From an uncultured Fretibacterium sp. (GTDB lineage Bacteria; Synergistota; Synergistia; Synergistales; Aminobacteriaceae), in NCBI GenBank assembly GCA_946186205.1, contig CAMHMH010000001.1, positions 744,001-808,000 on the forward strand: a stretch of 64,000 nucleotides of DNA. Direction: 5' to 3'. Position numbers and translations under genes: made by a program. The first letter of the stretch is position 1, and each line of letters starts with the position of its first letter. The notes beneath the pieces are model-generated. The model worked only from the letters and a program-made list of their open reading frames with translations, was not told where the DNA came from and searched no databases. Below, piece by piece: positions 1 to 64,000 of this stretch.

Positions 1-872
1 GAACCGCTTCTGTCGAGAATGAATACCATATCGGTGACTCCGTTTTTGACTCGCCCGCCAGGTTTTGACTCATTGCCGACAACCTTGCTCCACCGTTCAA
101 GCTCTGAAGTCATGAAATCATCAAGCAAAGGACGAACGAGAGACTCAATTTCCGCCGGGACTCCGTAGAACCCTTCAGCGATTGAGCAAGTTATAGCCGC
201 TAATGTGTCTGAGTCACCGCCGAGCGATATTGCATTGCGCAAAGCGTCCTCGAAATCATTTGCCTCAAGGAACGCGATTATTGCTTCAGGTACAGTCCCT
301 TGGCATGACACCTCGAAATCATAATCCGGCCGAATGTCATCGCATGTCCTCTTCAAGTCGTAACCGTAACGCAGGGATATATAGCTTCTGATTTCGTCCT
401 TGCTGTGATTCGTGCGCGCTAAGAAAATTGCTGCCGCTGTGGCCTGCGCGCCTTTGATTCCTTCGGGGTGATTGTGAGTCGGAAGGGCTGTTATCTTCGC
501 GAATCTTTCGACTGTCGGCAAGTCATCAAAGTACCACGCGACCGGGGAGACTCTCATGGCCGATCCATTTCCGAAACTGTTATATGGCTGAGGGTTCTCG
601 GAGTTGAGCCACGCTTTGAAGTGTGAGCCGTAACTCGTCCGGTAACGCCTGCCAAATTCGAGCATTGAGTCCTTCACTGCCTGCTGAAATTCTGACTCGT
701 CAACAGCTTCTCCCTTCTTGAATTTCATGAGGGCATTCGCGACCGCGAGCGTCAAAACAGAGTCGTCAGTGAACTTTGAGTAACCGTTAATGAGGGGAAA
801 ATCTTTTCTCTTGATGTTGTGAAACTCGTAGGGGCTTCCAACGACATCACCAATAACCGCGCCAAAAATCAT
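1..872 (-). CDS. ADP-ribosylglycohydrolase family protein with start of a vWA domain (partial)
   Basis: The start codon is at 870-872 with an AAGGAGG ribosome site just upstream; the reading frame stays open to the window edge, so the C-terminus is missing. The N-terminal ~270 residues fit the DraG/ARH family, which removes ADP-ribose from proteins or small molecules using two metal ions: GAVIGDVVGSPYEF near the start, FTDDSVLTLA (metal Asp pair), NGSAMRVSPVAW, THNHPEGIKGAQA and SLGGDSDTLAAI (second metal site). After that domain comes DMVFILDRSGS, the classic first strand and MIDAS motif (DxSGS) of a von Willebrand A domain. The fusion is therefore seen, but the extent of the vWA part is not. 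The gene is divergent from metNIQ. The in vivo substrate is unknown. Confidence 0.88.
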   Translation of the reverse strand, partial: MIFGAVIGDVVGSPYEFHNIKRKDFPLINGYSKFTDDSVLTLAVANALMKFKKGEAVDESEFQQAVKDSMLEFGRRYRTSYGSHFKAWLNSENPQPYNSFGNGSAMRVSPVAWYFDDLPTVERFAKITALPTHNHPEGIKGAQATAAAIFLARTNHSKDEIRSYISLRYGYDLKRTCDDIRPDYDFEVSCQGTVPEAIIAFLEANDFEDALRNAISLGGDSDTLAAITCSIAEGFYGVPAEIESLVRPLLDDFMTSELERWSKVVGNESKPGGRVKNGVTDMVFILDRSG

Positions 873-926
873 GGCACATTCCTCCTTAAATGGTGATATA
901 ATAATTCAACTTATCTGTGAAATTTC

Positions 927-955
927 TTGTCTGTAGGATTATATTTGAAATAATA
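927..955 (+). promoter_or_regulatory. Candidate sigma-70 promoter for metNIQ
   Basis: TTGTCT (927-932) and ATAATA (950-955) are separated by 17 nt, upstream of metN. Further down, CCTGTG (1012-1017) can pair with CACAGG (1040-1045), which overlaps the AGGAGG ribosome site of metN. I could not recognise a known SAM riboswitch in the leader. The AT-rich region may also hold the divergent promoter of the ADP-ribosylglycohydrolase gene. Confidence 0.4.
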
Positions 956-1059
956 CCATGCTTTTACTTTTCTGAATATCCGCCTGCTTACTCTTGCGGG
1001 ATTTTATAGCCTGTGTTATGTAATGCCATAAAATTTTTTCACAGGAGGAAGCAAATTCA

Positions 1060-2103
1060 TTGATTGAGCTTGAACACATAGTGAAGAGTTTTCATGCAGA
1101 CAAAGACAAATCGATTCATGCGGTTGATGATGTCTCACTCACGATTAACGACGGAGATATTTACGGCATAATAGGCTTCTCAGGCGCGGGGAAATCGACC
1201 CTTGTACGCTGCATAAATCTTCTTGAGCGTCCCGACTCCGGCAGTGTCAAAATCAACGGCGTAGAAATGATGACGCTTAAGCCCAAAGAACTCTACAAAG
1301 CACGCACCAAAATCGGAATGATCTTCCAGCAGTTTAACCTTATGCCCTCGCGAACAGTCTTGCAGAACGTAGCATACCCCCTCAAGAATATGACTCATGA
1401 CCAAATACGCGCAAAGGTCCGTGAGCTTCTCACACTCGTAGACATTCCCGACAAGGAGAACGCTTACCCTTCAGAATTATCCGGCGGGCAGAAGCAGAGA
1501 GTCGCAATTGCACGAGCACTAGCCAATGACCCGGGCATATTGTTATGCGACGAGGCAACAAGCGCGCTTGACCCTCAGACAACAGGGGCGATACTTCAGC
1601 TCCTCAAAGACCTTAACCGCAAGCTAGGACTCACAATCGTAGTAATCACTCATGAGATGGAAGTCGTGAAGACTATATGCCGAAAAGCCGCCGTTATGGA
1701 CGCAGGGAAAATCATCGAGCGCGGAGATGTCTTTGAGATTTTCTCATCACCCAAGCACCCCGTAACAAAAAATTTTGTGCGGACGGTCTCGAACCTGTCA
1801 AAAATTGAGACGCTAATCAAAGACGAGTCGCCAATCGTGAAAGTGAATCCCGGCCAGGTAATGGCGAGATTGATTTATGTACACGCTGACGTTTCAGAGC
1901 CGTTAATCTCGTATGCGTCGCGTGCGTTTGACCTTGAGATTAATATCGTGCTTGCTGACGTTGAAATAGTTGCGGGCGTAATGGTCGGAGGAACTGTAGT
2001 AATCTTCAGCGGCGAGAGTGAGAGAATCGACAAGGCCATTCAGTATTACATCGACAAAAATATTCGCGTGGAGGTTCTGAACGATGCAAGAATTACTGCC
2101 TAA
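1060..2103 (+). CDS. metN: Methionine ABC importer, ATP-binding subunit MetN
   Basis: This is the cytoplasmic ATPase that powers D/L-methionine uptake with MetI and MetQ. It has Walker A GFSGAGKST (about residues 39-47), Q-loop FQQ, signature LSGGQ (about 140-144), Walker B LLCDEA and the H-loop in ITHEM. The C-terminal ~80 residues match the NIL ligand-binding domain, which lets intracellular methionine inhibit the transporter in known MetN proteins. The start is TTG at 1060, chosen because AGGAGG lies 11 nt upstream and the protein then begins at the usual first strand (IELEHIVKSF). Its 3' end overlaps metI by 20 nt, so the two are translationally coupled. 347 residues is full length for the family. 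Confidence 0.95.
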   Translation: MIELEHIVKSFHADKDKSIHAVDDVSLTINDGDIYGIIGFSGAGKSTLVRCINLLERPDSGSVKINGVEMMTLKPKELYKARTKIGMIFQQFNLMPSRTVLQNVAYPLKNMTHDQIRAKVRELLTLVDIPDKENAYPSELSGGQKQRVAIARALANDPGILLCDEATSALDPQTTGAILQLLKDLNRKLGLTIVVITHEMEVVKTICRKAAVMDAGKIIERGDVFEIFSSPKHPVTKNFVRTVSNLSKIETLIKDESPIVKVNPGQVMARLIYVHADVSEPLISYASRAFDLEINIVLADVEIVAGVMVGGTVVIFSGESERIDKAIQYYIDKNIRVEVLNDARITA

Positions 2104-2752
2104 CTTGATGAAGCGTCTGCCGGAGTTCTGGAAGGCCTGCGGAGATACATTGCTCATGGAAGCGTGGTCAGGCGCGATAATTTTCGTGCTTGGACTCATA
2201 TTCGGGATAATCTTAACGGTAACGAAGCCCGGCGGAATCATGCAGAACAGGACGGTTTATCAGGTGCTCGACAAGATAATAAACTTGTTCCGTTCGATTC
2301 CGTTCATCATATTGCTGACTGCGTTAATGCCATTGTCCCGGGCGATAATGGGGACGGCTATATACGTGCGGGGAGTCATTGTTCCGTTGGTGTTCGGCGC
2401 GACTCCGTTCTTTGCGAGGCAGGTTGAGAGCGCATTGGCACAAACTGAGAAGGGACTCGTTGAGGCTGCATTGTCGATGGGATCGAGTCCGTTTGAGGTG
2501 ATATTCCGGGTATACCTGCGTGAGAGTCTTGCTCCGATAATCCGTGCGATAACGATAACAATCATAAGCCTGTTGGGACTCACTGCGATGGCTGGTGCGG
2601 TCGGCGCGGGGGGACTGGGAGATTTCGCGATACGATACGGCCATGACAGGAACATGCAGGACATAACGTGGGTAGTTGTGGGGGTGCTTGTCGCGGGCGT
2701 AAGTATTGTGCAGTGGCTCGGAGAATATTTTGCGAGAAAAAATACGCACTAG
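2084..2752 (+). CDS. metI: Methionine ABC importer, permease MetI
   Basis: Inner-membrane permease of the MetNIQ importer, 222 residues with about five to six hydrophobic segments. The EAA loop that docks on MetN is visible as EAALSMGSSPFEVIFRV (middle of the protein). Conserved MetI features such as FRSIPFIILL and GAVGAGGLGDFAIRYG are present. It starts inside the 3' end of metN (ATG at 2084) and is followed after 45 nt by metQ. Confidence 0.95.
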   Translation: MQELLPNLMKRLPEFWKACGDTLLMEAWSGAIIFVLGLIFGIILTVTKPGGIMQNRTVYQVLDKIINLFRSIPFIILLTALMPLSRAIMGTAIYVRGVIVPLVFGATPFFARQVESALAQTEKGLVEAALSMGSSPFEVIFRVYLRESLAPIIRAITITIISLLGLTAMAGAVGAGGLGDFAIRYGHDRNMQDITWVVVGVLVAGVSIVQWLGEYFARKNTH

Positions 2753-2797
2753 TAGTAAAATATCACGTAAAATTTTTGTGAAAGGAAGTAAAGAATC

Positions 2798-3625
2798 ATG
2801 GCAAGAAAATTTTTGCTGTCGTTTGTGTTAGTGCTTGCGCTTTCGTTGAGCGCGTCTGCTGACGTAACTGTGAGGCTCGGTGTAACCGGTAGCGTTTACG
2901 ATGAGATGTGGCAGCCCGTCAAAGAAATGCTCGCGAAGGAAGGCATCAAACTCGAAGTGATTCAGTTCACGGACTACGTAACGCCTAACAGGGCACTTGC
3001 TGACGGAGATATTGACCTTAACGGATTCCAGCACAGGATATATTTTGCTGACGAGTTGCAGAGCAGAGGCTACAAGCTCACGAACATAGCAAATACATTT
3101 GTCGTGCCGCTGAATTTGTACTCGATCAAAATCAAAACGCTTGACGAACTGAAAGACGGCGACGTTATAGCAATCCCCAATGACCCGACAAACGGAGGCC
3201 GGGCGATAAAGGTGCTTGCGACTTCCGGGATAATCACGCTGAGAGAAGGCGCGGGCTTCAATCCCACAAAGGAAGATATAGCGTCTTACAGCAAGAAGAT
3301 CACAATACAGGAACTTGCAGCGAACACGATACCTTCCGCGCTTCCTGACATTGCGGCGGGAGTCATCAACGACACGTACGCGCTTGATTACGGACTGAAG
3401 GCAAGCGATGCTGTTTTTGCTGACCAGGCACGGGAGAAAGAATACTGGAACTTAATCGCGGCGAGGACTTCGGATCTTTCTGACCCTGCGAAACTTGAGA
3501 CTTACGCAAAAATTGTGAAGGCGTATCAGAGTGAGACAATGAAGAATCATCTTGCGGAACTTTACGGCGGTTTCTTCAGGCCGGTGGGATGGGATGAAGA
3601 TCTTCTCGCGCCGTTCAAGAAGTAA
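2798..3625 (+). CDS. metQ: Methionine-binding protein MetQ (NlpA family)
   Basis: Periplasmic methionine-binding subunit, 275 residues. A cleavable signal peptide (about residues 1-21, ending ASA) precedes the mature start DVTVRLGVTG. Family landmarks are seen, including LNGFQHRIYF, IPNDPTNGGRA and the C-terminal YGGFFRPVGW. There is no Cys at the cleavage site, so unlike most MetQ/NlpA proteins it is not an N-terminal lipoprotein; a soluble periplasmic form fits a diderm cell. The ribosome site GAAAGGAAG precedes the ATG. The gene is last in the operon, with a terminator right after it. Confidence 0.93.
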   Translation: MARKFLLSFVLVLALSLSASADVTVRLGVTGSVYDEMWQPVKEMLAKEGIKLEVIQFTDYVTPNRALADGDIDLNGFQHRIYFADELQSRGYKLTNIANTFVVPLNLYSIKIKTLDELKDGDVIAIPNDPTNGGRAIKVLATSGIITLREGAGFNPTKEDIASYSKKITIQELAANTIPSALPDIAAGVINDTYALDYGLKASDAVFADQAREKEYWNLIAARTSDLSDPAKLETYAKIVKAYQSETMKNHLAELYGGFFRPVGWDEDLLAPFKK

Positions 3626-3636
3626 GAGATAATGTT

Positions 3637-3671
3637 TGCCCCCTTGCCGAAATGGTGAGGGGGATTTTTTA
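3637..3671 (+). terminator. Intrinsic terminator after metQ
   Basis: GCCCCCTTGC and GTGAGGGGG form the stem, followed by a T-run. Nearly the same hairpin recurs after glgB and after the toxin gene. Confidence 0.85.
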
Positions 3672-3724
3672 TGCGTGAATGCTATAATCATCATATCGAA
3701 AATTCTACTTAGGGGAAAATCATT

Positions 3725-4405
3725 ATGTTACGCAGAATTATGCTTATCTTTCTTGCTGTGTTCATTTTTATAGAGTGGGGTCCTCTGACTGACGAGCGCG
3801 CGAAATACGGAATCGCAAAAGGCAATCCGTTCATAAAAGAAGTTGTTATTACGTTCGATGACGGACCGCGTGAAACCGGCATGCAGGAAATTGACGAGGT
3901 GCTTTCAAGTTTTGATGTTAAGGCGACATTCTTTCTTGTGGGAAAATTTGCCGAGCGTTACAGCCATATAACACTCATGCTCAGTCACCAGGGCTATGAG
4001 CTTGGGAATCATACATACACTCACCCCAGGCTGTATCAGGACAACACACCGCACATTGTGAGGCAGGCTGAAAGGTGCGATGAAGTTCTCGAAAATCTCG
4101 GCATAAGAAAGACAAGGTTTCTCCGTCCGCCCGGAGGACATTTCAACATGAAGATCTTCAACGCAATGAGAAGAATGAATCTGCGCCTGGGACTCTGGAG
4201 CCTCAACACCGCCGATTACACCGGGAGACCTGCTGACGAGATCTATAACCTCATAGCGGGCAGCGTTAGGAACGGAGATATTATTCTCATGCACTCAGGG
4301 ACTCCGAACACCGTCGAAGCACTTCCGAGAGTCATACGCGAGCTTCAGCGCAGGGGCTTCACGATCATAAGGCTTGAGGATATGTGGAACGGGGGAAGGA
4401 CGTAG
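3725..4405 (+). CDS. Polysaccharide deacetylase (NodB/CE4 domain)
   Basis: Exported or membrane-anchored carbohydrate esterase that removes N-acetyl groups from peptidoglycan or another glycan. The N-terminus (about residues 4-20) is hydrophobic and acts as signal anchor. All CE4 motifs are seen: TFDDGP (43-48, catalytic base and metal Asp), HTYTHP (96-101, metal His pair), RPPGG (134-138) and LMHSG (188-192). 226 residues is a minimal single-domain form. AGGGGAA precedes the ATG. It stands alone between the met operon and the convergent helicase gene, whose stop lies 2 nt away. The exact glycan substrate cannot be read from sequence. Confidence 0.92.
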   Translation: MLRRIMLIFLAVFIFIEWGPLTDERAKYGIAKGNPFIKEVVITFDDGPRETGMQEIDEVLSSFDVKATFFLVGKFAERYSHITLMLSHQGYELGNHTYTHPRLYQDNTPHIVRQAERCDEVLENLGIRKTRFLRPPGGHFNMKIFNAMRRMNLRLGLWSLNTADYTGRPADEIYNLIAGSVRNGDIILMHSGTPNTVEALPRVIRELQRRGFTIIRLEDMWNGGRT

Positions 4406-4407
4406 CG

Positions 4408-6096
4408 TTATTCGTCCCATCCCCATTTAGGTATTATGCAGTGAAAATGATTGTCGCCCTTCTTCTCTATCTTGTACTCAATCCATGAAGGCGGCGTGAA
4501 ATTGTCCCTCACAGTCTCGCAAAGCTCGTAAAGGATCTTCACGCTGTCAAATTTCTCAAGCTCCGGGATCCTCACTCCCTGCAAAAGACTCTTTATCATC
4601 CTGTATGCGCGTTCCTTCGCTGCTTTGTCCTCCTGCATTATGTACAGGAATAACTGCTTGGGCCCCTGCAGGTTGTCCTCCCCGTAAAAATCGACTCTTA
4701 TCATCGGCATTCTGTCTTTCTTCCGGTAAACTACTTTCCAGTACCAGTAAGCTACCTTCATGCGCTGAAACTCCGAGGGCTTTTCGTGAGTCTCATTCTC
4801 ATTCACAGCTTCAGAATCTTTCACGCCCTCCATAATGTCATCATTAACGCTCAAGTCTGACAGCTCGGTGAAAATATGCCCGCAGTGTATACATTCCCTT
4901 GCACGCTTCATGACAGTCTTGTGGCACTTGGGGCAGATCTTGAACATGTCGCCGAGTTCCTGAGATGATTTCTTCCCGGTCTTTACGGTTCTGCGGGGAG
5001 GAATGATTTTCGTAACAGCACCATGACGCGCAATGTTCCCGGCAAAGTCTAACACTAAGCAGTCCTGATGATGCCCGGGACTTTTGACTCTCATTCCGCG
5101 TCCGCTCATCTGCATATAGAGTCCAGGCGAAAGAGTCGGACGTGCCATCACAATAACATCAATGTCAGGGTAATCGAATCCAGTTGTCGCGACTCCTACG
5201 TTCGTTACGGCTTTGATTTTCCCCGCTTTGAAGTCAGCAAAGATCCTCGCACGTTCCTCTGAAGTCGTTTTGCTGGTGATTGCCTCCGCTTTGACTCCCT
5301 GCGCTATAAATTCGTCCCTCATCTTTTCGGCATGTGAGATGCTCACGCAGAACACTAACCACGCTGTACGATTCCCGGCGCGCCTGATAGTTTCAGCTAC
5401 AACTTTCTTGTTTATGTCCGAGCTGTTCACGCGGGACTCAAGCTCCTGCTTCTCGTAATCTCCCTGCACTTTCTTTATGCCCTCAACGTCCATAGTTAAG
5501 TCTGTGAATGTTGATGTGAGTCGCGCAAGAAATTTCCTCTTCACAAGCTCTTCAATCGTTACTGACTCGATTAACGCCTGGAATATAGCGTTGTCGCCCT
5601 CAGTCAATAACCCCTGGCCTAACCTGTAAGGTGTCGCGGTGAGTCCTATCATCCGCATTTTAGGGTTGATCTCGTGAAGTGATGAGAGCAAACGCCGGTA
5701 CATTCCTTCGTCTTCATTCTGAATCATGTGAGCCTCGTCGACAATCACAATATCGATTCGCCCTAACTCTTCAGGTTTACGCCAGATTGATTGAATGCCT
5801 GCCACTGTTATCGCGCTGATGTCCTTTGTTCCGAGTCCCGCACTGTAAATTCCTATTGGTGCTTCCGGCCATGCGAGTCTGATTTTCTCCGCGTCCTGAA
5901 CAAGAAGCTCTTTGACGTGTGAGAGAACGAGAATTTTTGCGTCCTTCTTCCGCCTCAATATGTCCTCGCAGAAGCCCGCGATTATGTGCGCTTTGCCTGA
6001 GCCTGTCGGAGCTACAATGCAGGGGTTGCCCTCGTGTTCATAAAGCCATTTGTACGTCTCACGTATTGCCTTGACCTGATAATCTCTTAATGCCAT
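4408..6096 (-). CDS. RadD/YejH-like superfamily 2 DNA helicase with altered Walker A
   Basis: SF2 helicase of 562 residues. Motif II is DEAH (about 120-123), motif III GLTATPYR, then a late motif TGFDYPDIDVIVMARPT and motif VI QMSGRGMRV. After the helicase core comes a four-Cys zinc knuckle (CPKC...CIHC, near residue 390-405) and a ~140-residue C-terminal domain, the layout of E. coli RadD, which acts in recombination and double-strand-break repair. Motif I reads PTGSGKAH: the Mg-coordinating Thr/Ser after Lys is Ala (codon GCG). RadD is the best match, but a phage-derived helicase of the same type is an alternative. The ribosome site AAGGAG lies upstream of the ATG. It is convergent with the deacetylase gene. 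Confidence 0.8.
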   Translation of the reverse strand: MALRDYQVKAIRETYKWLYEHEGNPCIVAPTGSGKAHIIAGFCEDILRRKKDAKILVLSHVKELLVQDAEKIRLAWPEAPIGIYSAGLGTKDISAITVAGIQSIWRKPEELGRIDIVIVDEAHMIQNEDEGMYRRLLSSLHEINPKMRMIGLTATPYRLGQGLLTEGDNAIFQALIESVTIEELVKRKFLARLTSTFTDLTMDVEGIKKVQGDYEKQELESRVNSSDINKKVVAETIRRAGNRTAWLVFCVSISHAEKMRDEFIAQGVKAEAITSKTTSEERARIFADFKAGKIKAVTNVGVATTGFDYPDIDVIVMARPTLSPGLYMQMSGRGMRVKSPGHHQDCLVLDFAGNIARHGAVTKIIPPRRTVKTGKKSSQELGDMFKICPKCHKTVMKRARECIHCGHIFTELSDLSVNDDIMEGVKDSEAVNENETHEKPSEFQRMKVAYWYWKVVYRKKDRMPMIRVDFYGEDNLQGPKQLFLYIMQEDKAAKERAYRMIKSLLQGVRIPELEKFDSVKILYELCETVRDNFTPPSWIEYKIEKKGDNHFHCIIPKWGWDE

Positions 6097-6121
6097 GTGA
6101 AAATCTCAGCTCCTTATTGTT

Positions 6122-6191
6122 AATAGGGAACAGAAGATAGCGGTTAAGGAAAAAAATCACGCGCCCTAACCGCTAACCGATAATCCCTATT
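6122..6191. repeat. Nested inverted repeats between the helicase gene and pepT
   Basis: The outer arms AATAGGGA (6122-6129) and TCCCTATT (6184-6191) are perfect complements. Inside them, TAGCGGTTA (6138-6146) and TAACCGCTA (6167-6175) are also perfect complements. The right outer arm covers the pepT stop codon. There is no clear U-tract after either arm, so this is not a standard terminator; an end-protecting 3' hairpin for pepT mRNA is possible. Confidence 0.6.
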
Positions 6192-7419
6192 TCGCTGCCA
6201 GTTCGAGAATCTTTATGACTGTCTCTGTTGCTTTCTCCATCACCTGAACCGAAACAAATTCATACCGCCCGTGATAGTTGTGGCCTCCGATGAAAATATT
6301 CGGCGTGATTAATCCCCTCCATGTCAATGCGGCTCCGTCTGTCCCTCCGCGCATGGCCTTGAAGTAAGGAGCGATTCCGATTTCCTTCATGGCATTCACA
6401 GCAAGGTCAACGATGTGCATATGTCCTTCAAGTTTCTCGCGCATGTTGTAATACTGGTCGTGCATCTCAAGATCGAATCTTTCCGCGCCGTATTTCTTCC
6501 TCATCCAGTCTACGCAGTCAGCAAAAAATTTCTTCCTCGCCTCGAATTTCTTCATGTCATGATCGCGAATGATGAAGTGAAGCTCTGCGTTCTCTGTGTC
6601 GCCGTTAAACGTTAAGCAGTGATAATAGCCCTCGTATTTCTCAGTTGTTGCGGGAGTCTCGTAAGCAGGGAACATTGAGAGAAATTCATTCCCCATTGTT
6701 ACCGCGCTCAGCATGAGTCCTTTTGCTGAACCGGGATGAACGGATCGGCCATGTATATTTACGGTTGCGCTTGCGGCGTTGAAGTTCTCGTAACTTATTT
6801 CACCGAGTGAGCCTCCGTCGAGAGTGTACGCGAAATCCGCCCCGAATTTCTCAATGTCAAGATGACTCGCAAGCTCGCTGATTTCCTCGTCAGGCGTAAA
6901 AGCCACGCATATATCCCCGTGCTCAAACTCAGAGTGAGCAATCACCCAGTCAACCGCACCCATAACTTCAGCCATCCCGGCTTTGTCGTCAGCACCTAAC
7001 AGAGTCGTGCCGTCAGTAACAACTAAGTCATGGCCGGTGTAATCCTTCATGAACGGGAAATCATCAGGCGACATTATGATGTTGAGCGACTCATTGAGGG
7101 TTATATTTCCTCCGTCATAGTTGTGAACGACCCGGGCTTTTACGTTTTTCCCGGAGGCTTCGGCGGCTGTGTCCATGTGAGTAATGAATCCTATTGCGGG
7201 AATCTTCCTGTCTGTGTTGGCGGGCAGTGTTCCCATAACGTAGCACTTATCGCTGACTGAGACATTCACGAATCCCCGCTCGGTCAACTCCTTCTCCATT
7301 TCGCGCGCTAATTCCCATTGTGTGTCGGTGCTTGGGACTTTCCCGGATAACCCGGCTTTCTCGTCTGACTGAGTGTCATACGTAACATACTTCAAGAAAT
7401 GCTCTAAAGTTGTGTACAA
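6187..7419 (-). CDS. pepT: Peptidase T (tripeptide aminopeptidase)
   Basis: Cytoplasmic M20B zinc aminopeptidase that releases the N-terminal residue of tripeptides; 410 residues, the normal PepT length. Metal and catalytic motifs are visible: THMDTAAE (metal His, catalytic Asp), LLGADDKAG (bridging Asp), FTPDEEI (catalytic Glu plus metal Glu) and the C-terminal IGGHNYHGRYEF (metal His). It lies 3 nt downstream of dppF, so it is probably the last gene of the dpp transcript: peptides imported by the transporter are cleaved by this enzyme. Confidence 0.95.
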   Translation of the reverse strand: MYTTLEHFLKYVTYDTQSDEKAGLSGKVPSTDTQWELAREMEKELTERGFVNVSVSDKCYVMGTLPANTDRKIPAIGFITHMDTAAEASGKNVKARVVHNYDGGNITLNESLNIIMSPDDFPFMKDYTGHDLVVTDGTTLLGADDKAGMAEVMGAVDWVIAHSEFEHGDICVAFTPDEEISELASHLDIEKFGADFAYTLDGGSLGEISYENFNAASATVNIHGRSVHPGSAKGLMLSAVTMGNEFLSMFPAYETPATTEKYEGYYHCLTFNGDTENAELHFIIRDHDMKKFEARKKFFADCVDWMRKKYGAERFDLEMHDQYYNMREKLEGHMHIVDLAVNAMKEIGIAPYFKAMRGGTDGAALTWRGLITPNIFIGGHNYHGRYEFVSVQVMEKATETVIKILELAAK

Positions 7420-7422
7420 TCT

Positions 7423-8394
7423 CTATATCTCCTTTGCGTAATGACATGCCGCAAAATGTCCGGGCAATATCTCCTTCAACGCGGGCGGAGTGTTCCGGCA
7501 AATCTCTTTCGCGTAACGGCATCTCCCTGCGAACCTGCAAGCGTCAGGAGGCTCAATCGGACTCGGCACGTCGCCTTCAAGTATAATACGTTCCCGCCTA
7601 ACGTCCAGTTTTGCGAGGGGTATAGCTGACAATAAAGCCTGCGTGTACGGGTGCAGCGGCTTGCTGAAAAGTTCTTTGTACTCTGAGAGTTCGACAATCT
7701 GGCCGAGATACATTACGGCGATTCGGTCTGAGACATGACGGACTACACTTAGGTTATGCGAAATGAAAACGTAAGTATACTTGTACTCCTTCTGCAATGC
7801 GTTCAAGAGATTCAGAATTTGCGCCTGAATACAAACGTCCAACGCTGAGACAGGCTCATCAAGAACGATAAACTCCGGGTTAAGAGCTAACGATCTTGCG
7901 ATTCCGATTCGCTGCCGTCGTCCTCCGTCTAATTCGTGCGGGTAACTGTTTTCGAGTCGCTCGGCGAGTCCGACTGTGTCCATCAATGAACGGATTCGCT
8001 TGCGCATTTCGTTTTTGTCGGAGTAAATGTTGTTGACGATTAACGGCTCTGCTATGAGTTCCCAGACTGACAAGCGCGGGTTTAAGCATGAGTATGGATC
8101 CTGAAAGACTATCTGCACTCGCTTGCGCAATTCTTTCATCTCGCGGGGAGTCGCTTTCGTTACGTCAGTGTAGCCGTCATCATTCGGATTCTTCAGCAAA
8201 ACTTTTCCCGATGTGCTGTCGAGCAAACGTATCAAGCACCGCCCTAATGTCGATTTCCCGCAGCCTGACTCACCGACAAGGCCGAGAGTTTCACCCTTCA
8301 TTATCTCAAAGCTCACATCATCAACAGCGTGAAGCATTCCGCGTTTCGTCGCAAAATATTTCTTCAGGTTCTCGACTCGTATATATGCTTCCAT
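7423..8394 (-). CDS. Di/oligopeptide ABC importer, ATP-binding subunit (DppF/OppF type)
   Basis: Second ATPase of the peptide importer, 323 residues. Walker A is GESGCGKST, the Q-loop VFQDPY, Walker B FIVLDEP and the H-loop FISHN. The signature motif reads LDGGR followed by RQRIGIAR instead of LSGGQ; I recall this variant as common in one DppF/OppF subgroup, so it is probably functional. The C-terminal oligopeptide-transporter domain has the typical Cys cluster ([14 protein letters not shown]). Its start directly abuts the stop of dppD. Confidence 0.92.
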
Positions 8395-9393
8395 CTACAA
8401 CGCCTCCCCGTTAAGAAATTTCTTGACGCAGAAAGGACACGCCACATAATGACCCGCTTCGGCCTCCTGCATATCGGGACGAATCTTTGAGCATTCATCA
8501 GCAGCCATTGAGCAGCGAGGATGAAACGCGCAGCCCGCCGGGAGATTCACAGGGTCAGGCATAAGGCCGGGTATCACTGGCAGCTCGTCAACATCTTCAT
8601 CAATATCCGGCACTGAACGGAAAAGCCCCCGCGTGTACGGGTGAATCGGATTCGTGTAAAGCGATCTTTTGTCAGCATATTCGACCACACGCCCAGCATA
8701 CATAATCGCTACCTTGTCGCAAATGTCCGCAACAATCCCCAAGTCGTGAGTGATGAGAATCATTGAGGCCGAAAATTTTTGTTTCAGCTCCTTCATCAGC
8801 TCTAACACCTGCGCTTGAATAGTAACGTCAAGTGCTGTAGTCGGCTCGTCAGCAATCAGTAATTCCGGGTCGCAGGCTAAAGCAATCGCAATCACAACGC
8901 GCTGTTTCATCCCGCCGGAAAACTGGTGCGGGTAATCGTGCATTCTCTCACGGCGAATCCCGACAAGCTCTAACATATCTCCCGCGAGCTTCAAAGCCTC
9001 CGAGTGTGATACGTTCTTGTGAAGGGAAATCATTTCGGCTATCTGTTTGTCGACTGTCATAACGGGATTAAGGCTCGTCATAGGATCTTGGAATATCATT
9101 GCGATTTTCTCGCCGCGAATTTTCCGCATCTCTGACTCGGACTTAGTGAGCAAGTTTTCACCGTTGAAAAGTATCTCGCCTGATTTGATTTTGCCGGGCG
9201 GATTAGGGATTAGCCGCATGATTCCGAGTGCAGTTGTTGTTTTCCCTGCGCCTGTTTCACCGACAAAGCCGAGTGATTCACCGCGTCCCAATGTGAGATT
9301 CAATCCTTCAACAGCGTGAACGACTCCGCTCTCAACCTCGTAATGAATCGTCAAGTCCTTTATGTCAAGCATAGTGTCATTCATTCTCATCAC
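8395..9393 (-). CDS. Di/oligopeptide ABC importer, ATP-binding subunit (DppD/OppD type)
   Basis: First ATPase of the importer, 332 residues. Walker [10 protein letters not shown], signature FSGGMKQRV, Walker [13 protein letters not shown] and H-loop LITHD are intact. The C-terminal region carries the family Cys pattern ([14 protein letters not shown] ... CPFC). It overlaps dppC by 4 nt, and dppF follows without a gap. A later Met (MLDIKDL) could also start the protein. Confidence 0.93.
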
Positions 9394-10268
9394 CTCTTCA
9401 GTTTCGGGTCAAGTGCATCACGCAAGCCATCACCCAGAAAGTTTAGTGCTAATATCGTGAGCATGATTGCGAGTCCTGGATATAGCGTCATGTGCGGGTA
9501 ATCGCGAATGTATTGACGGCCTCCCGATAACATCGCGCCCCATTCAGGGTTAGGGGGCTGAATGCCGAGTCCTATGAACGACAAGCCCGCCGCGTTTAAG
9601 ATTGCTGAGGCGACTCCTAATGTTGACTGTACTATGATGGGGGCCATGCTGTTTGGGATTATGTGCTTGAGGATTATGCGCAAGTCTGAGCTTCCCGCAG
9701 CCCTCGCAGCCTCGATGAACTCCATCGAACGAATCGACAGCACAGAACCCCGGACAATTCGCGCGTATGTCGGCACCGCTGAAATTCCGACAGCTATCAT
9801 CAAGTTCATGAGACTCGGCCCTAACGCCGCAACAATCGCAATCGCCAATAACGTCTGGGGAATCGACAATAACACGTCCATCACTCGCATTATGCAGTTG
9901 TCGAGTCTCCCGCTGTAATATCCTGAGACAGCTCCGAGCATACCGCCGATCACTAACGCGATTCCCACAGCAATGAATCCTACCTGCAATGAGACTCTCG
10001 CGCCGTATATCAGCCTGCTCAAAATGTCCCGGCCAAATTCATCCGTTCCGAGCCAGTGCGCTGACGTTGGAGTCTCGAACATGTGCATTAAGTCTTGTTT
10101 GATTGGGCTGTATGGTGAAATCACTTCCGCAAATATCGCGCAGAACACAAGCACGAATATTATCGCAAGCCCGAACATAGCAAGAGGACTCCTCGCAAGC
10201 CTCATCATCACATCAGCAAAAGGACTCCTGCGTTTACGGACTAATTCAGGGATTATTTTATCTGTCAT
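9390..10268 (-). CDS. Di/oligopeptide ABC importer, permease (DppC/OppC type)
   Basis: Inner-membrane permease of 292 residues with an N-terminal OppC_N segment, six predicted membrane helices and the EAA loop EAARAAGSSDLRIILKHIIPN that contacts the ATPases. The ligand-channel segment LGTDEFGRDILSRLIYGARVS is typical of DppC. It is 10 nt downstream of dppB. Confidence 0.93.
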   Translation of the reverse strand: MTDKIIPELVRKRRSPFADVMMRLARSPLAMFGLAIIFVLVFCAIFAEVISPYSPIKQDLMHMFETPTSAHWLGTDEFGRDILSRLIYGARVSLQVGFIAVGIALVIGGMLGAVSGYYSGRLDNCIMRVMDVLLSIPQTLLAIAIVAALGPSLMNLMIAVGISAVPTYARIVRGSVLSIRSMEFIEAARAAGSSDLRIILKHIIPNSMAPIIVQSTLGVASAILNAAGLSFIGLGIQPPNPEWGAMLSGGRQYIRDYPHMTLYPGLAIMLTILALNFLGDGLRDALDPKLKR

Positions 10269-10278
10269 GTTATCACTC

Positions 10279-11208
10279 CTACTTTAACTCAGCTTTGATT
10301 CGCGGATCTATGTACGCATACAGCAAATCAACGAGCAAATTCACAATGCTGAATGTTATTGCGATAAACAAGACTCCGCCCTGAACCATAGGATAGTCGC
10401 GGCTCATTATTGCGTTGACCATCAAGCGGCCGACTCCGGGAACGGCAAATATACTCTCAGTGAGAATCGCTCCCGATAACAACTGCCCGAACTGGAGTCC
10501 GCATAACGTTACGACAGGGATTAAAGCGTTGCGCAGGGCATGTACGCCGATAACTATGCTTTCTTTCTGACCCTTTGCGCGTGCTGTGCGAATGTAGTCA
10601 GCCCGGATAACTTCAAGCATTGATGATCGTGTCATTCTCGTAACCATTGAGATACTTTGCGCGGCTAATGCGACTGAAGGGAGAATCATTGCTTTGAACG
10701 TTGAGAAACCCGACGAAGGAAGCCACCGTAATTTCACGGCGAATAAAAGTATCAGCAGCAAGCCAAGCCAGAAGACCGGCATTGAGAGTCCAATCATGGC
10801 GAAAATCATCGTGATTGTGTCAAACCATGAGTATTGTTTTATCGCTGAGATTATCCCGCATGGTATACCGATTATGATTGCGATTATCATCGCGAAGGCC
10901 GAAAGTTTCAGCGTGTAGGGGAAAGCCGTCAATATCTCCTGCATTACCGGACGCTTTGAGCTGTACGATCTCCCTATGTCGCCTTTGAACACTGCCTTGT
11001 ATACATAATTCCCGAACTGAACGAGGAACGGATCATTGAGTCCCTCTTTGTCACGGAACTCCTTTATTGCCTCGTCCGTAGCAAGGTCGCCTAATACCAT
11101 TCGGGCAGGGTCGCCCGGTGTGAAGTAAAGCAGAGTGAATACGCAGAAAGCAACGCCGAGCAGAACAGGTACAAGCATAATGATACGGCGCAAAATATAT
11201 TTCAGCAT
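10279..11208 (-). CDS. Di/oligopeptide ABC importer, permease (DppB/OppB type)
   Basis: Inner-membrane permease, 309 residues. It begins with the family hallmark MLKYILRRIIMLVPVLLGV and FTPGDPARM, and has the EAA loop RTARAKGQKESIVIGVHALRN and the conserved VPGVGRLMVNAIMSRDYPMVQG near the end. It is separated from dppA by a 94-nt gap that holds a terminator-like hairpin, which would lower expression relative to the binding protein. Confidence 0.93.
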   Translation of the reverse strand: MLKYILRRIIMLVPVLLGVAFCVFTLLYFTPGDPARMVLGDLATDEAIKEFRDKEGLNDPFLVQFGNYVYKAVFKGDIGRSYSSKRPVMQEILTAFPYTLKLSAFAMIIAIIIGIPCGIISAIKQYSWFDTITMIFAMIGLSMPVFWLGLLLILLFAVKLRWLPSSGFSTFKAMILPSVALAAQSISMVTRMTRSSMLEVIRADYIRTARAKGQKESIVIGVHALRNALIPVVTLCGLQFGQLLSGAILTESIFAVPGVGRLMVNAIMSRDYPMVQGGVLFIAITFSIVNLLVDLLYAYIDPRIKAELK

Positions 11209-11228
11209 TAATTTTCACTTCCTTGTGC

Positions 11229-11269
11229 AAAAAAAATTAACGGCAGGTGTTGTGCTGATGTCCTGCCGT
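11229..11269 (-). terminator. Partial terminator between dppA and dppB
   Basis: On the minus strand ACGGCAGG pairs with CCTGCCGT (11262-11269 and 11240-11247), followed by TTAA and eight T. Its place inside the operon suggests partial read-through, giving more binding protein than permease. Confidence 0.8.
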
Positions 11270-11302
11270 CATTGTCTGCGTCATTATAATTGTAAACCTG
11301 AT

Positions 11303-12805
11303 TTAATCTTCAAAGTATACATTTCGGAATGAGTGAACCTCGAACGGGTCAACCTCGAAGCCCTTAACGATTTTGCGGACTCCTGCTATTGCCTCGTCAT
11401 TGTGAAGGTAAATCATCGGGAGCTGCTCATTAATGTAGAGCTGCATATCCTTGTAGACTTTCGCGCGCTCTTCGCCGTCAGGAAGGCTTCTTCCTTTCGC
11501 GAGCATCTCATCAAGTTTCGGGTCTGCGTACGTCGTGTAGTTAGTCCCTGCGTTAGTCTCAAGCAATCCCGCAACCGCGTAATCAGGATCAGGAACAGAG
11601 AGTCCCCAGCCAAGCAAGAACACATCATGCTGTTTCTGCTGAAGGACATTGAGATACGCGCCCCATTCCTGCTGAACGATTTCGGTCTGTATTCCGGCCT
11701 CTGCTAGTTGAGCCTGTATTATCGTGGCCATGTCTACACGCTCTTTTCTCTCGTTGGAGCGGATAACAAACTTCAATGTTGACGGATCTACTCCGGCTTC
11801 AGCAAAAAGTTTCTTGGCTCTCTCTACGTCTCTTGAGTGTACGGGCAATTCATCATTGATTGAGTATTTTGTTACGGCGGGGATTAAGCTGCGCGGAGTC
11901 TGTCCTACTCCCCTCATAACCGCACGCTGAATGTTCACTGTGTCGAGCAGCGCGAATATTGCCTGACGCACTTTCACATTGTCGAACGGAGCTTTGTGGA
12001 CGTTGAAGCCCATGTATGTTGTTGACGGGATGACTTTGCGCTGAAGCTCTAACTCGTCATTGTCCTGAATGCGTCCAAGCTCAATGGTCGTTACGGGGTA
12101 CGCAATATCTACCGCTCCCGTCTCAAGCTCTATAGTTCTGTTTGTAGGCTCAGGAATCGAACGCACTATGAGAGTCTCAAACTTTGCTTTGTTCCCCCAG
12201 TAGTCATCAAAACGCTCAAACGTATAGTGATCTCCCTTTGCCCATTCCTTGAACTTGAAAGGCCCGGTGCCGATGGGATTCATTCCGTAGTCATCCCCAG
12301 CAGCCTCGACAACTTTCTTGCAGACTATGCTTCCCCAGCTGTGTACGAGCGATGAGAAGAACGGATAATTTACTTTCTTCAGGTGAATGATTACCGTGTA
12401 GGGGTCAACGATTTCTACGTGGTCTAAGTCCTGGCAGTATGTGTGAATGTGAGAGCCTGCTGGAGTCTTTGCGCGTTCGAGGGAGAATTTCACGTCCTCT
12501 GCTGTCATTTCGTCGCCGTTGTGGAACTTCACGCCCTTGCGAAGGTACATCTTGTAGGCTGTGTCTGAAATAAATTCCCACTTCTCTGCGAGTCCCGGCC
12601 TTAATGTTCCGTCAGGGTTGAGGAATATTAACGTGTCGTAAATGTGCGAGCATGCGCGGCTTGTCGGGTAATCGTTATGTCCAATAGGGTCGAGCGTCGT
12701 TGCGTCGTACTGGTCAGCAACAACAAGAGTGTCCTTAGCGAATGAAGCCCCTGCCAAAGACAACGCGAAAATCAACGCAATGAAAACTGTTACGAGTCTT
12801 TTCAC
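11303..12805 (-). CDS. Peptide-binding protein (SBP_bac_5, DppA/OppA type)
   Basis: Periplasmic solute-binding protein of 500 residues feeding the Dpp-type importer. The signal peptide (about residues 1-23, ending SFA) lacks a lipobox Cys, so the mature protein is soluble in the periplasm. Family 5 features include YDTLIFLNPDGTLRPGLAEKW, LRKGVKFHNGD and NPIGTGPFKFKEW. The start is GTG at 12805, preceded by TAGGAGG. It is the first gene of the dpp operon. Peptide specificity (di- versus oligopeptide, or other small ligands of this family) cannot be read from sequence. Confidence 0.92.
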   Translation of the reverse strand: MKRLVTVFIALIFALSLAGASFAKDTLVVADQYDATTLDPIGHNDYPTSRACSHIYDTLIFLNPDGTLRPGLAEKWEFISDTAYKMYLRKGVKFHNGDEMTAEDVKFSLERAKTPAGSHIHTYCQDLDHVEIVDPYTVIIHLKKVNYPFFSSLVHSWGSIVCKKVVEAAGDDYGMNPIGTGPFKFKEWAKGDHYTFERFDDYWGNKAKFETLIVRSIPEPTNRTIELETGAVDIAYPVTTIELGRIQDNDELELQRKVIPSTTYMGFNVHKAPFDNVKVRQAIFALLDTVNIQRAVMRGVGQTPRSLIPAVTKYSINDELPVHSRDVERAKKLFAEAGVDPSTLKFVIRSNERKERVDMATIIQAQLAEAGIQTEIVQQEWGAYLNVLQQKQHDVFLLGWGLSVPDPDYAVAGLLETNAGTNYTTYADPKLDEMLAKGRSLPDGEERAKVYKDMQLYINEQLPMIYLHNDEAIAGVRKIVKGFEVDPFEVHSFRNVYFED

Positions 12806-12839
12806 TGTGAATGCCTCCTAAATTTTTTGGAATATAGCT

Positions 12840-12868
12840 ATGATACGCGGGAATGATTTTTATGTCAG
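12840..12868 (-). promoter_or_regulatory. Candidate promoter of the dpp operon
   Basis: On the minus strand CTGACA (12863-12868) and TATCAT (12840-12845) are 17 nt apart, 35 nt upstream of the dppA start. Confidence 0.5.
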
Positions 12869-12984
12869 CAGTAAAAGATTGTATATTGCAGAATGAAAGA
12901 AGCCGTTACGATTCTGAGAAGCTGAAATGAAATCAAAAATTTTTTTCCGGGACATTGAAAGCAAATGCTCATCTTCATAACTGG

Positions 12985-13013
12985 TTGAAGAAAGTAAAGT
13001 TATCACATAAAAT
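12985..13013 (+). promoter_or_regulatory. Candidate promoter of glgB
   Basis: TTGAAG (12985-12990) and TAAAAT (13008-13013) are 17 nt apart, upstream of the AGGAGG and ATG of glgB. The remaining ~115 nt between this and the dpp promoter are AT-rich with no other structure that I can see. Confidence 0.5.
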
Positions 13014-13066
13014 TTAATCACGCACAAAAAATTTCAACAACACAAAACAAAGGAGGCAATCTCTTA

Positions 13067-15001
13067 ATGGCAGGTAACATTCGGCACGGTGTATCGCCTA
13101 TCACCGACTATGATATATTCCTGTTCAAGCAGGGTACGCATTATCATCTTTACGAGAAGATGGGCGCGCAGAAATTCACAGACCCTTCCGACAACGCCGA
13201 GGGAGTCGCGTTCAGTGTTTGGGCACCTAATGCACAGGCAGTAAGCGTCGTAGGAAACTTCAACGGATGGAACACAGAGTCTCACCCTCTCGCGGCAAGG
13301 TGGGACGGCTCCGGGATATGGGAAGGATTCGTACCGGGCTTGCAGAAGTGGGAGCTGTACAAATTCTGCATAAAGAACTCGCACGGTGAAATCAAAGAGA
13401 AAATGGATCCCTTCTGCCGTGCATTTGAGCTTCCCCCGCGAACGTCATCAATAACTCACTGGCCCGAATACGAATGGGGCGACTCGGAATGGTTAGCGCA
13501 CCGCGGCGAGAAAATGAATCTCTCAGCACCTTTGAGCGTTTACGAGGTGCATATGGGATCATGGCGGCGGCACTGGAATGACGGACTCTCGCTCTCGTAC
13601 CGTGAAATGGCTGACGAACTGCCCGCATACTGTGAGGAGATGGGCTTCAACGCTGTAGAGTTTCTTCCGATTATGGAGCATCCTTTCTACGGCTCATGGG
13701 GTTATCAGACACTCGGATATTTTGCGCCGACAGCACGCTACGGAACGCCCGAAGATCTGATGTACCTGATCGACTCACTTCACAAGAAAAATATTGCGGT
13801 GATTCTCGACTTTGTTCCGAGTCATTTCCCGACTGATGATTTCGGACTGGCGCGCTACGACGGCACAGCGTTATACGAGCATGAAGACCCGCGCAAGGGC
13901 TATCATCCCGACTGGGGAAGCTACATCTTCAACTACGGCCGCAACGAGGTAAGAAGCTACTTGATCTCATCGGCTGCATTCTGGATTGACCAGTACCATG
14001 CTGACGGACTCAGAATCGACGCAGTAGCCTCAATGTTATACCTTGATTACTCGCGGAAAAATGGCGAATGGATTCCGAACATCTACGGAGGCCGCGAGAA
14101 CCTTGAAGCAATATCACTCCTGCGCGACATGAACAGCGAATTGTTTGGGCGTTTCGGGAACATTCAGACGATCGCGGAAGAGTCTACTGACTGGCCTATG
14201 GTGACTCGTCCTGTGTTCCTCGGCGGACTCGGTTTCGGAATGAAATGGAATATGGGATGGATGCATGACACGCTCGACTATATGAGCCTTGAGCCTGTAT
14301 ATCGTTCGTGGCATCAGAATCAGCTGACGTTCTCAATATGGTATGCGTTCAGCGAGAATTTCATGCTTCCGTTGTCTCATGATGAAGTTGTTCACGGAAA
14401 AGGCTCTCTCATCAACAAGATGTCCGGGGACTGGTGGCAGAAGCGCGCGAACCTAAGACTCCTTTACGGCTATATGTGGGGTCATCCCGGCAAAAAGCTC
14501 TTGTTCATGGGCAGTGAGTTTGCGCAGGGGCTCGAATGGAATCACGACTCGGCTTGTGAATGGCAGCTTCTTCAGAAGGAAGACTTCCGCGGGATTCAAG
14601 ACTGGGTAAAAGACCTCAACGCCGCGTACAAGAAATATCCTCCGCTTTATGAGCTTGACTTCAGCCCTGAGGGATTCAGATGGGTAGACTGCTCCGACTG
14701 GCAGCAGAGTGTTATCGTTTGGCTGAGGAAGGGCAAGAGCGATGACGAGTACATACTTTGCGCCGCGAACTTTACGCCCGTTCCGAGATTCGGTTACAGG
14801 GTAGGAGTCCCCCGCGCGGGATTCTGGAAGGAGATACTCAACAGCGACGCGACGAAATACGGCGGATCAGGACTCGGGAACTGCGGAGGAATGGAAGCCG
14901 AAATGAAAGAGTGGGAGAATATGCCCTACTCAATGCCGCTGACTCTTCCGCCTCTCGGGATTGTGATGTTCCACTTCACTACGAAGCCCGAGCAGGAATA
15001 A
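13067..15001 (+). CDS. glgB: 1,4-alpha-glucan (glycogen) branching enzyme
   Basis: GH13 enzyme that forms alpha-1,6 branches in glycogen; 644 residues. The N-terminal E-set domain (about 40-130, with SVWAPNAQAVSVVGNFNGWN) precedes the catalytic barrel. Catalytic residues are visible: the Asp nucleophile in GLRIDAVASM, the Glu acid/base in TIAEEST and the transition-state Asp in LSHDEVVHGK. The C-terminal all-beta domain is present. No other glg gene lies in the window. The ribosome site AAAGGAGG precedes the ATG. Confidence 0.96.
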   Translation: MAGNIRHGVSPITDYDIFLFKQGTHYHLYEKMGAQKFTDPSDNAEGVAFSVWAPNAQAVSVVGNFNGWNTESHPLAARWDGSGIWEGFVPGLQKWELYKFCIKNSHGEIKEKMDPFCRAFELPPRTSSITHWPEYEWGDSEWLAHRGEKMNLSAPLSVYEVHMGSWRRHWNDGLSLSYREMADELPAYCEEMGFNAVEFLPIMEHPFYGSWGYQTLGYFAPTARYGTPEDLMYLIDSLHKKNIAVILDFVPSHFPTDDFGLARYDGTALYEHEDPRKGYHPDWGSYIFNYGRNEVRSYLISSAAFWIDQYHADGLRIDAVASMLYLDYSRKNGEWIPNIYGGRENLEAISLLRDMNSELFGRFGNIQTIAEESTDWPMVTRPVFLGGLGFGMKWNMGWMHDTLDYMSLEPVYRSWHQNQLTFSIWYAFSENFMLPLSHDEVVHGKGSLINKMSGDWWQKRANLRLLYGYMWGHPGKKLLFMGSEFAQGLEWNHDSACEWQLLQKEDFRGIQDWVKDLNAAYKKYPPLYELDFSPEGFRWVDCSDWQQSVIVWLRKGKSDDEYILCAANFTPVPRFGYRVGVPRAGFWKEILNSDATKYGGSGLGNCGGMEAEMKEWENMPYSMPLTLPPLGIVMFHFTTKPEQE

Positions 15002-15016
15002 CGGAGAAAATTTTTG

Positions 15017-15049
15017 CCCCCCTTGCGATTTGTGAGGGGGAATTTTTTT
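15017..15049 (+). terminator. Intrinsic terminator after glgB
   Basis: CCCCCC TTGC / GTGAGGGGG stem followed by AATTTTTTT; near copy of the hairpins after metQ and the toxin gene. Confidence 0.88.
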
Positions 15050-15062
15050 AGGAGGGAATATT

Positions 15063-15311
15063 ATGGCAGGACTTGAGACGGTTGAAGAACTGCGCGATGA
15101 GCTTAGGCTTACGGTTGACTATCTACCGAAAAACAGATTGAGAGAAGCACTGATTACACTTGAGAATATGCTTGAGTTCAACAACGGGACTATTGCGGCG
15201 ATTGATGACGTTATGAACAACAGGAATCTTTTAGGGCCTTACTATACGCCGGAAGAAATGTTGAAGGCTGTACTTGAGGGAGACGATGACGAAGGCGATG
15301 AAGAAATATAA
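15063..15311 (+). CDS. Putative antitoxin of a YafQ-type toxin-antitoxin pair
   Basis: Small acidic protein of 82 residues, mostly predicted helical, ending in a run of Asp/Glu (EGDDDEGDEE). It directly precedes and overlaps a YafQ-like toxin gene, which is the normal place of the antitoxin. I do not see the ribbon-helix-helix N-terminus of DinJ, the usual YafQ partner; the helix LPKNRLREALITLENML is closer to DUF2281-type antitoxin-like helices. The segment YYTPEEMLKAVL may be the toxin-wrapping part. AGGAGG lies upstream of the ATG. The function is inferred from position. Confidence 0.65.
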   Translation: MAGLETVEELRDELRLTVDYLPKNRLREALITLENMLEFNNGTIAAIDDVMNNRNLLGPYYTPEEMLKAVLEGDDDEGDEEI

Positions 15312-15588
15312 GTACACAATCGAAATGTCCTCAAGGTACAAAAAAGAGCTGAAGAAAATGCTGAAAAGAGGTGCTGATGAGACCAAAATACTGGCAGTTG
15401 TTGACATACTTGCTTCAGGCGATACACTTCCTCCGCGTTATGAAGATCATCCCCTGCACGGAAATTTTGAGGGGCTGAGAGAATGCCACATAACGCCTAA
15501 CTGGATTCTTGTTTACCGAATTGACGGGGACAACCTAATCCTCGCCCTGACTCGTACAGGTACTCACTCGGACATTTTCGGAATGTAG
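15286..15588 (+). CDS. YafQ-family mRNA interferase toxin (RelE superfamily)
   Basis: Basic protein of about 100 residues matching YafQ, a ribosome-dependent mRNA endonuclease. The C-terminal half carries the family signature: DHPLHGNFEGLRECHI, NWILVYRI and the terminal RTGTHSDIFGM, including the His and Asp positions used for catalysis in YafQ. Its 5' end overlaps the antitoxin gene by 26 nt. Possible starts are TTG 15274, ATG 15286 and ATG 15298; 15286 was chosen because an AGGGAG-like site lies just ahead, but this is uncertain. Confidence 0.85.
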   Translation: MTKAMKKYKYTIEMSSRYKKELKKMLKRGADETKILAVVDILASGDTLPPRYEDHPLHGNFEGLRECHITPNWILVYRIDGDNLILALTRTGTHSDIFGM

Positions 15589-15596
15589 AAACTTAT

Positions 15597-15630
15597 CCCC
15601 CTTGCGTTATGTGAGGGGGAATTTTTTTTT
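15597..15630 (+). terminator. Intrinsic terminator after the toxin gene
   Basis: CCCCCTTGC / GTGAGGGGG stem and a long T-run (from 15622). Almost identical to the terminators at 3637 and 15017. Confidence 0.88.
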
Positions 15631-15679
15631 TGCACTCTTAATCTATAATGAAACAAAACTTTCACAAGGAGTCGATCCC

Positions 15680-16828
15680 ATGAAGACAATCATAAACATC
15701 ATCATCGGAGCCGCAGTTGTCGCAGGAATTTGTTACGGCTTAAACGAGTTCCGACAGTCAAAAGACTCTGAACCATTCACCGAAATCGTGAGGCCCGTGC
15801 GAACCATCACTCTCACGAATGGACGCGAGACTTTCACACGCAGGTACTTCGGAACAGTACAAGGAAGCAGGCGCGCAGATCTCTCCTTCAGAGTCTCAGG
15901 CACTCTTAACCGCATTAACGTCGAGAACGGAGCAAGCGTCAGAAGAGGGACTCTCCTCGCAACGTTAGACCCCCGCGACTTCAACACACGAATCGCACAG
16001 GCTCAAAGCGCGCTCTCACAGGCTCAGGCACAGCACAAAAACGCTCAGGCAGACTTCAAACGCTATGAGAATCTCTACAAACACAAAGTCATAGCACGGT
16101 CCCAATATGACACATACAAGACTCAAGTTGACGTTGCAAAATCAGCAGTCGACTCCGCGCAAGCAAACCTCAAAGCCGCGCAGGACTCTTTACATGACAC
16201 AGAGCTTCGAGCCCCCTTTGACGGCGTAATAGCTTCTCGCACCGTCGAAAACTTTCAGGACGTTACAGCAAAGCAGACAATCTTCACTCTTCAGAATCTC
16301 TCAACTCTTGAGATCGTCTTCAACATCCCGGACAATGACGTGCTCACAGCACCGATACCGAGAGTCCATAACATTCAGGATCTCAAAGCACACGCGCAGG
16401 AGTTCACGTTAAGCGCACATTTTGACGCGATGCCGGGGAAAACTTTTCCGGTTGCCATAAAAGAAATTTCTACGCAGGCAACGTCATCAAACACTTATCC
16501 CGTTACAGCAGTTATGACTCCTCCCGGTGATGTAAGAATTTTGCCGGGAATGCCCGTTACTGTCGCTGTAGATTTCGGAGGAGGGCGCGAGGTTGCGGAT
16601 GATAAATTCTCCGTTCCTGTTACGGCCATACGCAATGAGGGCGCGAATAATTACGTCTGGCGGTTCGGAGTCGGTCAAGTCTCAAGAGTCCCGGTGAGAG
16701 TCGGACAGATTCATGACGGAGGGTATATAGACATTGAGGGCGATACGCTGAAGGGCGGAGATGTTATTGTTACGGCTGGGGTATATTTCCTTCACGAGGG
16801 ACAAAGAGTCAGGCTCACGGAGGACTAA
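15680..16828 (+). CDS. RND efflux periplasmic adaptor (HlyD/AcrA family)
   Basis: Membrane fusion protein of 382 residues linking an RND pump to an outer-membrane channel. An N-terminal hydrophobic segment (about 5-20) anchors or exports it. The split lipoyl domain is seen (GTLNRINVENGASVRRGTLL and the returning ELRAPFDGVIASRTVE), separated by a helical hairpin rich in Gln/Ala (about 95-170). Beta-barrel and membrane-proximal domains follow. Start at 15680 chosen because CAAGGAG lies upstream; an earlier in-frame ATG at 15602 would overlap the terminator. The pump gene follows after 3 nt. No TolC gene is nearby. Confidence 0.93.
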   Translation: MKTIINIIIGAAVVAGICYGLNEFRQSKDSEPFTEIVRPVRTITLTNGRETFTRRYFGTVQGSRRADLSFRVSGTLNRINVENGASVRRGTLLATLDPRDFNTRIAQAQSALSQAQAQHKNAQADFKRYENLYKHKVIARSQYDTYKTQVDVAKSAVDSAQANLKAAQDSLHDTELRAPFDGVIASRTVENFQDVTAKQTIFTLQNLSTLEIVFNIPDNDVLTAPIPRVHNIQDLKAHAQEFTLSAHFDAMPGKTFPVAIKEISTQATSSNTYPVTAVMTPPGDVRILPGMPVTVAVDFGGGREVADDKFSVPVTAIRNEGANNYVWRFGVGQVSRVPVRVGQIHDGGYIDIEGDTLKGGDVIVTAGVYFLHEGQRVRLTED

Positions 16829-16831
16829 GCG

Positions 16832-19800
16832 ATGGACATAGCAAGAGAGAGCATAAAGCGTTTCAGGGTTGTGATATTCCTTTGTCTGCTGACGTTAATC
16901 GGCGGGGTGATGGCATATTTTGAGATCGGCAAGCTCGAAGACCCTTCATTCACGATAAAGACGGCCGTTGTCAGCGCGTTATACCCCGGCGCAAGCGCGT
17001 ATGAAGTTGAGCAGGAAGTAACAGCGCGAATCGAGGACGCGATTCAGGCAATGGGAGAAGTGAAGCATATCCGTTCGCGTTCGACTCCCGGCATGGCAAT
17101 AATATATGTTGACATTAAGGACGAGTACACGAGCAAAGAATTACCGCAGGTGTGGGACAAGTTACGGCAGAAAGTCAACGACGCTCAAGTCTACATGCCT
17201 TCAGGTACAACGATAATCATCAACAACGATTTCGGTGAAGTTTACGGACAATATTACGCGCTCATAGGCGACGGCTATACGATGAAGGAATTGTACGACT
17301 ATGCTGACTTCCTCAAGAAAAATATTGTTCTTGTCCCCGGAGTCGCAAGCGTGAAAATTCTCGGTGAACAAACAGAAGCCATCTACATAGAGTTTTCAGC
17401 AAGCAGAATGTCCGCGCTTGGTCTTTCTCCCCTGATGGTATTCGCGGCACTCACTCAGCAGAATATGTTATCAGCGGCCGGCAATATGACTCTTGGCGAC
17501 AGGTACATACGAATCACACCGACGGGGGCAATACTTGATGTTGATGATATTGATGACCTTGTTATAGGGGATATAGGCGGGACATTGACGAGACTCGGAG
17601 AAATCGCGACAGTGAGGCGTGAATATGCTGACCCGCAAACCTTCAAGATGAAATTCAACAACCGTCCTTCACTCGCAATCGGAATATCAACAGTAGAGGG
17701 CGGAAATGTTGTAGACATGGGCCGTGCTGTCTCGAAAAGACTCAGGGAGCTTGAAGCGTTCCGGCCAGTAGGTATTGAGTTAGAGCCGATCTATTTGCAG
17801 TCAGAGCAGGTAACAAAATCTATCAGCGATTTCATCATCAACCTTATCGAGTCGCTTGCCATTGTCGTGGGAGTCCTTCTCGTTTTCATGGGCATGCGCT
17901 CGGGACTGATTATCGGACTCGTATTGCTTATTACTGTTGCGGGTACTTTCGTCATCATGAACTACTTCGGAATCACATTGCAGATTGTCTCGCTTGCGGC
18001 ACTGATTATCGCGTTAGGCTCTCTTGTCGACAACGGGATTGTTGTTGCTGAAGGAATGCTCGTAGGGACTCAGCGAGGAATGTCGATAGAGGATGCGGCC
18101 TCCGAGTCAGTCGAGGGGTCAAAATGGGCGATGCTCGGCGGAACGTTTATAGCTGTTCTTGCGTTTGCTCCTGTTGGACTCTCAAAGATGCAGGCGGGTG
18201 AATTTCTGCGTAGTCTCTTTCAGGTTGTGGGAATCTCTATGATGTTAAGCTGGGTTATGGCACTTACAGCCGCTCCCGTTTTGGGCAAAGCATTCCTCAA
18301 GCCTTCAAAGCAGGAAGGAGATCCCTATGGCAGCTTTTTGTTCCGTGCGTATCGTGCGTTGCTTGAAGGCTGCCTGAAGTACCGAACGCTGACAATAATA
18401 ATTGTTGTGGGTATGTTCGCGGTGTCAATGTTCATCTTCTCAACAATGGATACTTCCTTCTTCCCTGACGCTGAGACGGTATACTTCAACATTGATTTAT
18501 GGTCTCAGGAAGGAACATCATTAGCGGCTCAGGAGTCGAGGACTCAAAGACTTGTCGACTACATTAACTCGCAGCCCGGTGTGAAGAACGTCTCACAGTT
18601 CATAGGCGGAGGAGGCTTGCGATTCATGCTGACGTATTCACCTCCTGAAGGCAACACAGCATTTTCGCAGCTGATGGTAGAAATGGAAGACGCGAAAGAC
18701 ACACGCGCAATGCTGCAAAAGACTCAAGCGTACATCAATGACATGATGCCGGAAGCTGATGGACATTGTCGGCTCTTTGCACGCGGAAGCGGAATGAGCG
18801 AGAAAATCGGCGTGAGGTTCTACGGTGATGACCCCGAAATCCTGAGAGGACTCGCGGAAAACGCACGGAGGATTATGGAGAATGATTACGCCTCGCAGTT
18901 TACCCGGCTCGACTGGCGCGAGAAAGTAGAAGTTATTCGCCCGAAGATTCTCAAAGACCAGATGCAGAGACTCGGACTCGGAAGACCCTTAATCAACATG
19001 GCCATGCAGACAGCGACAACAGGATACGCAATAGGGGCATTCAGGGACGGTGATAAATCCCTCGCCATTTACGCCGCATTCACACCAGAGGAACGAAACA
19101 ATATCGACCTCCTAAGCTCGTTGCTTGTTTGGTCGCCGACAGTCAACAAAGCTATACCACTCGGAACAGTATTCTCAGAAATTGAGACATCATTCGAGGA
19201 CAACATAATCATTCACCGGGACAGAAGCAGAATGATTACGGCCATGAGCGAGGTAAAGCTCGGACAAAATGCCGACAACATGATAGCGCGTATCAAGCCG
19301 GAAATTGACGCGATGAAAATTCCTCTGGGCTATTCGGTCGAATGGGGCGGAGAACATGAACTCTCTGATGAATCTATTGACGGGATGGCTGTTGCTTTTC
19401 CTTCCGCAATATTAATCATGTTCGTGATAATGGTCTTCCTGTTCAACGGCTTCAGGCAGACGATAATAATCTTTTTGACTCTGCCATTGATATTAATCGG
19501 CATGGTGATGGGGCTGTGGTTTGCTGGAATGGATGTGAGCTTCATGGCCATTGTGGGACTATTGAGTCTCGTGGGAATGCTCGCGAAAAATTCTATCGTT
19601 ATGCTTGACCAAGTGAGCGCGGATTTTGCAGCGGGGCGCGACAAGTATGAAGCTATTGTTGAGGACGCAATATCACGACTCAGGCCTGTATCAATGTCAG
19701 CACTTACGACAGTATTGGGAATGCTGCCGCTTGTTTGGGATGTAATGTTCGGCTCAATGGCTGTTACTATTATGGCCGGCCTCACAGTCAGCACGATATT

Positions 19801-19882
19801 GACGCTTGTATTTATCCCGGTGCTTACGGCTGCCGCGTATCGTGTTCCTTGTCCTGATGAATATGATGACGATGAAGAGTAA
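16832..19882 (+). CDS. RND efflux transporter permease (AcrB/HAE1 type)
   Basis: Proton-driven inner-membrane exporter of 1016 residues, the normal AcrB-family size, with two sets of six helices and two large periplasmic loops. In the TM4 region the proton-relay motif reads GSLVDNGIVVAEG, so the first Asp is kept and the second is Asn, as in several HAE1 subgroups. TM10 keeps the Lys in MLAKNSIVML. Co-transcribed with the adaptor. Substrate unknown; a drug, dye or solvent range is usual for the family. It ends with an acidic tail and a terminator. Confidence 0.94.
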   Translation: MDIARESIKRFRVVIFLCLLTLIGGVMAYFEIGKLEDPSFTIKTAVVSALYPGASAYEVEQEVTARIEDAIQAMGEVKHIRSRSTPGMAIIYVDIKDEYTSKELPQVWDKLRQKVNDAQVYMPSGTTIIINNDFGEVYGQYYALIGDGYTMKELYDYADFLKKNIVLVPGVASVKILGEQTEAIYIEFSASRMSALGLSPLMVFAALTQQNMLSAAGNMTLGDRYIRITPTGAILDVDDIDDLVIGDIGGTLTRLGEIATVRREYADPQTFKMKFNNRPSLAIGISTVEGGNVVDMGRAVSKRLRELEAFRPVGIELEPIYLQSEQVTKSISDFIINLIESLAIVVGVLLVFMGMRSGLIIGLVLLITVAGTFVIMNYFGITLQIVSLAALIIALGSLVDNGIVVAEGMLVGTQRGMSIEDAASESVEGSKWAMLGGTFIAVLAFAPVGLSKMQAGEFLRSLFQVVGISMMLSWVMALTAAPVLGKAFLKPSKQEGDPYGSFLFRAYRALLEGCLKYRTLTIIIVVGMFAVSMFIFSTMDTSFFPDAETVYFNIDLWSQEGTSLAAQESRTQRLVDYINSQPGVKNVSQFIGGGGLRFMLTYSPPEGNTAFSQLMVEMEDAKDTRAMLQKTQAYINDMMPEADGHCRLFARGSGMSEKIGVRFYGDDPEILRGLAENARRIMENDYASQFTRLDWREKVEVIRPKILKDQMQRLGLGRPLINMAMQTATTGYAIGAFRDGDKSLAIYAAFTPEERNNIDLLSSLLVWSPTVNKAIPLGTVFSEIETSFEDNIIIHRDRSRMITAMSEVKLGQNADNMIARIKPEIDAMKIPLGYSVEWGGEHELSDESIDGMAVAFPSAILIMFVIMVFLFNGFRQTIIIFLTLPLILIGMVMGLWFAGMDVSFMAIVGLLSLVGMLAKNSIVMLDQVSADFAAGRDKYEAIVEDAISRLRPVSMSALTTVLGMLPLVWDVMFGSMAVTIMAGLTVSTILTLVFIPVLTAAAYRVPCPDEYDDDEE

Positions 19883-19911
19883 CAGCTCTCAAAGTTAAAA
19901 GCTCACAAAAA

Positions 19912-19950
19912 AGGGAGACTCCGCAAAAAGGAATCTCCCTAAAAATTTTT
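19912..19950. terminator. Bidirectional terminator after the RND gene
   Basis: AGGGAGA (19912-19918) pairs with TCTCCCT (19934-19940); T-run follows on the plus strand and an A-run precedes (T-run on the minus strand), so it can serve both the pump gene and the convergent ankyrin gene. Confidence 0.85.
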
Positions 19951-19962
19951 GCCATTCATAAA

Positions 19963-20499
19963 TTATTTCTTTGCTCCCGCTCCAACTATCATTAAGAACA
20001 GCACAACGATAATTCCTATAACCCACCATTTGTTATCCTTAATTTTTCCGCAGCATGTCCTTGCGCTGTAGAGAGCGTCAATAATTTCTGGCTTGTCTGT
20101 GTAATCACGCGCGCGTTTTCCTAACTTATCTTCAATCCGCACATCAGTCCCCGCGTCTATAAGTACTTGAACTGTTGCGAGGCTTCCTGAATATGCCGCG
20201 TAAAATATTGCCGTTCGTCCTTCTCTGTCCTGCATATTCACATCAACGCCCTTGCTGATACAAGACCGAACCCCGGAAGCATTTCCCCTCGCGGAATATT
20301 TGAAGAGTAACTGCTCATTCGTGCTGGTGAAATTATCCCATGTCTCGACGGCTATATCTTTTGCTATGGACCACGCCAGCTCTTTCGCAATACTTTTTGT
20401 TGTTCCCCATATCAAATCACCAAGTCCGGCAGATGCTGACGACGCAAAAATCATCACAGCAAAAACTGCAATTGACACACGAAATTTTACCCTGCTCAT
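19963..20499 (-). CDS. Secreted ankyrin-repeat protein with C-terminal membrane anchor
   Basis: 178 residues. A signal peptide (about 1-24, ending ASA) is followed by a helical segment, then two to three ankyrin repeats (about 58-130; GVDVNMQDREGRTAIFYAAY and GTDVRIEDKLGKRARDYT are clear) and a C-terminal hydrophobic helix (about 158-175) ending in KK. It is therefore likely periplasmic and inner-membrane tethered. Ankyrin repeats bind proteins; no partner can be named. The ribosome site AGGAGG lies upstream. A conserved element found also ahead of the gene at 46424 sits 58 nt upstream. Confidence 0.8.
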   Translation of the reverse strand: MSRVKFRVSIAVFAVMIFASSASAGLGDLIWGTTKSIAKELAWSIAKDIAVETWDNFTSTNEQLLFKYSARGNASGVRSCISKGVDVNMQDREGRTAIFYAAYSGSLATVQVLIDAGTDVRIEDKLGKRARDYTDKPEIIDALYSARTCCGKIKDNKWWVIGIIVVLFLMIVGAGAKK

Positions 20500-20556
20500 T
20501 TTTTCCTCCTGAATATTTTTATGGATTGAGAAAATCTACCTGATAATAATTTTCGC

Positions 20557-20578
20557 GTCCAGTGCATTAGATTTCATT
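20557..20578 (-). promoter_or_regulatory. Conserved promoter-like element, copy A
   Basis: The 22-nt stretch beginning GTCCAGTGC (plus strand) recurs at 46936-46958 with two substitutions and one indel. Both copies lie about 60 nt upstream of a minus-strand start. Read on the minus strand, CTGGAC could be a -35 box. Confidence 0.45.
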
Positions 20579-20597
20579 TCCGAAACTAAAAGCGCGC

Positions 20598-20629
20598 AAA
20601 AAATAGAGACTCCCAAAAAGGAATCTCCA
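20598..20629 (-). terminator. Terminator after the gene at 20654
   Basis: On the minus strand GAGATTCC and GGAGTCTC form a hairpin with a five-T loop region, followed by a T-run (20598-20603). It resembles the 19912 terminator in sequence. Confidence 0.7.
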
Positions 20630-20653
20630 TTTAGTTTTTACGGCTGTCTGATT

Positions 20654-21853
20654 TCAGTATTCCGAAACGTAAGCAAGTGCCCTAGTGTTCACTGTATCAA
20701 GCGCGGAAAATTCCCTGTTCCGAATCTCAACGATAAAAACATTTCGTGCTGACGGCCTGTGCAATGACGGCGAAATATTCAGCTCCTGATTCCCAAACGG
20801 CAGTGACTGAACACGCCCCAGATTCTGAAGCAGCAATCCCCGCGGCATATTGTCGACAGGCTGGGGCATGACATCAACAGCACGCTTCAGCCATTCACAC
20901 AGAGCTATAGCCCTCCCAGCCGCAACTGAGTCGCTTACAGCCATTGCGCGAGTCCTCCATAACATTCGGCGAGTCTCAATGAAGCCTCCGAGTGTCGAGA
21001 GCAGAACATTCTGATCCGCGAAAATCATTCCCCGGCAAGACAAATACATCTCGTCAGGCTCAGAGACATTCCACAAACGCCAGCTTGTCCGAATCCTCAT
21101 GAAGTTCCGCCAGATTTCACGCGCTCCCATGCTGCCCATGAACGAAATCACGACTCCGGCCTCGTCTCCCTCGTAGCTCTCTATCTCCTCCGACATCATA
21201 TAGTAGCTGTCTCTTGCTGAAGCGTCTGTCCAGTAAGGCATAGGCATAAACCCGGCATTGTCCAGCATCGTATAGCAGATTTTCGCTTCACGTTCCTGAT
21301 TCACTGTGAAACGGCTCGCCGCTAATGCTATTCGTTTGTCCTTTGCGTAAATCTTCCTCGCGTACTCAGTGAATGCCGCGCACCTGTAATCCCGGTACAT
21401 GTCGAGCGCAAATATATTCGTTATCGGACGGCCTCCCGAATCTATCAGCACACTTTCACCGCCCGAAAGCATAAGAGGCACATTAGCTCCCGCGAAACGT
21501 GAGACTAAAATTTTGTCATCCTCCGGCGAATCTCTGAAGCTCATTACCGCGATTGTGTGAGGATTGCTGACAGCGTTTCTTGAAGGAAGGTCATCACTTT
21601 CAGACAAGAGAAGGAACTTCACATCATGGCCGCCGACTCCATTGCTGCTTTCTGAGATCTCAAGCTCGTACCAAGCCAAAGCGGTCTTGATGGACTTGCC
21701 CGGCTCTTTGTCCCATCCGCCTGAAGGAGGCACTGCAAGGACGTTCCACACCCAGTCATGAGTCCTGCTGTCAGGTGTCTGGAGTGAGAACGCCCCGTTT
21801 GCTGTGATGTTGAGGCATAAAATGATCACGAGTGCCGCAAAGATTTTACGCAT
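20654..21853 (-). CDS. Secreted protein of unknown function, periplasmic-binding-protein-like
   Basis: 399 residues with a signal peptide (about 1-20). I do not recognise a named family. The order of alternating strand/helix segments, such as TIAVMSFRDSPEDDKILVSR, VPLMLSGGES, NIFALDMYRDYRCAAFTEYA and KRIALAASRF, resembles the type I periplasmic-binding fold of branched-chain amino-acid binding proteins, so a degenerate ligand-binding protein is possible. It is encoded just upstream of the ankyrin gene and 18 nt downstream of skp on the same strand. Confidence 0.55.
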   Translation of the reverse strand: MRKIFAALVIILCLNITANGAFSLQTPDSRTHDWVWNVLAVPPSGGWDKEPGKSIKTALAWYELEISESSNGVGGHDVKFLLLSESDDLPSRNAVSNPHTIAVMSFRDSPEDDKILVSRFAGANVPLMLSGGESVLIDSGGRPITNIFALDMYRDYRCAAFTEYARKIYAKDKRIALAASRFTVNQEREAKICYTMLDNAGFMPMPYWTDASARDSYYMMSEEIESYEGDEAGVVISFMGSMGAREIWRNFMRIRTSWRLWNVSEPDEMYLSCRGMIFADQNVLLSTLGGFIETRRMLWRTRAMAVSDSVAAGRAIALCEWLKRAVDVMPQPVDNMPRGLLLQNLGRVQSLPFGNQELNISPSLHRPSARNVFIVEIRNREFSALDTVNTRALAYVSEY

Positions 21854-21871
21854 AAATTTTTTGTGAGAGTG

Positions 21872-22339
21872 TTATTTTTTGCGGGATAACTGCTGAATTA
21901 CGTCCTGCGTTATGTCAATTCCGCCGATCAACACAACAAACTTGTCGAGGACTAGAGTCAGTTTTCTCTTCACGGCTACTTCCCTCACTGCCTGCTCACA
22001 GTCCTGGTATATCGGAGCCATGAGTCTCTGCTCTTCCTGCGCAAGCTCCATCCTCTTTGCCTGCACTGCCTGTGCTTTCTTTGCCGTATCTGTCTCACGG
22101 TCAGCGGCTGCTTTCGCTTCCTGCTCTTTCTGTCGCGCAACGTTCGCTAACTGCTGGCGAATCTCGTTGAGTTTGGGATGATTGTCGAGAATCAATCCGC
22201 GGTCTACTATTCCTACGAAATCTGCTGTCGGGGGATTCGCTGCTGCTGTCGATTTCTTTGCGGCTGAAGCTGATACTGCGAGGGCTGTTGTGAGAAGTGT
22301 TACGGAAAGTGCAAGCAAGATGAGTTTCTTAAATGACAT
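21872..22339 (-). CDS. Periplasmic chaperone, Skp/OmpH family
   Basis: 155 residues from the start MSFKKLILL, chosen because GGAGGA lies upstream; a longer frame to 22399 lacks a ribosome site. The signal peptide (about 1-26, ending ASA) is followed by VGIVDRGLIL and a long charged coiled coil rich in Gln, Lys, Ala and Glu (about 60-115), then a return strand KLTLVLDKFVVLIGGIDIT. This is the Skp layout: a trimeric chaperone that holds outer-membrane proteins in the periplasm. Strong evidence for an outer membrane. Confidence 0.85.
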   Translation of the reverse strand: MSFKKLILLALSVTLLTTALAVSASAAKKSTAAANPPTADFVGIVDRGLILDNHPKLNEIRQQLANVARQKEQEAKAAADRETDTAKKAQAVQAKRMELAQEEQRLMAPIYQDCEQAVREVAVKRKLTLVLDKFVVLIGGIDITQDVIQQLSRKK

Positions 22340-22434
22340 TATGAATATATTCCTCCTGTTTTGTGTAACGCCTTGAAAATACGCGCTGCATTCTAACATT
22401 CAAACTTTGAGTGCAATAACGTAGAATTTACTAA

Positions 22435-22899
22435 TTAATTCCTGCAGATGATATTCTTACGCTCAAGAATCTTCATCAATGGGACTCCTACAATATAGCA
22501 CGCTCCTGCCTCGCCGAGTCCCACGTAAATACATGTCGCGATTAACGGCGCGTCAATGAGAACGTGAAGCATTATCCCGATGATTATCATGTTTGAGACT
22601 ACCGGCCATAACGCTGCGAGATATATATTCGGAGATTTGCGAGTGAGTATTGCGGCTATGAGTGTGGCGAGTCCCCCGAAAACCATATCAGGAAGACCGA
22701 ACCCCCCGAAGAAATTCGAGAACACACAGCCAATGAAGAGTCCCGGAACAGCTTCGGCCATGAAGAACGGCAAAAGAGTCAGAGCTTCCGACACTCTGAA
22801 CTGAACAGGGCCGTACGAGATCGGCGCAAGCGAAATTGTCAGGGCTGAATACACTGCGGCGATTAATGCCCCTCTTGCTATTTTCTTTGTGATAGTTAT
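22435..22899 (-). CDS. queT: QueT-family transporter (probable queuosine precursor uptake)
   Basis: Small membrane protein of about 154 residues with five or so hydrophobic helices; VQFRVSEALTLLPFFMAEAVPGLFIGC is typical of QueT (stated here across two adjoining motifs, SEALTLLPFF and PGLFIGC). QueT proteins import a 7-deazaguanine precursor of queuosine; tgt in this window would use it. No ATG, GTG or TTG lies at the expected N-terminus. The first conserved residues (KKIARGALIAAVYSAL) are preceded by AAGGAG and then ATC ATA, so an AUC/AUA start (22902 or 22899) is likely; the in-frame GTG at 22854 has no ribosome site and would cut the first helix. The ribosome site lies inside the end of priA. 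Confidence 0.75.
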   Translation of the reverse strand: MTITKKIARGALIAAVYSALTISLAPISYGPVQFRVSEALTLLPFFMAEAVPGLFIGCVFSNFFGGFGLPDMVFGGLATLIAAILTRKSPNIYLAALWPVVSNMIIIGIMLHVLIDAPLIATCIYVGLGEAGACYIVGVPLMKILERKNIICRN

Positions 22900-22901
22900 G
22901 A

Positions 22902-24653
22902 TTAGTCGCTCCTTACTGTAATGTTAATGTATTGAGTCTTTGTGTTGCGGAGAAATTTTTCAGATTCAAGAATCTTTCTGACGGCCTCAAGCGATTCGCA
23001 GCTCACGTATAAAGGCTGTGAGTCTTCTCCCGGATCCATCACGAAAATTCCCGCGTCCATGAGCGAGTCGATTATATCATCACGCAATTTTTCCCCGCCC
23101 GTCTCAACCTCAACTATATACCCGTATGGAGGCAGCATAAATTCTTTTCTCGTCCTCAGCTCATCAGGTATAAATTTCTCCCAGCCCCGCGAAATAAATT
23201 CAGCGAGCATTAATCCCTTGCGCCGAGTCTGTATCAACAGCTTTCGATTCGAGCCGCGAGTCCTTCCCCGCCAGTATGACTCGCAAACAGCTCTGTAGAC
23301 GTTGAAGCGGTTGTCGTGATTCAGCCGCCACAATTCCGAGTCAAGATCAAGCCACGCGACTAATGACGGGTCAATCTCATTTAGGATTCCGAGTCCTTTG
23401 CTTGTCGAGAGGATGAGTCCGTGAAGGTCTGAGAGTCTCACGCCCTCCGTGTAGATATGAACATCACGAAAGTATTTCCCCGCAATTTTCGCGAGTGCCT
23501 CGATGCCCGGCCTTTTGCCAATGAGCAAATGATACCCGCAATTCCCGCAGACTCTCGGAAGCTCCCGAATCATTCCGCACCTTTTGCACTTCAGCATATC
23601 GCCGTCATTCTTCGCCTGCATAATTCCTCCGCACTTTTCGCACTTCACGGACTCGCCGCAGTTCCCGCAGAAAACTTCAGAGGACTCGCCCGTCCTGTTA
23701 AGAATCCAGATGACATTATGACCCTCTGCAAGCTCCTTGTGAGTCCGGCTCGTAAGCGTGTAAGTCAATGGGATATTGCCATCAATGCCGGGCAAGTTTT
23801 CTTTTCGCGACTGGTGAATGTCAGCGAGGATGATATTTTTGCGTTCGGGCTTGAGAGTCTCGCGGGGCTTTGTGCGAATGAAAGTTTTCAGTGAAGGGAC
23901 TCGGCCTGCAAGTATCAATTCCGCTCCGAGAATGGCTGCTCTCTTTCCTGCGAGGCTTCGTGCTGACATGTTCAGAGTGTAGGGGATAACGTATGCGGGA
24001 CTCGACTCGTCCTCAACAATAATTTTCTGAGGCATCAAAGGCGCAAAGACTCCCCCCGGCGGAGCAATGACGACTCGAACCTCACGGGACTGAATCATTT
24101 TCCACGTCTCAAAAAATTTCTGACTCTCTGAACTCCACAGCACCGACTCAGATTTGAGACTCTCAGGAAGATTCATAAAGAATGATTTTGCGTCTTCTTT
24201 CCGGGGGAACAAGATCAGAGTCCGCGAGTCCGAATCCATCTCAGCGAGAAAAAAATTAACCCGCTCAGAGTCAAACGGGTTAAAGAAATTTCGTTCCGTG
24301 AATTTTGCCGACGACTCAGCTTTCGGAGGTGGCAATAATTTTTCACCCGTCAGAATCTGAACCGGCAATGAGGCTCGCAGGGCTTTCGACATTCCGCACA
24401 TCGTGATTTTTCCTGCCCACGTAACAAGCTCCCAAATGTCAGAATCAATTACTCTCTTGTCATCAATGACTCCTTCAATGGGCTTGGCCTTAACGTTTGC
24501 GGGCAATTTGCTGTGAGACTCTCCGAGAATGAATCCGGCGTGTTTCGTCCTTCTTACGTCAACAATGACTCTTGATCCCGGCCCAAGCTCCGAGTCAGTC
24601 TCATACGTCAGAGAATCTATTGACAGCTCCGGGACTGATACGTCAACGAGCAA
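22902..24653 (-). CDS. priA: Primosomal protein N' (PriA) without helicase motifs
   Basis: Replication-restart protein homologue, 583 residues, shorter than the ~730 of E. coli PriA. The N-terminal DNA-binding domain (about 1-105) and the zinc domain with eight Cys (329, 332, 338, 341, 356, 359, 369, 372) are intact, as is the C-terminal domain. The ATPase motifs are not: no GxGKT, VEDESSPAY (213-221) stands where DEEH is expected, and the GRAGR motif VI is replaced by SYWRGRTRG. It is therefore predicted to bind forks but not to unwind DNA, as known for mycobacterial PriA. Its start overlaps coaBC by 11 nt. Confidence 0.85.
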   Translation of the reverse strand: MLVDVSVPELSIDSLTYETDSELGPGSRVIVDVRRTKHAGFILGESHSKLPANVKAKPIEGVIDDKRVIDSDIWELVTWAGKITMCGMSKALRASLPVQILTGEKLLPPPKAESSAKFTERNFFNPFDSERVNFFLAEMDSDSRTLILFPRKEDAKSFFMNLPESLKSESVLWSSESQKFFETWKMIQSREVRVVIAPPGGVFAPLMPQKIIVEDESSPAYVIPYTLNMSARSLAGKRAAILGAELILAGRVPSLKTFIRTKPRETLKPERKNIILADIHQSRKENLPGIDGNIPLTYTLTSRTHKELAEGHNVIWILNRTGESSEVFCGNCGESVKCEKCGGIMQAKNDGDMLKCKRCGMIRELPRVCGNCGYHLLIGKRPGIEALAKIAGKYFRDVHIYTEGVRLSDLHGLILSTSKGLGILNEIDPSLVAWLDLDSELWRLNHDNRFNVYRAVCESYWRGRTRGSNRKLLIQTRRKGLMLAEFISRGWEKFIPDELRTRKEFMLPPYGYIVEVETGGEKLRDDIIDSLMDAGIFVMDPGEDSQPLYVSCESLEAVRKILESEKFLRNTKTQYINITVRSD

Positions 24654-25833
24654 TTAAGCGGCTCCAAATGTCAAAGGCAATATCATCCTTCAAGCCTGAG
24701 AACGTAAGCGCAGATTCATTTTCATCACGGGGAATCAGTGTCAGCGTGTTAGTGTCGACTCTGAAGCCGGAATTTTCAGCCGCAACATCATTCGCTAGTA
24801 TGTAGTCTAGATTCTTGCGTGCGATTTTTGCGCGTGCGTTTGCGATAAGGTTATCTGTTTCAGCCGCAAAGCCTATGAGAGTCTGCCCGGGACGTTTGAG
24901 CTTCCCTGCCTCCGCTGATATGTCCGGGTTCTGAACAAGCTCAAGAGTCAGAGTGTCTTTGTCCCCGCGTTTGATTTTGTGAGATGAGATTTCTTTTGCC
25001 CGGTAATCACCAACAGCGGCAGCCTTCACAACGTAATCAGCCCATGAGATATTAGCCTTCACAGCTTCAAGCATTTCTTCAGCACTCGTTACGCGAAGCA
25101 AATCCATTCCGTAACCGTCAACATCAACAGGCCCATGAATAACCCGGACTTTTGCGCCTCTGCACCACGCCGAACGCGCCATAGCGACTCCCATTTTCCC
25201 GCTTGAAGGGTTCGAGATGTAGCGCACCGGGTCAATGTATTCATGAGTCGGCCCGGCTGTAACAAGTACATTCTTCCCGGCCATGTCGTGAACGCTTAAC
25301 GCCCGGTAAATCTCGTGCATAATTTCTCGCGGCTCAGGCATTCTCCCTCGTCCAGAAACACCGCAGGCAAGCTCGCCCGATGAAGGCTCAAAGACTTTCA
25401 GCCCTCGTGATTTGAGCAAAGAAATATTTTCCTGTGTCGCGGGATTGTCGTACATATTCTCGTTCATTGCGGGGAAAACAAGAACAGGACATTTGGCGGC
25501 GATTGCTGCTGACGTTAGGAGATTGTCGGCGACTCCGTGAGCGATTTTTGCGAGAGTGTTTGCTGTGCATGGAGCAATCACAAAAACTTCTGCCCATTGC
25601 GTGAGCTTTATGTGAGGGATTGAGGAGTCAAAATCTGAGTCAGTGAAAACTTTTCGGCCTGATAGAGTCTCAAGAGTCATAGCCGTAACAAATTTTTCTG
25701 CTGACGGTGTAATGATGATTTCTGACTCATTGCCTGACTTCTTGATGAGGCGGATTAATTCGGGGATCTTATAGGCCGCTATTCCTCCCGTTATGCCTAT
25801 GAGAATTTTGCGGCCATGATTGAAACTTGTCAT
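24643..25833 (-). CDS. coaBC: Bifunctional phosphopantothenoylcysteine decarboxylase/synthetase CoaBC
   Basis: Two steps of coenzyme A synthesis in one 396-residue protein. The N-terminal flavoprotein half (CoaC, about 1-185) has GGIAAYK, the active-site region PAMNENMYDNPATQEN and the Cys in ELACGVSGRGRM. The C-terminal half (CoaB) has VTAGPTHEYIDPVRYISNPS, SGKMG and the KIKR/LVQNPDI region that binds the CTP-activated substrate. It overlaps rpoZ by 4 nt and priA by 11 nt. The other CoA gene here is coaD at 50344. Confidence 0.95.
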   Translation of the reverse strand: MTSFNHGRKILIGITGGIAAYKIPELIRLIKKSGNESEIIITPSAEKFVTAMTLETLSGRKVFTDSDFDSSIPHIKLTQWAEVFVIAPCTANTLAKIAHGVADNLLTSAAIAAKCPVLVFPAMNENMYDNPATQENISLLKSRGLKVFEPSSGELACGVSGRGRMPEPREIMHEIYRALSVHDMAGKNVLVTAGPTHEYIDPVRYISNPSSGKMGVAMARSAWCRGAKVRVIHGPVDVDGYGMDLLRVTSAEEMLEAVKANISWADYVVKAAAVGDYRAKEISSHKIKRGDKDTLTLELVQNPDISAEAGKLKRPGQTLIGFAAETDNLIANARAKIARKNLDYILANDVAAENSGFRVDTNTLTLIPRDENESALTFSGLKDDIAFDIWSRLIAR

Positions 25834-26048
25834 GCCATTATTTTCGACAGAGGGTCATTGATGGGGCTTGTGCCTTCTTCAATCTCAAGAAGTACATTTG
25901 ATATATAGCGTTCGTTAGCGGGGTTAGTCCTGTCGCTTGCGTCCTCTTCACTTTTGCGCCGGGCTTCTGCTGCAACCTTTGCTGTGATTTCGTACTTGTT
26001 ATCAGTTCCGCACTTCTTAGCAAGCCATTCTATATCGTAAAATTTCAT
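25830..26048 (-). CDS. rpoZ: RNA polymerase omega subunit
   Basis: 72-residue protein with the conserved omega core KYEITAKVAAEARR near the N-terminus, followed by a variable acidic part. Omega helps assemble the beta' subunit. It overlaps coaBC by 4 nt; omega genes are often found with coaBC and priA. 14 nt separate it from the upstream AIM24-like gene. Confidence 0.9.
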   Translation of the reverse strand: MKFYDIEWLAKKCGTDNKYEITAKVAAEARRKSEEDASDRTNPANERYISNVLLEIEEGTSPINDPLSKIMA

Positions 26049-26062
26049 GTGTTAGAGTCCTC

Positions 26063-26752
26063 CTACTTGATAAAATTCACCATTGACTTCATCCATTTTG
26101 ACAACGCTTCGGGCTTCCGTGTCTGAATCAAAACGATACCCGGCCCCTTGAAACGGCACACGAGTCCCTCGCCGCTCGAAAGACTCGAAAGCCATCCTTC
26201 CGATGATGCCTTCTCTATCTTGTACTCCATTACATCAGGCCACGCCACTAAATGACCGTTATCGATTATTGCCTCTTCTCCCGCTTCAAGCTCAATCTGA
26301 TGTATCGCGCCGAATGCTGAGAGAAACACAACGCCTTTTCCCCGAATGTTGAGAACAAAGAAGCCCTGCCCGGAAAATAACCCCTTTGTGAGATTCTGTA
26401 TCGCAGTGTCAATCTCTATTGTGTCTTCAGCAGCAAGAAAGCTCCCCCGCTGAACCTTGAGTCCGTATGTCCCGTCAAGCTCAACATCTCCGATTCCCCC
26501 AAGTGCTGACTGTGCGAGAATAATATCTCCCGGCCCGCGTGATGCTGTTATGCGCTGAAAGAAGAAACTCTCGCCCGCCAGAAGTTTGCGCGTTATTCCT
26601 CCGAGTATTCCGCCGTCGCCCGTTGAGCCCTTCACGTCAAGAGTCGCTGACATTGAGATCATTGCGTCGGACTCGGCCTTTATCGTTTCGCCCTTCTCTA
26701 GATGGCACTGAACCGCTGAAAACGCTGAACCGTAAAGTATTTCGTGCTTCAT
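26063..26752 (-). CDS. AIM24/TIGR00266 family protein
   Basis: About 229 residues of beta-rich sequence. It begins MKHEILYGSAFSAVQCHLEKGE, matching the family start (quoted part MKHEILYGSAFSAVQ), and holds repeated GESFFFQRI / GPGDIILA strands and RGSFLAAEDTIEID typical of TIGR00266 proteins, which are found near TerD stress proteins and have no proven biochemical role. Start 26752 fits the family N-terminus; a longer frame to 26794 would run into the terminator of terD. It lies 14 nt upstream of rpoZ and is probably co-transcribed with it. Confidence 0.8.
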   Translation of the reverse strand: MKHEILYGSAFSAVQCHLEKGETIKAESDAMISMSATLDVKGSTGDGGILGGITRKLLAGESFFFQRITASRGPGDIILAQSALGGIGDVELDGTYGLKVQRGSFLAAEDTIEIDTAIQNLTKGLFSGQGFFVLNIRGKGVVFLSAFGAIHQIELEAGEEAIIDNGHLVAWPDVMEYKIEKASSEGWLSSLSSGEGLVCRFKGPGIVLIQTRKPEALSKWMKSMVNFIK

Positions 26753-26770
26753 TTTTGACTCATCCCCCGC

Positions 26771-26806
26771 AAAAAAAGAGAGCACCCGAAACATTAAGGC
26801 ACTCCC
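26771..26806 (-). terminator. Terminator between terD and the AIM24-like gene
   Basis: On the minus strand GAGTGCC pairs with GGTGCTC (two G-U pairs), followed by CTC and seven T. It separates the terD pair from the rpoZ transcript, or allows partial read-through. Confidence 0.65.
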
Positions 26807-26825
26807 GAATCATCACAATTCCGAA

Positions 26826-27401
26826 TCAGACATTAACGCCGAAATTCAAGCACAACGCCCGCAAGCCTCCCTTGAAGCCGGAGCCGATAGCGTTGAACTT
26901 CCATTCGCCAGCGTTCCTGTACAATTCTCCCACAACAACGGCGGTCTCAACCGAGAAATCCTCGCCCAAGTCGTAATGTATCAATTCTTTTCCGCTGTTC
27001 TCGTCAACAATCCGTATAAATGCGTTCGATACCTGGCCGAAATTCTGCTTCCTCGTATCAGCCTCATGTATCGTTACGGTGAATGCTACCTTGTCGATGT
27101 TGGCGGGCAATTTGCTCAGGTCAATTTTTATCTGCTCATCGTCTCCCTCTCCCGCGCCCGTCAGGTTATCGCCCATATGCTGAACTGCCCCGGATGAGTG
27201 CTTCAGATTGTTGTAGAACACAAAATCATAATCGCTCTGAACATGGCCGTCTTTGCCGAGAAGAAACGCCGCCGCGTCAAGGTCAAAATCATATCCGCCG
27301 TCATATTTCTTTGTGTCCCATCCGAGTCCTACGAGAATTTTTGACAGTCCCGGATTACCTTTCGTCAGATCTACTTTCTGCCCCTTGAACAAGCTAATCA
27401 T
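26826..27401 (-). CDS. TerD-family stress/tellurium resistance protein (copy 1)
   Basis: 191 residues, single TerD domain, which binds two calcium ions in known members. Conserved acidic motifs are visible: [29 protein letters not shown] and the C-terminal [14 protein letters not shown] with GSGFKGGL. It is a close tandem paralogue of the gene at 27415, 13 nt away. TerD proteins act in membrane-linked stress responses (tellurite, phage, metal), the exact mechanism being unsettled. Confidence 0.93.
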
Positions 27402-27414
27402 TTCAGCACGCCCC

Positions 27415-27990
27415 CTAGATATTTACGCCGTAATTCTGGCACAACGCTTTGAGTCCGCCCTTGAAGCCTGAGCCTACTGCGTTGAATTTCCACTCGCTGC
27501 CCTGCCGGTATAATTCTCCCACAACTAACGCCGTTTCCACTGAGAAATCTTCCCCCAAATCGTAGCGGATCAGTTCTTTTCCGTTCGACTCGTCGTAAAT
27601 GTGTATGAATGAGTTTGAGACCTGGCCGAAATTCTGTTTGCGCTCTTCAGCCTCATATATTGTTACGGTGAATGTTACTTTGTCGATGTCTGCGGGAATT
27701 TTGCTGAGGTCGACTCTTATCTGTTCGTCGTCGCCGTCGCCGAGTCCTGTGCGGTTGTCTCCCATGTGCTGAACCGCTCCCGAATCGTGCTGAAGTTTTC
27801 CGTAAAATACAAAGTCTGCGTCTGATGTAACTTTTCCGTTTGCGCCGAGGAGAAATGCTGAAGCGTCAAGGTCAAATGCTGATCCGCCGTCGTATTTGTT
27901 TACGTCCCAGCCGAGTCCGACAAGAATTTTTGACAGCCCGGGATTGTCTTTCGTCAAGCTGACTTTCTGACCCTTGAACAAATTTATCAT
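27415..27990 (-). CDS. TerD-family stress/tellurium resistance protein (copy 2)
   Basis: 191 residues, same length and architecture as copy 1, with [29 protein letters not shown] and [14 protein letters not shown]. Differences are spread along the protein, so the duplication is not recent. First gene of the pair; the ribosome site AAGGAGG precedes the ATG at 27990. Its upstream region holds a TATAAT box, a terminator for the rraA gene and three ATTGTAAAC repeats. Confidence 0.93.
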
Positions 27991-28022
27991 TTGCGTTTTG
28001 CCTCCTTGCGGGAATTTCCGTT

Positions 28023-28059
28023 ATTATAGCAAAATCCCTCCGGCCTTAAAGCTGAAGGG
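28023..28059 (-). promoter_or_regulatory. Overlapping rraA terminator and candidate terD promoter
   Basis: On the minus strand CCCTTCAGC pairs with GGCCGGAGGG (one mismatch; 28036-28059) and is followed by ATTTTGC, a plausible terminator for the upstream rraA gene. TATAAT (28023-28028) follows directly and could be the terD -10 box; the -35 at 17 nt (CTTTAA) is weak, which suggests an activator. Confidence 0.5.
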
Positions 28060-28077
28060 ACAATGTGATTTCTTAAA

Positions 28078-28118
28078 GTTTACAATTGGTTTACAATAGT
28101 ATAAAACAGGTTTACAAT
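28078..28118 (-). repeat. Three phased ATTGTAAAC direct repeats
   Basis: GTTTACAAT occurs at 28078-28086, 28089-28097 and 28110-28118 (plus strand). The spacings of 11 and 21 nt put all three on the same helix face. They lie upstream of the terD pair, so a regulator binding site is likely. A further ATTGTAAACCTG occurs at 11289-11300 next to the dppA stop. Confidence 0.55.
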
Positions 28119-28129
28119 TAATTTTTCGG

Positions 28130-28780
28130 CTATATCGTTTTGAGCTTGTCAATCAGTTTGTCAAACCCGTAAATCTCAAGCGTAGTCATTCCGGCTTTGA
28201 GCTGTTCTACTATGTGCGACTCCTTCTCGAACTTCGCAAGGGCTTTCGTGAATACGTCATCTTCATTCTCTCGCTCAACAACTACAACCCCGTCGCAATC
28301 TCCCGCAACAATATCGCCCGGCCTCACTTCAACGCCTCCGCAAATCACAGGCACGTTGACTTCACCGAGACTCTTCTTGACAGTGCCGGAAGGATTGAAC
28401 GCCCTCGCAAAAACAGGAAATCCCATCGCTTTAATGTCCTGAGAATCCCTGCATGACCCGTCAATGATCACTCCTGCAATCCCTCTCACTTTGCACGCCA
28501 GTGCCATAATGTCGCCGAAATGCCCGGCCTCTGTGTAGCCATGACAGTCAAGGACAAGGACATCACCGGGATTAGCCGCGTATATAGCCTGATGAAGCGC
28601 GAGATTGTCGCCCGGGTAACATCTTGCTGTTACTGCACGCCCAAGTACACGACTTTGCGGGTCAATGGGCTTTATTGATGAGTGCATTACGCCCTGGCGG
28701 GGTGAGCTTGTGTTGCTGTCGGCAATGTTTCCTGTTGGGAGCTTTGAGAGTTCCGCGAGTCTTTCTGCTGTAAGTTCCAT
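28130..28780 (-). CDS. RraA/HMG-aldolase family protein
   Basis: 216 residues of the RraA-like superfamily, which includes 4-hydroxy-4-methyl-2-oxoglutarate aldolase, oxaloacetate decarboxylase and the RNase E inhibitor RraA. Active-site features are seen: PGDVLVLDCHGYTEAGHFGDIMA (short form FGDIMA), GVIIDGSCRD with the Arg-Asp pair, and GGVEVRPGDIVAGDCDGVVVV (here GDIVAGDCDGV). The longer C-terminus and the pairing with a glutamate carrier favour an aldolase/decarboxylase acting on a C4-C6 keto acid rather than RNase E control. It follows gltS by 12 nt. Confidence 0.8.
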   Translation of the reverse strand: MELTAERLAELSKLPTGNIADSNTSSPRQGVMHSSIKPIDPQSRVLGRAVTARCYPGDNLALHQAIYAANPGDVLVLDCHGYTEAGHFGDIMALACKVRGIAGVIIDGSCRDSQDIKAMGFPVFARAFNPSGTVKKSLGEVNVPVICGGVEVRPGDIVAGDCDGVVVVERENEDDVFTKALAKFEKESHIVEQLKAGMTTLEIYGFDKLIDKLKTI

Positions 28781-28792
28781 GATGATTCCTCC

Positions 28793-29974
28793 TTAACTTA
28801 ACCAGTTTATGAACATTGTGATGATTATCGGGTTCATGATGTTGATGAATATCACCGTAACGACAGGAAGCACAAACCACGCTGTAGGAGCAGGGCCGTT
28901 CTTCTCGATTATCGCCGACATGTTAGCGACTGCGTTCGGAGTTTGTCCGAGTCCGACTCCGCAATGACCCGCCGCCATCACTGCCGCGTCGTAATCCCTG
29001 CCCGTTGTGTTGAACGTGATGAAATACGCCCACAACGCCATGACTACAGCCTGAGTGATCAATATAACCATCATAGGAAGCGCGAGAGATACAAGCCTGT
29101 TAATGTTCAGGGACATCAAAGCCATCGACAAGAAAAGATTCAGTGCCGTGTTGCTGATAACATCAAGCTCATTCATCCGCAAATCTTTGTGGCACATGTC
29201 AGCAATATTCCTCACTAACGCGCCTCCGAACAAGCAGCCGACATAATACGGGAAATTAAGCCCGGTCATAAGCAGCAGCTTTGAGATGTACGAGCCAATG
29301 AAAGCCGCAAAGAGCATCAATAATACGCTGTCAAAAAATTTCCGTTCGATTAATGGGAATGTCTTTGTCTCTTCTGATGTCTGAGACTCTACAGCCGTGC
29401 TTTTGAGATTGTGCCTGCTGATTAAACGTTCCGCGACAGGCCCGCCCGTAATGCTTCCGAGAAGGAGTCCGAATGTTGCCGCCGCGACTCCTACTGTTGT
29501 TCCGTCAAGCGCGCCCGCTGCTTCAAGTGTAGGACCGAATGACGCTCCCGAACCTACTCCGCCCGACATCGATATAGATCCCATAGCAACGCCCAAAAGT
29601 TTATGGAGTCCGAATGCCCCTGCGAGTCCTACGCCTACGAGATTCTGAACGAACAAGAACAACACTGCTCCGACCGCCAGTTTTGCGCCGAGTTTGCCGC
29701 TCTTCCTGAGAACCGCAAAGCTGCATGTGAATCCCGTGCCTGTGAAAAATATATTCATGAAGAAATCCTGAAGTACTCCGTTCATTTTCACCGTGAAGTA
29801 GTTCCCTCTTATGCCCGCAAAGATTATCAGGCTGCAAATTATTCCGCCGATTACGGGAGCGGGGATAAAATATTTCTGGAAGAACTTTACTTTTCCCTTT
29901 ATGAACCGTCCGAGTACGTACACAAGAACCGCAAGCCCTACCGTTTGTATCACATCAAGATTTACCGTATACAT
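28793..29974 (-). CDS. gltS: Sodium/glutamate symporter GltS family
   Basis: Inner-membrane carrier of 393 residues with about ten helices. GltS hallmarks include IGGIICSLIIF in the N-half, ISMSGGVGSGASFGP and the second-half counterpart GHCGVGLGQTPNAVANM, the two reentrant-loop motifs of the fold. Co-transcribed with the rraA-like gene and divergent from a LysR regulator, so glutamate or a related dicarboxylate is probably imported and further metabolised. Confidence 0.92.
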   Translation of the reverse strand: MYTVNLDVIQTVGLAVLVYVLGRFIKGKVKFFQKYFIPAPVIGGIICSLIIFAGIRGNYFTVKMNGVLQDFFMNIFFTGTGFTCSFAVLRKSGKLGAKLAVGAVLFLFVQNLVGVGLAGAFGLHKLLGVAMGSISMSGGVGSGASFGPTLEAAGALDGTTVGVAAATFGLLLGSITGGPVAERLISRHNLKSTAVESQTSEETKTFPLIERKFFDSVLLMLFAAFIGSYISKLLLMTGLNFPYYVGCLFGGALVRNIADMCHKDLRMNELDVISNTALNLFLSMALMSLNINRLVSLALPMMVILITQAVVMALWAYFITFNTTGRDYDAAVMAAGHCGVGLGQTPNAVANMSAIIEKNGPAPTAWFVLPVVTVIFINIMNPIIITMFINWLS

Positions 29975-30104
29975 CAGTGAAGCCGTCCTCCTATGATTTA
30001 TTTTTTGGAATGGGTGTATACTATCAGACAGACAAATTCACGTAAAACAGATAATCAAGATATACATTATCGCCGCCAGTGTTATTTCAGGAGAGCGAGT
30101 CAGA

Positions 30105-31031
30105 ATGACATATGAACAAATTGAAACCTTCATAGCAATCATGACATACGGAAATATAACGGCAGCTTCAGATTTCCTTCACGTCTCGCAATCGACAGCC
30201 TCAGCGCGTATACAGCTCCTCGAAAATGAATTAGGCACTCCGTTATTCATTCGTCAGAAAGGACACCGAACCGCAGAAATTACCCCCTATGGTCAATCAT
30301 TCGTGCCAATCGCGGCGCAATGGGCTTCAGCTTTCAGGGACAGCAGGAACTTGCGGACTCTCGCGGACATCTCTGTGCTTTCGGTTGCGAGTGTTGACGC
30401 TGTGAATAACTATACGTTTGTCCCATTGTTCAATCATCATATAGAGTCATTCCCGAATATACGACTCACAATCCGCACTCATCATTCAGACGAAATTCAC
30501 GGCTTAATCTCAAACAGAACCGCCGACATTGGATTCGTTTTCTCGCGCTCGCCTTATCCTGATATTATCTCGAAGCCTGTTTACCGCGAACTGATGTACT
30601 TGATCTGCCACAAGGACAGCGGATATTACGACAACATGAAATGCTCAGAGCTTCAGCCGGAGAACGAAATATATCTTCACTGGGGACTCGACTTCCAGCA
30701 GTGGCACAATGAATTTTTCCCGCCCGACCGTTATCCCCTCGTCAGCGTCAACACAGGCTCAATGCTTCAGCACTACTTAGACACGCCGGGACGATGGGCA
30801 GTCGCTCCCCTCTCAGTTGTCCGGGCAATCTCTCACCGTCCTAACATAACGTATTACACACTGAGCGAGCCTCCCGCGCCGAGGATATGCTACATGCTCA
30901 CGAACCGTTACCCTTCTCAAAGACAGAAGCCCGCGATTCAGACGTTCATTCGTGAGCTTGAAGAGTACATAGAACATAACGATGACATTTGCACGTTTGA
31001 GTCGTGGATGCTCGAAGGGAAAAAGATTTGA
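30105..31031 (+). CDS. LysR-family transcriptional regulator
   Basis: 308 residues. The N-terminal winged helix-turn-helix (about 1-60) reads MTYEQIETFIAIMTYGNITA (first 20), then FLHVSQSTASARIQLLENEL; the substrate-binding domain follows (about 90-300). It is transcribed away from gltS-rraA across a 130-nt gap, the usual arrangement for a LysR regulator controlling its neighbour. The effector is probably a glutamate-related metabolite (inference). The start is preceded by AGGAGAG. Confidence 0.9.
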   Translation: MTYEQIETFIAIMTYGNITAASDFLHVSQSTASARIQLLENELGTPLFIRQKGHRTAEITPYGQSFVPIAAQWASAFRDSRNLRTLADISVLSVASVDAVNNYTFVPLFNHHIESFPNIRLTIRTHHSDEIHGLISNRTADIGFVFSRSPYPDIISKPVYRELMYLICHKDSGYYDNMKCSELQPENEIYLHWGLDFQQWHNEFFPPDRYPLVSVNTGSMLQHYLDTPGRWAVAPLSVVRAISHRPNITYYTLSEPPAPRICYMLTNRYPSQRQKPAIQTFIRELEEYIEHNDDICTFESWMLEGKKI

Positions 31032-31062
31032 GTCATAACGGCAACAAAGAGCGCGTGAAAAC

Positions 31063-31090
31063 TTGCCACAAAAATTTTTTGCGTTATAAT
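31063..31090 (+). promoter_or_regulatory. Promoter of the rimP-nusA-infB operon
   Basis: TTGCCA (31063-31068) and a perfect TATAAT (31085-31090) are 16 nt apart, with an AT-rich spacer. It is the clearest promoter in the window and drives a ten-kilobase operon. Confidence 0.75.
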
Positions 31091-31118
31091 CCGTTTAATT
31101 TCATGACAATTTAGCGTG

Positions 31119-31150
31119 AAAGGAGTTGGGAAACCCCCCGCTCCTTTTTT
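31119..31150 (+). terminator. Leader terminator/attenuator ahead of rimP
   Basis: AAAGGAG (31119-31125) pairs with CTCCTTT (31141-31147), with an inner GGG/CCC, followed by a T-run. It lies between the promoter and rimP, so most transcripts could stop here unless antitermination occurs. NusA, encoded in the operon, is a plausible controller (inference). Confidence 0.75.
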
Positions 31151-31186
31151 GTTACTCTAAGTTTTATTATGTGTGAGAGAAAAATT

Positions 31187-31681
31187 ATGAGAGAAGATTT
31201 TTTGCGACGTATTGAGGATATTGTTACGGGTCTGGGCTATGAATGCGTACATGTTTCGCTGCGTACGGATTTCGGAAGAGTGAAGCTCCAGATTCTAATT
31301 GATACACTCGGAGGGATTAACGCCGGGGACTGTGAGACAGTATCGGGGCGAGTGAGTGATTTTCTTGACAGCTCGGAGGAGATTCCCGAACTCGAAAAGG
31401 GAAGGTACTATCTTGAAGTCAGCTCGCCGGGAATAGAGAGACCGTTATACAGATTTGAGGACTACGAAAGGTTTCAGGGACGAGAAGCACGCCTGAGACT
31501 TTCAGCACCCATTGAGGGAAGAAAGACATTCACGGGGAAGATTCAGAGCGCGGAAAATGGCTCAGTGAAGATTCTCTGTGAGGACGGAGAAAAGGACATA
31601 CCGTTTTCATCAATAAAAGGAGGAAACTTAGTATACAGGTTCGGCAATGAAGAGAGCAAAAGAAGAAAGGGGAAAAAATAA
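31187..31681 (+). CDS. rimP: Ribosome maturation factor RimP
   Basis: 164 residues; needed for assembly of the 30S subunit. The two-domain RimP layout is seen, with LGYECVHVSLRTDFGRVKLQ, DCETVSGRVSDFLD and the signature YYLEVSSPGIERPLYRFEDY (centre VSSPGIERPL), followed by the C-terminal SH3-like barrel. Start 31187 chosen as it has a purine-rich GAGAGAAAA ahead; an in-frame ATG at 31169 has none. First gene of the translation operon; nusA starts 2 nt after its stop. Confidence 0.93.
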   Translation: MREDFLRRIEDIVTGLGYECVHVSLRTDFGRVKLQILIDTLGGINAGDCETVSGRVSDFLDSSEEIPELEKGRYYLEVSSPGIERPLYRFEDYERFQGREARLRLSAPIEGRKTFTGKIQSAENGSVKILCEDGEKDIPFSSIKGGNLVYRFGNEESKRRKGKK

Positions 31682-31683
31682 TA

Positions 31684-32805
31684 ATGCGTCTCGGAAGTGA
31701 ATTTGTGAAAGCTCTTGATACTCTTGCGGAGGAGCGGGGGCTTGATGTGAATGTGATAATCTCAACACTAGAGGCGGCATTGTTATCGGCCTATAACAGG
31801 AAGTATCACCCGTTGAGTACGACAGGAGCCAGCGAGAAATACACGGAGATAAAAATCAATCATGACACCGGCGAAATAACAGTGAGTGAGCTTCGCAAAG
31901 TTGTTGATGAGCTGAAAGACCCGGAGAAAGAAATAACGCTTGATGACGCGCTCGCAATAGACAGCACTGCGGAAATAGGCCAGACGATTCGAATTGAGCG
32001 CAACCCGTCAGATTTTGGGAGGATAGCTGCACAGACAGCAAGGCAGGTAATCTCACAGCGGCTCAGGGACGAGGAACGCAGAATCGTATACAGTGAATTT
32101 GCTGACCGAGTCGGGGACTTGGTGAGCGGTGTTGTCTTCAAGGCTGAAGGAGATCAGATAATCGTCCACATAAACGACAAGACAGACGCACTTTTACCGA
32201 GAAGGGAGCGCATAAACGGCGAGAAATATATACCCGGCTCAACGATGAAATTCTACGTCCTCGATGTCAAGAACAACGTCAGAGGCCCCCGCATAACAGT
32301 ATCACGGACTCACCCCGGACTCCTCAAGAGGTTAATGGAGCTGGAAATCCCCGAAATACAAGAGGGAGTAATAGAGGTGAAAGGTGTCGTGCGTGACGGA
32401 GGAATGCGGGCAAAAGTTTCACTCGTCAGCCTTGATCCTGATGTTGATCCTGTAGGTGCGTGCGTAGGCAACGGAGGCGCAAGAATCAAGGCAGTAAGTT
32501 CCGCGCTGAAGAACGAGAAAATCGACATCGTTGTTTACAGCAATGACCCGCTAGTCTACATCAAGAATGCTTTATTGCCCGCTCAGGTTGCTAGGGTTGA
32601 GCCGGTTTTAGACCATGAGCGCGAAGCAACAGCGTACGTTTATCAGGATCAGTTGTCGCTTGCAATCGGAAAAGCCGGGCAGAACGTGAGACTCGCGGCG
32701 AAATTGACGGGCTGGAAGGTCAACATTGAGACTATAGAGCCTGACAGAATGCCAACGCTTAAGGATATATTCCATGACGTATTCACGGACGACGAGAAAA
32801 AGTAA
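31684..32805 (+). CDS. nusA: Transcription termination/antitermination factor NusA
   Basis: 373 residues: N-terminal RNA-polymerase-binding domain (about 1-130), S1 domain (about 135-200; GDLVSGVVFKAEGDQIIVHI), and two KH domains (GNGGARIKAV and SLAIGKAGQNVRLAAKLTGW). There are no C-terminal acidic repeats, as in many non-proteobacterial NusA proteins. It modulates pausing and termination. The ribosome site GAAAGGGGA precedes the ATG; its end overlaps the next gene by 32 nt. Confidence 0.96.
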   Translation: MRLGSEFVKALDTLAEERGLDVNVIISTLEAALLSAYNRKYHPLSTTGASEKYTEIKINHDTGEITVSELRKVVDELKDPEKEITLDDALAIDSTAEIGQTIRIERNPSDFGRIAAQTARQVISQRLRDEERRIVYSEFADRVGDLVSGVVFKAEGDQIIVHINDKTDALLPRRERINGEKYIPGSTMKFYVLDVKNNVRGPRITVSRTHPGLLKRLMELEIPEIQEGVIEVKGVVRDGGMRAKVSLVSLDPDVDPVGACVGNGGARIKAVSSALKNEKIDIVVYSNDPLVYIKNALLPAQVARVEPVLDHEREATAYVYQDQLSLAIGKAGQNVRLAAKLTGWKVNIETIEPDRMPTLKDIFHDVFTDDEKK

Positions 32806-33370
32806 TCATACGCCGCAAAGAAGCTGCACAGTATGCCGGGCAAAAGCGGACAAGTCAGACCTGATTCGAATCGTGAGGAGTCCAGACGGAAAAGCAGTTG
32901 TTGATGTGATGAAGAAACTGCCGGGCCGGGGCGCGTATATATGCCCTGACTCGGACTGCATAGAGAGGGCGAAAAAATCAGGAAGCCTCGCTCACGCTTT
33001 GGGTATAGTGATAAGTGCTGACTTCTGGAATGACCTTGAGGAAAACGCAAAGACATTCGGAAGCAATCCGGCACTGAAAATCCGTTCGGTGTTGGGACTC
33101 TCCCGCAAGTCAGGGAATCTCATAATCGGCACGGACAATATAGACAGGGAAAAACGTAAAGTGTTAGTTCTGACTGCCTCGGACTGTTCAGAGAGCGTGA
33201 AGAAATTTGCTGAGTCTCATGAGAATATTGCGCTTGAAATGAACATTGAGGAACTGTCAGAAAGTATAGGGACAAGGGGCGGCGTTCAGATAGTAGGGCT
33301 GCCCATAAATTCAGGCTTTGCGAAAAAATTAATGAGCCTTCAGAAACGGGAAAGGGGAAACGCTGTTTGA
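32774..33370 (+). CDS. YlxR (DUF448) - L7Ae fusion, RNA-binding protein
   Basis: 198 residues combining two proteins that are separate in Bacillus. The N-terminal YlxR domain (about 12-90) has RSCTVCRAKADKSDLIRIVR and LPGRGAYICPD, including the conserved GRGAY and Cys positions. The C-terminal half (about 100-190) is an L7Ae-type kink-turn-binding domain with LGLSRKSGNLIIGTD. YlxR and YlxQ lie between nusA and infB in many genomes. It overlaps nusA by 32 nt and infB by 4 nt. Confidence 0.85.
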   Translation: MTYSRTTRKSNHTPQRSCTVCRAKADKSDLIRIVRSPDGKAVVDVMKKLPGRGAYICPDSDCIERAKKSGSLAHALGIVISADFWNDLEENAKTFGSNPALKIRSVLGLSRKSGNLIIGTDNIDREKRKVLVLTASDCSESVKKFAESHENIALEMNIEELSESIGTRGGVQIVGLPINSGFAKKLMSLQKRERGNAV

Positions 33371-35304
33371 ATAATAAAGTAAGAATCTACGACCTTGCCA
33401 GAAAACTCAAGAAGAGTAACAAAGAATTAATAGCCGTATTGCAGCAGCTTGATGTACCTGTAAAATCTCACTCAAGCTCAATAGATGAAGAGACCGCGAA
33501 AATTGTTGAGAACATTCTTAACGAGGCCAGCGAGTCAAAATCACAGGAGAAGAAGCAGCACGGGAATGAACCTGCAAAAGAAAAGCCCGCCCGCACAGAC
33601 AAGCCCAGAGATAAAGACGACAAATTACCGCCCGAAAGAGATTTCAAGCCCGCAGGAAACGCAAAGGGAGCTAATCATTCACACAAGCCCGACAGAAATT
33701 CACAGCATAGTAACCAGAACTCACAGCAGAAAACAGAGACTCCCAAGCCCGCCGAACCCGCAAAGACTTCACAGCCTCCCAAGAATGACCCCGCCAAGCT
33801 CACAGAGCGTCCCCCGATTATTACGGTCATGGGTCATGTCGATCACGGCAAAACGACTCTCCTCGACAAGATAAGGCACTCAAGCATTGCCGAGCATGAA
33901 GCCGGGGGAATCACTCAGCACATCGGCGCATATGTCGTTAAGCAGGACGGTAAAGACATCGTATTTCTCGACACGCCCGGTCATGAAGCATTCTCGGAGA
34001 TGCGCGCAAGGGGTGCTAACGCTACGGACATTGTGATTCTTGTCGTTGGTGCTGATGATGGTGTAATGCCTCAGACAAGGGAAGCAATAGCACACATAAA
34101 AGCCGCCGGAGTTCCTTTAGTCGTCGCGATAAACAAAATCGACAAGCCCGGAGCAAAACCAGACCGAGTCCGACAGCAGTTGAGCGAGATGGGAATATTC
34201 ACAGAAGGCTGGGGCGGTGAAGTCGGAGTCGTAGAGATTTCCGCAAAACAGGGAACAGGAGTCGCTGACCTCTTAGAACGTGTGCTCCTTGAAGCCGAAA
34301 TGCAAGAGCTTAAAGCCGACAGCAAAGCTAACCCCGAAGGCGTTGTGATTGAAGCGAGACTCGACAAAGGAAAAGGCCCGGTTGCAACCGTAATCGTCAA
34401 AAATGGAACGCTCAAAGCAGGAGATACAGTCCTCTTCAATTCGACATGGGGAAGAATCCGAGCTTTGTTCGACTGGTCAGGCAAGGGACTCAAGAGCGCA
34501 GGCCCAAGCACACCCGCTGAAATTTTAGGGCTTGAAGGAGTCCCGAACCCCGGCGAAACATTCCGAGTCGTCAAAAATGAACGTGAAGCAAGAGAGGCTA
34601 TAACCCAGGCAAAAATCAATGAGCGAGACTCTCAGGCTGAAACAAAGAAGGCATCATTTGAGGACTTGTATTCAAACCTTGAAGAAGGCCAACTCCCTCA
34701 CTTGAAACTTGTCGTTAAGTGTGATGTTCAGGGATCACTTGAGGCACTCTGCGCTTCACTTGAGAAACTCGCGACGAATGAAGTCGGCGTGTCAATCGTT
34801 CACAGGGGAGTCGGGCGCATAACTGAGAGTGATATTATGCTTGCTTCCGCGTCAAATGCTGTCATTGTTGGCTTCAACGTAAGGCCGGACGGTAACGCAA
34901 AACGAGTCGCAGAGCTTAACGGAGTCGAGATAAGAATCTACAACGTAATCTATGATGTTATTGATGATGTCAAAGCGGCCATGTCAGGACTCTTGAAGCC
35001 CGTTCTGCGCGAGAACACTCTCGGAGAAGTTGAGGTGCGGAAGCTCTTCAGAGTCCCCAAAGTCGGAACTATCGCAGGCTCTCACGTAACAAAAGGAGTC
35101 GTCAAGAAGGTGAAAGTCAGAGTCATCCGCGACGGCGTTGTGATCTGGGACGGAAGGATTGCCTCACTGCGTCATGAGAAGGACGAAGCAAAAGAGCTTA
35201 AAGCCGGAATGGACTGCGGGATTTCGCTTGAAGGATTCCAGGACTTTAACGAGGGAGATATTCTTGAAGTCTATGATGTTGTAGAGGAGAAACGAACACT
35301 CTAA
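33367..35304 (+). CDS. infB: Translation initiation factor IF-2
   Basis: 645-residue GTPase that brings initiator tRNA to the 30S subunit. An IF2_N domain (about 1-55), a charged low-complexity linker rich in Lys, Pro, Asn and Gln (about 56-145), then the G domain with GHVDHGKTT, DTPGHEAF, NKIDKPGA and SAKQGTGV, followed by domains II, III and IV (C-terminal GDILEVYDVVEEKRTL). The linker is short, giving a compact IF-2. Start is TTG at 33367, inside the stop region of the previous gene. Confidence 0.97.
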   Translation: MNNKVRIYDLARKLKKSNKELIAVLQQLDVPVKSHSSSIDEETAKIVENILNEASESKSQEKKQHGNEPAKEKPARTDKPRDKDDKLPPERDFKPAGNAKGANHSHKPDRNSQHSNQNSQQKTETPKPAEPAKTSQPPKNDPAKLTERPPIITVMGHVDHGKTTLLDKIRHSSIAEHEAGGITQHIGAYVVKQDGKDIVFLDTPGHEAFSEMRARGANATDIVILVVGADDGVMPQTREAIAHIKAAGVPLVVAINKIDKPGAKPDRVRQQLSEMGIFTEGWGGEVGVVEISAKQGTGVADLLERVLLEAEMQELKADSKANPEGVVIEARLDKGKGPVATVIVKNGTLKAGDTVLFNSTWGRIRALFDWSGKGLKSAGPSTPAEILGLEGVPNPGETFRVVKNEREAREAITQAKINERDSQAETKKASFEDLYSNLEEGQLPHLKLVVKCDVQGSLEALCASLEKLATNEVGVSIVHRGVGRITESDIMLASASNAVIVGFNVRPDGNAKRVAELNGVEIRIYNVIYDVIDDVKAAMSGLLKPVLRENTLGEVEVRKLFRVPKVGTIAGSHVTKGVVKKVKVRVIRDGVVIWDGRIASLRHEKDEAKELKAGMDCGISLEGFQDFNEGDILEVYDVVEEKRTL

Positions 35305-35636
35305 TGTTAATCGATTTCAACAAAGAAGACTGGAAAATTTTCGAGGGCATGAACGGCGGAAAAGGAATAACAGCCGCAAAAATGTTCGTGAATCAGTCAG
35401 GCAGAGTCATAGTCAGCAGAATCGAGTCGGGCGCGTCAATCGGTCTTCACACTCAGAGCAGCGGCAACGATATTAATTTTGTCGTCAGCGGAAAAGGCAA
35501 GGCCATCTGCGACGGTGAAGAGGAAATTTTGACTCCCGGTGTCTGCCACTATTGCCCGAAAGACTCAGCGCATACGATAATCAATACGGGCAATGAAGAT
35601 CTAGTGCTGTATACGGTGGTTCAGTATGAGCAGTAA
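35304..35636 (+). CDS. Small cupin-domain protein
   Basis: 110-residue single cupin barrel. Motif 1 is weak (IESGASIGLHTQSSGNDINF, giving His and Asn/Asp rather than HxH...E), motif 2 region reads GVCHYCPKDSAHTIIN with two His. It may bind a metal or small molecule; no reaction can be assigned. It overlaps infB by 1 nt and rbfA by 11 nt, so it is tightly coupled to the translation operon, where such a gene is unexpected. Confidence 0.8.
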   Translation: MLIDFNKEDWKIFEGMNGGKGITAAKMFVNQSGRVIVSRIESGASIGLHTQSSGNDINFVVSGKGKAICDGEEEILTPGVCHYCPKDSAHTIINTGNEDLVLYTVVQYEQ

Positions 35637-36012
35637 TTTACGAATATCACGAATCAACAAAGAGCTTCAGAGGGAGTTAGCATTAATCTTTGAGTCACGC
35701 ATAAAGAAAGAAAGCGTAAAAACAATAATCATTACGGGAGTCGAATGCTCAAAAGATTTGGAGCGTGCAAAAGTTTACTTCACAGCGTTAGAGGCGAGGA
35801 AGTGCCCGGGAATCTTGAAGGACTTGAACGAAATCAAAGGAGCTGTACGCGGATTGTTAGCTCAGTCTGTGAAGCTCAGAAGGATTCCCGCGCTCGAATT
35901 TGTGATTGACACTTCAAGCGCATACGGAGCGAAAATTGATGCCATTCTCGACAGCTTAGGCTTCAAGCAGGACTACAGGCAGGGGAATAATGATGATGAA
36001 CAAGAACTTTGA
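35626..36012 (+). CDS. rbfA: Ribosome-binding factor A
   Basis: 128-residue KH-fold factor for late 30S maturation. Family features include RISRINKELQRELALIFES, ITGVECSKDLERAKVYFT and the C-terminal RRIPALEFVIDTSSAYGAKI. It starts within the cupin gene and overlaps the next gene by 23 nt. Confidence 0.94.
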   Translation: MSSNLRISRINKELQRELALIFESRIKKESVKTIIITGVECSKDLERAKVYFTALEARKCPGILKDLNEIKGAVRGLLAQSVKLRRIPALEFVIDTSSAYGAKIDAILDSLGFKQDYRQGNNDDEQEL

Positions 36013-37012
36013 CCCCGGTAAATTATTGACGGCCTCCGAAACTCTGAAGGCTAATGACAAATGGACGATCTTCACTCACAGGAAATCGGACGGAGATGCG
36101 CTCGGCTCTGCGTCAGCACTATTTGAGGCGGGAGTCAACGCGGGGAAAATTGTCTCATGGTTCAGCCCTGACGAGAGACTCCCCGAAACGTATAAATATC
36201 TCGCTCACTTTGACGACTTCAGGACGTGCGAAAATTTTGCGTTCATTGATGACGGTACATTGTATGTATTTCTTGACTGCGCTACGGAGATTCGGAGCGT
36301 CTCAGGATTCGACATCAGCAACCCGCTGAACTCACTCAACATTGATCATCATGAAGACAATACGAACTATGCGCGCGTGAATTGCGTTGACGGTCTAGCC
36401 TCTTCAACGTGCGAGATGTTATACAGAGTCTTCACGGCGGGGAACTGGGACATCACATTGAACATGGCCGAGTCCCTTTACACCGGGATATACACCGACA
36501 CAGGGAGCTTCTCATTCTCGAACACATCGCAGAGGACTCACGACATCGCCGGAGAGTTAATAGCTCTCGGAGTATCACCCGCAAAGATGACCGACAGAAT
36601 TTCGCAGAACAAAACCCCCGGAGATCTTCAGGTTTGGGCGCGCGCTTTGTCCCGTGTGAAAGTATTCGGGCCTCAAAATATTTTTGCGGTTACGATGGTT
36701 TACGCTGATGATTTCCGCGAGGCCGGAGTCGATATGACCGGGACTGAAGGACTCTCGCAGATGTTCATGTCGATTCGCGGCGTTAAGTTCGCGGCGGTCG
36801 CAACAGAATATCCCGACGGAACAATACGACTCAGCATTCGTTCGCGTGATGGGAGTCCTTTTGGTGCGGGAGAATTTGCGCGTCAGTATGTGGGCGGAGG
36901 ACACGAAAAGGCAGCGGGGTGTTCATTCCCCTGTAAGGCCGGTGAAGTTATGAGTGAGTTAGAAGCGGCAATCCTCAGAAAATATCATGAATGCAATCGT
37001 CCTCATCAATAA
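35990..37012 (+). CDS. nrnA: DHH/DHHA1 phosphoesterase, NrnA-type oligoribonuclease/pAp phosphatase
   Basis: 340 residues. DHH metal motifs are seen: HRKSDGDALGSASAL (DxD), a following FLDCATE, NIDHHEDNTNYA (DHH), and YTGIYTDTGSF; the DHHA1 C-terminal domain ends with GGGHEKAAGC. NrnA degrades short RNA to mononucleotides and dephosphorylates pAp. Three consecutive ATG codons start it (35990, 35993, 35996); the AGGGG site favours the second or third. It lies in the usual rbfA-nrnA-truB order. Confidence 0.92.
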   Translation: MMMNKNFDPGKLLTASETLKANDKWTIFTHRKSDGDALGSASALFEAGVNAGKIVSWFSPDERLPETYKYLAHFDDFRTCENFAFIDDGTLYVFLDCATEIRSVSGFDISNPLNSLNIDHHEDNTNYARVNCVDGLASSTCEMLYRVFTAGNWDITLNMAESLYTGIYTDTGSFSFSNTSQRTHDIAGELIALGVSPAKMTDRISQNKTPGDLQVWARALSRVKVFGPQNIFAVTMVYADDFREAGVDMTGTEGLSQMFMSIRGVKFAAVATEYPDGTIRLSIRSRDGSPFGAGEFARQYVGGGHEKAAGCSFPCKAGEVMSELEAAILRKYHECNRPHQ

Positions 37013-37871
37013 GCCCGTAGATTACCGCTCGTCGAAATGCGTAGCAGTCGCAAAAAGAAAGCTCGGTGTGAAAGTCGGCCATGCAGGAACGTTAGACTCT
37101 ACAGCTTCCGGGCTTCTCGTATTGCTTACGGGGAACGCGACTCGCTTCTGTGAGTTCGTGATGTCATTGCCGAAAGTTTACCGCGCTGTGATTCAGTTCG
37201 GAGCAGAAACTAACACTTACGATTATTCCGGGGATATTGTTTCGGAGAAGGGTTACTCATCTTTTGACGGCTCAATATTCCCGGATGTCTTTTACGGTTT
37301 CAGCGGCTACAGAATGCAGAGGCCCCCGGCAGTCTCAGCGGTTAAGATTGACGGTCAGCCAGCGTACAAATTAGCGCGCTCAGGCCAGGAAGTCGACATG
37401 AAAGAACGCCCCGTATTTTTCCGCCGCGTAAAGATCCTCAAGCCCTACGACATTAACGACGGCACTATGACTCTTGAGGTTCACTGCGGAAGAGGGACAT
37501 ACATCAGGACTCTCGCTCACGATTTGGGAGTAATTGCGGGTTGCGGTGCTTACGTGAAATCGCTCGTGAGAACCTCAACGGGACTCTTCACTATTGATGA
37601 TGCAAATTCGCCTGATGATGACGAAATTACGCCGCTTCCTTTGAGCCGACTCGCTGAAAACTTCACACGTATATATGTCTCGCAGAAAGATTCACGGAGC
37701 TTCACAAACGGAATGAGCATATTAATACGTCAGGCCGCAAGAATTTCACGCGGTGTAACTGTGAACGGATCATTATGCGTTGAGGGCGACTCGTTCTTGG
37801 GGTTCGGGAGCTATGCGGGATATGATTACGTGAAGCCAGATGTCATTGTCCCAAAGGACTCGCTATGCTGA
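36987..37871 (+). CDS. truB: tRNA pseudouridine-55 synthase TruB
   Basis: 294 residues. The catalytic Asp lies in GHAGTLDSTASGLL; RPPAVSAVKIDGQPAYKLAR and GTYIRTLAHDLG are further TruB motifs. It makes the universal pseudouridine 55 in the T-loop of tRNA. Overlaps nrnA by 26 nt and ribF by 7 nt. Confidence 0.95.
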   Translation: MNAIVLINKPVDYRSSKCVAVAKRKLGVKVGHAGTLDSTASGLLVLLTGNATRFCEFVMSLPKVYRAVIQFGAETNTYDYSGDIVSEKGYSSFDGSIFPDVFYGFSGYRMQRPPAVSAVKIDGQPAYKLARSGQEVDMKERPVFFRRVKILKPYDINDGTMTLEVHCGRGTYIRTLAHDLGVIAGCGAYVKSLVRTSTGLFTIDDANSPDDDEITPLPLSRLAENFTRIYVSQKDSRSFTNGMSILIRQAARISRGVTVNGSLCVEGDSFLGFGSYAGYDYVKPDVIVPKDSLC

Positions 37872-38818
37872 TTACTGTCGGAGCTTTTGACGGTTTCCAC
37901 AAAGGACACGCGGAACTGCTCCGAGTTTGCCGGGAGAATGCTGACGGTGATAATTGGGGAGTCGTTACGTTTGACCCGCACCCCTCGGAGTTTCTTGGGA
38001 TTCATCATTCACTCTTCACGCTTGAGGAAAAAGAGTTCATTCGCCGCGTGCTTAATATCCCTAACATGTTTGTGCTGAAATTTGACGCTGAATTGATGAG
38101 GATGACTCCCGAAAATTTCTGGCGGTCATTGCGCGAGCGTCTCAATGTTGACGGTCTTGTTATGGGAAGTGATTTCAGGTTCGGACATGGCCGGGCGGGA
38201 AATGCTGAGTCCCTTCGTGATATGGCGGTTGCTGACGGAGTGAAGCGCGTGAAAATTGTTCCTCTTCTCGACAAGAAAGAATACTCAAGCTCAACGATAC
38301 GCGAAAATGTTTCAGCGGGAAAAATTCATGAGGCCGGGAAATTTTTGGGTTATCCGTTCTTCATGATCAGCAGAATAATTCACGGCAATGAACGCGGAAG
38401 AACGATTCATTTTCCGACAGCAAATCTTGATGTCAGCGGGCGAGTCATTCCTGCTTACGGCGTTTATTCGTCAGCGGTTCTCGTCAATGGCTCGTGGCAC
38501 TGCGGAGCGTTATCCATCGGGAACAATCCGACATTCGGCGACATTCACGAAACAAGAGCGGAGATTCATATTCTTGACTTTCACGGAGATGTTTACGGCG
38601 AAAAATTGCTGACGCTGATTCTGAATCGCGTGCGTGATATTCATACGTTCGCAGACAAAGAAGCACTGATGACTCAAATCGGCCATGACATAAACGAATG
38701 CCGGAAAATTTACAGGGAGGTGATGAACGAACAAGACACAATGAAATTTTCACAATGCGCAAAAGAGATTTACAGCTTACACGATAACTTTACACCTAAC
38801 ATAATAAACTTGAGATAG
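37865..38818 (+). CDS. ribF: Bifunctional riboflavin kinase/FAD synthetase
   Basis: 317 residues. The N-terminal FMN adenylyltransferase domain has GAFDGFHKGH (nucleotide-binding HxGH variant) and SSSTIRENVSAG; the C-terminal kinase domain has GRTIHFPTANLDV and IGNNPTFGDIHETRAEIHIL. It makes FMN and FAD from riboflavin. About 25 residues follow the usual end of the kinase domain, with no motif I can name. Confidence 0.94.
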   Translation: MLITVGAFDGFHKGHAELLRVCRENADGDNWGVVTFDPHPSEFLGIHHSLFTLEEKEFIRRVLNIPNMFVLKFDAELMRMTPENFWRSLRERLNVDGLVMGSDFRFGHGRAGNAESLRDMAVADGVKRVKIVPLLDKKEYSSSTIRENVSAGKIHEAGKFLGYPFFMISRIIHGNERGRTIHFPTANLDVSGRVIPAYGVYSSAVLVNGSWHCGALSIGNNPTFGDIHETRAEIHILDFHGDVYGEKLLTLILNRVRDIHTFADKEALMTQIGHDINECRKIYREVMNEQDTMKFSQCAKEIYSLHDNFTPNIINLR

Positions 38819-38831
38819 AGACGGAAAAATA

Positions 38832-39602
38832 ATGCTGATAGATTCACATTGTCATATAAATTCTGAAGAGTTGCGGCTTGATGCAAGAGCCGTGATTACG
38901 CGCGCAAGGGACGCAGGAGTTCACAAAATGCTCATAGTCGGCTGCGATTACGAGGACTCATGCGAGGCGGCAGCAATGGCTGAGGATTTCTCGCACTTCG
39001 GGCTTTATGCGTCAATAGGGATTCACCCTCACGAGTCGAAACGTTATGAGGAAATCCCCCCGGCATTCACGAAAATTGCGGGCAACAAAAGAGTCGTTGC
39101 TGTCGGTGAAATTGGACTCGATTATCATTATGATCATTCACCAAGAGACACGCAGAAGAAAATGTTTGAGCTTCAGTTGCGGTTCGCGGAGGAAGTCAAT
39201 TTGCCCGTAACGCTTCATATACGCGACGCAATGGACGACGCTATGGAGATATTGACAGTTCATCGCGGACTCAAAATGCTGTTTCACTGTTACAGCGGAG
39301 GACTCGAATACCTTAACGAGGTTCTTGGCATGGGCGGCATGTGCGGGTTCGGCGGTGCTGTTACGTGGGACAATAAATCATCTGAGAATCTCCGGGAAGT
39401 CGCAAGAGTTATCCCGCTCGAAAATATTTTGTGTGAGACTGACTCGCCATACATGACTCCAAGTCCTTTGCGTGGCCGGCGGAATGAGCCTGCTTATGTC
39501 CGATATGTCTATAACACGATCGCAGATGAACGAGATATGAGCCTCGCAGATTTTTCACGTGCTGTTGAGGATAACGCAAAGAGATTCTTCGGGTGGGAAT
39601 AA
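38832..39602 (+). CDS. TatD-family metal-dependent hydrolase/DNase
   Basis: 256 residues. Metal ligands are seen in DSHCHIN, GEIGLDYHYDHSP, LHIRDAMDDA and the late CETDSPYMTP; RNEPAYV is also typical. TatD proteins are 3'-5' exonucleases or related hydrolases. Its stop codon is directly followed by the ATG of tgt. Confidence 0.92.
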   Translation: MLIDSHCHINSEELRLDARAVITRARDAGVHKMLIVGCDYEDSCEAAAMAEDFSHFGLYASIGIHPHESKRYEEIPPAFTKIAGNKRVVAVGEIGLDYHYDHSPRDTQKKMFELQLRFAEEVNLPVTLHIRDAMDDAMEILTVHRGLKMLFHCYSGGLEYLNEVLGMGGMCGFGGAVTWDNKSSENLREVARVIPLENILCETDSPYMTPSPLRGRRNEPAYVRYVYNTIADERDMSLADFSRAVEDNAKRFFGWE

Positions 39603-41682
<2,080 letters not shown>

Positions 41683-41731
41683 CATTCATATATAATAACG
41701 GTTAATAATAATTCAGAAGGAGTGAAAATAA

Positions 41732-43567
41732 ATGAGCTGGATAATTCTTGCACTGACTCTCGGCGCGTCAATCACATCAATAATACACGGAGTATTTATG
41801 CTTTTCGGGTCATTGTCTGTCAGCAGCGGCGCAGTTTTCGGAATACCAAATACACTTCTCGCGAGCCTCCCGATAATCTCAGCGGCAATCGCATTAATCG
41901 GAGGAGTTATAGCCTTCAACCAAAGCAAATGGGGCGCATTATTCCTCTTCATCGCAATGGGATTGTGCGTTCCTGCCCGGGACACATGGCTTTACGGAGG
42001 ACTGTATTTCTTTGCGGGGCTTTTCTGTTTCTTCCTGAAGTCAAAGAAGAATGATGACGCTTATTATGATTATGATGATGAGAATCTGACGGCTGATGAA
42101 GACTCTGCTGACCAGGATTTTTATTACGAGCCTGTAATCCCTCAGCCTATACTGAACAACGACACGCCCGGGGAAGAGCTGCCTCCCGAAAATGAAGACC
42201 CCTTAAGCAGTAATGTTTCAGTGAATGAGGCATTGCAGCTTAACGCCGAGACTCCTAAAATCAGGGCGCACAGAATGACTAAATCATGTCCCGAATGCGG
42301 AGCTATTGTCTCACGCGAGAGCCGTTTTTGTCCCACATGCGGCGCGAAACTTTCGGTGATACTGAATCAGGACGGGGACTTCAAGATTTCGGGGCGCGAT
42401 GATGATATTGACATAGGCAAACTGAATGACCAGCTTTTGACTCCTATGAGCAGTGATGATATTAATGATGTTCAGGAACAACTGCCCGGTGAAACTCAGA
42501 GTGAAGATACTCAGGAGGACACCGGGATGTTGAATATTGATACGAATGATGGTGATGATATGGCTAATGCACAGTCAGCAAATTACAGGTTAGTCAGGCC
42601 GGGAAGAGCAGCGGCGGCAGACAGCACTGCACAGCGGGCAAGCAGCAGGCGCACTCCTTCAGGCAGTGAAGCGGCATCAAGCTACAAGGAATTTTCACGA
42701 GTCGCAATCAAAGGAAAGAAACGGAGCCGTTCATTTGGACGCAGGGTCGTTAGTGCTCTGGTTCTCATTGCAGCAGTTGGAGGAGCATTATACTTCCTCT
42801 TGGGACTCAGGAAACTTCCGCCCGGTGAGCTTCCTCCTATACCGGGCACTGAGACAGTCATCGAGGCCGAAAAGCAGCTGCCTATAGTCCCTGATCCTGC
42901 AGTGCAGGAAAAGCCCAAGCAGATTAGTACCTCAGAGCCGACAGCAATAGCAGTAGCAGAAAACTTGCTGCCCAATTTCACGCCTGAAAGAGAACCGCGG
43001 AACGGAATAATCACAGGAAGCAGCGTAAATGTCAGAGCTGACCACACAACAAGCTCTTCAAGAGTCACGCGCCTCAACGTGAACAGCAAAGTAAACATTC
43101 TCGGAACATTCAACGTAACGTCAGGGAAATTTTCAGGCATATGGTACAACATAAGGACGGGAAATCATGAAGGCTGGGTATACGGCAAGTATGTTCGTCC
43201 AGTAGGCTCCGGGCTTCCTTCAGGGTATTCAAACGCGCTCCTGAAGTCTTTCGGAGGAAACAAGGCGCAATTGATCGAGGCTCTCGGAAATCCTACAAGG
43301 AGTACCGGGTCAAGTGCTGAATGGCCGGGACTCACTGCGACTCTTAAAGGCGATGACGTTACGAAGATCCGAATCACATCGAACAGCCGCGAATTGCAGA
43401 ACGGACTCAAACCCGGAATGAGTGAGACAGCATTGCTTCAGATTATGGGCTACCCTTCAAGCCAAAACGGAAGGAACATGAACTACAACGAGGGCGGCAA
43501 AACAGGACTCACAGTTCAGCTCGACAAGAACAACGCAATAACATCAATCACAGTCAACGAGATATAA
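41732..43567 (+). CDS. Large membrane protein with zinc ribbon, SH3b and BamE-like C-terminus
   Basis: 611 residues, no single named family. Order: three hydrophobic helices (about 4-100), an acidic stretch rich in Asp, Tyr and Glu (107-165), a zinc ribbon (Cys186, 189, 200, 203), a long acidic disordered part (210-330), a basic KKRSRS segment and another membrane helix (about 339-358), a proline-rich linker, a bacterial SH3 domain (about 425-490; GSSVNVRADHTTSSSRV, GWVYGKYV) and a C-terminal part with two short repeats (KSFGGNKAQLIEALGNPT and GLKPGMSETALLQIMGYPS) like SmpA/BamE modules. The SH3 and C-terminal part would face the periplasm and could touch peptidoglycan. AGAAGGAGTG precedes the ATG. 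Confidence 0.75.
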   Translation: MSWIILALTLGASITSIIHGVFMLFGSLSVSSGAVFGIPNTLLASLPIISAAIALIGGVIAFNQSKWGALFLFIAMGLCVPARDTWLYGGLYFFAGLFCFFLKSKKNDDAYYDYDDENLTADEDSADQDFYYEPVIPQPILNNDTPGEELPPENEDPLSSNVSVNEALQLNAETPKIRAHRMTKSCPECGAIVSRESRFCPTCGAKLSVILNQDGDFKISGRDDDIDIGKLNDQLLTPMSSDDINDVQEQLPGETQSEDTQEDTGMLNIDTNDGDDMANAQSANYRLVRPGRAAAADSTAQRASSRRTPSGSEAASSYKEFSRVAIKGKKRSRSFGRRVVSALVLIAAVGGALYFLLGLRKLPPGELPPIPGTETVIEAEKQLPIVPDPAVQEKPKQISTSEPTAIAVAENLLPNFTPEREPRNGIITGSSVNVRADHTTSSSRVTRLNVNSKVNILGTFNVTSGKFSGIWYNIRTGNHEGWVYGKYVRPVGSGLPSGYSNALLKSFGGNKAQLIEALGNPTRSTGSSAEWPGLTATLKGDDVTKIRITSNSRELQNGLKPGMSETALLQIMGYPSSQNGRNMNYNEGGKTGLTVQLDKNNAITSITVNEI

Positions 43568-43609
43568 GCCCACACTCACAGCACAAAATTACACGCAGAG
43601 AAAAGAATG

Positions 43610-43638
43610 TCCCCTTGTTAAGGCAGGGGGATATTTTT
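43610..43638 (+). terminator. Terminator after the zinc-ribbon/SH3 gene
   Basis: TCCCC TTG ... GGGGGA stem followed by TATTTTT; it overlaps the last codons of the convergent MATE gene. Confidence 0.7.
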
Positions 43639-44991
43639 ATCGCCGTCCATCTCACGCAATGCGCTGTACGCAAACGGAACCGCAAGAAGGAATGTCAGTC
43701 CGTCAGCGGCAGGCTGCGCGGCAATTATCCCGGCCAGACCGAATAACTTGTGCCCGACATATAACGCAAGTGCCAGCATGAATCCCTGTCGTGAAGCAGC
43801 AAGAAGACTCGCACGTATTGTCCTTCTTGTGTTCTGCAAAAACATATTGCTGATTGTTACGAAGCTCACTGTCGAATACACGAGGCATTCATAACGCAGA
43901 GCCTGAGACCCTAACGCGATAAGCTCCGAATCATCAGGACGGAACAAAGCTATTATCTTCTCCGCAAACGCATAGCCCGCAATGCTCAGAGCCGCGCAAT
44001 ATACCGCCGTTATCCCCGCGCTGAACCAGAAAGCACGCTTCACACGGTCAAATTTCCCCGCCCCGTAATTGAACCCGCACACAGGCTGAAACCCCTGCCC
44101 GAACCCTAACACGATTGACGTTGCGAACATGCACACACGGAACACTATCGACAGCGCAGCAATTGCCGTATCACCGTAGAACCCCGCAAGCTGATTCATA
44201 TATGCCATTGAGACACTAGCGAGTCCCTGACGGCCTAACGAGGGAAGCCCGCCCGCTGTGATTTCCTTGTAGTGCGAAAATTCCGGCCTGAAGTTGCGAA
44301 TGCTCAGCTTGATTCCGTCTCTCCTCCCTGAAAGCCTGAACAATAATATGAAGCTCACAATCTGGGAAATCATTGTTGCGAATGACGCGCCGGCGACTCC
44401 CATATCAAGCGCGAATATAAATACAGGGTCAAGAATTATATTCAGGATTGCTCCCGATGTTATTCCGAGCATTGAGACAAAAGCGTTGCCCTGAAAACGC
44501 ATCTGGTTGTTCATCACAAACGAACACATTATGAACGGAGTCCCTATCAATATGTACCTGAAGTATTCCCGCGCATATGGCAGTATCGTTTCTGTTGAGC
44601 CCAAAAGGATTAATATATCGTCCATAAACATGAAGCCTATCACCGCAATCATTATCCCCGTGAACAATGCCGTGAAAAATCCTGTTGACGCAATCATCAC
44701 AGCACCTTCACGATTCCTTGCGCCCAATGCACGCGAGATATAGTTCGCGCTTCCCTGCCCGAAGAAAAACGCGACAGCCTGAATGAATGCCATGTACGAG
44801 AACACAACGCCCACAGCAGCCGGGGACTGAACATCGATTCCCGCGACGTAAAATGTATCGGCCATGTTGTAAACCGCGCTGATCATCATCGTGATTATTG
44901 ACGGTACTGCGAGCTTAAGCACTAATTTGCTGACGGGGTGAGTCGTCATCATGATAAATTTTCTGTCCTGTGAAAAATTTGCGCTGCTCAT
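43618..44991 (-). CDS. MATE-family multidrug/Na+ exporter (copy 1)
   Basis: About 457 residues with twelve hydrophobic helices in two homologous halves. Family motifs are seen: KLAVPSIITMMISAVYNMADT near the start (short form NMADTFYVAG), GQGSANYISRALG, GFGQGFQPVCGFNYGAG in the second half. Start 44991 chosen as AGGAGG lies upstream; a frame to 45039 lacks one. MATE proteins export drugs or metabolites using Na+ or H+. Substrate unknown. Divergent from the sugar transferase gene. Confidence 0.92.
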   Translation of the reverse strand: MSSANFSQDRKFIMMTTHPVSKLVLKLAVPSIITMMISAVYNMADTFYVAGIDVQSPAAVGVVFSYMAFIQAVAFFFGQGSANYISRALGARNREGAVMIASTGFFTALFTGIMIAVIGFMFMDDILILLGSTETILPYAREYFRYILIGTPFIMCSFVMNNQMRFQGNAFVSMLGITSGAILNIILDPVFIFALDMGVAGASFATMISQIVSFILLFRLSGRRDGIKLSIRNFRPEFSHYKEITAGGLPSLGRQGLASVSMAYMNQLAGFYGDTAIAALSIVFRVCMFATSIVLGFGQGFQPVCGFNYGAGKFDRVKRAFWFSAGITAVYCAALSIAGYAFAEKIIALFRPDDSELIALGSQALRYECLVYSTVSFVTISNMFLQNTRRTIRASLLAASRQGFMLALALYVGHKLFGLAGIIAAQPAADGLTFLLAVPFAYSALREMDGDKNIPLP

Positions 44992-45057
44992 TGTGAATCC
45001 TCCTGACAAAGTCTCATGATATACTAGCAAAAATCCCATGAAAGGCGTTTATACGCT

Positions 45058-46380
45058 ATGAGAAAACATAAAAATTTTATCAGAATCATTCTTGCGTTCT
45101 TTCAGTCAGCACTTGATGCATTAATATATTTTCTGAGCTTCTCACTTGCTCTTTCATTCTGGCACGGAGGGAAAATATATCAGTCATTAAACTTTGAAGC
45201 TCAAATTTTTTTTGCCGGTACGATTCTCGCGGTCTTCTGTTTCAACTCGCTGTATAAATTCAAGACGTGGCTTCTTTGGGACGAAATGAAAGCCGTTATT
45301 GAGTCCTCGTTTCTTGTGCTGCTCGTAACAGTCTTGTATCTTTATTCGCAGAGATCAGAATTATCACGTTTCGTTACGCTCGCAAGCATAATGATATTTG
45401 TTCCTTTGTGCGTAACAGGAAGGTATATATTCAGGCGGCTAATGTTCGCGCTTGGTGTTCTTTCGACGGACATAATAATACTCGGAGCAGGCAGAACGGG
45501 AAAAATATTTGCGGAAAAAATTATTGATCATCCTTTCACGCTCGGAAAAATTTCGGGCTTCCTTGACGATGACGAGTCAAAGATAGGAACGACGGTTGCG
45601 GGCTTCAAGGTCCGGGGGAAACTTGATGACTTTGAGACTCTTTGCGAGCATGAAAACATTGACGAAGCGGCTGTGGCAATCTCGAAAGCGTCGCGTAAAT
45701 TCATTGCGCACATACTCGACCTTGTGGAGTTCAGCGTGAGGCAGGTGCACTATATCCCTGACATGTATATGCTCACGACGTTTTCATCTGAGGTGAGAGA
45801 TGTTGACGGAATACCGGTGATCTCTGCTTCATACGGCCTTGCGAATCCGATCAACCGCGCTGTGAAGTCCTTTGCTGATTACTCGGTGGGAACAATTGCG
45901 CTCGTGATATTGTCGCCGTTAATGCTGTGGGCTGTCTGCAAAGTCAAAATGAAACACGGCGGAAGCATTCTCTCGTCTCAGGAACGCGCCGGGCTTCACG
46001 GGAACAAATTCATGATGTACAAGTTCACAAGCTCAAGTGGTGCCGGGACTGACACGAGACTCAGACGGTCATACATTGACGAGCTTCCGCAGCTGTTCAA
46101 CGTTATGAGGGGTGAGATGAGTCTTGTAGGGCCGAAAGCGATTCCCGCAAGTGATGTGTATCATGTTTACGGTGAAGAGGCCGCCGGGGAAATAGCAGCC
46201 GTTAAGCCGGGCATTACGGGATTCTGGCAGATAAGCAGGGACAAAGACGCTGACAGGAAGATACGCGCTGAAATGGATCTGTACTATATACGCAACTGGT
46301 CATTATGGCTTGACGCTGTAATAATCATGAAGACATCTCTTGAGCTTACGTTGTTCCGATTCTTTAAGCAGCAGAAATAA
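45058..46380 (+). CDS. Polyprenyl-phosphate sugar-1-phosphate transferase (WbaP-like), compact catalytic domain
   Basis: 440 residues. Four N-terminal helices (about 10-130), a Rossmann-like domain (about 138-260; IILGAGRTGKIFAEKI, GFLDDDESKIG), and a C-terminal phosphosugar transferase domain with a membrane helix (about 275-295), RAGLHGNKFMMYKF, DELPQLFNVMRGEMSLVGPK and VKPGITGFWQISRD. The enzyme would start assembly of a surface polysaccharide on undecaprenyl phosphate. Between YKF and DELPQ only about 18 residues are present where the family has far more; a TDTR sequence keeps one Asp. Activity is therefore uncertain. No glycan cluster flanks it. Confidence 0.85.
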   Translation: MRKHKNFIRIILAFFQSALDALIYFLSFSLALSFWHGGKIYQSLNFEAQIFFAGTILAVFCFNSLYKFKTWLLWDEMKAVIESSFLVLLVTVLYLYSQRSELSRFVTLASIMIFVPLCVTGRYIFRRLMFALGVLSTDIIILGAGRTGKIFAEKIIDHPFTLGKISGFLDDDESKIGTTVAGFKVRGKLDDFETLCEHENIDEAAVAISKASRKFIAHILDLVEFSVRQVHYIPDMYMLTTFSSEVRDVDGIPVISASYGLANPINRAVKSFADYSVGTIALVILSPLMLWAVCKVKMKHGGSILSSQERAGLHGNKFMMYKFTSSSGAGTDTRLRRSYIDELPQLFNVMRGEMSLVGPKAIPASDVYHVYGEEAAGEIAAVKPGITGFWQISRDKDADRKIRAEMDLYYIRNWSLWLDAVIIMKTSLELTLFRFFKQQK

Positions 46381-46409
46381 AAAAAAGCCCCCGGATTTTC
46401 ACGGAGGCC
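46381..46409 (-). terminator. Terminator after the glycine-zipper gene
   Basis: On the minus strand GCCTCCG and CCGGGGGC form a stem (one G-U), followed by a run of T. Confidence 0.7.
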
Positions 46410-46423
46410 GTATCATGAATCAC

Positions 46424-46873
46424 TTAGTCTTTTGAACCCGCCATAGCATCGCCTATGTTCTTGAGTCCGTGCCCTGTTGCTTTTGCCGTATGACCTACTG
46501 CATTAACGGTGTGAGTTCCTGCGTCCCATAATGTTTTTCCTGTTGTTGAAAGCGCGTCGCCTGCACCTTTTCCGACTCTCTTTGTTGCTTCTGTCGCTCC
46601 GTCTACTACAGTTCCTATCATGCCTTTGCCGACTGTATTCGCAACCTCGTTGAAAGCCTCGCCAAGATTGCCTTCAGCCGTTGCCTTAATTGCGCGCCCC
46701 GCACCTTCTACGGTATTCACAGCAACTTTTGCCGTTGTCGTGATTGCTGTGCCTGCAACATCAAGAGCTGTCCCTGCTACAGTGCCTACAACATCTACAG
46801 TGCCTCCGATAACCGTACCGATCCCGCTTCCGATAGAACTCAGAGCATCACCGAGTGAATCAAAGAATCCCAT
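46424..46873 (-). CDS. Glycine-zipper-like low-complexity protein, unknown function
   Basis: 149 residues starting MGFFDSLGDALSSIGSG; the start was chosen because AAAGGAAG lies upstream. The sequence is almost wholly Gly, Ala, Thr, Val and Ser with regular Gly spacing (GTVIGGTVDVVGTVAGTALD and similar), giving long amphipathic/hydrophobic helices that could insert in a membrane. No signal peptide is evident. Such proteins can be bacteriocin-like, phage-shock-like or surface-associated; none can be chosen from sequence. A promoter-like element shared with the ankyrin gene lies 63 nt upstream. Confidence 0.65.
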   Translation of the reverse strand: MGFFDSLGDALSSIGSGIGTVIGGTVDVVGTVAGTALDVAGTAITTTAKVAVNTVEGAGRAIKATAEGNLGEAFNEVANTVGKGMIGTVVDGATEATKRVGKGAGDALSTTGKTLWDAGTHTVNAVGHTAKATGHGLKNIGDAMAGSKD

Positions 46874-46935
46874 TACGCTGACTTCCTTTCTTTGCGTCAA
46901 AATCAGCACTAATTATCATGAGCAAAAATTTTTAT

Positions 46936-46958
46936 GTCCAGTGCGTTTGATTTTCATT
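46936..46958 (-). promoter_or_regulatory. Conserved promoter-like element, copy B
   Basis: Second copy of the element at 20557, again beginning GTCCAGTGC on the plus strand. On the minus strand CTGGAC is followed after 17 nt by TGATAA, a possible -10. Confidence 0.45.
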
Positions 46959-46965
46959 GAGGCAT

Positions 46966-46998
46966 AAAAAAAACTCCCCCCGTTAATTTGGGAGGAGC
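46966..46998 (-). terminator. Terminator after the gene at 47022
   Basis: On the minus strand CTCCTCCC pairs with GGGGGGAG (one G-U) and is followed by eight T. Confidence 0.85.
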
Positions 46999-47021
46999 CG
47001 GGAAATTTCGTTAGCGTTAAG

Positions 47022-47600
47022 TTAGTTGCCTTTCTTTGCGCGTACGACTCTTTTTGCTGGAACTGTTGAAGATTTCTTTGCGGGAGCTTTCTTTGCGGGT
47101 GCTGCTTTTGGTGCTGATGTTGATACTGACCTTCCGAGAGCATATGAGGCTGCCTTTGCCGGAGTCTGTCCTGCAACTGCTGAGAGCTGGATAAACTTCT
47201 TCTTTGCTGTCTCTGAGCTGTCATCGTAAACAGTGCCGTAGATCTCATTGCCGAGCATGTCATAATGACGTACGTATGTCTCTGCGAACTGCTTCCCGTC
47301 GGGCGTGTACTCATAGCCGTATTCAGTGAAGTAAAGGCTTCCGGCTTTCTCAGGCGAGAGTCCGAACTTTGACATAAGAAGCTCGATCGTGTCATTCTTT
47401 ATTGTTGTGTTCGTGTAGTATTTTCTTGTTACTGCAAAGGGAACGTCATTTGATGTCTTGCCGTAATCGAGAATGTACCATGTCATTTTGTTCTTGTCCT
47501 GTCCGAGAGCCTTCTGCTTTGCGGCATCCCATGCAAAAGAGGGAGCTGACATTACCGCAACGAGTCCGATGATTAACGCGCATACTGCAAATTTCTTCAT
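47022..47600 (-). CDS. Secreted protein with Ala/Lys/Pro tail, unknown function
   Basis: 192 residues: signal peptide (about 1-23, ending SFA), a central domain of about 120 residues with many Tyr (KYYTNTTIKND, YFTEYGYEYTPDG, YVRHYDMLGNEIYGTVYDD), and a basic tail with tandem APAKK units encoded by a 15-nt direct repeat. The tail resembles Lys/Ala/Pro tails that stick to anionic surfaces or nucleic acid. I do not recognise the family. It stands alone with its own terminator. Confidence 0.65.
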   Translation of the reverse strand: MKKFAVCALIIGLVAVMSAPSFAWDAAKQKALGQDKNKMTWYILDYGKTSNDVPFAVTRKYYTNTTIKNDTIELLMSKFGLSPEKAGSLYFTEYGYEYTPDGKQFAETYVRHYDMLGNEIYGTVYDDSSETAKKKFIQLSAVAGQTPAKAASYALGRSVSTSAPKAAPAKKAPAKKSSTVPAKRVVRAKKGN

Positions 47601-47736
47601 GTTTTAATGCACAGCCTTTCGTGTGAATTATTAGGCGTTATTGTAGCACAGAAAAAACTTTTTATGCTGTTACGGATTAAGTGTTGCGTGTAAAATTATC
47701 GCATTCAGAAAAATAACAGGAGGATGAAACTTTAAC

Positions 47737-48366
47737 ATGCGGAAAATTTTTTGTGCGTTGATTCTCGTGCTGTCATTTTGTTTTTCATGTTCAGCGGATG
47801 AAGGAGACATTAACATTTTGAGCCGGGACATAAAGCGCGACCCTTCCGGGAACATCATCGACATGAAGAGTCAGGACGGCCTTCGGGTAATTTATCTCGG
47901 AACGTTCCGCCCTGAAGAGAAAGAATTATCATCAGGGGATATTGCTGACGACTCTATATTCTCGGTCTTCATGGTGAAGTCTGACAAGGACACGCCGCTA
48001 CAGCTTGATGTGAGGGACGGCTACGACACGCGGACGAACAAATTCGGCTGGAGGAACAACGGCCCTTGGGGATATATAGCTGACATTGACACGAACGGAA
48101 ACCCACGCGACATTCTCGCAACGTTTTGGGTTCGCGTAACGTTCTGGCACAATCTCCCATTCAAGTATGGAAAATTCCCGGTGATCGCGCGAATTGGATT
48201 CCTCATCAACGGCAACGAGCTTACGTACAGCAGGATACGCCCGAAATCTTGGGAGGAATGGAAGAAGATTGAGCCGAAAATTATGGAGCTTGAAGAGAAC
48301 GAAAAGGAATGTGATTTCGCTCTCGATGAATTAGAATCGTCAGCAAAAGGAGCGGATAACAAATGA
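47737..48366 (+). CDS. Secreted protein of unknown family, tandem paralogue 1
   Basis: 209 residues. The signal peptide (about 1-19) contains two Cys but no good lipobox. The body shares a clear core with the next gene: DGLRVIYLGTFRPEE, IFSVFMVKSDKDTPLQLDV, PWGYIADIDTNGNPRDI, FWVRVTFWHNLPFKYGKFP, IARIGFLING and RIRPKSWEEW, suggesting one beta-rich domain. An acidic helical tail follows. AGGAGG lies upstream. Start of a probable three-gene operon ending with a GIY-YIG nuclease. No function assigned. Confidence 0.7.
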   Translation: MRKIFCALILVLSFCFSCSADEGDINILSRDIKRDPSGNIIDMKSQDGLRVIYLGTFRPEEKELSSGDIADDSIFSVFMVKSDKDTPLQLDVRDGYDTRTNKFGWRNNGPWGYIADIDTNGNPRDILATFWVRVTFWHNLPFKYGKFPVIARIGFLINGNELTYSRIRPKSWEEWKKIEPKIMELEENEKECDFALDELESSAKGADNK

Positions 48367-49004
48367 AAAAATTTATAGCTGCGCTGATGATGTCGGTGAT
48401 ATTTCCTTCTGTATTATTTTCGAGCGAGGGACTCAGCGTTGACATAAAGGAGCCGGGAATCTCTGAGTACATAATACAGAGGGATATGGGAAACTCGATC
48501 GGCTTCAAGACGAATGACGGACTCACTGTGCTTTATCTTGGGACGTTCAGGGCAAAGCAGCCCGAAGCGATCCCGCAGTCGCCTGACGCGGAGCTGAAAC
48601 CTGATGAGGGAGTCTTCAGCGTGTTTATGTTAAGGGCGGACAAAGATACGGCACTGAAACTTGATGTGCTTGACGGAGCTGACGCGCATACAAATACATT
48701 CAGCTACAGGAGCGGGGACTGGGGATATATTTCCGGCATTCTGACTAACGGAACGCCGCGCAATATTTCCGGGTGCTTCTGGACTCGCGTGACTCTCTGG
48801 CACGTTGTCCCGTTCAAATTCGGCGAGCGTCCATTGATAGCGCGTATAGGATTTGTGATTAACGGCTGCAGGATAAATATTAAGCGTATAAGGCCAGCTT
48901 TGTGGTCTGACTGGGTATATGTTGAGCGTGAGTATGCAGTTCCGCTTGAGGAGGACAGGAAGCGGATTGAGTTTGAAGAGTTTGAAGTCATGCCGGAAAA
49001 ATAA
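48363..49004 (+). CDS. Secreted protein of unknown family, tandem paralogue 2
   Basis: 213 residues with signal peptide (about 1-20). It shares with the previous protein DGLTVLYLGTFRAKQ, VFSVFMLRADKDTALKLDV, DWGYISGILTNGTPRNI, FWTRVTLWHVVPFKFGERP, IARIGFVING and RIRPALWSDW. Its start overlaps the upstream gene by 4 nt, so the two are coupled and may act together. The two copies have diverged strongly, so the duplication is old. Family unknown to me. Confidence 0.7.
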   Translation: MKKFIAALMMSVIFPSVLFSSEGLSVDIKEPGISEYIIQRDMGNSIGFKTNDGLTVLYLGTFRAKQPEAIPQSPDAELKPDEGVFSVFMLRADKDTALKLDVLDGADAHTNTFSYRSGDWGYISGILTNGTPRNISGCFWTRVTLWHVVPFKFGERPLIARIGFVINGCRINIKRIRPALWSDWVYVEREYAVPLEEDRKRIEFEEFEVMPEK

Positions 49005-49019
49005 AGGGAGGGGATTGAA

Positions 49020-49847
49020 ATTTACGGCAAAACGATAGAGCTGTTTTTGGTGAACGGCACAGCAGACAGCATTATGACCGCAGAGCTGTCGAACTGGAGC
49101 GGAAAAGCCATAAAGATACCTCGCACTGAGATACAGACTTGCAGCCGTGATGATGTAAATTCCGCTGGGGTATATCTTCTGTTCTGCCAGGAGGACGACG
49201 GGAGCAGCTCAGTGTACATTGGCGAGGCCGAAAATATTATCATCAGACTCCGCCAGCACCTTCAGGAGTACAAAGCGGGCAAGGAAAAATTCTACTGGAA
49301 CACGGCAGTAATTTTCACCGGGCGGGATCTGAACAAGGCATTAATACGTTACATAGAGGACAAGCTCGTGAAGTCTGCGAGGGAATGCGGAAGGTACAGA
49401 GTCCTCACAAAGAATACATATGACACGTCAATCAAAGAGTCTCTTGTTGCGACGATGGAAGAATTTATTGACAACATAAAGATACTCATAAGCACGATGA
49501 ACTACAATGTATTTGTTCCTGTGCCTAAGGCGGAAGATAACACGCAGTATTTTTTCTGCAGCAGCTCAAAATCGGAGGCAGACGCAAAAGGCTTTGTGAG
49601 TCCCGGAGGATTTACGGTTCTGAAAGGCTCTAAAGTTTCGGAGCGTATATACCCGGTTTTCATTGGGCATAATTACCACAAGCAGAGGATGCAGCTTGAG
49701 AATGACGGCATCATTTCTGAGGGAGTATTTCAGCGCGATTATGAGTTCAATTCTCCGTCAGCGGCTTCTGCTGTAGTGCTCGGCCGGTCGTCAAACGGCA
49801 ATGTCGAATGGAAAACTAAAGACAACATAAAGCTCAAGGACATATAG
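49020..49847 (+). CDS. GIY-YIG nuclease domain protein with DUF4357
   Basis: About 275 residues. The GIY-YIG fold is seen as GVYLLF ... VYIGEAENIIIRLRQHL (about 50-85), with the catalytic Arg in RLRQH; the C-terminal DUF4357 domain carries GFTVLKGSKVS and FNSPSAASAVVLGRSSNGN. This pair is known from restriction- and defence-associated proteins of unclear target. The family N-terminus (YGKTIELFLVNGT) continues upstream of the first ordinary start (TTG 49047) to ATT 49020, which lies 8 nt after GGGAGG; an AUU start is therefore proposed. It follows the two paralogues by 15 nt. Confidence 0.8.
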   Translation: MYGKTIELFLVNGTADSIMTAELSNWSGKAIKIPRTEIQTCSRDDVNSAGVYLLFCQEDDGSSSVYIGEAENIIIRLRQHLQEYKAGKEKFYWNTAVIFTGRDLNKALIRYIEDKLVKSARECGRYRVLTKNTYDTSIKESLVATMEEFIDNIKILISTMNYNVFVPVPKAEDNTQYFFCSSSKSEADAKGFVSPGGFTVLKGSKVSERIYPVFIGHNYHKQRMQLENDGIISEGVFQRDYEFNSPSAASAVVLGRSSNGNVEWKTKDNIKLKDI

Positions 49848-49883
49848 CGGATGACCCTGCTTCTGAAAATCGGGGGCAGGGTT

Positions 49884-50357
49884 TCAGTCCCACAAGCCAT
49901 AAAAATATTTTGTGAACATCGCTAATGCTTCGTCCTTGCATTTCTCGCGGTACTCTGCAATTTTCCTGTGCTCATCAAAATATTTCATGCAAAATTCTTC
50001 ATACGGATTAATTTTCGTGCATGTGTCTTCAGAGGCTTCACGGAAAAGGAATATCATTCTGTTTAGTATATTCGTCCATTCGTCATGGCAAGTTTTCTCG
50101 TCTGTTCCGTCAACAACCGGGCTTCCGTGTCGTGTGTCTCTGTGTTCCTCAAGCATTCGCGGGATAATGTCAAGAAACCATGAGTCTATGTTCCACAAAT
50201 CGAGGTCGCAATAGCCGTATCTCGCACGCTGGTATGTGTACTTCACATCAACGCAAAACTGACGGACAATCCCCAAAAGTTTGCGGTCATTCCATGCGCA
50301 GCGATAATTTTCACGCTTGAACGGCCTCCATATATCCCACAGCTTAACGCCCGGCAT
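49884..50357 (-). CDS. Hypothetical protein downstream of coaD
   Basis: 157 residues, rich in Trp, Tyr, Asp and Arg, mostly helical, no signal peptide or membrane segment, and no family that I recognise. It starts inside the 3' end of coaD (14-nt overlap) with AAAGGG as ribosome site, so translation is coupled. An N-terminal WDIWRPFKRENY and an internal WFLDIIPRMLEEHRDT are the most distinctive parts. Soluble cytoplasmic protein of unknown role. Confidence 0.6.
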   Translation of the reverse strand: MPGVKLWDIWRPFKRENYRCAWNDRKLLGIVRQFCVDVKYTYQRARYGYCDLDLWNIDSWFLDIIPRMLEEHRDTRHGSPVVDGTDEKTCHDEWTNILNRMIFLFREASEDTCTKINPYEEFCMKYFDEHRKIAEYREKCKDEALAMFTKYFYGLWD

Positions 50358-50832
50358 TGTAACGCCCTTTCAGCTTCTCATACACCACATCAGGCACAAC
50401 ATCTTCAACAGTCCCACCGAAATGGAAAATTTCACGGACGCTTGAGCTTGATACATATGAATATTTAGGGTCAGTAACGATAAAGAACGTCTCAATCTCA
50501 GGAGCTAACTTGCGGTTCATCAGTGCCATCTGAAACTCGTACTCGAAATCGCTCATCGCACGAAGCCCCCGAACAATAACGCCCGCATGTTTCTGCCTCA
50601 CATAATCGATAAGGAGTCCGTTGAAGCTGTCGACCGTAATATTATCGACATGGCCGAGAGCCTCCCGGGCCATGAAGCAGCGTTCCTCAACAGTGAATGC
50701 GGAAGTCTTGCGCTCATTAACGAGTATGCTCACGATAACTTCATCGAAGACAGCCGCGGCACGTTCAGCGATGTATATATGTCCGTTAGTGATCGGGTCA
50801 AACGAACCGGGGTATACTGCGGTGATCTTCAC
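50344..50832 (-). CDS. coaD: Phosphopantetheine adenylyltransferase
   Basis: 162 residues; penultimate step of CoA synthesis. The nucleotidyltransferase motifs YPGSFDPITNGH and VRGLRAMSDFEYEFQMA, and YSYVSSSSVREI near the end (ISSTLVR-like) are intact. It is usually next to rsmD; here about 2.4 kb of other genes separate the two. It lies 3 nt from the stop of the upstream secreted-protein gene. Confidence 0.96.
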   Translation of the reverse strand: MKITAVYPGSFDPITNGHIYIAERAAAVFDEVIVSILVNERKTSAFTVEERCFMAREALGHVDNITVDSFNGLLIDYVRQKHAGVIVRGLRAMSDFEYEFQMALMNRKLAPEIETFFIVTDPKYSYVSSSSVREIFHFGGTVEDVVPDVVYEKLKGRYNAGR

Positions 50833-50835
50833 GGC

Positions 50836-51276
50836 CTAATCCTTGTATACGTAAAGGAATGAACTGCGCGTATACATTACGGTTGTCCCGGCAGGATATA
50901 TCACGCTGTTGTTTTCTGACGGTTTGCCCTCTGCGCCTTTTGCCTGAGAATGAAGAGGATTGCAGCGAATCTTGTAACCTTCAGGCACTGTAAATTTTGT
51001 TCCTTTAGGGAGATTTTCGATTGCCCAGAAATTTCCGCGCCTCTGAAAAGGAATCTTCTTGTCTTTCGCGGCGTAACCTTTTCTTTCAAGGAACGGGGAA
51101 TCTTCATTCATATGAAGCCATGCGTTAATGCCGGGAGTGTGCGTTATGCCCTCGTAGCTGTACTCATTCCAGCTGACTACATCATCATAATAATCATCGC
51201 CGTAAGAATCAGCAGCAATACATACAGCGAACATCACCGCAAGAATCATCACAGCATATTTTCTTGAAGCATTCAT
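50836..51276 (-). CDS. Small secreted protein, unknown function
   Basis: 146 residues with a signal peptide (about 1-25) followed by an acidic/Tyr-rich start (DDYYDDVVSW). The rest is beta-like with KGTKFTVPEGYKIRC and SVIYPAGTTVMYTRSSF, similar in style to small SH3-like or cell-wall-binding modules but not assignable. A gap of 80 nt separates it from the HNH gene. Confidence 0.55.
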   Translation of the reverse strand: MNASRKYAVMILAVMFAVCIAADSYGDDYYDDVVSWNEYSYEGITHTPGINAWLHMNEDSPFLERKGYAAKDKKIPFQRRGNFWAIENLPKGTKFTVPEGYKIRCNPLHSQAKGAEGKPSENNSVIYPAGTTVMYTRSSFLYVYKD

Positions 51277-51356
51277 GAATTAACGCCTCCATTTGTTTTT
51301 GGGATTGTGAAAATTATTTTACAGGTTATATTTTGACGTGTAAATATTAATGGCTT

Positions 51357-51938
51357 TCATTCGCGCTCACTATGAAGATAATACTTTGCGCCTTTTCCCC
51401 TGTTGCAGTCTTGGCAGAGCGTCCACAAATTATTCGGCTCTGTCCTGCCTCCTTTGGCGATTGGCTTCTTGTGGTCGACTTCAAGTTTTATGCCGTCTGC
51501 TTGTGTCCTTCCGCAAATCTGACACCTGAAATTGTCTCGCTGTAATATGTCATAACGTAGGCCGGGCGTAATGAGCTGGCGTTCTCTCTCGCGTCTGTAT
51601 TGTTCTTGTTGTAACTGGTCTGTATCATGCTGGCGGAGATTGCGCTGACGTGTAAATTCCTGCAAGTCTTCAACAGTAACATAAGCAGAGTCCTCATAAT
51701 GATTCCTTCCTGCCGGACTGGTGTAGCTCCATATGACTTTTACGGGCGTGTGAATGGCTTTGTAGACAGACTGATACATTTCTTCTTTCGTTCGTCTTAC
51801 GTAATCAGAAGCATTAGCCGGGAGCAACTCAATAGAACTTAACCTGTATGAAAAACTATTGTCGGTTAAAAATTTATACTTGGCGCAAATTTCTACGATG
51901 GCATAAAAGATTAGAACATACTCCATACCGTAATTCAC
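51357..51938 (-). CDS. HNH endonuclease
   Basis: 193 residues. The C-terminal HNH domain (about 125-190) has the zinc pair CQICG, the catalytic EVDHKKPIAKGG, the Asn in EPNNLWTLC and the second zinc pair in CQDCNRGK. The N-terminal 120 residues, with VKVIWSYTSPAGRNHYEDS and an Arg/Gln-rich helix, may hold the DNA-targeting part. It overlaps the MATE gene by 4 nt. Free-standing HNH proteins of this shape are common in accessory DNA; the target is unknown. Confidence 0.85.
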   Translation of the reverse strand: MNYGMEYVLIFYAIVEICAKYKFLTDNSFSYRLSSIELLPANASDYVRRTKEEMYQSVYKAIHTPVKVIWSYTSPAGRNHYEDSAYVTVEDLQEFTRQRNLRQHDTDQLQQEQYRRERERQLITPGLRYDILQRDNFRCQICGRTQADGIKLEVDHKKPIAKGGRTEPNNLWTLCQDCNRGKGAKYYLHSERE

Positions 51939-53266
51939 TTCCTCAGCGCGTGTATTTGGGGATTGAAGATGATTCTACCGTACATTATCACCGTCTGCAT
52001 TAACGACAGCAATTCCGCAATCGGCAAAGCCCAAACGATTCCATATTCACCCGCGAAATGATTCATCACGAACATCAGCGGCATATACAGCACGCACTGT
52101 CGGCAAATACTCAGAATGAATGACGCTCTGCCTGCCCCCATTGCCTGAAGTGCATTCACGAACACAAAGAATATCGCAAAGAGAAGACTGCTTGAGAGCT
52201 TCATACGCAGAAACTTCACGGCATAAGAAAACGCTTCCGGCTCACTCACGAACATTGACACAATATTTTCCGAGAACACGAAGCAACCCGCAATCATCAC
52301 GAGAGTCAATATCACAGTGAACTTCAGCGCAAACATCAAGAATGCCCGGTATCTTCTCCAGTCCTCCGCGCCAACGCTGAACCCTAAGAGCGGCTGAATC
52401 CCCTGGCCTGTTCCCATTGCGACAAGGCACGCTATCTGCTCGATACGCATTGAGACTCCCGCGGCGGCTACGGCCATATCACCGTAAGCAGACATAAGCG
52501 AGTTCATTACCATCTGCGAAATACTCATCAGCCACGGATCAAGGCACGCAGGAATCCCAATCGCCAAGACTCCGAACGCGACTCCCTCGCCGACTCTGAA
52601 GTGCTTTATGTGAATGCTTAATGACGAATGGCCGAACACAAAATATCCCGCGTAATATAACGCACCTATGATTATGCTTGCTGTCGTTGCGATTGCCGCG
52701 CCAGTTATCCCCCAGCCGAACCAGAGAATAAATATCGGATCAAGTACAACGTTGAGCATGTTGCCGAAAACCTGACCGAGCATAGCCGCTGAAGCGTGAT
52801 TTTCCGCCCGCATTATTCCCCCGCTCGCCATGCTGAAAAGCACGAACGGAGTCGACGCTATTACGATTGAGAGGTAACTATAGGCAAGTGAGAATGTCTC
52901 AGGACTCGCGCCGATTGCATGCAGCACGCTCTCAATGAAGAACATGAACACAACCGCAACAAGAGTCCCCGTAACGAGGCTTCCCCATACACAGAATGAC
53001 GCGATATTGTTCGCACGGTCTTTGTGTCCCGCTCCGAGTGTGCGAGATATGTACGACATTGCACCGGCCATGAACGCAATACCAAGCGCAATTAGCACAA
53101 GGAATATAGGAGTCGCAAGTGAGACCGCCGCAAGCTGCAAAGGGTCATGAGTCTGCCCGATGAAAAATGTATCTGCTAAGTTGTAGATGAGCAGCATAAT
53201 CTCAACGACAATCGCCGGGATTATGTTTGAGACTGCCTGACGTGATATTGAAGGTGTTGAAGTCAA
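51935..53266 (-). CDS. MATE-family multidrug/Na+ exporter (copy 2)
   Basis: 443 residues, twelve helices in two halves. Motifs include NLADTFFIGQ, GAMSYISRTLGAG and GTGQGIQPLLGFSVGAE. It is only distantly related to the MATE gene at 43618. It starts 4 nt inside the end of rsmD and overlaps the HNH gene by 4 nt, so rsmD-MATE-HNH form one transcript. Substrate unknown. Confidence 0.92.
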   Translation of the reverse strand: MTSTPSISRQAVSNIIPAIVVEIMLLIYNLADTFFIGQTHDPLQLAAVSLATPIFLVLIALGIAFMAGAMSYISRTLGAGHKDRANNIASFCVWGSLVTGTLVAVVFMFFIESVLHAIGASPETFSLAYSYLSIVIASTPFVLFSMASGGIMRAENHASAAMLGQVFGNMLNVVLDPIFILWFGWGITGAAIATTASIIIGALYYAGYFVFGHSSLSIHIKHFRVGEGVAFGVLAIGIPACLDPWLMSISQMVMNSLMSAYGDMAVAAAGVSMRIEQIACLVAMGTGQGIQPLLGFSVGAEDWRRYRAFLMFALKFTVILTLVMIAGCFVFSENIVSMFVSEPEAFSYAVKFLRMKLSSSLLFAIFFVFVNALQAMGAGRASFILSICRQCVLYMPLMFVMNHFAGEYGIVWALPIAELLSLMQTVIMYGRIIFNPQIHALRK

Positions 53267-53784
53267 TTCGATTCGTTCCTTTCGGGATTATTGGTTTGCA
53301 GGAAGGTTAAGCAGGTTTCGCCGTATTCACGCTGTGAAGTGATTGCGAGATTGTGAGGGTTATTGATGAGTGTTACGGGTTCTCTTGCTGAATGCTCAAT
53401 CACCATCAAAGCACCGGGGGAAAATAAAGCGTCAAGATTCGGGAGCGCAGGAAGTGAATCGCACCAGCCGGAATTATACGGAGGATCAGCAAAAACAATT
53501 GTAAACCTCATCTCACGCTTAACGAGCCATGACAATGCCCGCCGAATCTCAAGAGACAAAACGATATTGGAGTCCGAATCTCTGAGACCCCGTTTTATTT
53601 CGTCAGCACGATTCCTGACTCCCTCAACAAATACCGCCCTGTTTGCCCCGCGCCTTAACGCCTCAAGACCGACTCGCCCCGTTCCCGCAAAGAGGTCGAG
53701 AAATTCCGCGCCGTCAATCACATCTCCCAATATGCTGAACAGCGCAGACATTACCCGCCCGGATGTTGGCCGTATATCCTTCAT
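53263..53784 (-). CDS. rsmD: 16S rRNA (guanine966-N2)-methyltransferase RsmD, short N-terminus
   Basis: 173 residues. SAM-binding FLDLFAGTGRVGLEALRRG and the catalytic FADPPY are intact. The protein begins MKDIRPTSGRVMSALFSIL, so the usual first 15-20 residues (an RxxGGxxKGRxL-type strand) are missing; the trmB stop overlaps the ATG by 4 nt, so no upstream extension in frame is available. It methylates G966 of 16S rRNA in known members. Confidence 0.88.
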   Translation of the reverse strand: MKDIRPTSGRVMSALFSILGDVIDGAEFLDLFAGTGRVGLEALRRGANRAVFVEGVRNRADEIKRGLRDSDSNIVLSLEIRRALSWLVKREMRFTIVFADPPYNSGWCDSLPALPNLDALFSPGALMVIEHSAREPVTLINNPHNLAITSQREYGETCLTFLQTNNPERNESN

Positions 53785-54689
53785 GACAATCTTTCAGCCG
53801 CGTTACTCAGAGCACAACGCACAGCCGGAGTCAGGAACGCAAGAGTCGTTTTGTCGAGCCTCAGAAGGAAGCCTTCATCTTTCGGCGCAATGTGAATGTA
53901 AAATTTCTGCTCAAACTCATCATCGCTCGTCAATGTCTCAAGCAGAAATATTTTCCCATCACTGAATGACCTTCCGAACTTCCAGAATGATTTATCCTTT
54001 TTGCCCTCTGAGTTTCTCAGTGACTCTATATCTTCCTGAGTTACTTTGCGCTGAATCTTTATGTGCATTTCCTCTTCAACCCTCCGTGTTACTGTGAATG
54101 CTCGCGACTTTCTGAAGCTCACGCGGTAAATGTTCCTTCCTTCCTCAAGCCATTTGCGCTCGTATTTCGTTGTGATTTCCCTTTGAGGGTTCACCATGAA
54201 ATCTTCCGCCGTTAATGCCTCGTGATTTCCGAGAGTCTGCCACACTTCACGCGAGTATGCCTCATCATCTGAAACCATCACGAACTCCCCGCCGACCTTA
54301 AGCACAGCCGCGAGTCCGTCAGAAAAGTCTTTCGCCGTAACTCTCTTGTGAGCGTCAGAAGTTTTTGACCAGGGACAAGGGAACTGCATCATGATTTTCT
54401 GCAATGACTCATCAGGGAACAATTCACGGAGCATATATCGCGCGTCAGTGTTAATGAGCCGCAAATTTTCCAGACCGTAAGCACGCCTCGCACATCTCAA
54501 TACACAAGCCTGTGAGATTTCAACGCCGTAAAGAAATATATCCGGGTTATTCATCGCGTACTGCACAGTAAATTCACCGTTGCCGAATCCTATCTCAAGC
54601 TCCGTTTTTGATGTTACAGGAAGAAATTTCCCGCTCTCAGGATGAATTATTACGCCGTATTGCGGACGCGCCTGCCTCAAAATGTCCAT
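53781..54689 (-). CDS. trmB: tRNA (guanine-N7-)-methyltransferase TrmB, long form
   Basis: 302 residues. The methyltransferase domain (about 25-190) has LEIGFGNGEFTVQYA, GVEISQACV and the substrate motif FPCPWSKTSDAHKR. A further ~110 residues follow, as in the extended TrmB of some deep-branching bacteria; the typical N-terminal helix is absent. It adds m7G46 to tRNA. Overlaps the phosphomannomutase gene by 13 nt and rsmD by 4 nt. Confidence 0.88.
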   Translation of the reverse strand: MDILRQARPQYGVIIHPESGKFLPVTSKTELEIGFGNGEFTVQYAMNNPDIFLYGVEISQACVLRCARRAYGLENLRLINTDARYMLRELFPDESLQKIMMQFPCPWSKTSDAHKRVTAKDFSDGLAAVLKVGGEFVMVSDDEAYSREVWQTLGNHEALTAEDFMVNPQREITTKYERKWLEEGRNIYRVSFRKSRAFTVTRRVEEEMHIKIQRKVTQEDIESLRNSEGKKDKSFWKFGRSFSDGKIFLLETLTSDDEFEQKFYIHIAPKDEGFLLRLDKTTLAFLTPAVRCALSNAAERLS

Positions 54690-56059
54690 TCGAAATTGGG
54701 AAGCCCCTCGGCTAATACGCGGTCTTTTATGTCGTTCATGATTCGCTCTAATGCCTCCTGAGTTTTTCCCTCACAGCGCACTACCATAACGGGCTGAGTG
54801 TTTGAAGCTCTAATCAGTCCCCAGCCGTCCGGGTAAATTATTCTCACTCCGTCAAGGTCTGAGACTTTGTACTTCTCCCGTGCCTTGTTGGTGATTCGCT
54901 CAGTGATTCCGAATTTCTCATCATCAGGGCAGGGGATTCGTATCTCTTCTGTTGACGGGTAATCGGGAATCGACATCATCAGGCGTGAAAGCGACTCTCT
55001 TCTCTCGGACATTATGCGGAGGAGTCTCCCTGAAGCGTAGAAGGCATCATCATGGCCGTAAAACTCATCAGCAAAGAACATATGCCCGGAATATTCCCCG
55101 GCGAAAAGCGCGCCTATCTCACGCATTTTTGCTTTGATGACTGAATGCCCTGACTTGTAGAAGAACGGCTTGCCCCCAAATTTTTCGGCCAGTTCAGGAA
55201 GCACCATGCTGCATTTCGGCTCAACGAGTACAGCCGCGCCCTTGTGCATTCCGAGTATTTCCTTCCAGTAGAGAGTCATTAGCCGGTCTCCGAATATCAC
55301 ATTGCCTTTGTCATCAACGACTCCGATTCTGTCAGCGTCGCCGTCATAAGCGAATCCCACGTCAGCACCTTCAGCCCTGACTCGCGCTATAACGTCCTGC
55401 AAGTTTTCGCGTTTCTGCGGGTCCGGGTGGTGATTCGGGAATCTTCCGTCAGGCTCATCATAAAGAGATATGCACTCACAGCCGAGCATCTCAAAAAATT
55501 TCCGTGCTGTTAAACCTGCCGCGCCGTTTCCTGAGTCGCATACAACTTTGAAGCGTTTTGTGAAAGGGAGATCAAATTTTGACACGAGCATTTTCAGATA
55601 TTCGTCATCAATTTTTGCGTGAGTCAATTTCCCGCTGCCTGACTCAAAATTTTCTGACTCCGCTATGTCGTGAATGTTCATTACCTCGCTGCCCCAGAGA
55701 GTCCCGCGCTCAAAGCAAAGTTTCAGCCCGTTCATGTCCGGGGGGTTGTGAGAGCCTGTTACCATCACTCCGCCGTCAGCATTGAAATGTATCATGCTCC
55801 AGTAAAGCATCGGAGTCGTAACGAGTCCGACATCAACAACATCGAGTCCCGCCGACAAAATTCCCTCAGTCATGGCCGATTTGATTCGGGGTGTTGAGAG
55901 TCTCGCGTCGCCTCCGATTGTTACGCACGACTTAACGCCCGCACGGATAAGCCACGATGCATAAGCGCGCCCGATCGCTTTCACAATTTCGTCTGTCAGT
56001 TCTTTGTCAGCATTCCCGCGAATGTCATACTCACGGAAAATATTTGCAGGTATCTTCAT
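54677..56059 (-). CDS. Phosphomannomutase/phosphoglucomutase (AlgC type)
   Basis: 460 residues, alpha-D-phosphohexomutase family. The phosphoserine loop is TGSHNPPDMNG, the Mg site DGDADRIG, the sugar-binding loop GEYSGHMFF and the phosphate-binding loop RASNTQPVMVVRCEG. It interconverts hexose-1- and 6-phosphates for polysaccharide or glycogen metabolism. Start 56059 (MKIPANIFREYDIRG) matches the family; a TTG-initiated frame to 56107 would begin inside the promoter-like TATGAT. Confidence 0.93.
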   Translation of the reverse strand: MKIPANIFREYDIRGNADKELTDEIVKAIGRAYASWLIRAGVKSCVTIGGDARLSTPRIKSAMTEGILSAGLDVVDVGLVTTPMLYWSMIHFNADGGVMVTGSHNPPDMNGLKLCFERGTLWGSEVMNIHDIAESENFESGSGKLTHAKIDDEYLKMLVSKFDLPFTKRFKVVCDSGNGAAGLTARKFFEMLGCECISLYDEPDGRFPNHHPDPQKRENLQDVIARVRAEGADVGFAYDGDADRIGVVDDKGNVIFGDRLMTLYWKEILGMHKGAAVLVEPKCSMVLPELAEKFGGKPFFYKSGHSVIKAKMREIGALFAGEYSGHMFFADEFYGHDDAFYASGRLLRIMSERRESLSRLMMSIPDYPSTEEIRIPCPDDEKFGITERITNKAREKYKVSDLDGVRIIYPDGWGLIRASNTQPVMVVRCEGKTQEALERIMNDIKDRVLAEGLPNFEWTF

Positions 56060-56105
56060 GGTGAAGTCATCTTCTTTCTTTGTGGATTGGCCTATCATAG
56101 CACAC

Positions 56106-56142
56106 AAAAAACGGGGAACAGGTTTTTGCGCCCATTCCCCGG
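56106..56142 (-). terminator. Terminator after gntP
   Basis: On the minus strand CGGGGAATGGG pairs with CCTGTTCCCCG and is followed by six T. It is strong and isolates gntP from the mutase gene. Confidence 0.88.
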
Positions 56143-56160
56143 AAAATTTTTGCGTGAAGT

Positions 56161-57525
56161 TTACAGCATGTACAATGAGATTGCATATATCGCTAGGACA
56201 GCAACGACTCCCTGTATCAACGTCGCCATTGTCTGAGCCTTGTACGCAGTGTTGAGATCCATATCGCTGAACTGAGTCACAACCCAGAAGTACGAGTCAT
56301 TAGCGTGTGATACGACCATTGCCCCGCTGCCGATTGCGAGAGTCGCCAATACTCCGCCCATAGGAGAGCCGAGTCCCAATGATGCTAGCATGGGCGCGAT
56401 GATCTGGGCTGTTGTAACGATTGCTACGGTTGATGATCCTTGAGCAGTCTTGAGAGCCGCCGCGATGATAAACGGAAGGAATATCCCGAAATTGTAGGAC
56501 GCTAAAGCCTCGCCGATGTAATGACCGACTCCCGAAGCCGAAATGACCGCGCCGAGTCCGCCGCCTGCCGCCGTAATCATGATGATGTTCGCGCCGTCTT
56601 TGACTCCCGCGCCTATCCAGCCGTTTGTTACTTCCTCAGTGAACGGTGCGAGGAAGAAGCAAAGTATTACGCCTATCGACAAAGCTATAACGGGATTGCC
56701 CAAGAATGACGAGACAATGAAGAGAGTTGACTCTTTTCCGCCGATTTTCGCGAGGGTTGAAGGGTAGCTGATGAATGAGCTGAACGCGATCAGGATTAAC
56801 GGAATCAGAATCGGTGCGAATGATTTGAACGCTGAAGGAAGAGTCCCATACTTAGCTTTGAGCTCCTCATATGAGCCGCCTTCCTCTGTGTTTGAGTCGA
56901 AAGGCACCGGGAGCTTCGGCCCTGCGATTAGCGCGTAAATATATCCGGCGATGACAGAAATAATTGACACACCGATTCCCCACATGATGACCATTCCGAG
57001 ATCTGCTCCGAGTTCATTTGCAGCTGCTATCGGTCCGGGCGTGGGAGGAACAAGAGTATGTGTCGCGTAGAGTCCTGTTGAAAGAGCGATTGCCATTGTC
57101 GACAAACTGACTTTGCTTCTGCGTGCCAATGACTTGTTGAGCGACGAGAGAATTACGAAGCCTGAGTCGCAGAATACGGGAATTGATACTACCCAGCCTA
57201 TGAGACTCATTGCGAGGGCAGGACGCTTTTCACCGACGACATGAAGAACCGAGTCGGCCATCGTGAAGGCAGCCCCGGACTTTTCGAGCATTGCGCCGAT
57301 AATCGTGCCGAGAAGAATCACTATGCCTATTCCCCGGCATGTTCCTCCGAAGCCGTTGAGTATAGTGTCGAGGACTTTAGCCGGAGCCATTCCGACAGCG
57401 AGTCCCATTGCGAGGGCGACAGCGAATAACGCGACGAAAGGATGAAACTTCATCTTAGAGATTAACAGCACCATTAAGATAATGGCCACAACAAGAATGA
57501 CTACTAACATAGAGCCTTGAACCAT
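56161..57525 (-). CDS. Gluconate:H+ symporter family permease (GntP)
   Basis: 454 residues with about twelve helices. GntP features include GFGGTCRGIGIVILLGTIIG (20 residues), HTLVPPTPGPIAAANELGAD, and AQGSSTVAIVTTAQI. Members carry gluconate, fructuronate or other small hydroxy acids. It stands alone with its own terminator and no kinase neighbour, so the substrate cannot be inferred from context. Confidence 0.9.
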   Translation of the reverse strand: MVQGSMLVVILVVAIILMVLLISKMKFHPFVALFAVALAMGLAVGMAPAKVLDTILNGFGGTCRGIGIVILLGTIIGAMLEKSGAAFTMADSVLHVVGEKRPALAMSLIGWVVSIPVFCDSGFVILSSLNKSLARRSKVSLSTMAIALSTGLYATHTLVPPTPGPIAAANELGADLGMVIMWGIGVSIISVIAGYIYALIAGPKLPVPFDSNTEEGGSYEELKAKYGTLPSAFKSFAPILIPLILIAFSSFISYPSTLAKIGGKESTLFIVSSFLGNPVIALSIGVILCFFLAPFTEEVTNGWIGAGVKDGANIIMITAAGGGLGAVISASGVGHYIGEALASYNFGIFLPFIIAAALKTAQGSSTVAIVTTAQIIAPMLASLGLGSPMGGVLATLAIGSGAMVVSHANDSYFWVVTQFSDMDLNTAYKAQTMATLIQGVVAVLAIYAISLYML

Positions 57526-57617
57526 TGCGGGAAGATCCCCTTTCTGAAAAATTTTTGTGAATGGAAAATGAATCGTGTAGAATTATACGCAACTTTTCAC
57601 AGAAGGTGATTAGCAAA

Positions 57618-58199
57618 ATGAATGAACGCATGAAGATGACAGCGGGGGAAATGTACAATCCTGCCGATGAAGAACTGTACATGCTGAGGACGAAAGCTCA
57701 CAGGCTCTGCATGATGTACAACGCTCTTTATGACACAGACGAGGAGGAACGCTACAAGATTCTGCGCGAGCTTCTGCCGTATTCAGATCACGAGGCATAC
57801 TTTCAGGGGCAAATATTTTTCGACTACGGAATAAATATACATATCGGGAAAAACTTTTACGCGAATTTCGGAACAACGATTCTTGACGTATGCCCGGTAA
57901 CAATCGGCGATAATGTCATGCTCGGAACATATGTATCACTCGTAACTCCGATGCACCCGTTCAGATGGCAGGAACGGAACATTAAGACGGACGAAGCCGG
58001 GAATCTCTTTGCTCTTGAGTACGGCAAACCTATAACGATTGGCAGCAACTGCTGGATAGCCTCAAACGTAACTGTAATCGGAGGGGTAACGATCGGCGAG
58101 GGCTGTGTGATCGGAGCGGGAAGCGTTGTAACGAGGGACATACCTGCGGGAGTTTTGGCCGCCGGGAATCCGTGCAGAGTCATAAAATCGATTGAGTGA
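57618..58199 (+). CDS. Maltose/galactoside O-acetyltransferase-like protein
   Basis: 193 residues. The N-terminal Mac domain (about 5-60; MTAGEMYNPADEEL, KAHRLCMMYNAL) and a hexapeptide-repeat left-handed beta-helix (about 75-185; VTIGDNVMLGTYVSL, ITIGSNCWIASNVTVIGGV, CVIGAGSVVTRDIPAGVLAA) are plain; the catalytic His is in TPMHPFRW. It transfers acetyl from acetyl-CoA to a sugar hydroxyl. Start 57618 has GAAGGTGA upstream; the longer frame from 57561 does not. Confidence 0.92.
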   Translation: MNERMKMTAGEMYNPADEELYMLRTKAHRLCMMYNALYDTDEEERYKILRELLPYSDHEAYFQGQIFFDYGINIHIGKNFYANFGTTILDVCPVTIGDNVMLGTYVSLVTPMHPFRWQERNIKTDEAGNLFALEYGKPITIGSNCWIASNVTVIGGVTIGEGCVIGAGSVVTRDIPAGVLAAGNPCRVIKSIE

Positions 58200-58207
58200 A
58201 AAAATGA

Positions 58208-58241
58208 CCTCCCTTTGCGTTAGGGAGGCCGTTAATTTTTT
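58208..58241 (+). terminator. Terminator after the acetyltransferase gene
   Basis: CCTCCC TTTGCGTTA GGGAGG stem followed by GTTAATTTTTT. The loop resembles that of the repeated CCCCC/GGGGG terminators. Confidence 0.8.
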
Positions 58242-58244
58242 GTG

Positions 58245-59285
58245 CTACATTTTCAGGAAATCCGGCAAAACTTTCTCAAGCTCATCAAACGGATATTCCC
58301 CGCATGATTTACCCTCACGGAACAATACCGCCCCGCTTGGAGTCCCTGCGATTCCGAACTGCGCATGCCTCGCTTCTTTCGGGCCGTTGACCTCGCACCC
58401 CATCACAGCAACCGACACGCCGTCAGGAAGATTCGCTAACATAGGCTCAACAATCTTCACGAGATTCATGACATCAGCGCGCCTTCTTCCGCAAGTGGGA
58501 CAAGAGATCAGATTCACTCCGCGAGTCCGAAGCTCTAACGCCTTCAGAATCTCATAGCCGACTCGCACTTCCCTTTCAGGCTCATCCGTCAATGACACGC
58601 GCAAAGTATCACCGATTCCCCTCATCAATAACGCCGAAATACACGCAGTGCCCTTCACGACTCCTCCGTCGCCCGGCCCTGCCTCAGTGAGTCCAATGTG
58701 CATTGGGAAATCAGGATATGCCGACGCGATAAGCTCATTTGCCCGGACGCATTCAGGAACGCTTGAGGATTTCGCCGACAAAATTATGTCCGTGAAATTG
58801 TGACTCAGCAATAATTCTGCCTGCTCGCGCACAGCAATGAAGAGAGCTTCTGCCCTGTCGCCTTTTGCCGCGTCAAGCTGGGACTGTGATACGCTTCCTC
58901 CGTTCGCGCCGATTCGAATCACAACGCCTGAATCTTTCGCGCATGATATTACGTCATTGAGCCGGGACAAAGGCATGTTGCCGGGATTGATTCTGATTGC
59001 CTTGCAGCCGGACTCCATCGCAAGAATCGCTAATGCAGGGTCAAAATGAATATCCGCCATAATCACGAGCCGAGTCGACTCAACGAGAGCTTTCAGATCC
59101 GGGGCATATTTCGCGTGAGGAAGAGCAGCCCTCGCCATCTCGCACCCGGACTTTATGAGCCTCTCACACTGTGCTGTGCATTCGTCGCGTTTGTCGAGGG
59201 AAATTTTCAGCATGCTTTCGACTCGCACGGGAGCATTTCCGCCGATTGTGAGTCCGTTAATGTTTACTTGTCGTTTGCTGTTCAT
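58245..59285 (-). CDS. ispG: 4-hydroxy-3-methylbut-2-enyl diphosphate synthase IspG
   Basis: 346 residues; the [4Fe-4S] enzyme of the MEP isoprenoid route. The three cluster Cys are at 262, 265 (SCPTCGRRR) and 297 (GCEVNGP), with the following Glu. TIM-barrel features include VIMADIHFDP, AIRINPGNM and HIGLTEAGP. It follows rseP by 3 nt; the usual third partner dxr is not seen. Confidence 0.95.
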   Translation of the reverse strand: MNSKRQVNINGLTIGGNAPVRVESMLKISLDKRDECTAQCERLIKSGCEMARAALPHAKYAPDLKALVESTRLVIMADIHFDPALAILAMESGCKAIRINPGNMPLSRLNDVISCAKDSGVVIRIGANGGSVSQSQLDAAKGDRAEALFIAVREQAELLLSHNFTDIILSAKSSSVPECVRANELIASAYPDFPMHIGLTEAGPGDGGVVKGTACISALLMRGIGDTLRVSLTDEPEREVRVGYEILKALELRTRGVNLISCPTCGRRRADVMNLVKIVEPMLANLPDGVSVAVMGCEVNGPKEARHAQFGIAGTPSGAVLFREGKSCGEYPFDELEKVLPDFLKM

Positions 59286-59288
59286 GGC

Positions 59289-60341
59289 CTAATGAGTGAG
59301 AAACAAATTGTAGACATCCTTGCACGTAACAAGAATCATCAGCGAAATCAACACGACAAATCCCGCTGTGTGAATCCAGTTCTCGACCTTCTCAGGAAGT
59401 CTTCTGCGCAATACTATCTCAAGCACAACGAACAAGAGCCGCCCTCCGTCAAGCGCAGGAATGGGAAAAAGATTCAGTATTCCGAGATTAAGAGCGATGA
59501 TTGATATGAAGGAAATGAATCCCCACAAGCCCGACTGTAAAGCATGGCCGGACATTGAAGCGATGCCGACGGGGCCGGTTACGTCTGCTTCCTGATAGCC
59601 CATGACTAACTCAGCGAGTCCGCGAAGCATCATCAATGTCATTCTGTAGATATAGCCCGCAGAGTTCCTGAAAGCCATGAAGATTCCGTAACGCACATAT
59701 GACGGTGATACGCCTAACATGGGGCGGCCGTATTCCTCATTGTTTGGTATGCTGACGGTTAATGATAATGTTTCGTTGCCTCGTTTGACTGTGAGTGAGA
59801 CTGACTCATTTTTGGCGGCTTCGACTCGAATCTTCTCTGACATTTCGCGCCATCTTGTTACTGACTCGCCGTTGACTTTCTGAATCTCATCGCCGACTCT
59901 GAGTCCTGCAATTTCTGACGGGAAACCGGGCATAATCTCGCCGATTTTTGTGCTGTCCATGTCGAGAATGCCATTGCCCCAGAGATATAACGCCATCAGC
60001 AAGACAGCAAGAAGAATGTTGAACGCCGAGCCGTTAAGGAGGATGAGGAATCTTTTCCACGCTGATTGTTCGTTGAAGCCTTTGCCGGGGATAACTTTCT
60101 CGCCGTCGTCCTCTTCATTCATTCCCGCGAGTCTGCAGAAGCCCCCGACAGGAAACGCGCGCAATGACCATAACATTCCGTTTTTGTCCCGGTGCTGAAG
60201 GAGAGCCGGCCCCATTCCGAACGCGAACTCGTGAACCTGAACGCCTAAAATTTTTGCGGTGATGTAGTGTCCGTATTCATGTACGACAACGCAGACTGCT
60301 ATAACGATTACGAAAGCTATAACGCTCATAAGCAAATGCAA
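59289..60341 (-). CDS. rseP: RseP-type site-2 protease (zinc intramembrane metalloprotease)
   Basis: About 350 residues. HEYGH in the first helix is the zinc site, NLFPIPALDGGR the second active-site motif, and a PDZ domain (GFPSEIAGLRVGDEIQKVNG) lies between. It cuts transmembrane anti-sigma factors or signal-peptide remnants. TTG at 60341, 10 nt after AGGGAG, was chosen; ATG 60329 is the alternative. A long frame to 60437 overlaps the glycosyltransferase and has no ribosome site. Confidence 0.9.
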   Translation of the reverse strand: MHLLMSVIAFVIVIAVCVVVHEYGHYITAKILGVQVHEFAFGMGPALLQHRDKNGMLWSLRAFPVGGFCRLAGMNEEDDGEKVIPGKGFNEQSAWKRFLILLNGSAFNILLAVLLMALYLWGNGILDMDSTKIGEIMPGFPSEIAGLRVGDEIQKVNGESVTRWREMSEKIRVEAAKNESVSLTVKRGNETLSLTVSIPNNEEYGRPMLGVSPSYVRYGIFMAFRNSAGYIYRMTLMMLRGLAELVMGYQEADVTGPVGIASMSGHALQSGLWGFISFISIIALNLGILNLFPIPALDGGRLLFVVLEIVLRRRLPEKVENWIHTAGFVVLISLMILVTCKDVYNLFLTH

Positions 60342-60394
60342 GCTGTATACACTCCCTAATTCTTTATGGAAATTTTCACATAGTATACAGCAAA

Positions 60395-61447
60395 TTATTT
60401 TCTGCGCGGCTTGTGGATGTGGAGAAACACAAGACATCTTTTGATGAATGTTTTCAGCTTCTGCTTCAATGAATGCTTTGACTTAGTATAGTAGATGCCC
60501 GAGTATTTCTTGATGTAATTCACGAGCTTGGAATAAGTATTGCTGTTACGCTTGACAGGTGCTTTATACATGGCATCCACAGCACAGAGGTAAAAATTTG
60601 CTTCGATTTGTTCTGAAGCTCTTTTCGGGAGATCTTTGCGGGCATAAATTTTTTCCAGGGCGTAAAGCTCGCGGTGGTATCCGTCTTCTGTGTAAATTTT
60701 AGCGGAGTCTCTGGTCAGCCCTTCATTTTCATGCTGAACATAACAGTACAGCCAGTAATCAATATAGCAGACTTTGACATTCTTCCTGCTGAGTATAATA
60801 TTAATGAACCAGTCAACATCTTCACAGTAGTGCAGGTTTTCATCAAAGCGTATATCTCCTATAAATTCGCGGCTCAAGGCTTTGTTGTGGGTGAAGCCTC
60901 CGACTTTGTTGCTTTCAAGAATCCTTACGCATAATTCCTCGCCGTCAGAAATTTCAGCGTCATCACTCTTCATATCCTGAGCATCGTATACGGGGAAACC
61001 TTCTGCCGGAATATTCATGCTTGTGTAGTGCCGGAACACGATCGCATCAGGCCGGCCTAGTACCTCTATTGCTTTTGACAGCACGGAAACCAGACAAGGG
61101 GAGGCGTAATCATCAGAATCACAGAACGTGATATATTTGCCTCTGCACTGAGCGAGCGCGATATTCCGGGCATGTCCCGGCCCGCGGTTTTCGGTGTGGG
61201 TTACGTGTATGAAGGGATATTTGTCGGCATAGGAGTCGCAGATTTCCCCGCTGCTGTCTGTTGAACCGTCATCGGTGATGATTATCTCGTAATTTCGTTC
61301 GGGGATTTCCTGATTTATGAGGCTGTCGAGGCATTTGGCTAAATACTTCTCTGTGTTGTATACGGGGATTATGATACTTATTTCCGGCCATGAGTTATGG
61401 CTGTCGGCTGTCGGCTGTCGGCTGATTGTAGCGATATTATCCGGCAT
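60395..61447 (-). CDS. Glycosyltransferase family 2 protein with 5' heptanucleotide repeat
   Basis: 350 residues. The GT-A domain starts at about residue 22 (EISIIIPVYNTEKYLAKCLD) and has TDDGSTDSSG and the DxD-like FCDSDDYASP; further motifs are HNKALSREF and YCEDVDW. The C-terminal 100 residues are helical and basic. It would add sugars to a surface glycan. Start ATG 61447 has AAAGGA upstream. The first ~20 residues are not part of the family domain and are encoded across 3.7 copies of GGCTGTC (plus strand), a repeat that changes frame if its number changes. Confidence 0.88.
   Translation of the reverse strand: MPDNIATISRQPTADSHNSWPEISIIIPVYNTEKYLAKCLDSLINQEIPERNYEIIITDDGSTDSSGEICDSYADKYPFIHVTHTENRGPGHARNIALAQCRGKYITFCDSDDYASPCLVSVLSKAIEVLGRPDAIVFRHYTSMNIPAEGFPVYDAQDMKSDDAEISDGEELCVRILESNKVGGFTHNKALSREFIGDIRFDENLHYCEDVDWFINIILSRKNVKVCYIDYWLYCYVQHENEGLTRDSAKIYTEDGYHRELYALEKIYARKDLPKRASEQIEANFYLCAVDAMYKAPVKRNSNTYSKLVNYIKKYSGIYYTKSKHSLKQKLKTFIKRCLVFLHIHKPRRK
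61399..61424. repeat. Heptanucleotide tandem repeat GGCTGTC x 3.7
   Basis: Three exact copies of GGCTGTC and five bases of a fourth (plus strand), inside codons about 8-17 of the glycosyltransferase gene. Seven is not a multiple of three, so slippage would shift the frame. Confidence 0.85.
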
Positions 61448-61488
61448 TGTCAATTATTCCTTTCATGTGATTATTGTGATGGAAGTAT

Positions 61489-61571
61489 AAAAACAGGCTG
61501 AGTCCCATTGCGCTACGTCCGAAACGCCCCCTGACCCGAAATCAGGTGCGCACATCATGACTCAAAACCTG
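61489..61571 (-). ncRNA. Multi-branched structured RNA element with U-tract
   Basis: Paired parts (plus coordinates): CAGG 61494-61497 with CCTG 61568-61571; TGAGTC 61499-61504 with GACTCA 61559-61564; TGCGC 61509-61513 with GCGCA 61548-61552; hairpin CCTGA/TCAGG (61530-61534, 61542-61546) with 7-nt loop; smaller hairpin at 61515-61527. On the minus strand the outermost stem is followed by five U. It lies between malY and the glycosyltransferase gene, so it may be a complex terminator or a cis-regulatory RNA. The fold is by eye. Confidence 0.45.
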
Positions 61572-61588
61572 CTGACGGAAATTATACT

Positions 61589-62779
61589 TTACCTTGCGTG
61601 CTTTGTGTATACTTCCTTCATTCGACTCAGCGCGTCATGTATATATCTCTCAGGGCAGGCGATATTCCACCGCTCGAAGCATTCACCCTGCCCGCCGAAA
61701 ATATATCCCTCGTCAAAGAACAATCTCGCCTCCTCGTGATTCACTCGCTCTAATTCCTCATGGCCGAGTCCGAGTCCCCTCATGTCGAGCCAAAGCAAAT
61801 ATGTTCCCTCAAGGTCAAACACTTTCACCGCAGGAAGCTCCCTCGCAATGAAGTCCGCAATGATCCTCCTGTTGCCGTCAATCACGCTCAGACATTCATC
61901 GAGCCATTCACCGCAATGTTTATAGCCAGCTTCACACGCAGTATAGCCGAGTATGTTGCACTTGGGATTCGGATTCGACAGCTTGAGAGACGCAAAATAT
62001 TTTTCACGCAATGACTCATCAGGGACAAATATATTTGATGTCTGAAGCCCGGCAATGTTGAATGTCTTGCTAGGAGCGGTAAGCACGAGGCAGTTATTCG
62101 CAAACTCATCACAGATTGAAGCGTAAACCGTATGAACATGCCCCGGCATTATCAGGTCAAAATGAATCTCATCCGACACGACAAGAACATTATGCTTCAG
62201 GCAGATATTACCGATCCGAGTCAGCTCATCGCGAGTCCAGACTCTTCCGACGGGGTTATGAGGGCTGCAAAGGATTAACATCTTCACATTAGGGTCTGAG
62301 GCTTTGCGCTCCATGTCGTCAAAATCTATCTCATAGCGAGTCCCCGTATTAATCAGCGGATTTGCGACTAGCTTGCGGCCTGTTGTGTTCACGGCCATGT
62401 ACATTGGGTAGTACACGGGAGTCATTAACATTATGCCGTCGCCCTCGTTCGTGAACGTCAGAACCGCCCGGAAGAACGCATCAACGACTCCGCTTGAAGG
62501 CAATATCCATTCGGGTTTAGCGTCCCATTTGCGGCGGACTCTCATCCATTCGCAGACTGTTGAAAGATATTCGCTCGTTGGATTCTCGTAGCCCATTATT
62601 GACTCGTCGAGCTGTCGTTTTATCGCGCTCACAATTTCCGGCGGGGTAACAAATTCCATGTCAGCAACTGAAAACGGAATTATGTCATCTGACTCACTAA
62701 CTCCGAATCGTTTCAGCTCGTTCCATTTTCCCGAACCAGAATTGAATCTCTTGTGTACTGTCTCAAAGTCATATTTCAT
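61589..62779 (-). CDS. MalY/PatB-type aminotransferase (cystathionine beta-lyase family)
   Basis: 396 residues, PLP fold type I. The N-terminal IPFSVADMEFVTPPEIVSAI (20) is the MalY/PatB hallmark; SPHNPVGRVW, SDEIHFDLI and the PLP lysine in APSKTFNIAGLQ are intact, with the late Arg in FERWNIACP. These enzymes cleave C-S bonds of cystathionine or cysteine conjugates. Start 62779 has AAGGGAG upstream. It overlaps no neighbour but follows the MBL gene by 14 nt. Confidence 0.92.
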   Translation of the reverse strand: MKYDFETVHKRFNSGSGKWNELKRFGVSESDDIIPFSVADMEFVTPPEIVSAIKRQLDESIMGYENPTSEYLSTVCEWMRVRRKWDAKPEWILPSSGVVDAFFRAVLTFTNEGDGIMLMTPVYYPMYMAVNTTGRKLVANPLINTGTRYEIDFDDMERKASDPNVKMLILCSPHNPVGRVWTRDELTRIGNICLKHNVLVVSDEIHFDLIMPGHVHTVYASICDEFANNCLVLTAPSKTFNIAGLQTSNIFVPDESLREKYFASLKLSNPNPKCNILGYTACEAGYKHCGEWLDECLSVIDGNRRIIADFIARELPAVKVFDLEGTYLLWLDMRGLGLGHEELERVNHEEARLFFDEGYIFGGQGECFERWNIACPERYIHDALSRMKEVYTKHAR

Positions 62780-62793
62780 TCTAAAAGCTCCCT

Positions 62794-63594
62794 TCATAGT
62801 GTGATGGTCTCGAAATCATCAGGCACGTATAAATTTCCCGAATAATATTGCCTCCCTTCAGCCGTATAACGTTCCTTCCTGTGCGCTAAGTCTGAGTCCT
62901 CAGTGTGATATAGCAGCAAGTTTTTGACTCCGAGTCTCTGCGCGGTAATGCTCGCGTCTTTCACGGTTGAATGATGCTTGCCGTATGGGTCAAATATTCC
63001 TGCGTCCGAGCAAAGGCAAAATGATTCGTGCATAAGCCATTCACAGCCCCGAACATATTCATAGCTCGACTCGTGGCATGGCTCATCACCGCAGAAGGCT
63101 AATTTTTTCCCGCTGTCATAATCCATAATGAAGCCGTATTGTTTTGTGCGCGATGAATTTACGTCAAAAATTTTCACGTCATGGCCGATAATGCTGCGTG
63201 TCTCGTTTTTGCTGACGGTGATTAAGTGAATGCGTTTGTGAACATAATCATACTGGTACGGCAGAAGAAACTTCCGGCAAATCTCATCAGTCAGTTCTAT
63301 AACTTCATCATGAGAATATATATTCATGTCGCCGTCAAAGCGTCCCTTGTCCATGAGCTGAGCTGTGATTCTGATTACCCATATTGCACCGAGTATGTGA
63401 TCTATGTGCGAGTGTGAGATAAATACATCGTGAATTTCCGGGAGCGAGTAGCCCGCGTGCTTTATGTGATGAAGAATCGTATTGCCTCCGCCGGTGTCAA
63501 CAAGAAAATTTTTCCCGCTGTCATCAAGAATGAAGCATGTGTTGTAGCATTCTGTAACAAGTGCGTTTCCAGTGCCAAGCATAACAAGTTTCAT
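62794..63594 (-). CDS. MBL-fold metallo-hydrolase (RNase Z-like)
   Basis: 266 residues. The metal motif SHSHIDHILG (HxHxDH) is plain, followed by single His/Asp ligands in FCGDEPCHES and LLLYHTEDSD; the N-terminus MKLVMLGTGNA is RNase Z/ElaC-like. It lacks the long exosite arm of tRNase Z, so a small-molecule hydrolase is as likely. Start 63594 has GGGAGAAAA upstream and overlaps yigZ by 4 nt. Confidence 0.88.
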   Translation of the reverse strand: MKLVMLGTGNALVTECYNTCFILDDSGKNFLVDTGGGNTILHHIKHAGYSLPEIHDVFISHSHIDHILGAIWVIRITAQLMDKGRFDGDMNIYSHDEVIELTDEICRKFLLPYQYDYVHKRIHLITVSKNETRSIIGHDVKIFDVNSSRTKQYGFIMDYDSGKKLAFCGDEPCHESSYEYVRGCEWLMHESFCLCSDAGIFDPYGKHHSTVKDASITAQRLGVKNLLLYHTEDSDLAHRKERYTAEGRQYYSGNLYVPDDFETITL

Positions 63595-64000
63595 GATATT
63601 TTCTCCCATTCCGAAATAATTCCCCGCGCTTTAAGCTCGTCAAGAATACCCGACAATCTTTCACATTCATCTTCAGGAACATCACATATCACGCTCACGC
63701 CTTCCGCATAATTCCATCTGAGACTCACAGCTCCGGCACCTTCAAGCAACCGCGTAACATTTCCGACAGAGTTATAGCTCATTGAGACTCGTATTGTTAC
63801 CGTTGCGACTCTCTCGACATTCCCGCAAAGCTCAAGCGCATTCATCGCCGTATCTCCGTAAGCGTCAATCAAGCCTCTTACGCCTAACTTGACTCCGCCG
63901 TAATATCTCGTAACAATCACAATCACATTCACGAGTCCCGAATGCTTTATTGCGTTGAGTATTGGCCGTCCTGCTGTCCCGGATGGCTCGCCGTCATCTG
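63591..64000 (-). CDS. YigZ/IMPACT family protein (partial, N-terminus beyond window)
   Basis: The visible part (about 136 residues) has the family signature DDGEPSGTAGRPIL, then VNVIVIVTRYYGGVKLG and RGLIDAYG, followed by the C-terminal ferredoxin-like DUF1949 domain. The N-terminal part lies outside the window. IMPACT proteins act in translation-linked stress responses in eukaryotes; the bacterial role is unclear. Confidence 0.92.
   Translation of the reverse strand, partial: DDGEPSGTAGRPILNAIKHSGLVNVIVIVTRYYGGVKLGVRGLIDAYGDTAMNALELCGNVERVATVTIRVSMSYNSVGNVTRLLEGAGAVSLRWNYAEGVSVICDVPEDECERLSGILDELKARGIISEWEKIS

Follow-up and report, generated by a model that had tools for sequence, protein, structure and literature searches.

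The window, by which we mean the whole 64-kb stretch of DNA analysed, carries on its minus strand a GT2 glycosyltransferase ORF of 350 codons (60395..61447, ATG at 61447) whose product has a GT2 domain at residues 24-145 (PF00535, E 4e-36). Upstream lies a gene for a MalY/PatB-like aminotransferase (61589..62797) and downstream one for an RseP-like site-2 protease (59289..60437), followed by ispG (58245-59285), all on the same strand and all named from their sequences. The GT2 gene overlaps or almost adjoins rseP and ispG (60395-60437), and these housekeeping genes could suffer polar effects when the GT2 frame is OFF. It is from the family of the enzyme, and not from its housekeeping neighbours malY, rseP and ispG, that we infer that it may act on surface sugars.

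A heptamer array in the first codons of the GT2 gene

Codons 8-17 of this ORF consist of a tandem array (61399..61424, minus strand), which Tandem Repeats Finder, applied to the 64 kb, reported with period 7, 3.7 copies and 100% matches, the longest perfect one in the window. The unit is GACAGCC on the coding strand, written here as CAGCCGA CAGCCGA CAGCCGA CAGCC, and GGCTGTC on the plus strand. In its context on the minus strand the array (bracketed) reads GAAAGGAATAA TTGACA ATG CCG GAT AAT ATC GCT ACA AT[C AGC CGA CAG CCG ACA GCC GAC AGC C]AT AAC TCA TGG CCG GAA ATA AGT ATC ATA ATC CCC. A 26-base exact run of period 7 amounts to 19 consecutive matches, for which we estimate a chance expectation of about 1e-6 per 64 kb. 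An earlier note on this DNA had described 3.7 copies of GGCTGTC at codons about 8-17, ahead of the GT2 domain, and the perfect array and a domain that begins at residue 24 bear it out; the range given there, 61399-61447, does include the array, but the array itself ends at 61424 and the remainder reaches to the start codon.

When frame states were computed, 3.7 copies yielded the protein of 350 aa, 2.7 copies a product of 20 aa and 4.7 copies one of 19 aa, and a change of two units led to products of 12 or 27 residues. The claim that one unit gained or lost shifts the frame therefore stands. So does the claim that no usable in-frame start follows the repeat, as the first in-frame ATG/GTG/TTG past the array is GTG codon 122, within the GT2 domain; with no in-frame start before that codon, a translation start downstream of the array was ruled out by sequence. 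On the 5' side, all on the minus strand, an AAAGGA ribosome-binding site (61458..61463) lies 10 nt before the ATG, a position conserved across the cassettes described below. TTGACA (61448..61453), immediately 5' of the ATG, matches the -35 element of an embedded promoter, P2, and TACAAT (61425..61430) matches its -10 element, with a 17-nt spacer between the two and the last base of TACAAT adjoining the start of the array. Further upstream, TATACT (61484..61489) is a candidate -10 element of a second promoter, P1, weak at the window locus and strong in most cassettes.

In the mechanism that we propose, mRNA from the upstream promoter would supply the ribosome site and ATG of the window gene, and the ribosome would then read the heptamer array and continue into the GT2 domain. 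Slipped-strand mispairing would gain or drop one 7-base unit and, 7 not being divisible by 3, two in three copy numbers would run into a stop within some 10-30 codons (OFF) and the third would give the full enzyme (ON), the state predicted for the copy sequenced here. As the window array is short (26 nt), and its nearest ortholog also has 3.7 copies, the window locus may slip rarely.

Arrays at the orthologous site and across the genus

In each of three other species the syntenic ortholog of the window gene has an array at the site of the window array, in two of them with a different 7-base unit. The gene order malY-GT2-rseP-ispG (names read from the sequences) is kept in genomes G005 and G004, and malY-GT2-rseP in G051 as far as the stretch examined reaches. 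The nearest ortholog, that of G051, has the unit of the window gene in 3.7 copies and is out of frame owing to the flank, while those of G005 (about 6 copies of AGCACCG) and G004 (about 10 copies of CGCCCAA/T) are in frame. Since G051, G005 and G004 keep the position and period while the units differ, the array is retained at this site as its unit turns over, and this combination of a constant site and a changing unit separates selection for frame-switching from the descent of one repeat. The out-of-frame ORF of G051 is intact and has a dN/dS of 0.25 relative to the window gene, so that the gene has not decayed in this OFF copy, and a pseudogene reading was rejected.

The orthologs also bear on whether the array might be a fixed, neutral, low-complexity N-terminal extension in which slippage is too rare to matter. 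Such an extension would suit the mere 3.7 copies of the window array and of its G051 ortholog, the related protein that G011 encodes at another place without array or P2, and the decayed in-frame array of a source-genome copy at C1:581138. Drift, however, would not hold arrays of different units at one site across species, nor would it avoid every period divisible by 3 or put two-thirds of the long intact ORFs in the wrong frame, as found in the genus-wide set below, and we consider a neutral extension very unlikely.

We searched 43 genomes of the genus and 140 others of the order for ACAGCNN, three in tandem. Such arrays occur in 26 of the 43 genus genomes, in two of which (G006, G023) all matches are imperfect and fall within long non-cassette ORFs, and in 4 of the 140 genomes from the rest of the order (Fisher p 3e-16). 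These counts, together with the perfect repeat in the window, led us to reject a chance origin of the arrays. Two genomes from other genera of the order, G100 and G137, have 28 and 7 overlapping matches, respectively.

The surroundings of about 70 arrays (72 loci) were retrieved for analysis. Cassette periods across the genus are 5, 7 or 8, with none of 6 or 9, and never a multiple of 3. A sense-strand stop is present in 0 of 22 distinct units in any frame, as against 31% expected of random 7-mers, and an antisense-strand stop in 5 of the 22. With 22 distinct units, and with diverse 17-nt spacers and flanks, the spread of one repeat family by copying was likewise rejected. The genes carried include GTs, acyltransferases, FkbM methyltransferases and LicD, a set strongly biased towards surface glycans. 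Copy number differs between species (one genome per species compared) and between paralogs. Three large surface-protein-like genes of G047 (L197, L198 and L200; up to 967 codons), for example, have near-identical 5' regions with 4.3, 4.3 and 5.3 copies. About 13 of the 72 array loci lie at contig ends, with the contig ending exactly in the array, several of them being two halves of one locus; the contig pairs L190/L191, L210/L212, L251/L252 and L253/L255 look like such halves. Breaks of this kind suggest mixed repeat numbers in the sequenced populations, and identical units shared between loci can be another source of them.

Pattern searches of the source genome set a lower limit of at least 14 cassettes, and a search for near-copies yielded two heptamer arrays besides that of the window, of 8 and 14 copies, in the first codons of acyltransferase-3 genes. 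Besides the window GT2, the cassette genes of this genome comprise another GT2, a GT2-like gene with a decayed array, a fucosyltransferase-like GT10, two acyltransferases, FkbM methyltransferases, a nitroreductase-like gene, as well as others, some of them unclassified. The decayed array (GCAAACTGCTAACAGCGAACAGCCAACA) belongs to a GT2 gene on the minus strand (L324, G000:C1:581138), where it lies in frame beside an intact P2 module, as though fixed in the ON state; intact arrays are present in similar genes of G003, G005, G012 and G022. Five tandem GT2 genes lie on one contig of the same genome (G000:C6:2355-7063). The source genome also has two matches above the cut-off to Synergist_CTERM (TIGR04564), of which 14 control genomes have none, and on these grounds we assign it to Synergistota.

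Two cassette classes with a shared promoter-plus-repeat module

Class A cassettes, among them the window locus, have the array within the first codons of a long ORF. The ORF is in frame with its start in 13 of 41 cases, indistinguishable from one-third and as expected for free slippage; because the starts were chosen for their distance from the ribosome site, individual ON/OFF assignments may be in error. Out-of-frame class A ORFs of 240-970 codons are otherwise intact.

In class B cassettes a short open stretch comes after the array, and the next gene begins at a start codon of its own, which mostly lies 34-137 nt downstream. Here the leader is a short ORF with a ribosome site and the array inside, one frame of which reaches the next gene. 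In 17 of 21 leaders one frame stops within 8 nt of the next start codon, as against 5.4 +/- 1.8 in shuffled leaders (maximum 11 in 500 shuffles), a null that replaced one drawn from other genes (45%) because those genes sit in operons. Nine of the 17 junctions between leader and start are ATGA overlaps. A strong intrinsic terminator (hairpin and T-run, dG -13.8 to -16.7) is found in 6 of 27 leaders, compared with 1.5% in shuffles, and the long frame reads through it in L189, L217, L230 and L242; most class B leaders have no recognisable terminator. In class B, then, one frame would have the leader translated throughout, sometimes across an intrinsic terminator, with the stop on the next start codon, and we infer that a ribosome in the long frame may block termination and/or hand over to that start. 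Direct fusion and leader peptide would represent two output modes of one module. At nine class B loci (L189, L208, L209, L211, L217 (5899-5930), L226, L227, L228 and L230) the unit is TCGGCTG, the reverse complement of the class A unit CAGCCGA found in the window gene; these leader RNAs might base-pair with mRNAs of class A.

Taken together, these data make a translational contingency locus the very probable reading of the window locus, as one of the switches, of classes A and B, that are spread across this genus of Synergistota, and they argue strongly for slippage as the predicted means of switching at the window locus. The ON/OFF reading of the window gene in the earlier note was right in its frame logic, and it gains from the arrays kept at the ortholog site, the non-triplet periods, the stop-free sense-strand units and the roughly one-third of ORFs in frame. 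The embedded promoter, the further cassettes and the leader-peptide class go beyond what that note described.

Nearly all cassettes have a common layout: an AAAGGA-type ribosome site, a start codon at or inside TTGACA-N17-TATAAT (P2), and an array adjoining the TATAAT. P1, a TATAAT-like element 45-90 nt upstream, has at most one mismatch in 68 of 84 cases versus 19% in controls, and is a perfect extended TGnTATAAT in 29 of 84 versus 0.1%. P2 (TTGACA-16/18-TATAAT) has at most 2 mismatches in 12 at 59 of 73 non-redundant arrays versus 0.3% of control positions, a comparison in which the P2 motif partly set array orientation, a choice that raises the chance rate no more than twofold. In 39 of the 73 the last base of P2 directly precedes the array. 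The spacers between the hexamers are diverse (mean pairwise identity 0.34); the rows compared were picked by hexamer match, and hexamer identities are inflated accordingly. When the source genome was searched with the module or with P2 only, the repeat not being used in the query, further arrays of unrelated units were found (CGCCTAT, CCACA with period 5, TTACGGC, GTTCGCA, ATCACGC, CGAACCA, CAAGCCA, GAGCAAC and AAGCCAC). Of 30 near-consensus P2 sites read in this genome, 11 adjoin an array and a twelfth adjoins a decayed one; outside the genus, no array accompanied any of the twelve module matches read. The module is a single recognisable layout, for which every genome of the genus can be screened.

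Such a close fit of P2 to the consensus, ending exactly at so many arrays, would also be expected if the arrays acted on transcription, with P2 as a working promoter and the array as an initially transcribed region whose copy number tunes promoter escape or RNA stability and not frame, but this is very unlikely, given that RNA begun in the array would have no ribosome site or start codon, that the window gene and other class A ORFs have no later usable start, and that stop-free units, non-triplet periods and leader stops on start codons would be left without a reason.

For translational switching, too, P2 transcripts would start inside the array without a start codon, so that class A proteins, the window GT2 among them, cannot be expressed from P2. 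Possible roles for P2 are melting of the array so as to raise its mutability, pausing of the polymerase for ribosome loading, and supply of RNA to later genes. Only tentatively do we suggest that P2, overlapping the start codon and ending at the array, might be a working part of the switch, melting or transcribing the array and so causing more slippage, or pausing the polymerase while ribosomes load. A link between P2 strength and array length was tested as support for a mutator role, and no correlation was found (Spearman 0.09, p 0.43). Were this role of P2 true, the module would be a contingency cassette that brings its own mutability or coupling element, and the fusion of P2 to the array raises a testable question, namely whether promoters are positioned in bacteria so as to adjust mutation rates locally.

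Comparison with known systems

Searches of an open-licence library of papers turned up no report of phase variation in Synergistes or Synergistota, and we found no earlier description of a set of this kind, spanning a genus and sharing one layout of promoter and repeat. Translational SSR contingency loci are known from the LPS and capsule glycosyltransferase genes of Haemophilus influenzae and Neisseria and from the Campylobacter phasome. As in those loci, non-triplet repeats lie here in the 5' codons of genes for predicted surface-sugar enzymes, where gain or loss of a unit would shift the frame; the window locus has the perfect non-triplet repeat, the position ahead of the domain and the early stop upon a change of unit. 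Unlike those loci, the arrays described here are mostly of 7 bases, occupy one conserved position with many unrelated units, adjoin a consensus sigma70 promoter and belong to the phylum Synergistota. In hmw1A/hmw2A of H. influenzae, heptanucleotide repeats in the promoter region grade transcription. These also are 7-base units that control a surface factor, but the window array lies downstream of the ATG and so is not a promoter repeat of the hmwA type.

Class B finds its closest likeness in pil1/pil3 of Streptococcus gallolyticus, where GCAGA repeats in a leader peptide are combined with a premature terminator, an arrangement proven by mutants for pil1 (PMC3894217). As in pil1, repeat number would, in the mechanism proposed for class B, set the stop of the leader peptide relative to the terminator and the next start. 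Class B differs in its 7-base (some 8-base) units, in the many genes per genome, in the frequent ATGA stop-start overlap and in that most leaders have no recognisable terminator; the window locus, being class A, is not of the pil1 type. Heptamer repeats of one G-rich unit family, mostly intergenic, have been described in Xanthomonas and Nostoc (PMC4692102), and tandem 7-mers are over-represented there, as here, at many loci per genome. Unlike those repeats, the units described here vary by locus and sit in translated 5' regions. The cassettes as a whole suggest that Synergistota have a large repertoire of surface genes predicted to be phase-variable.
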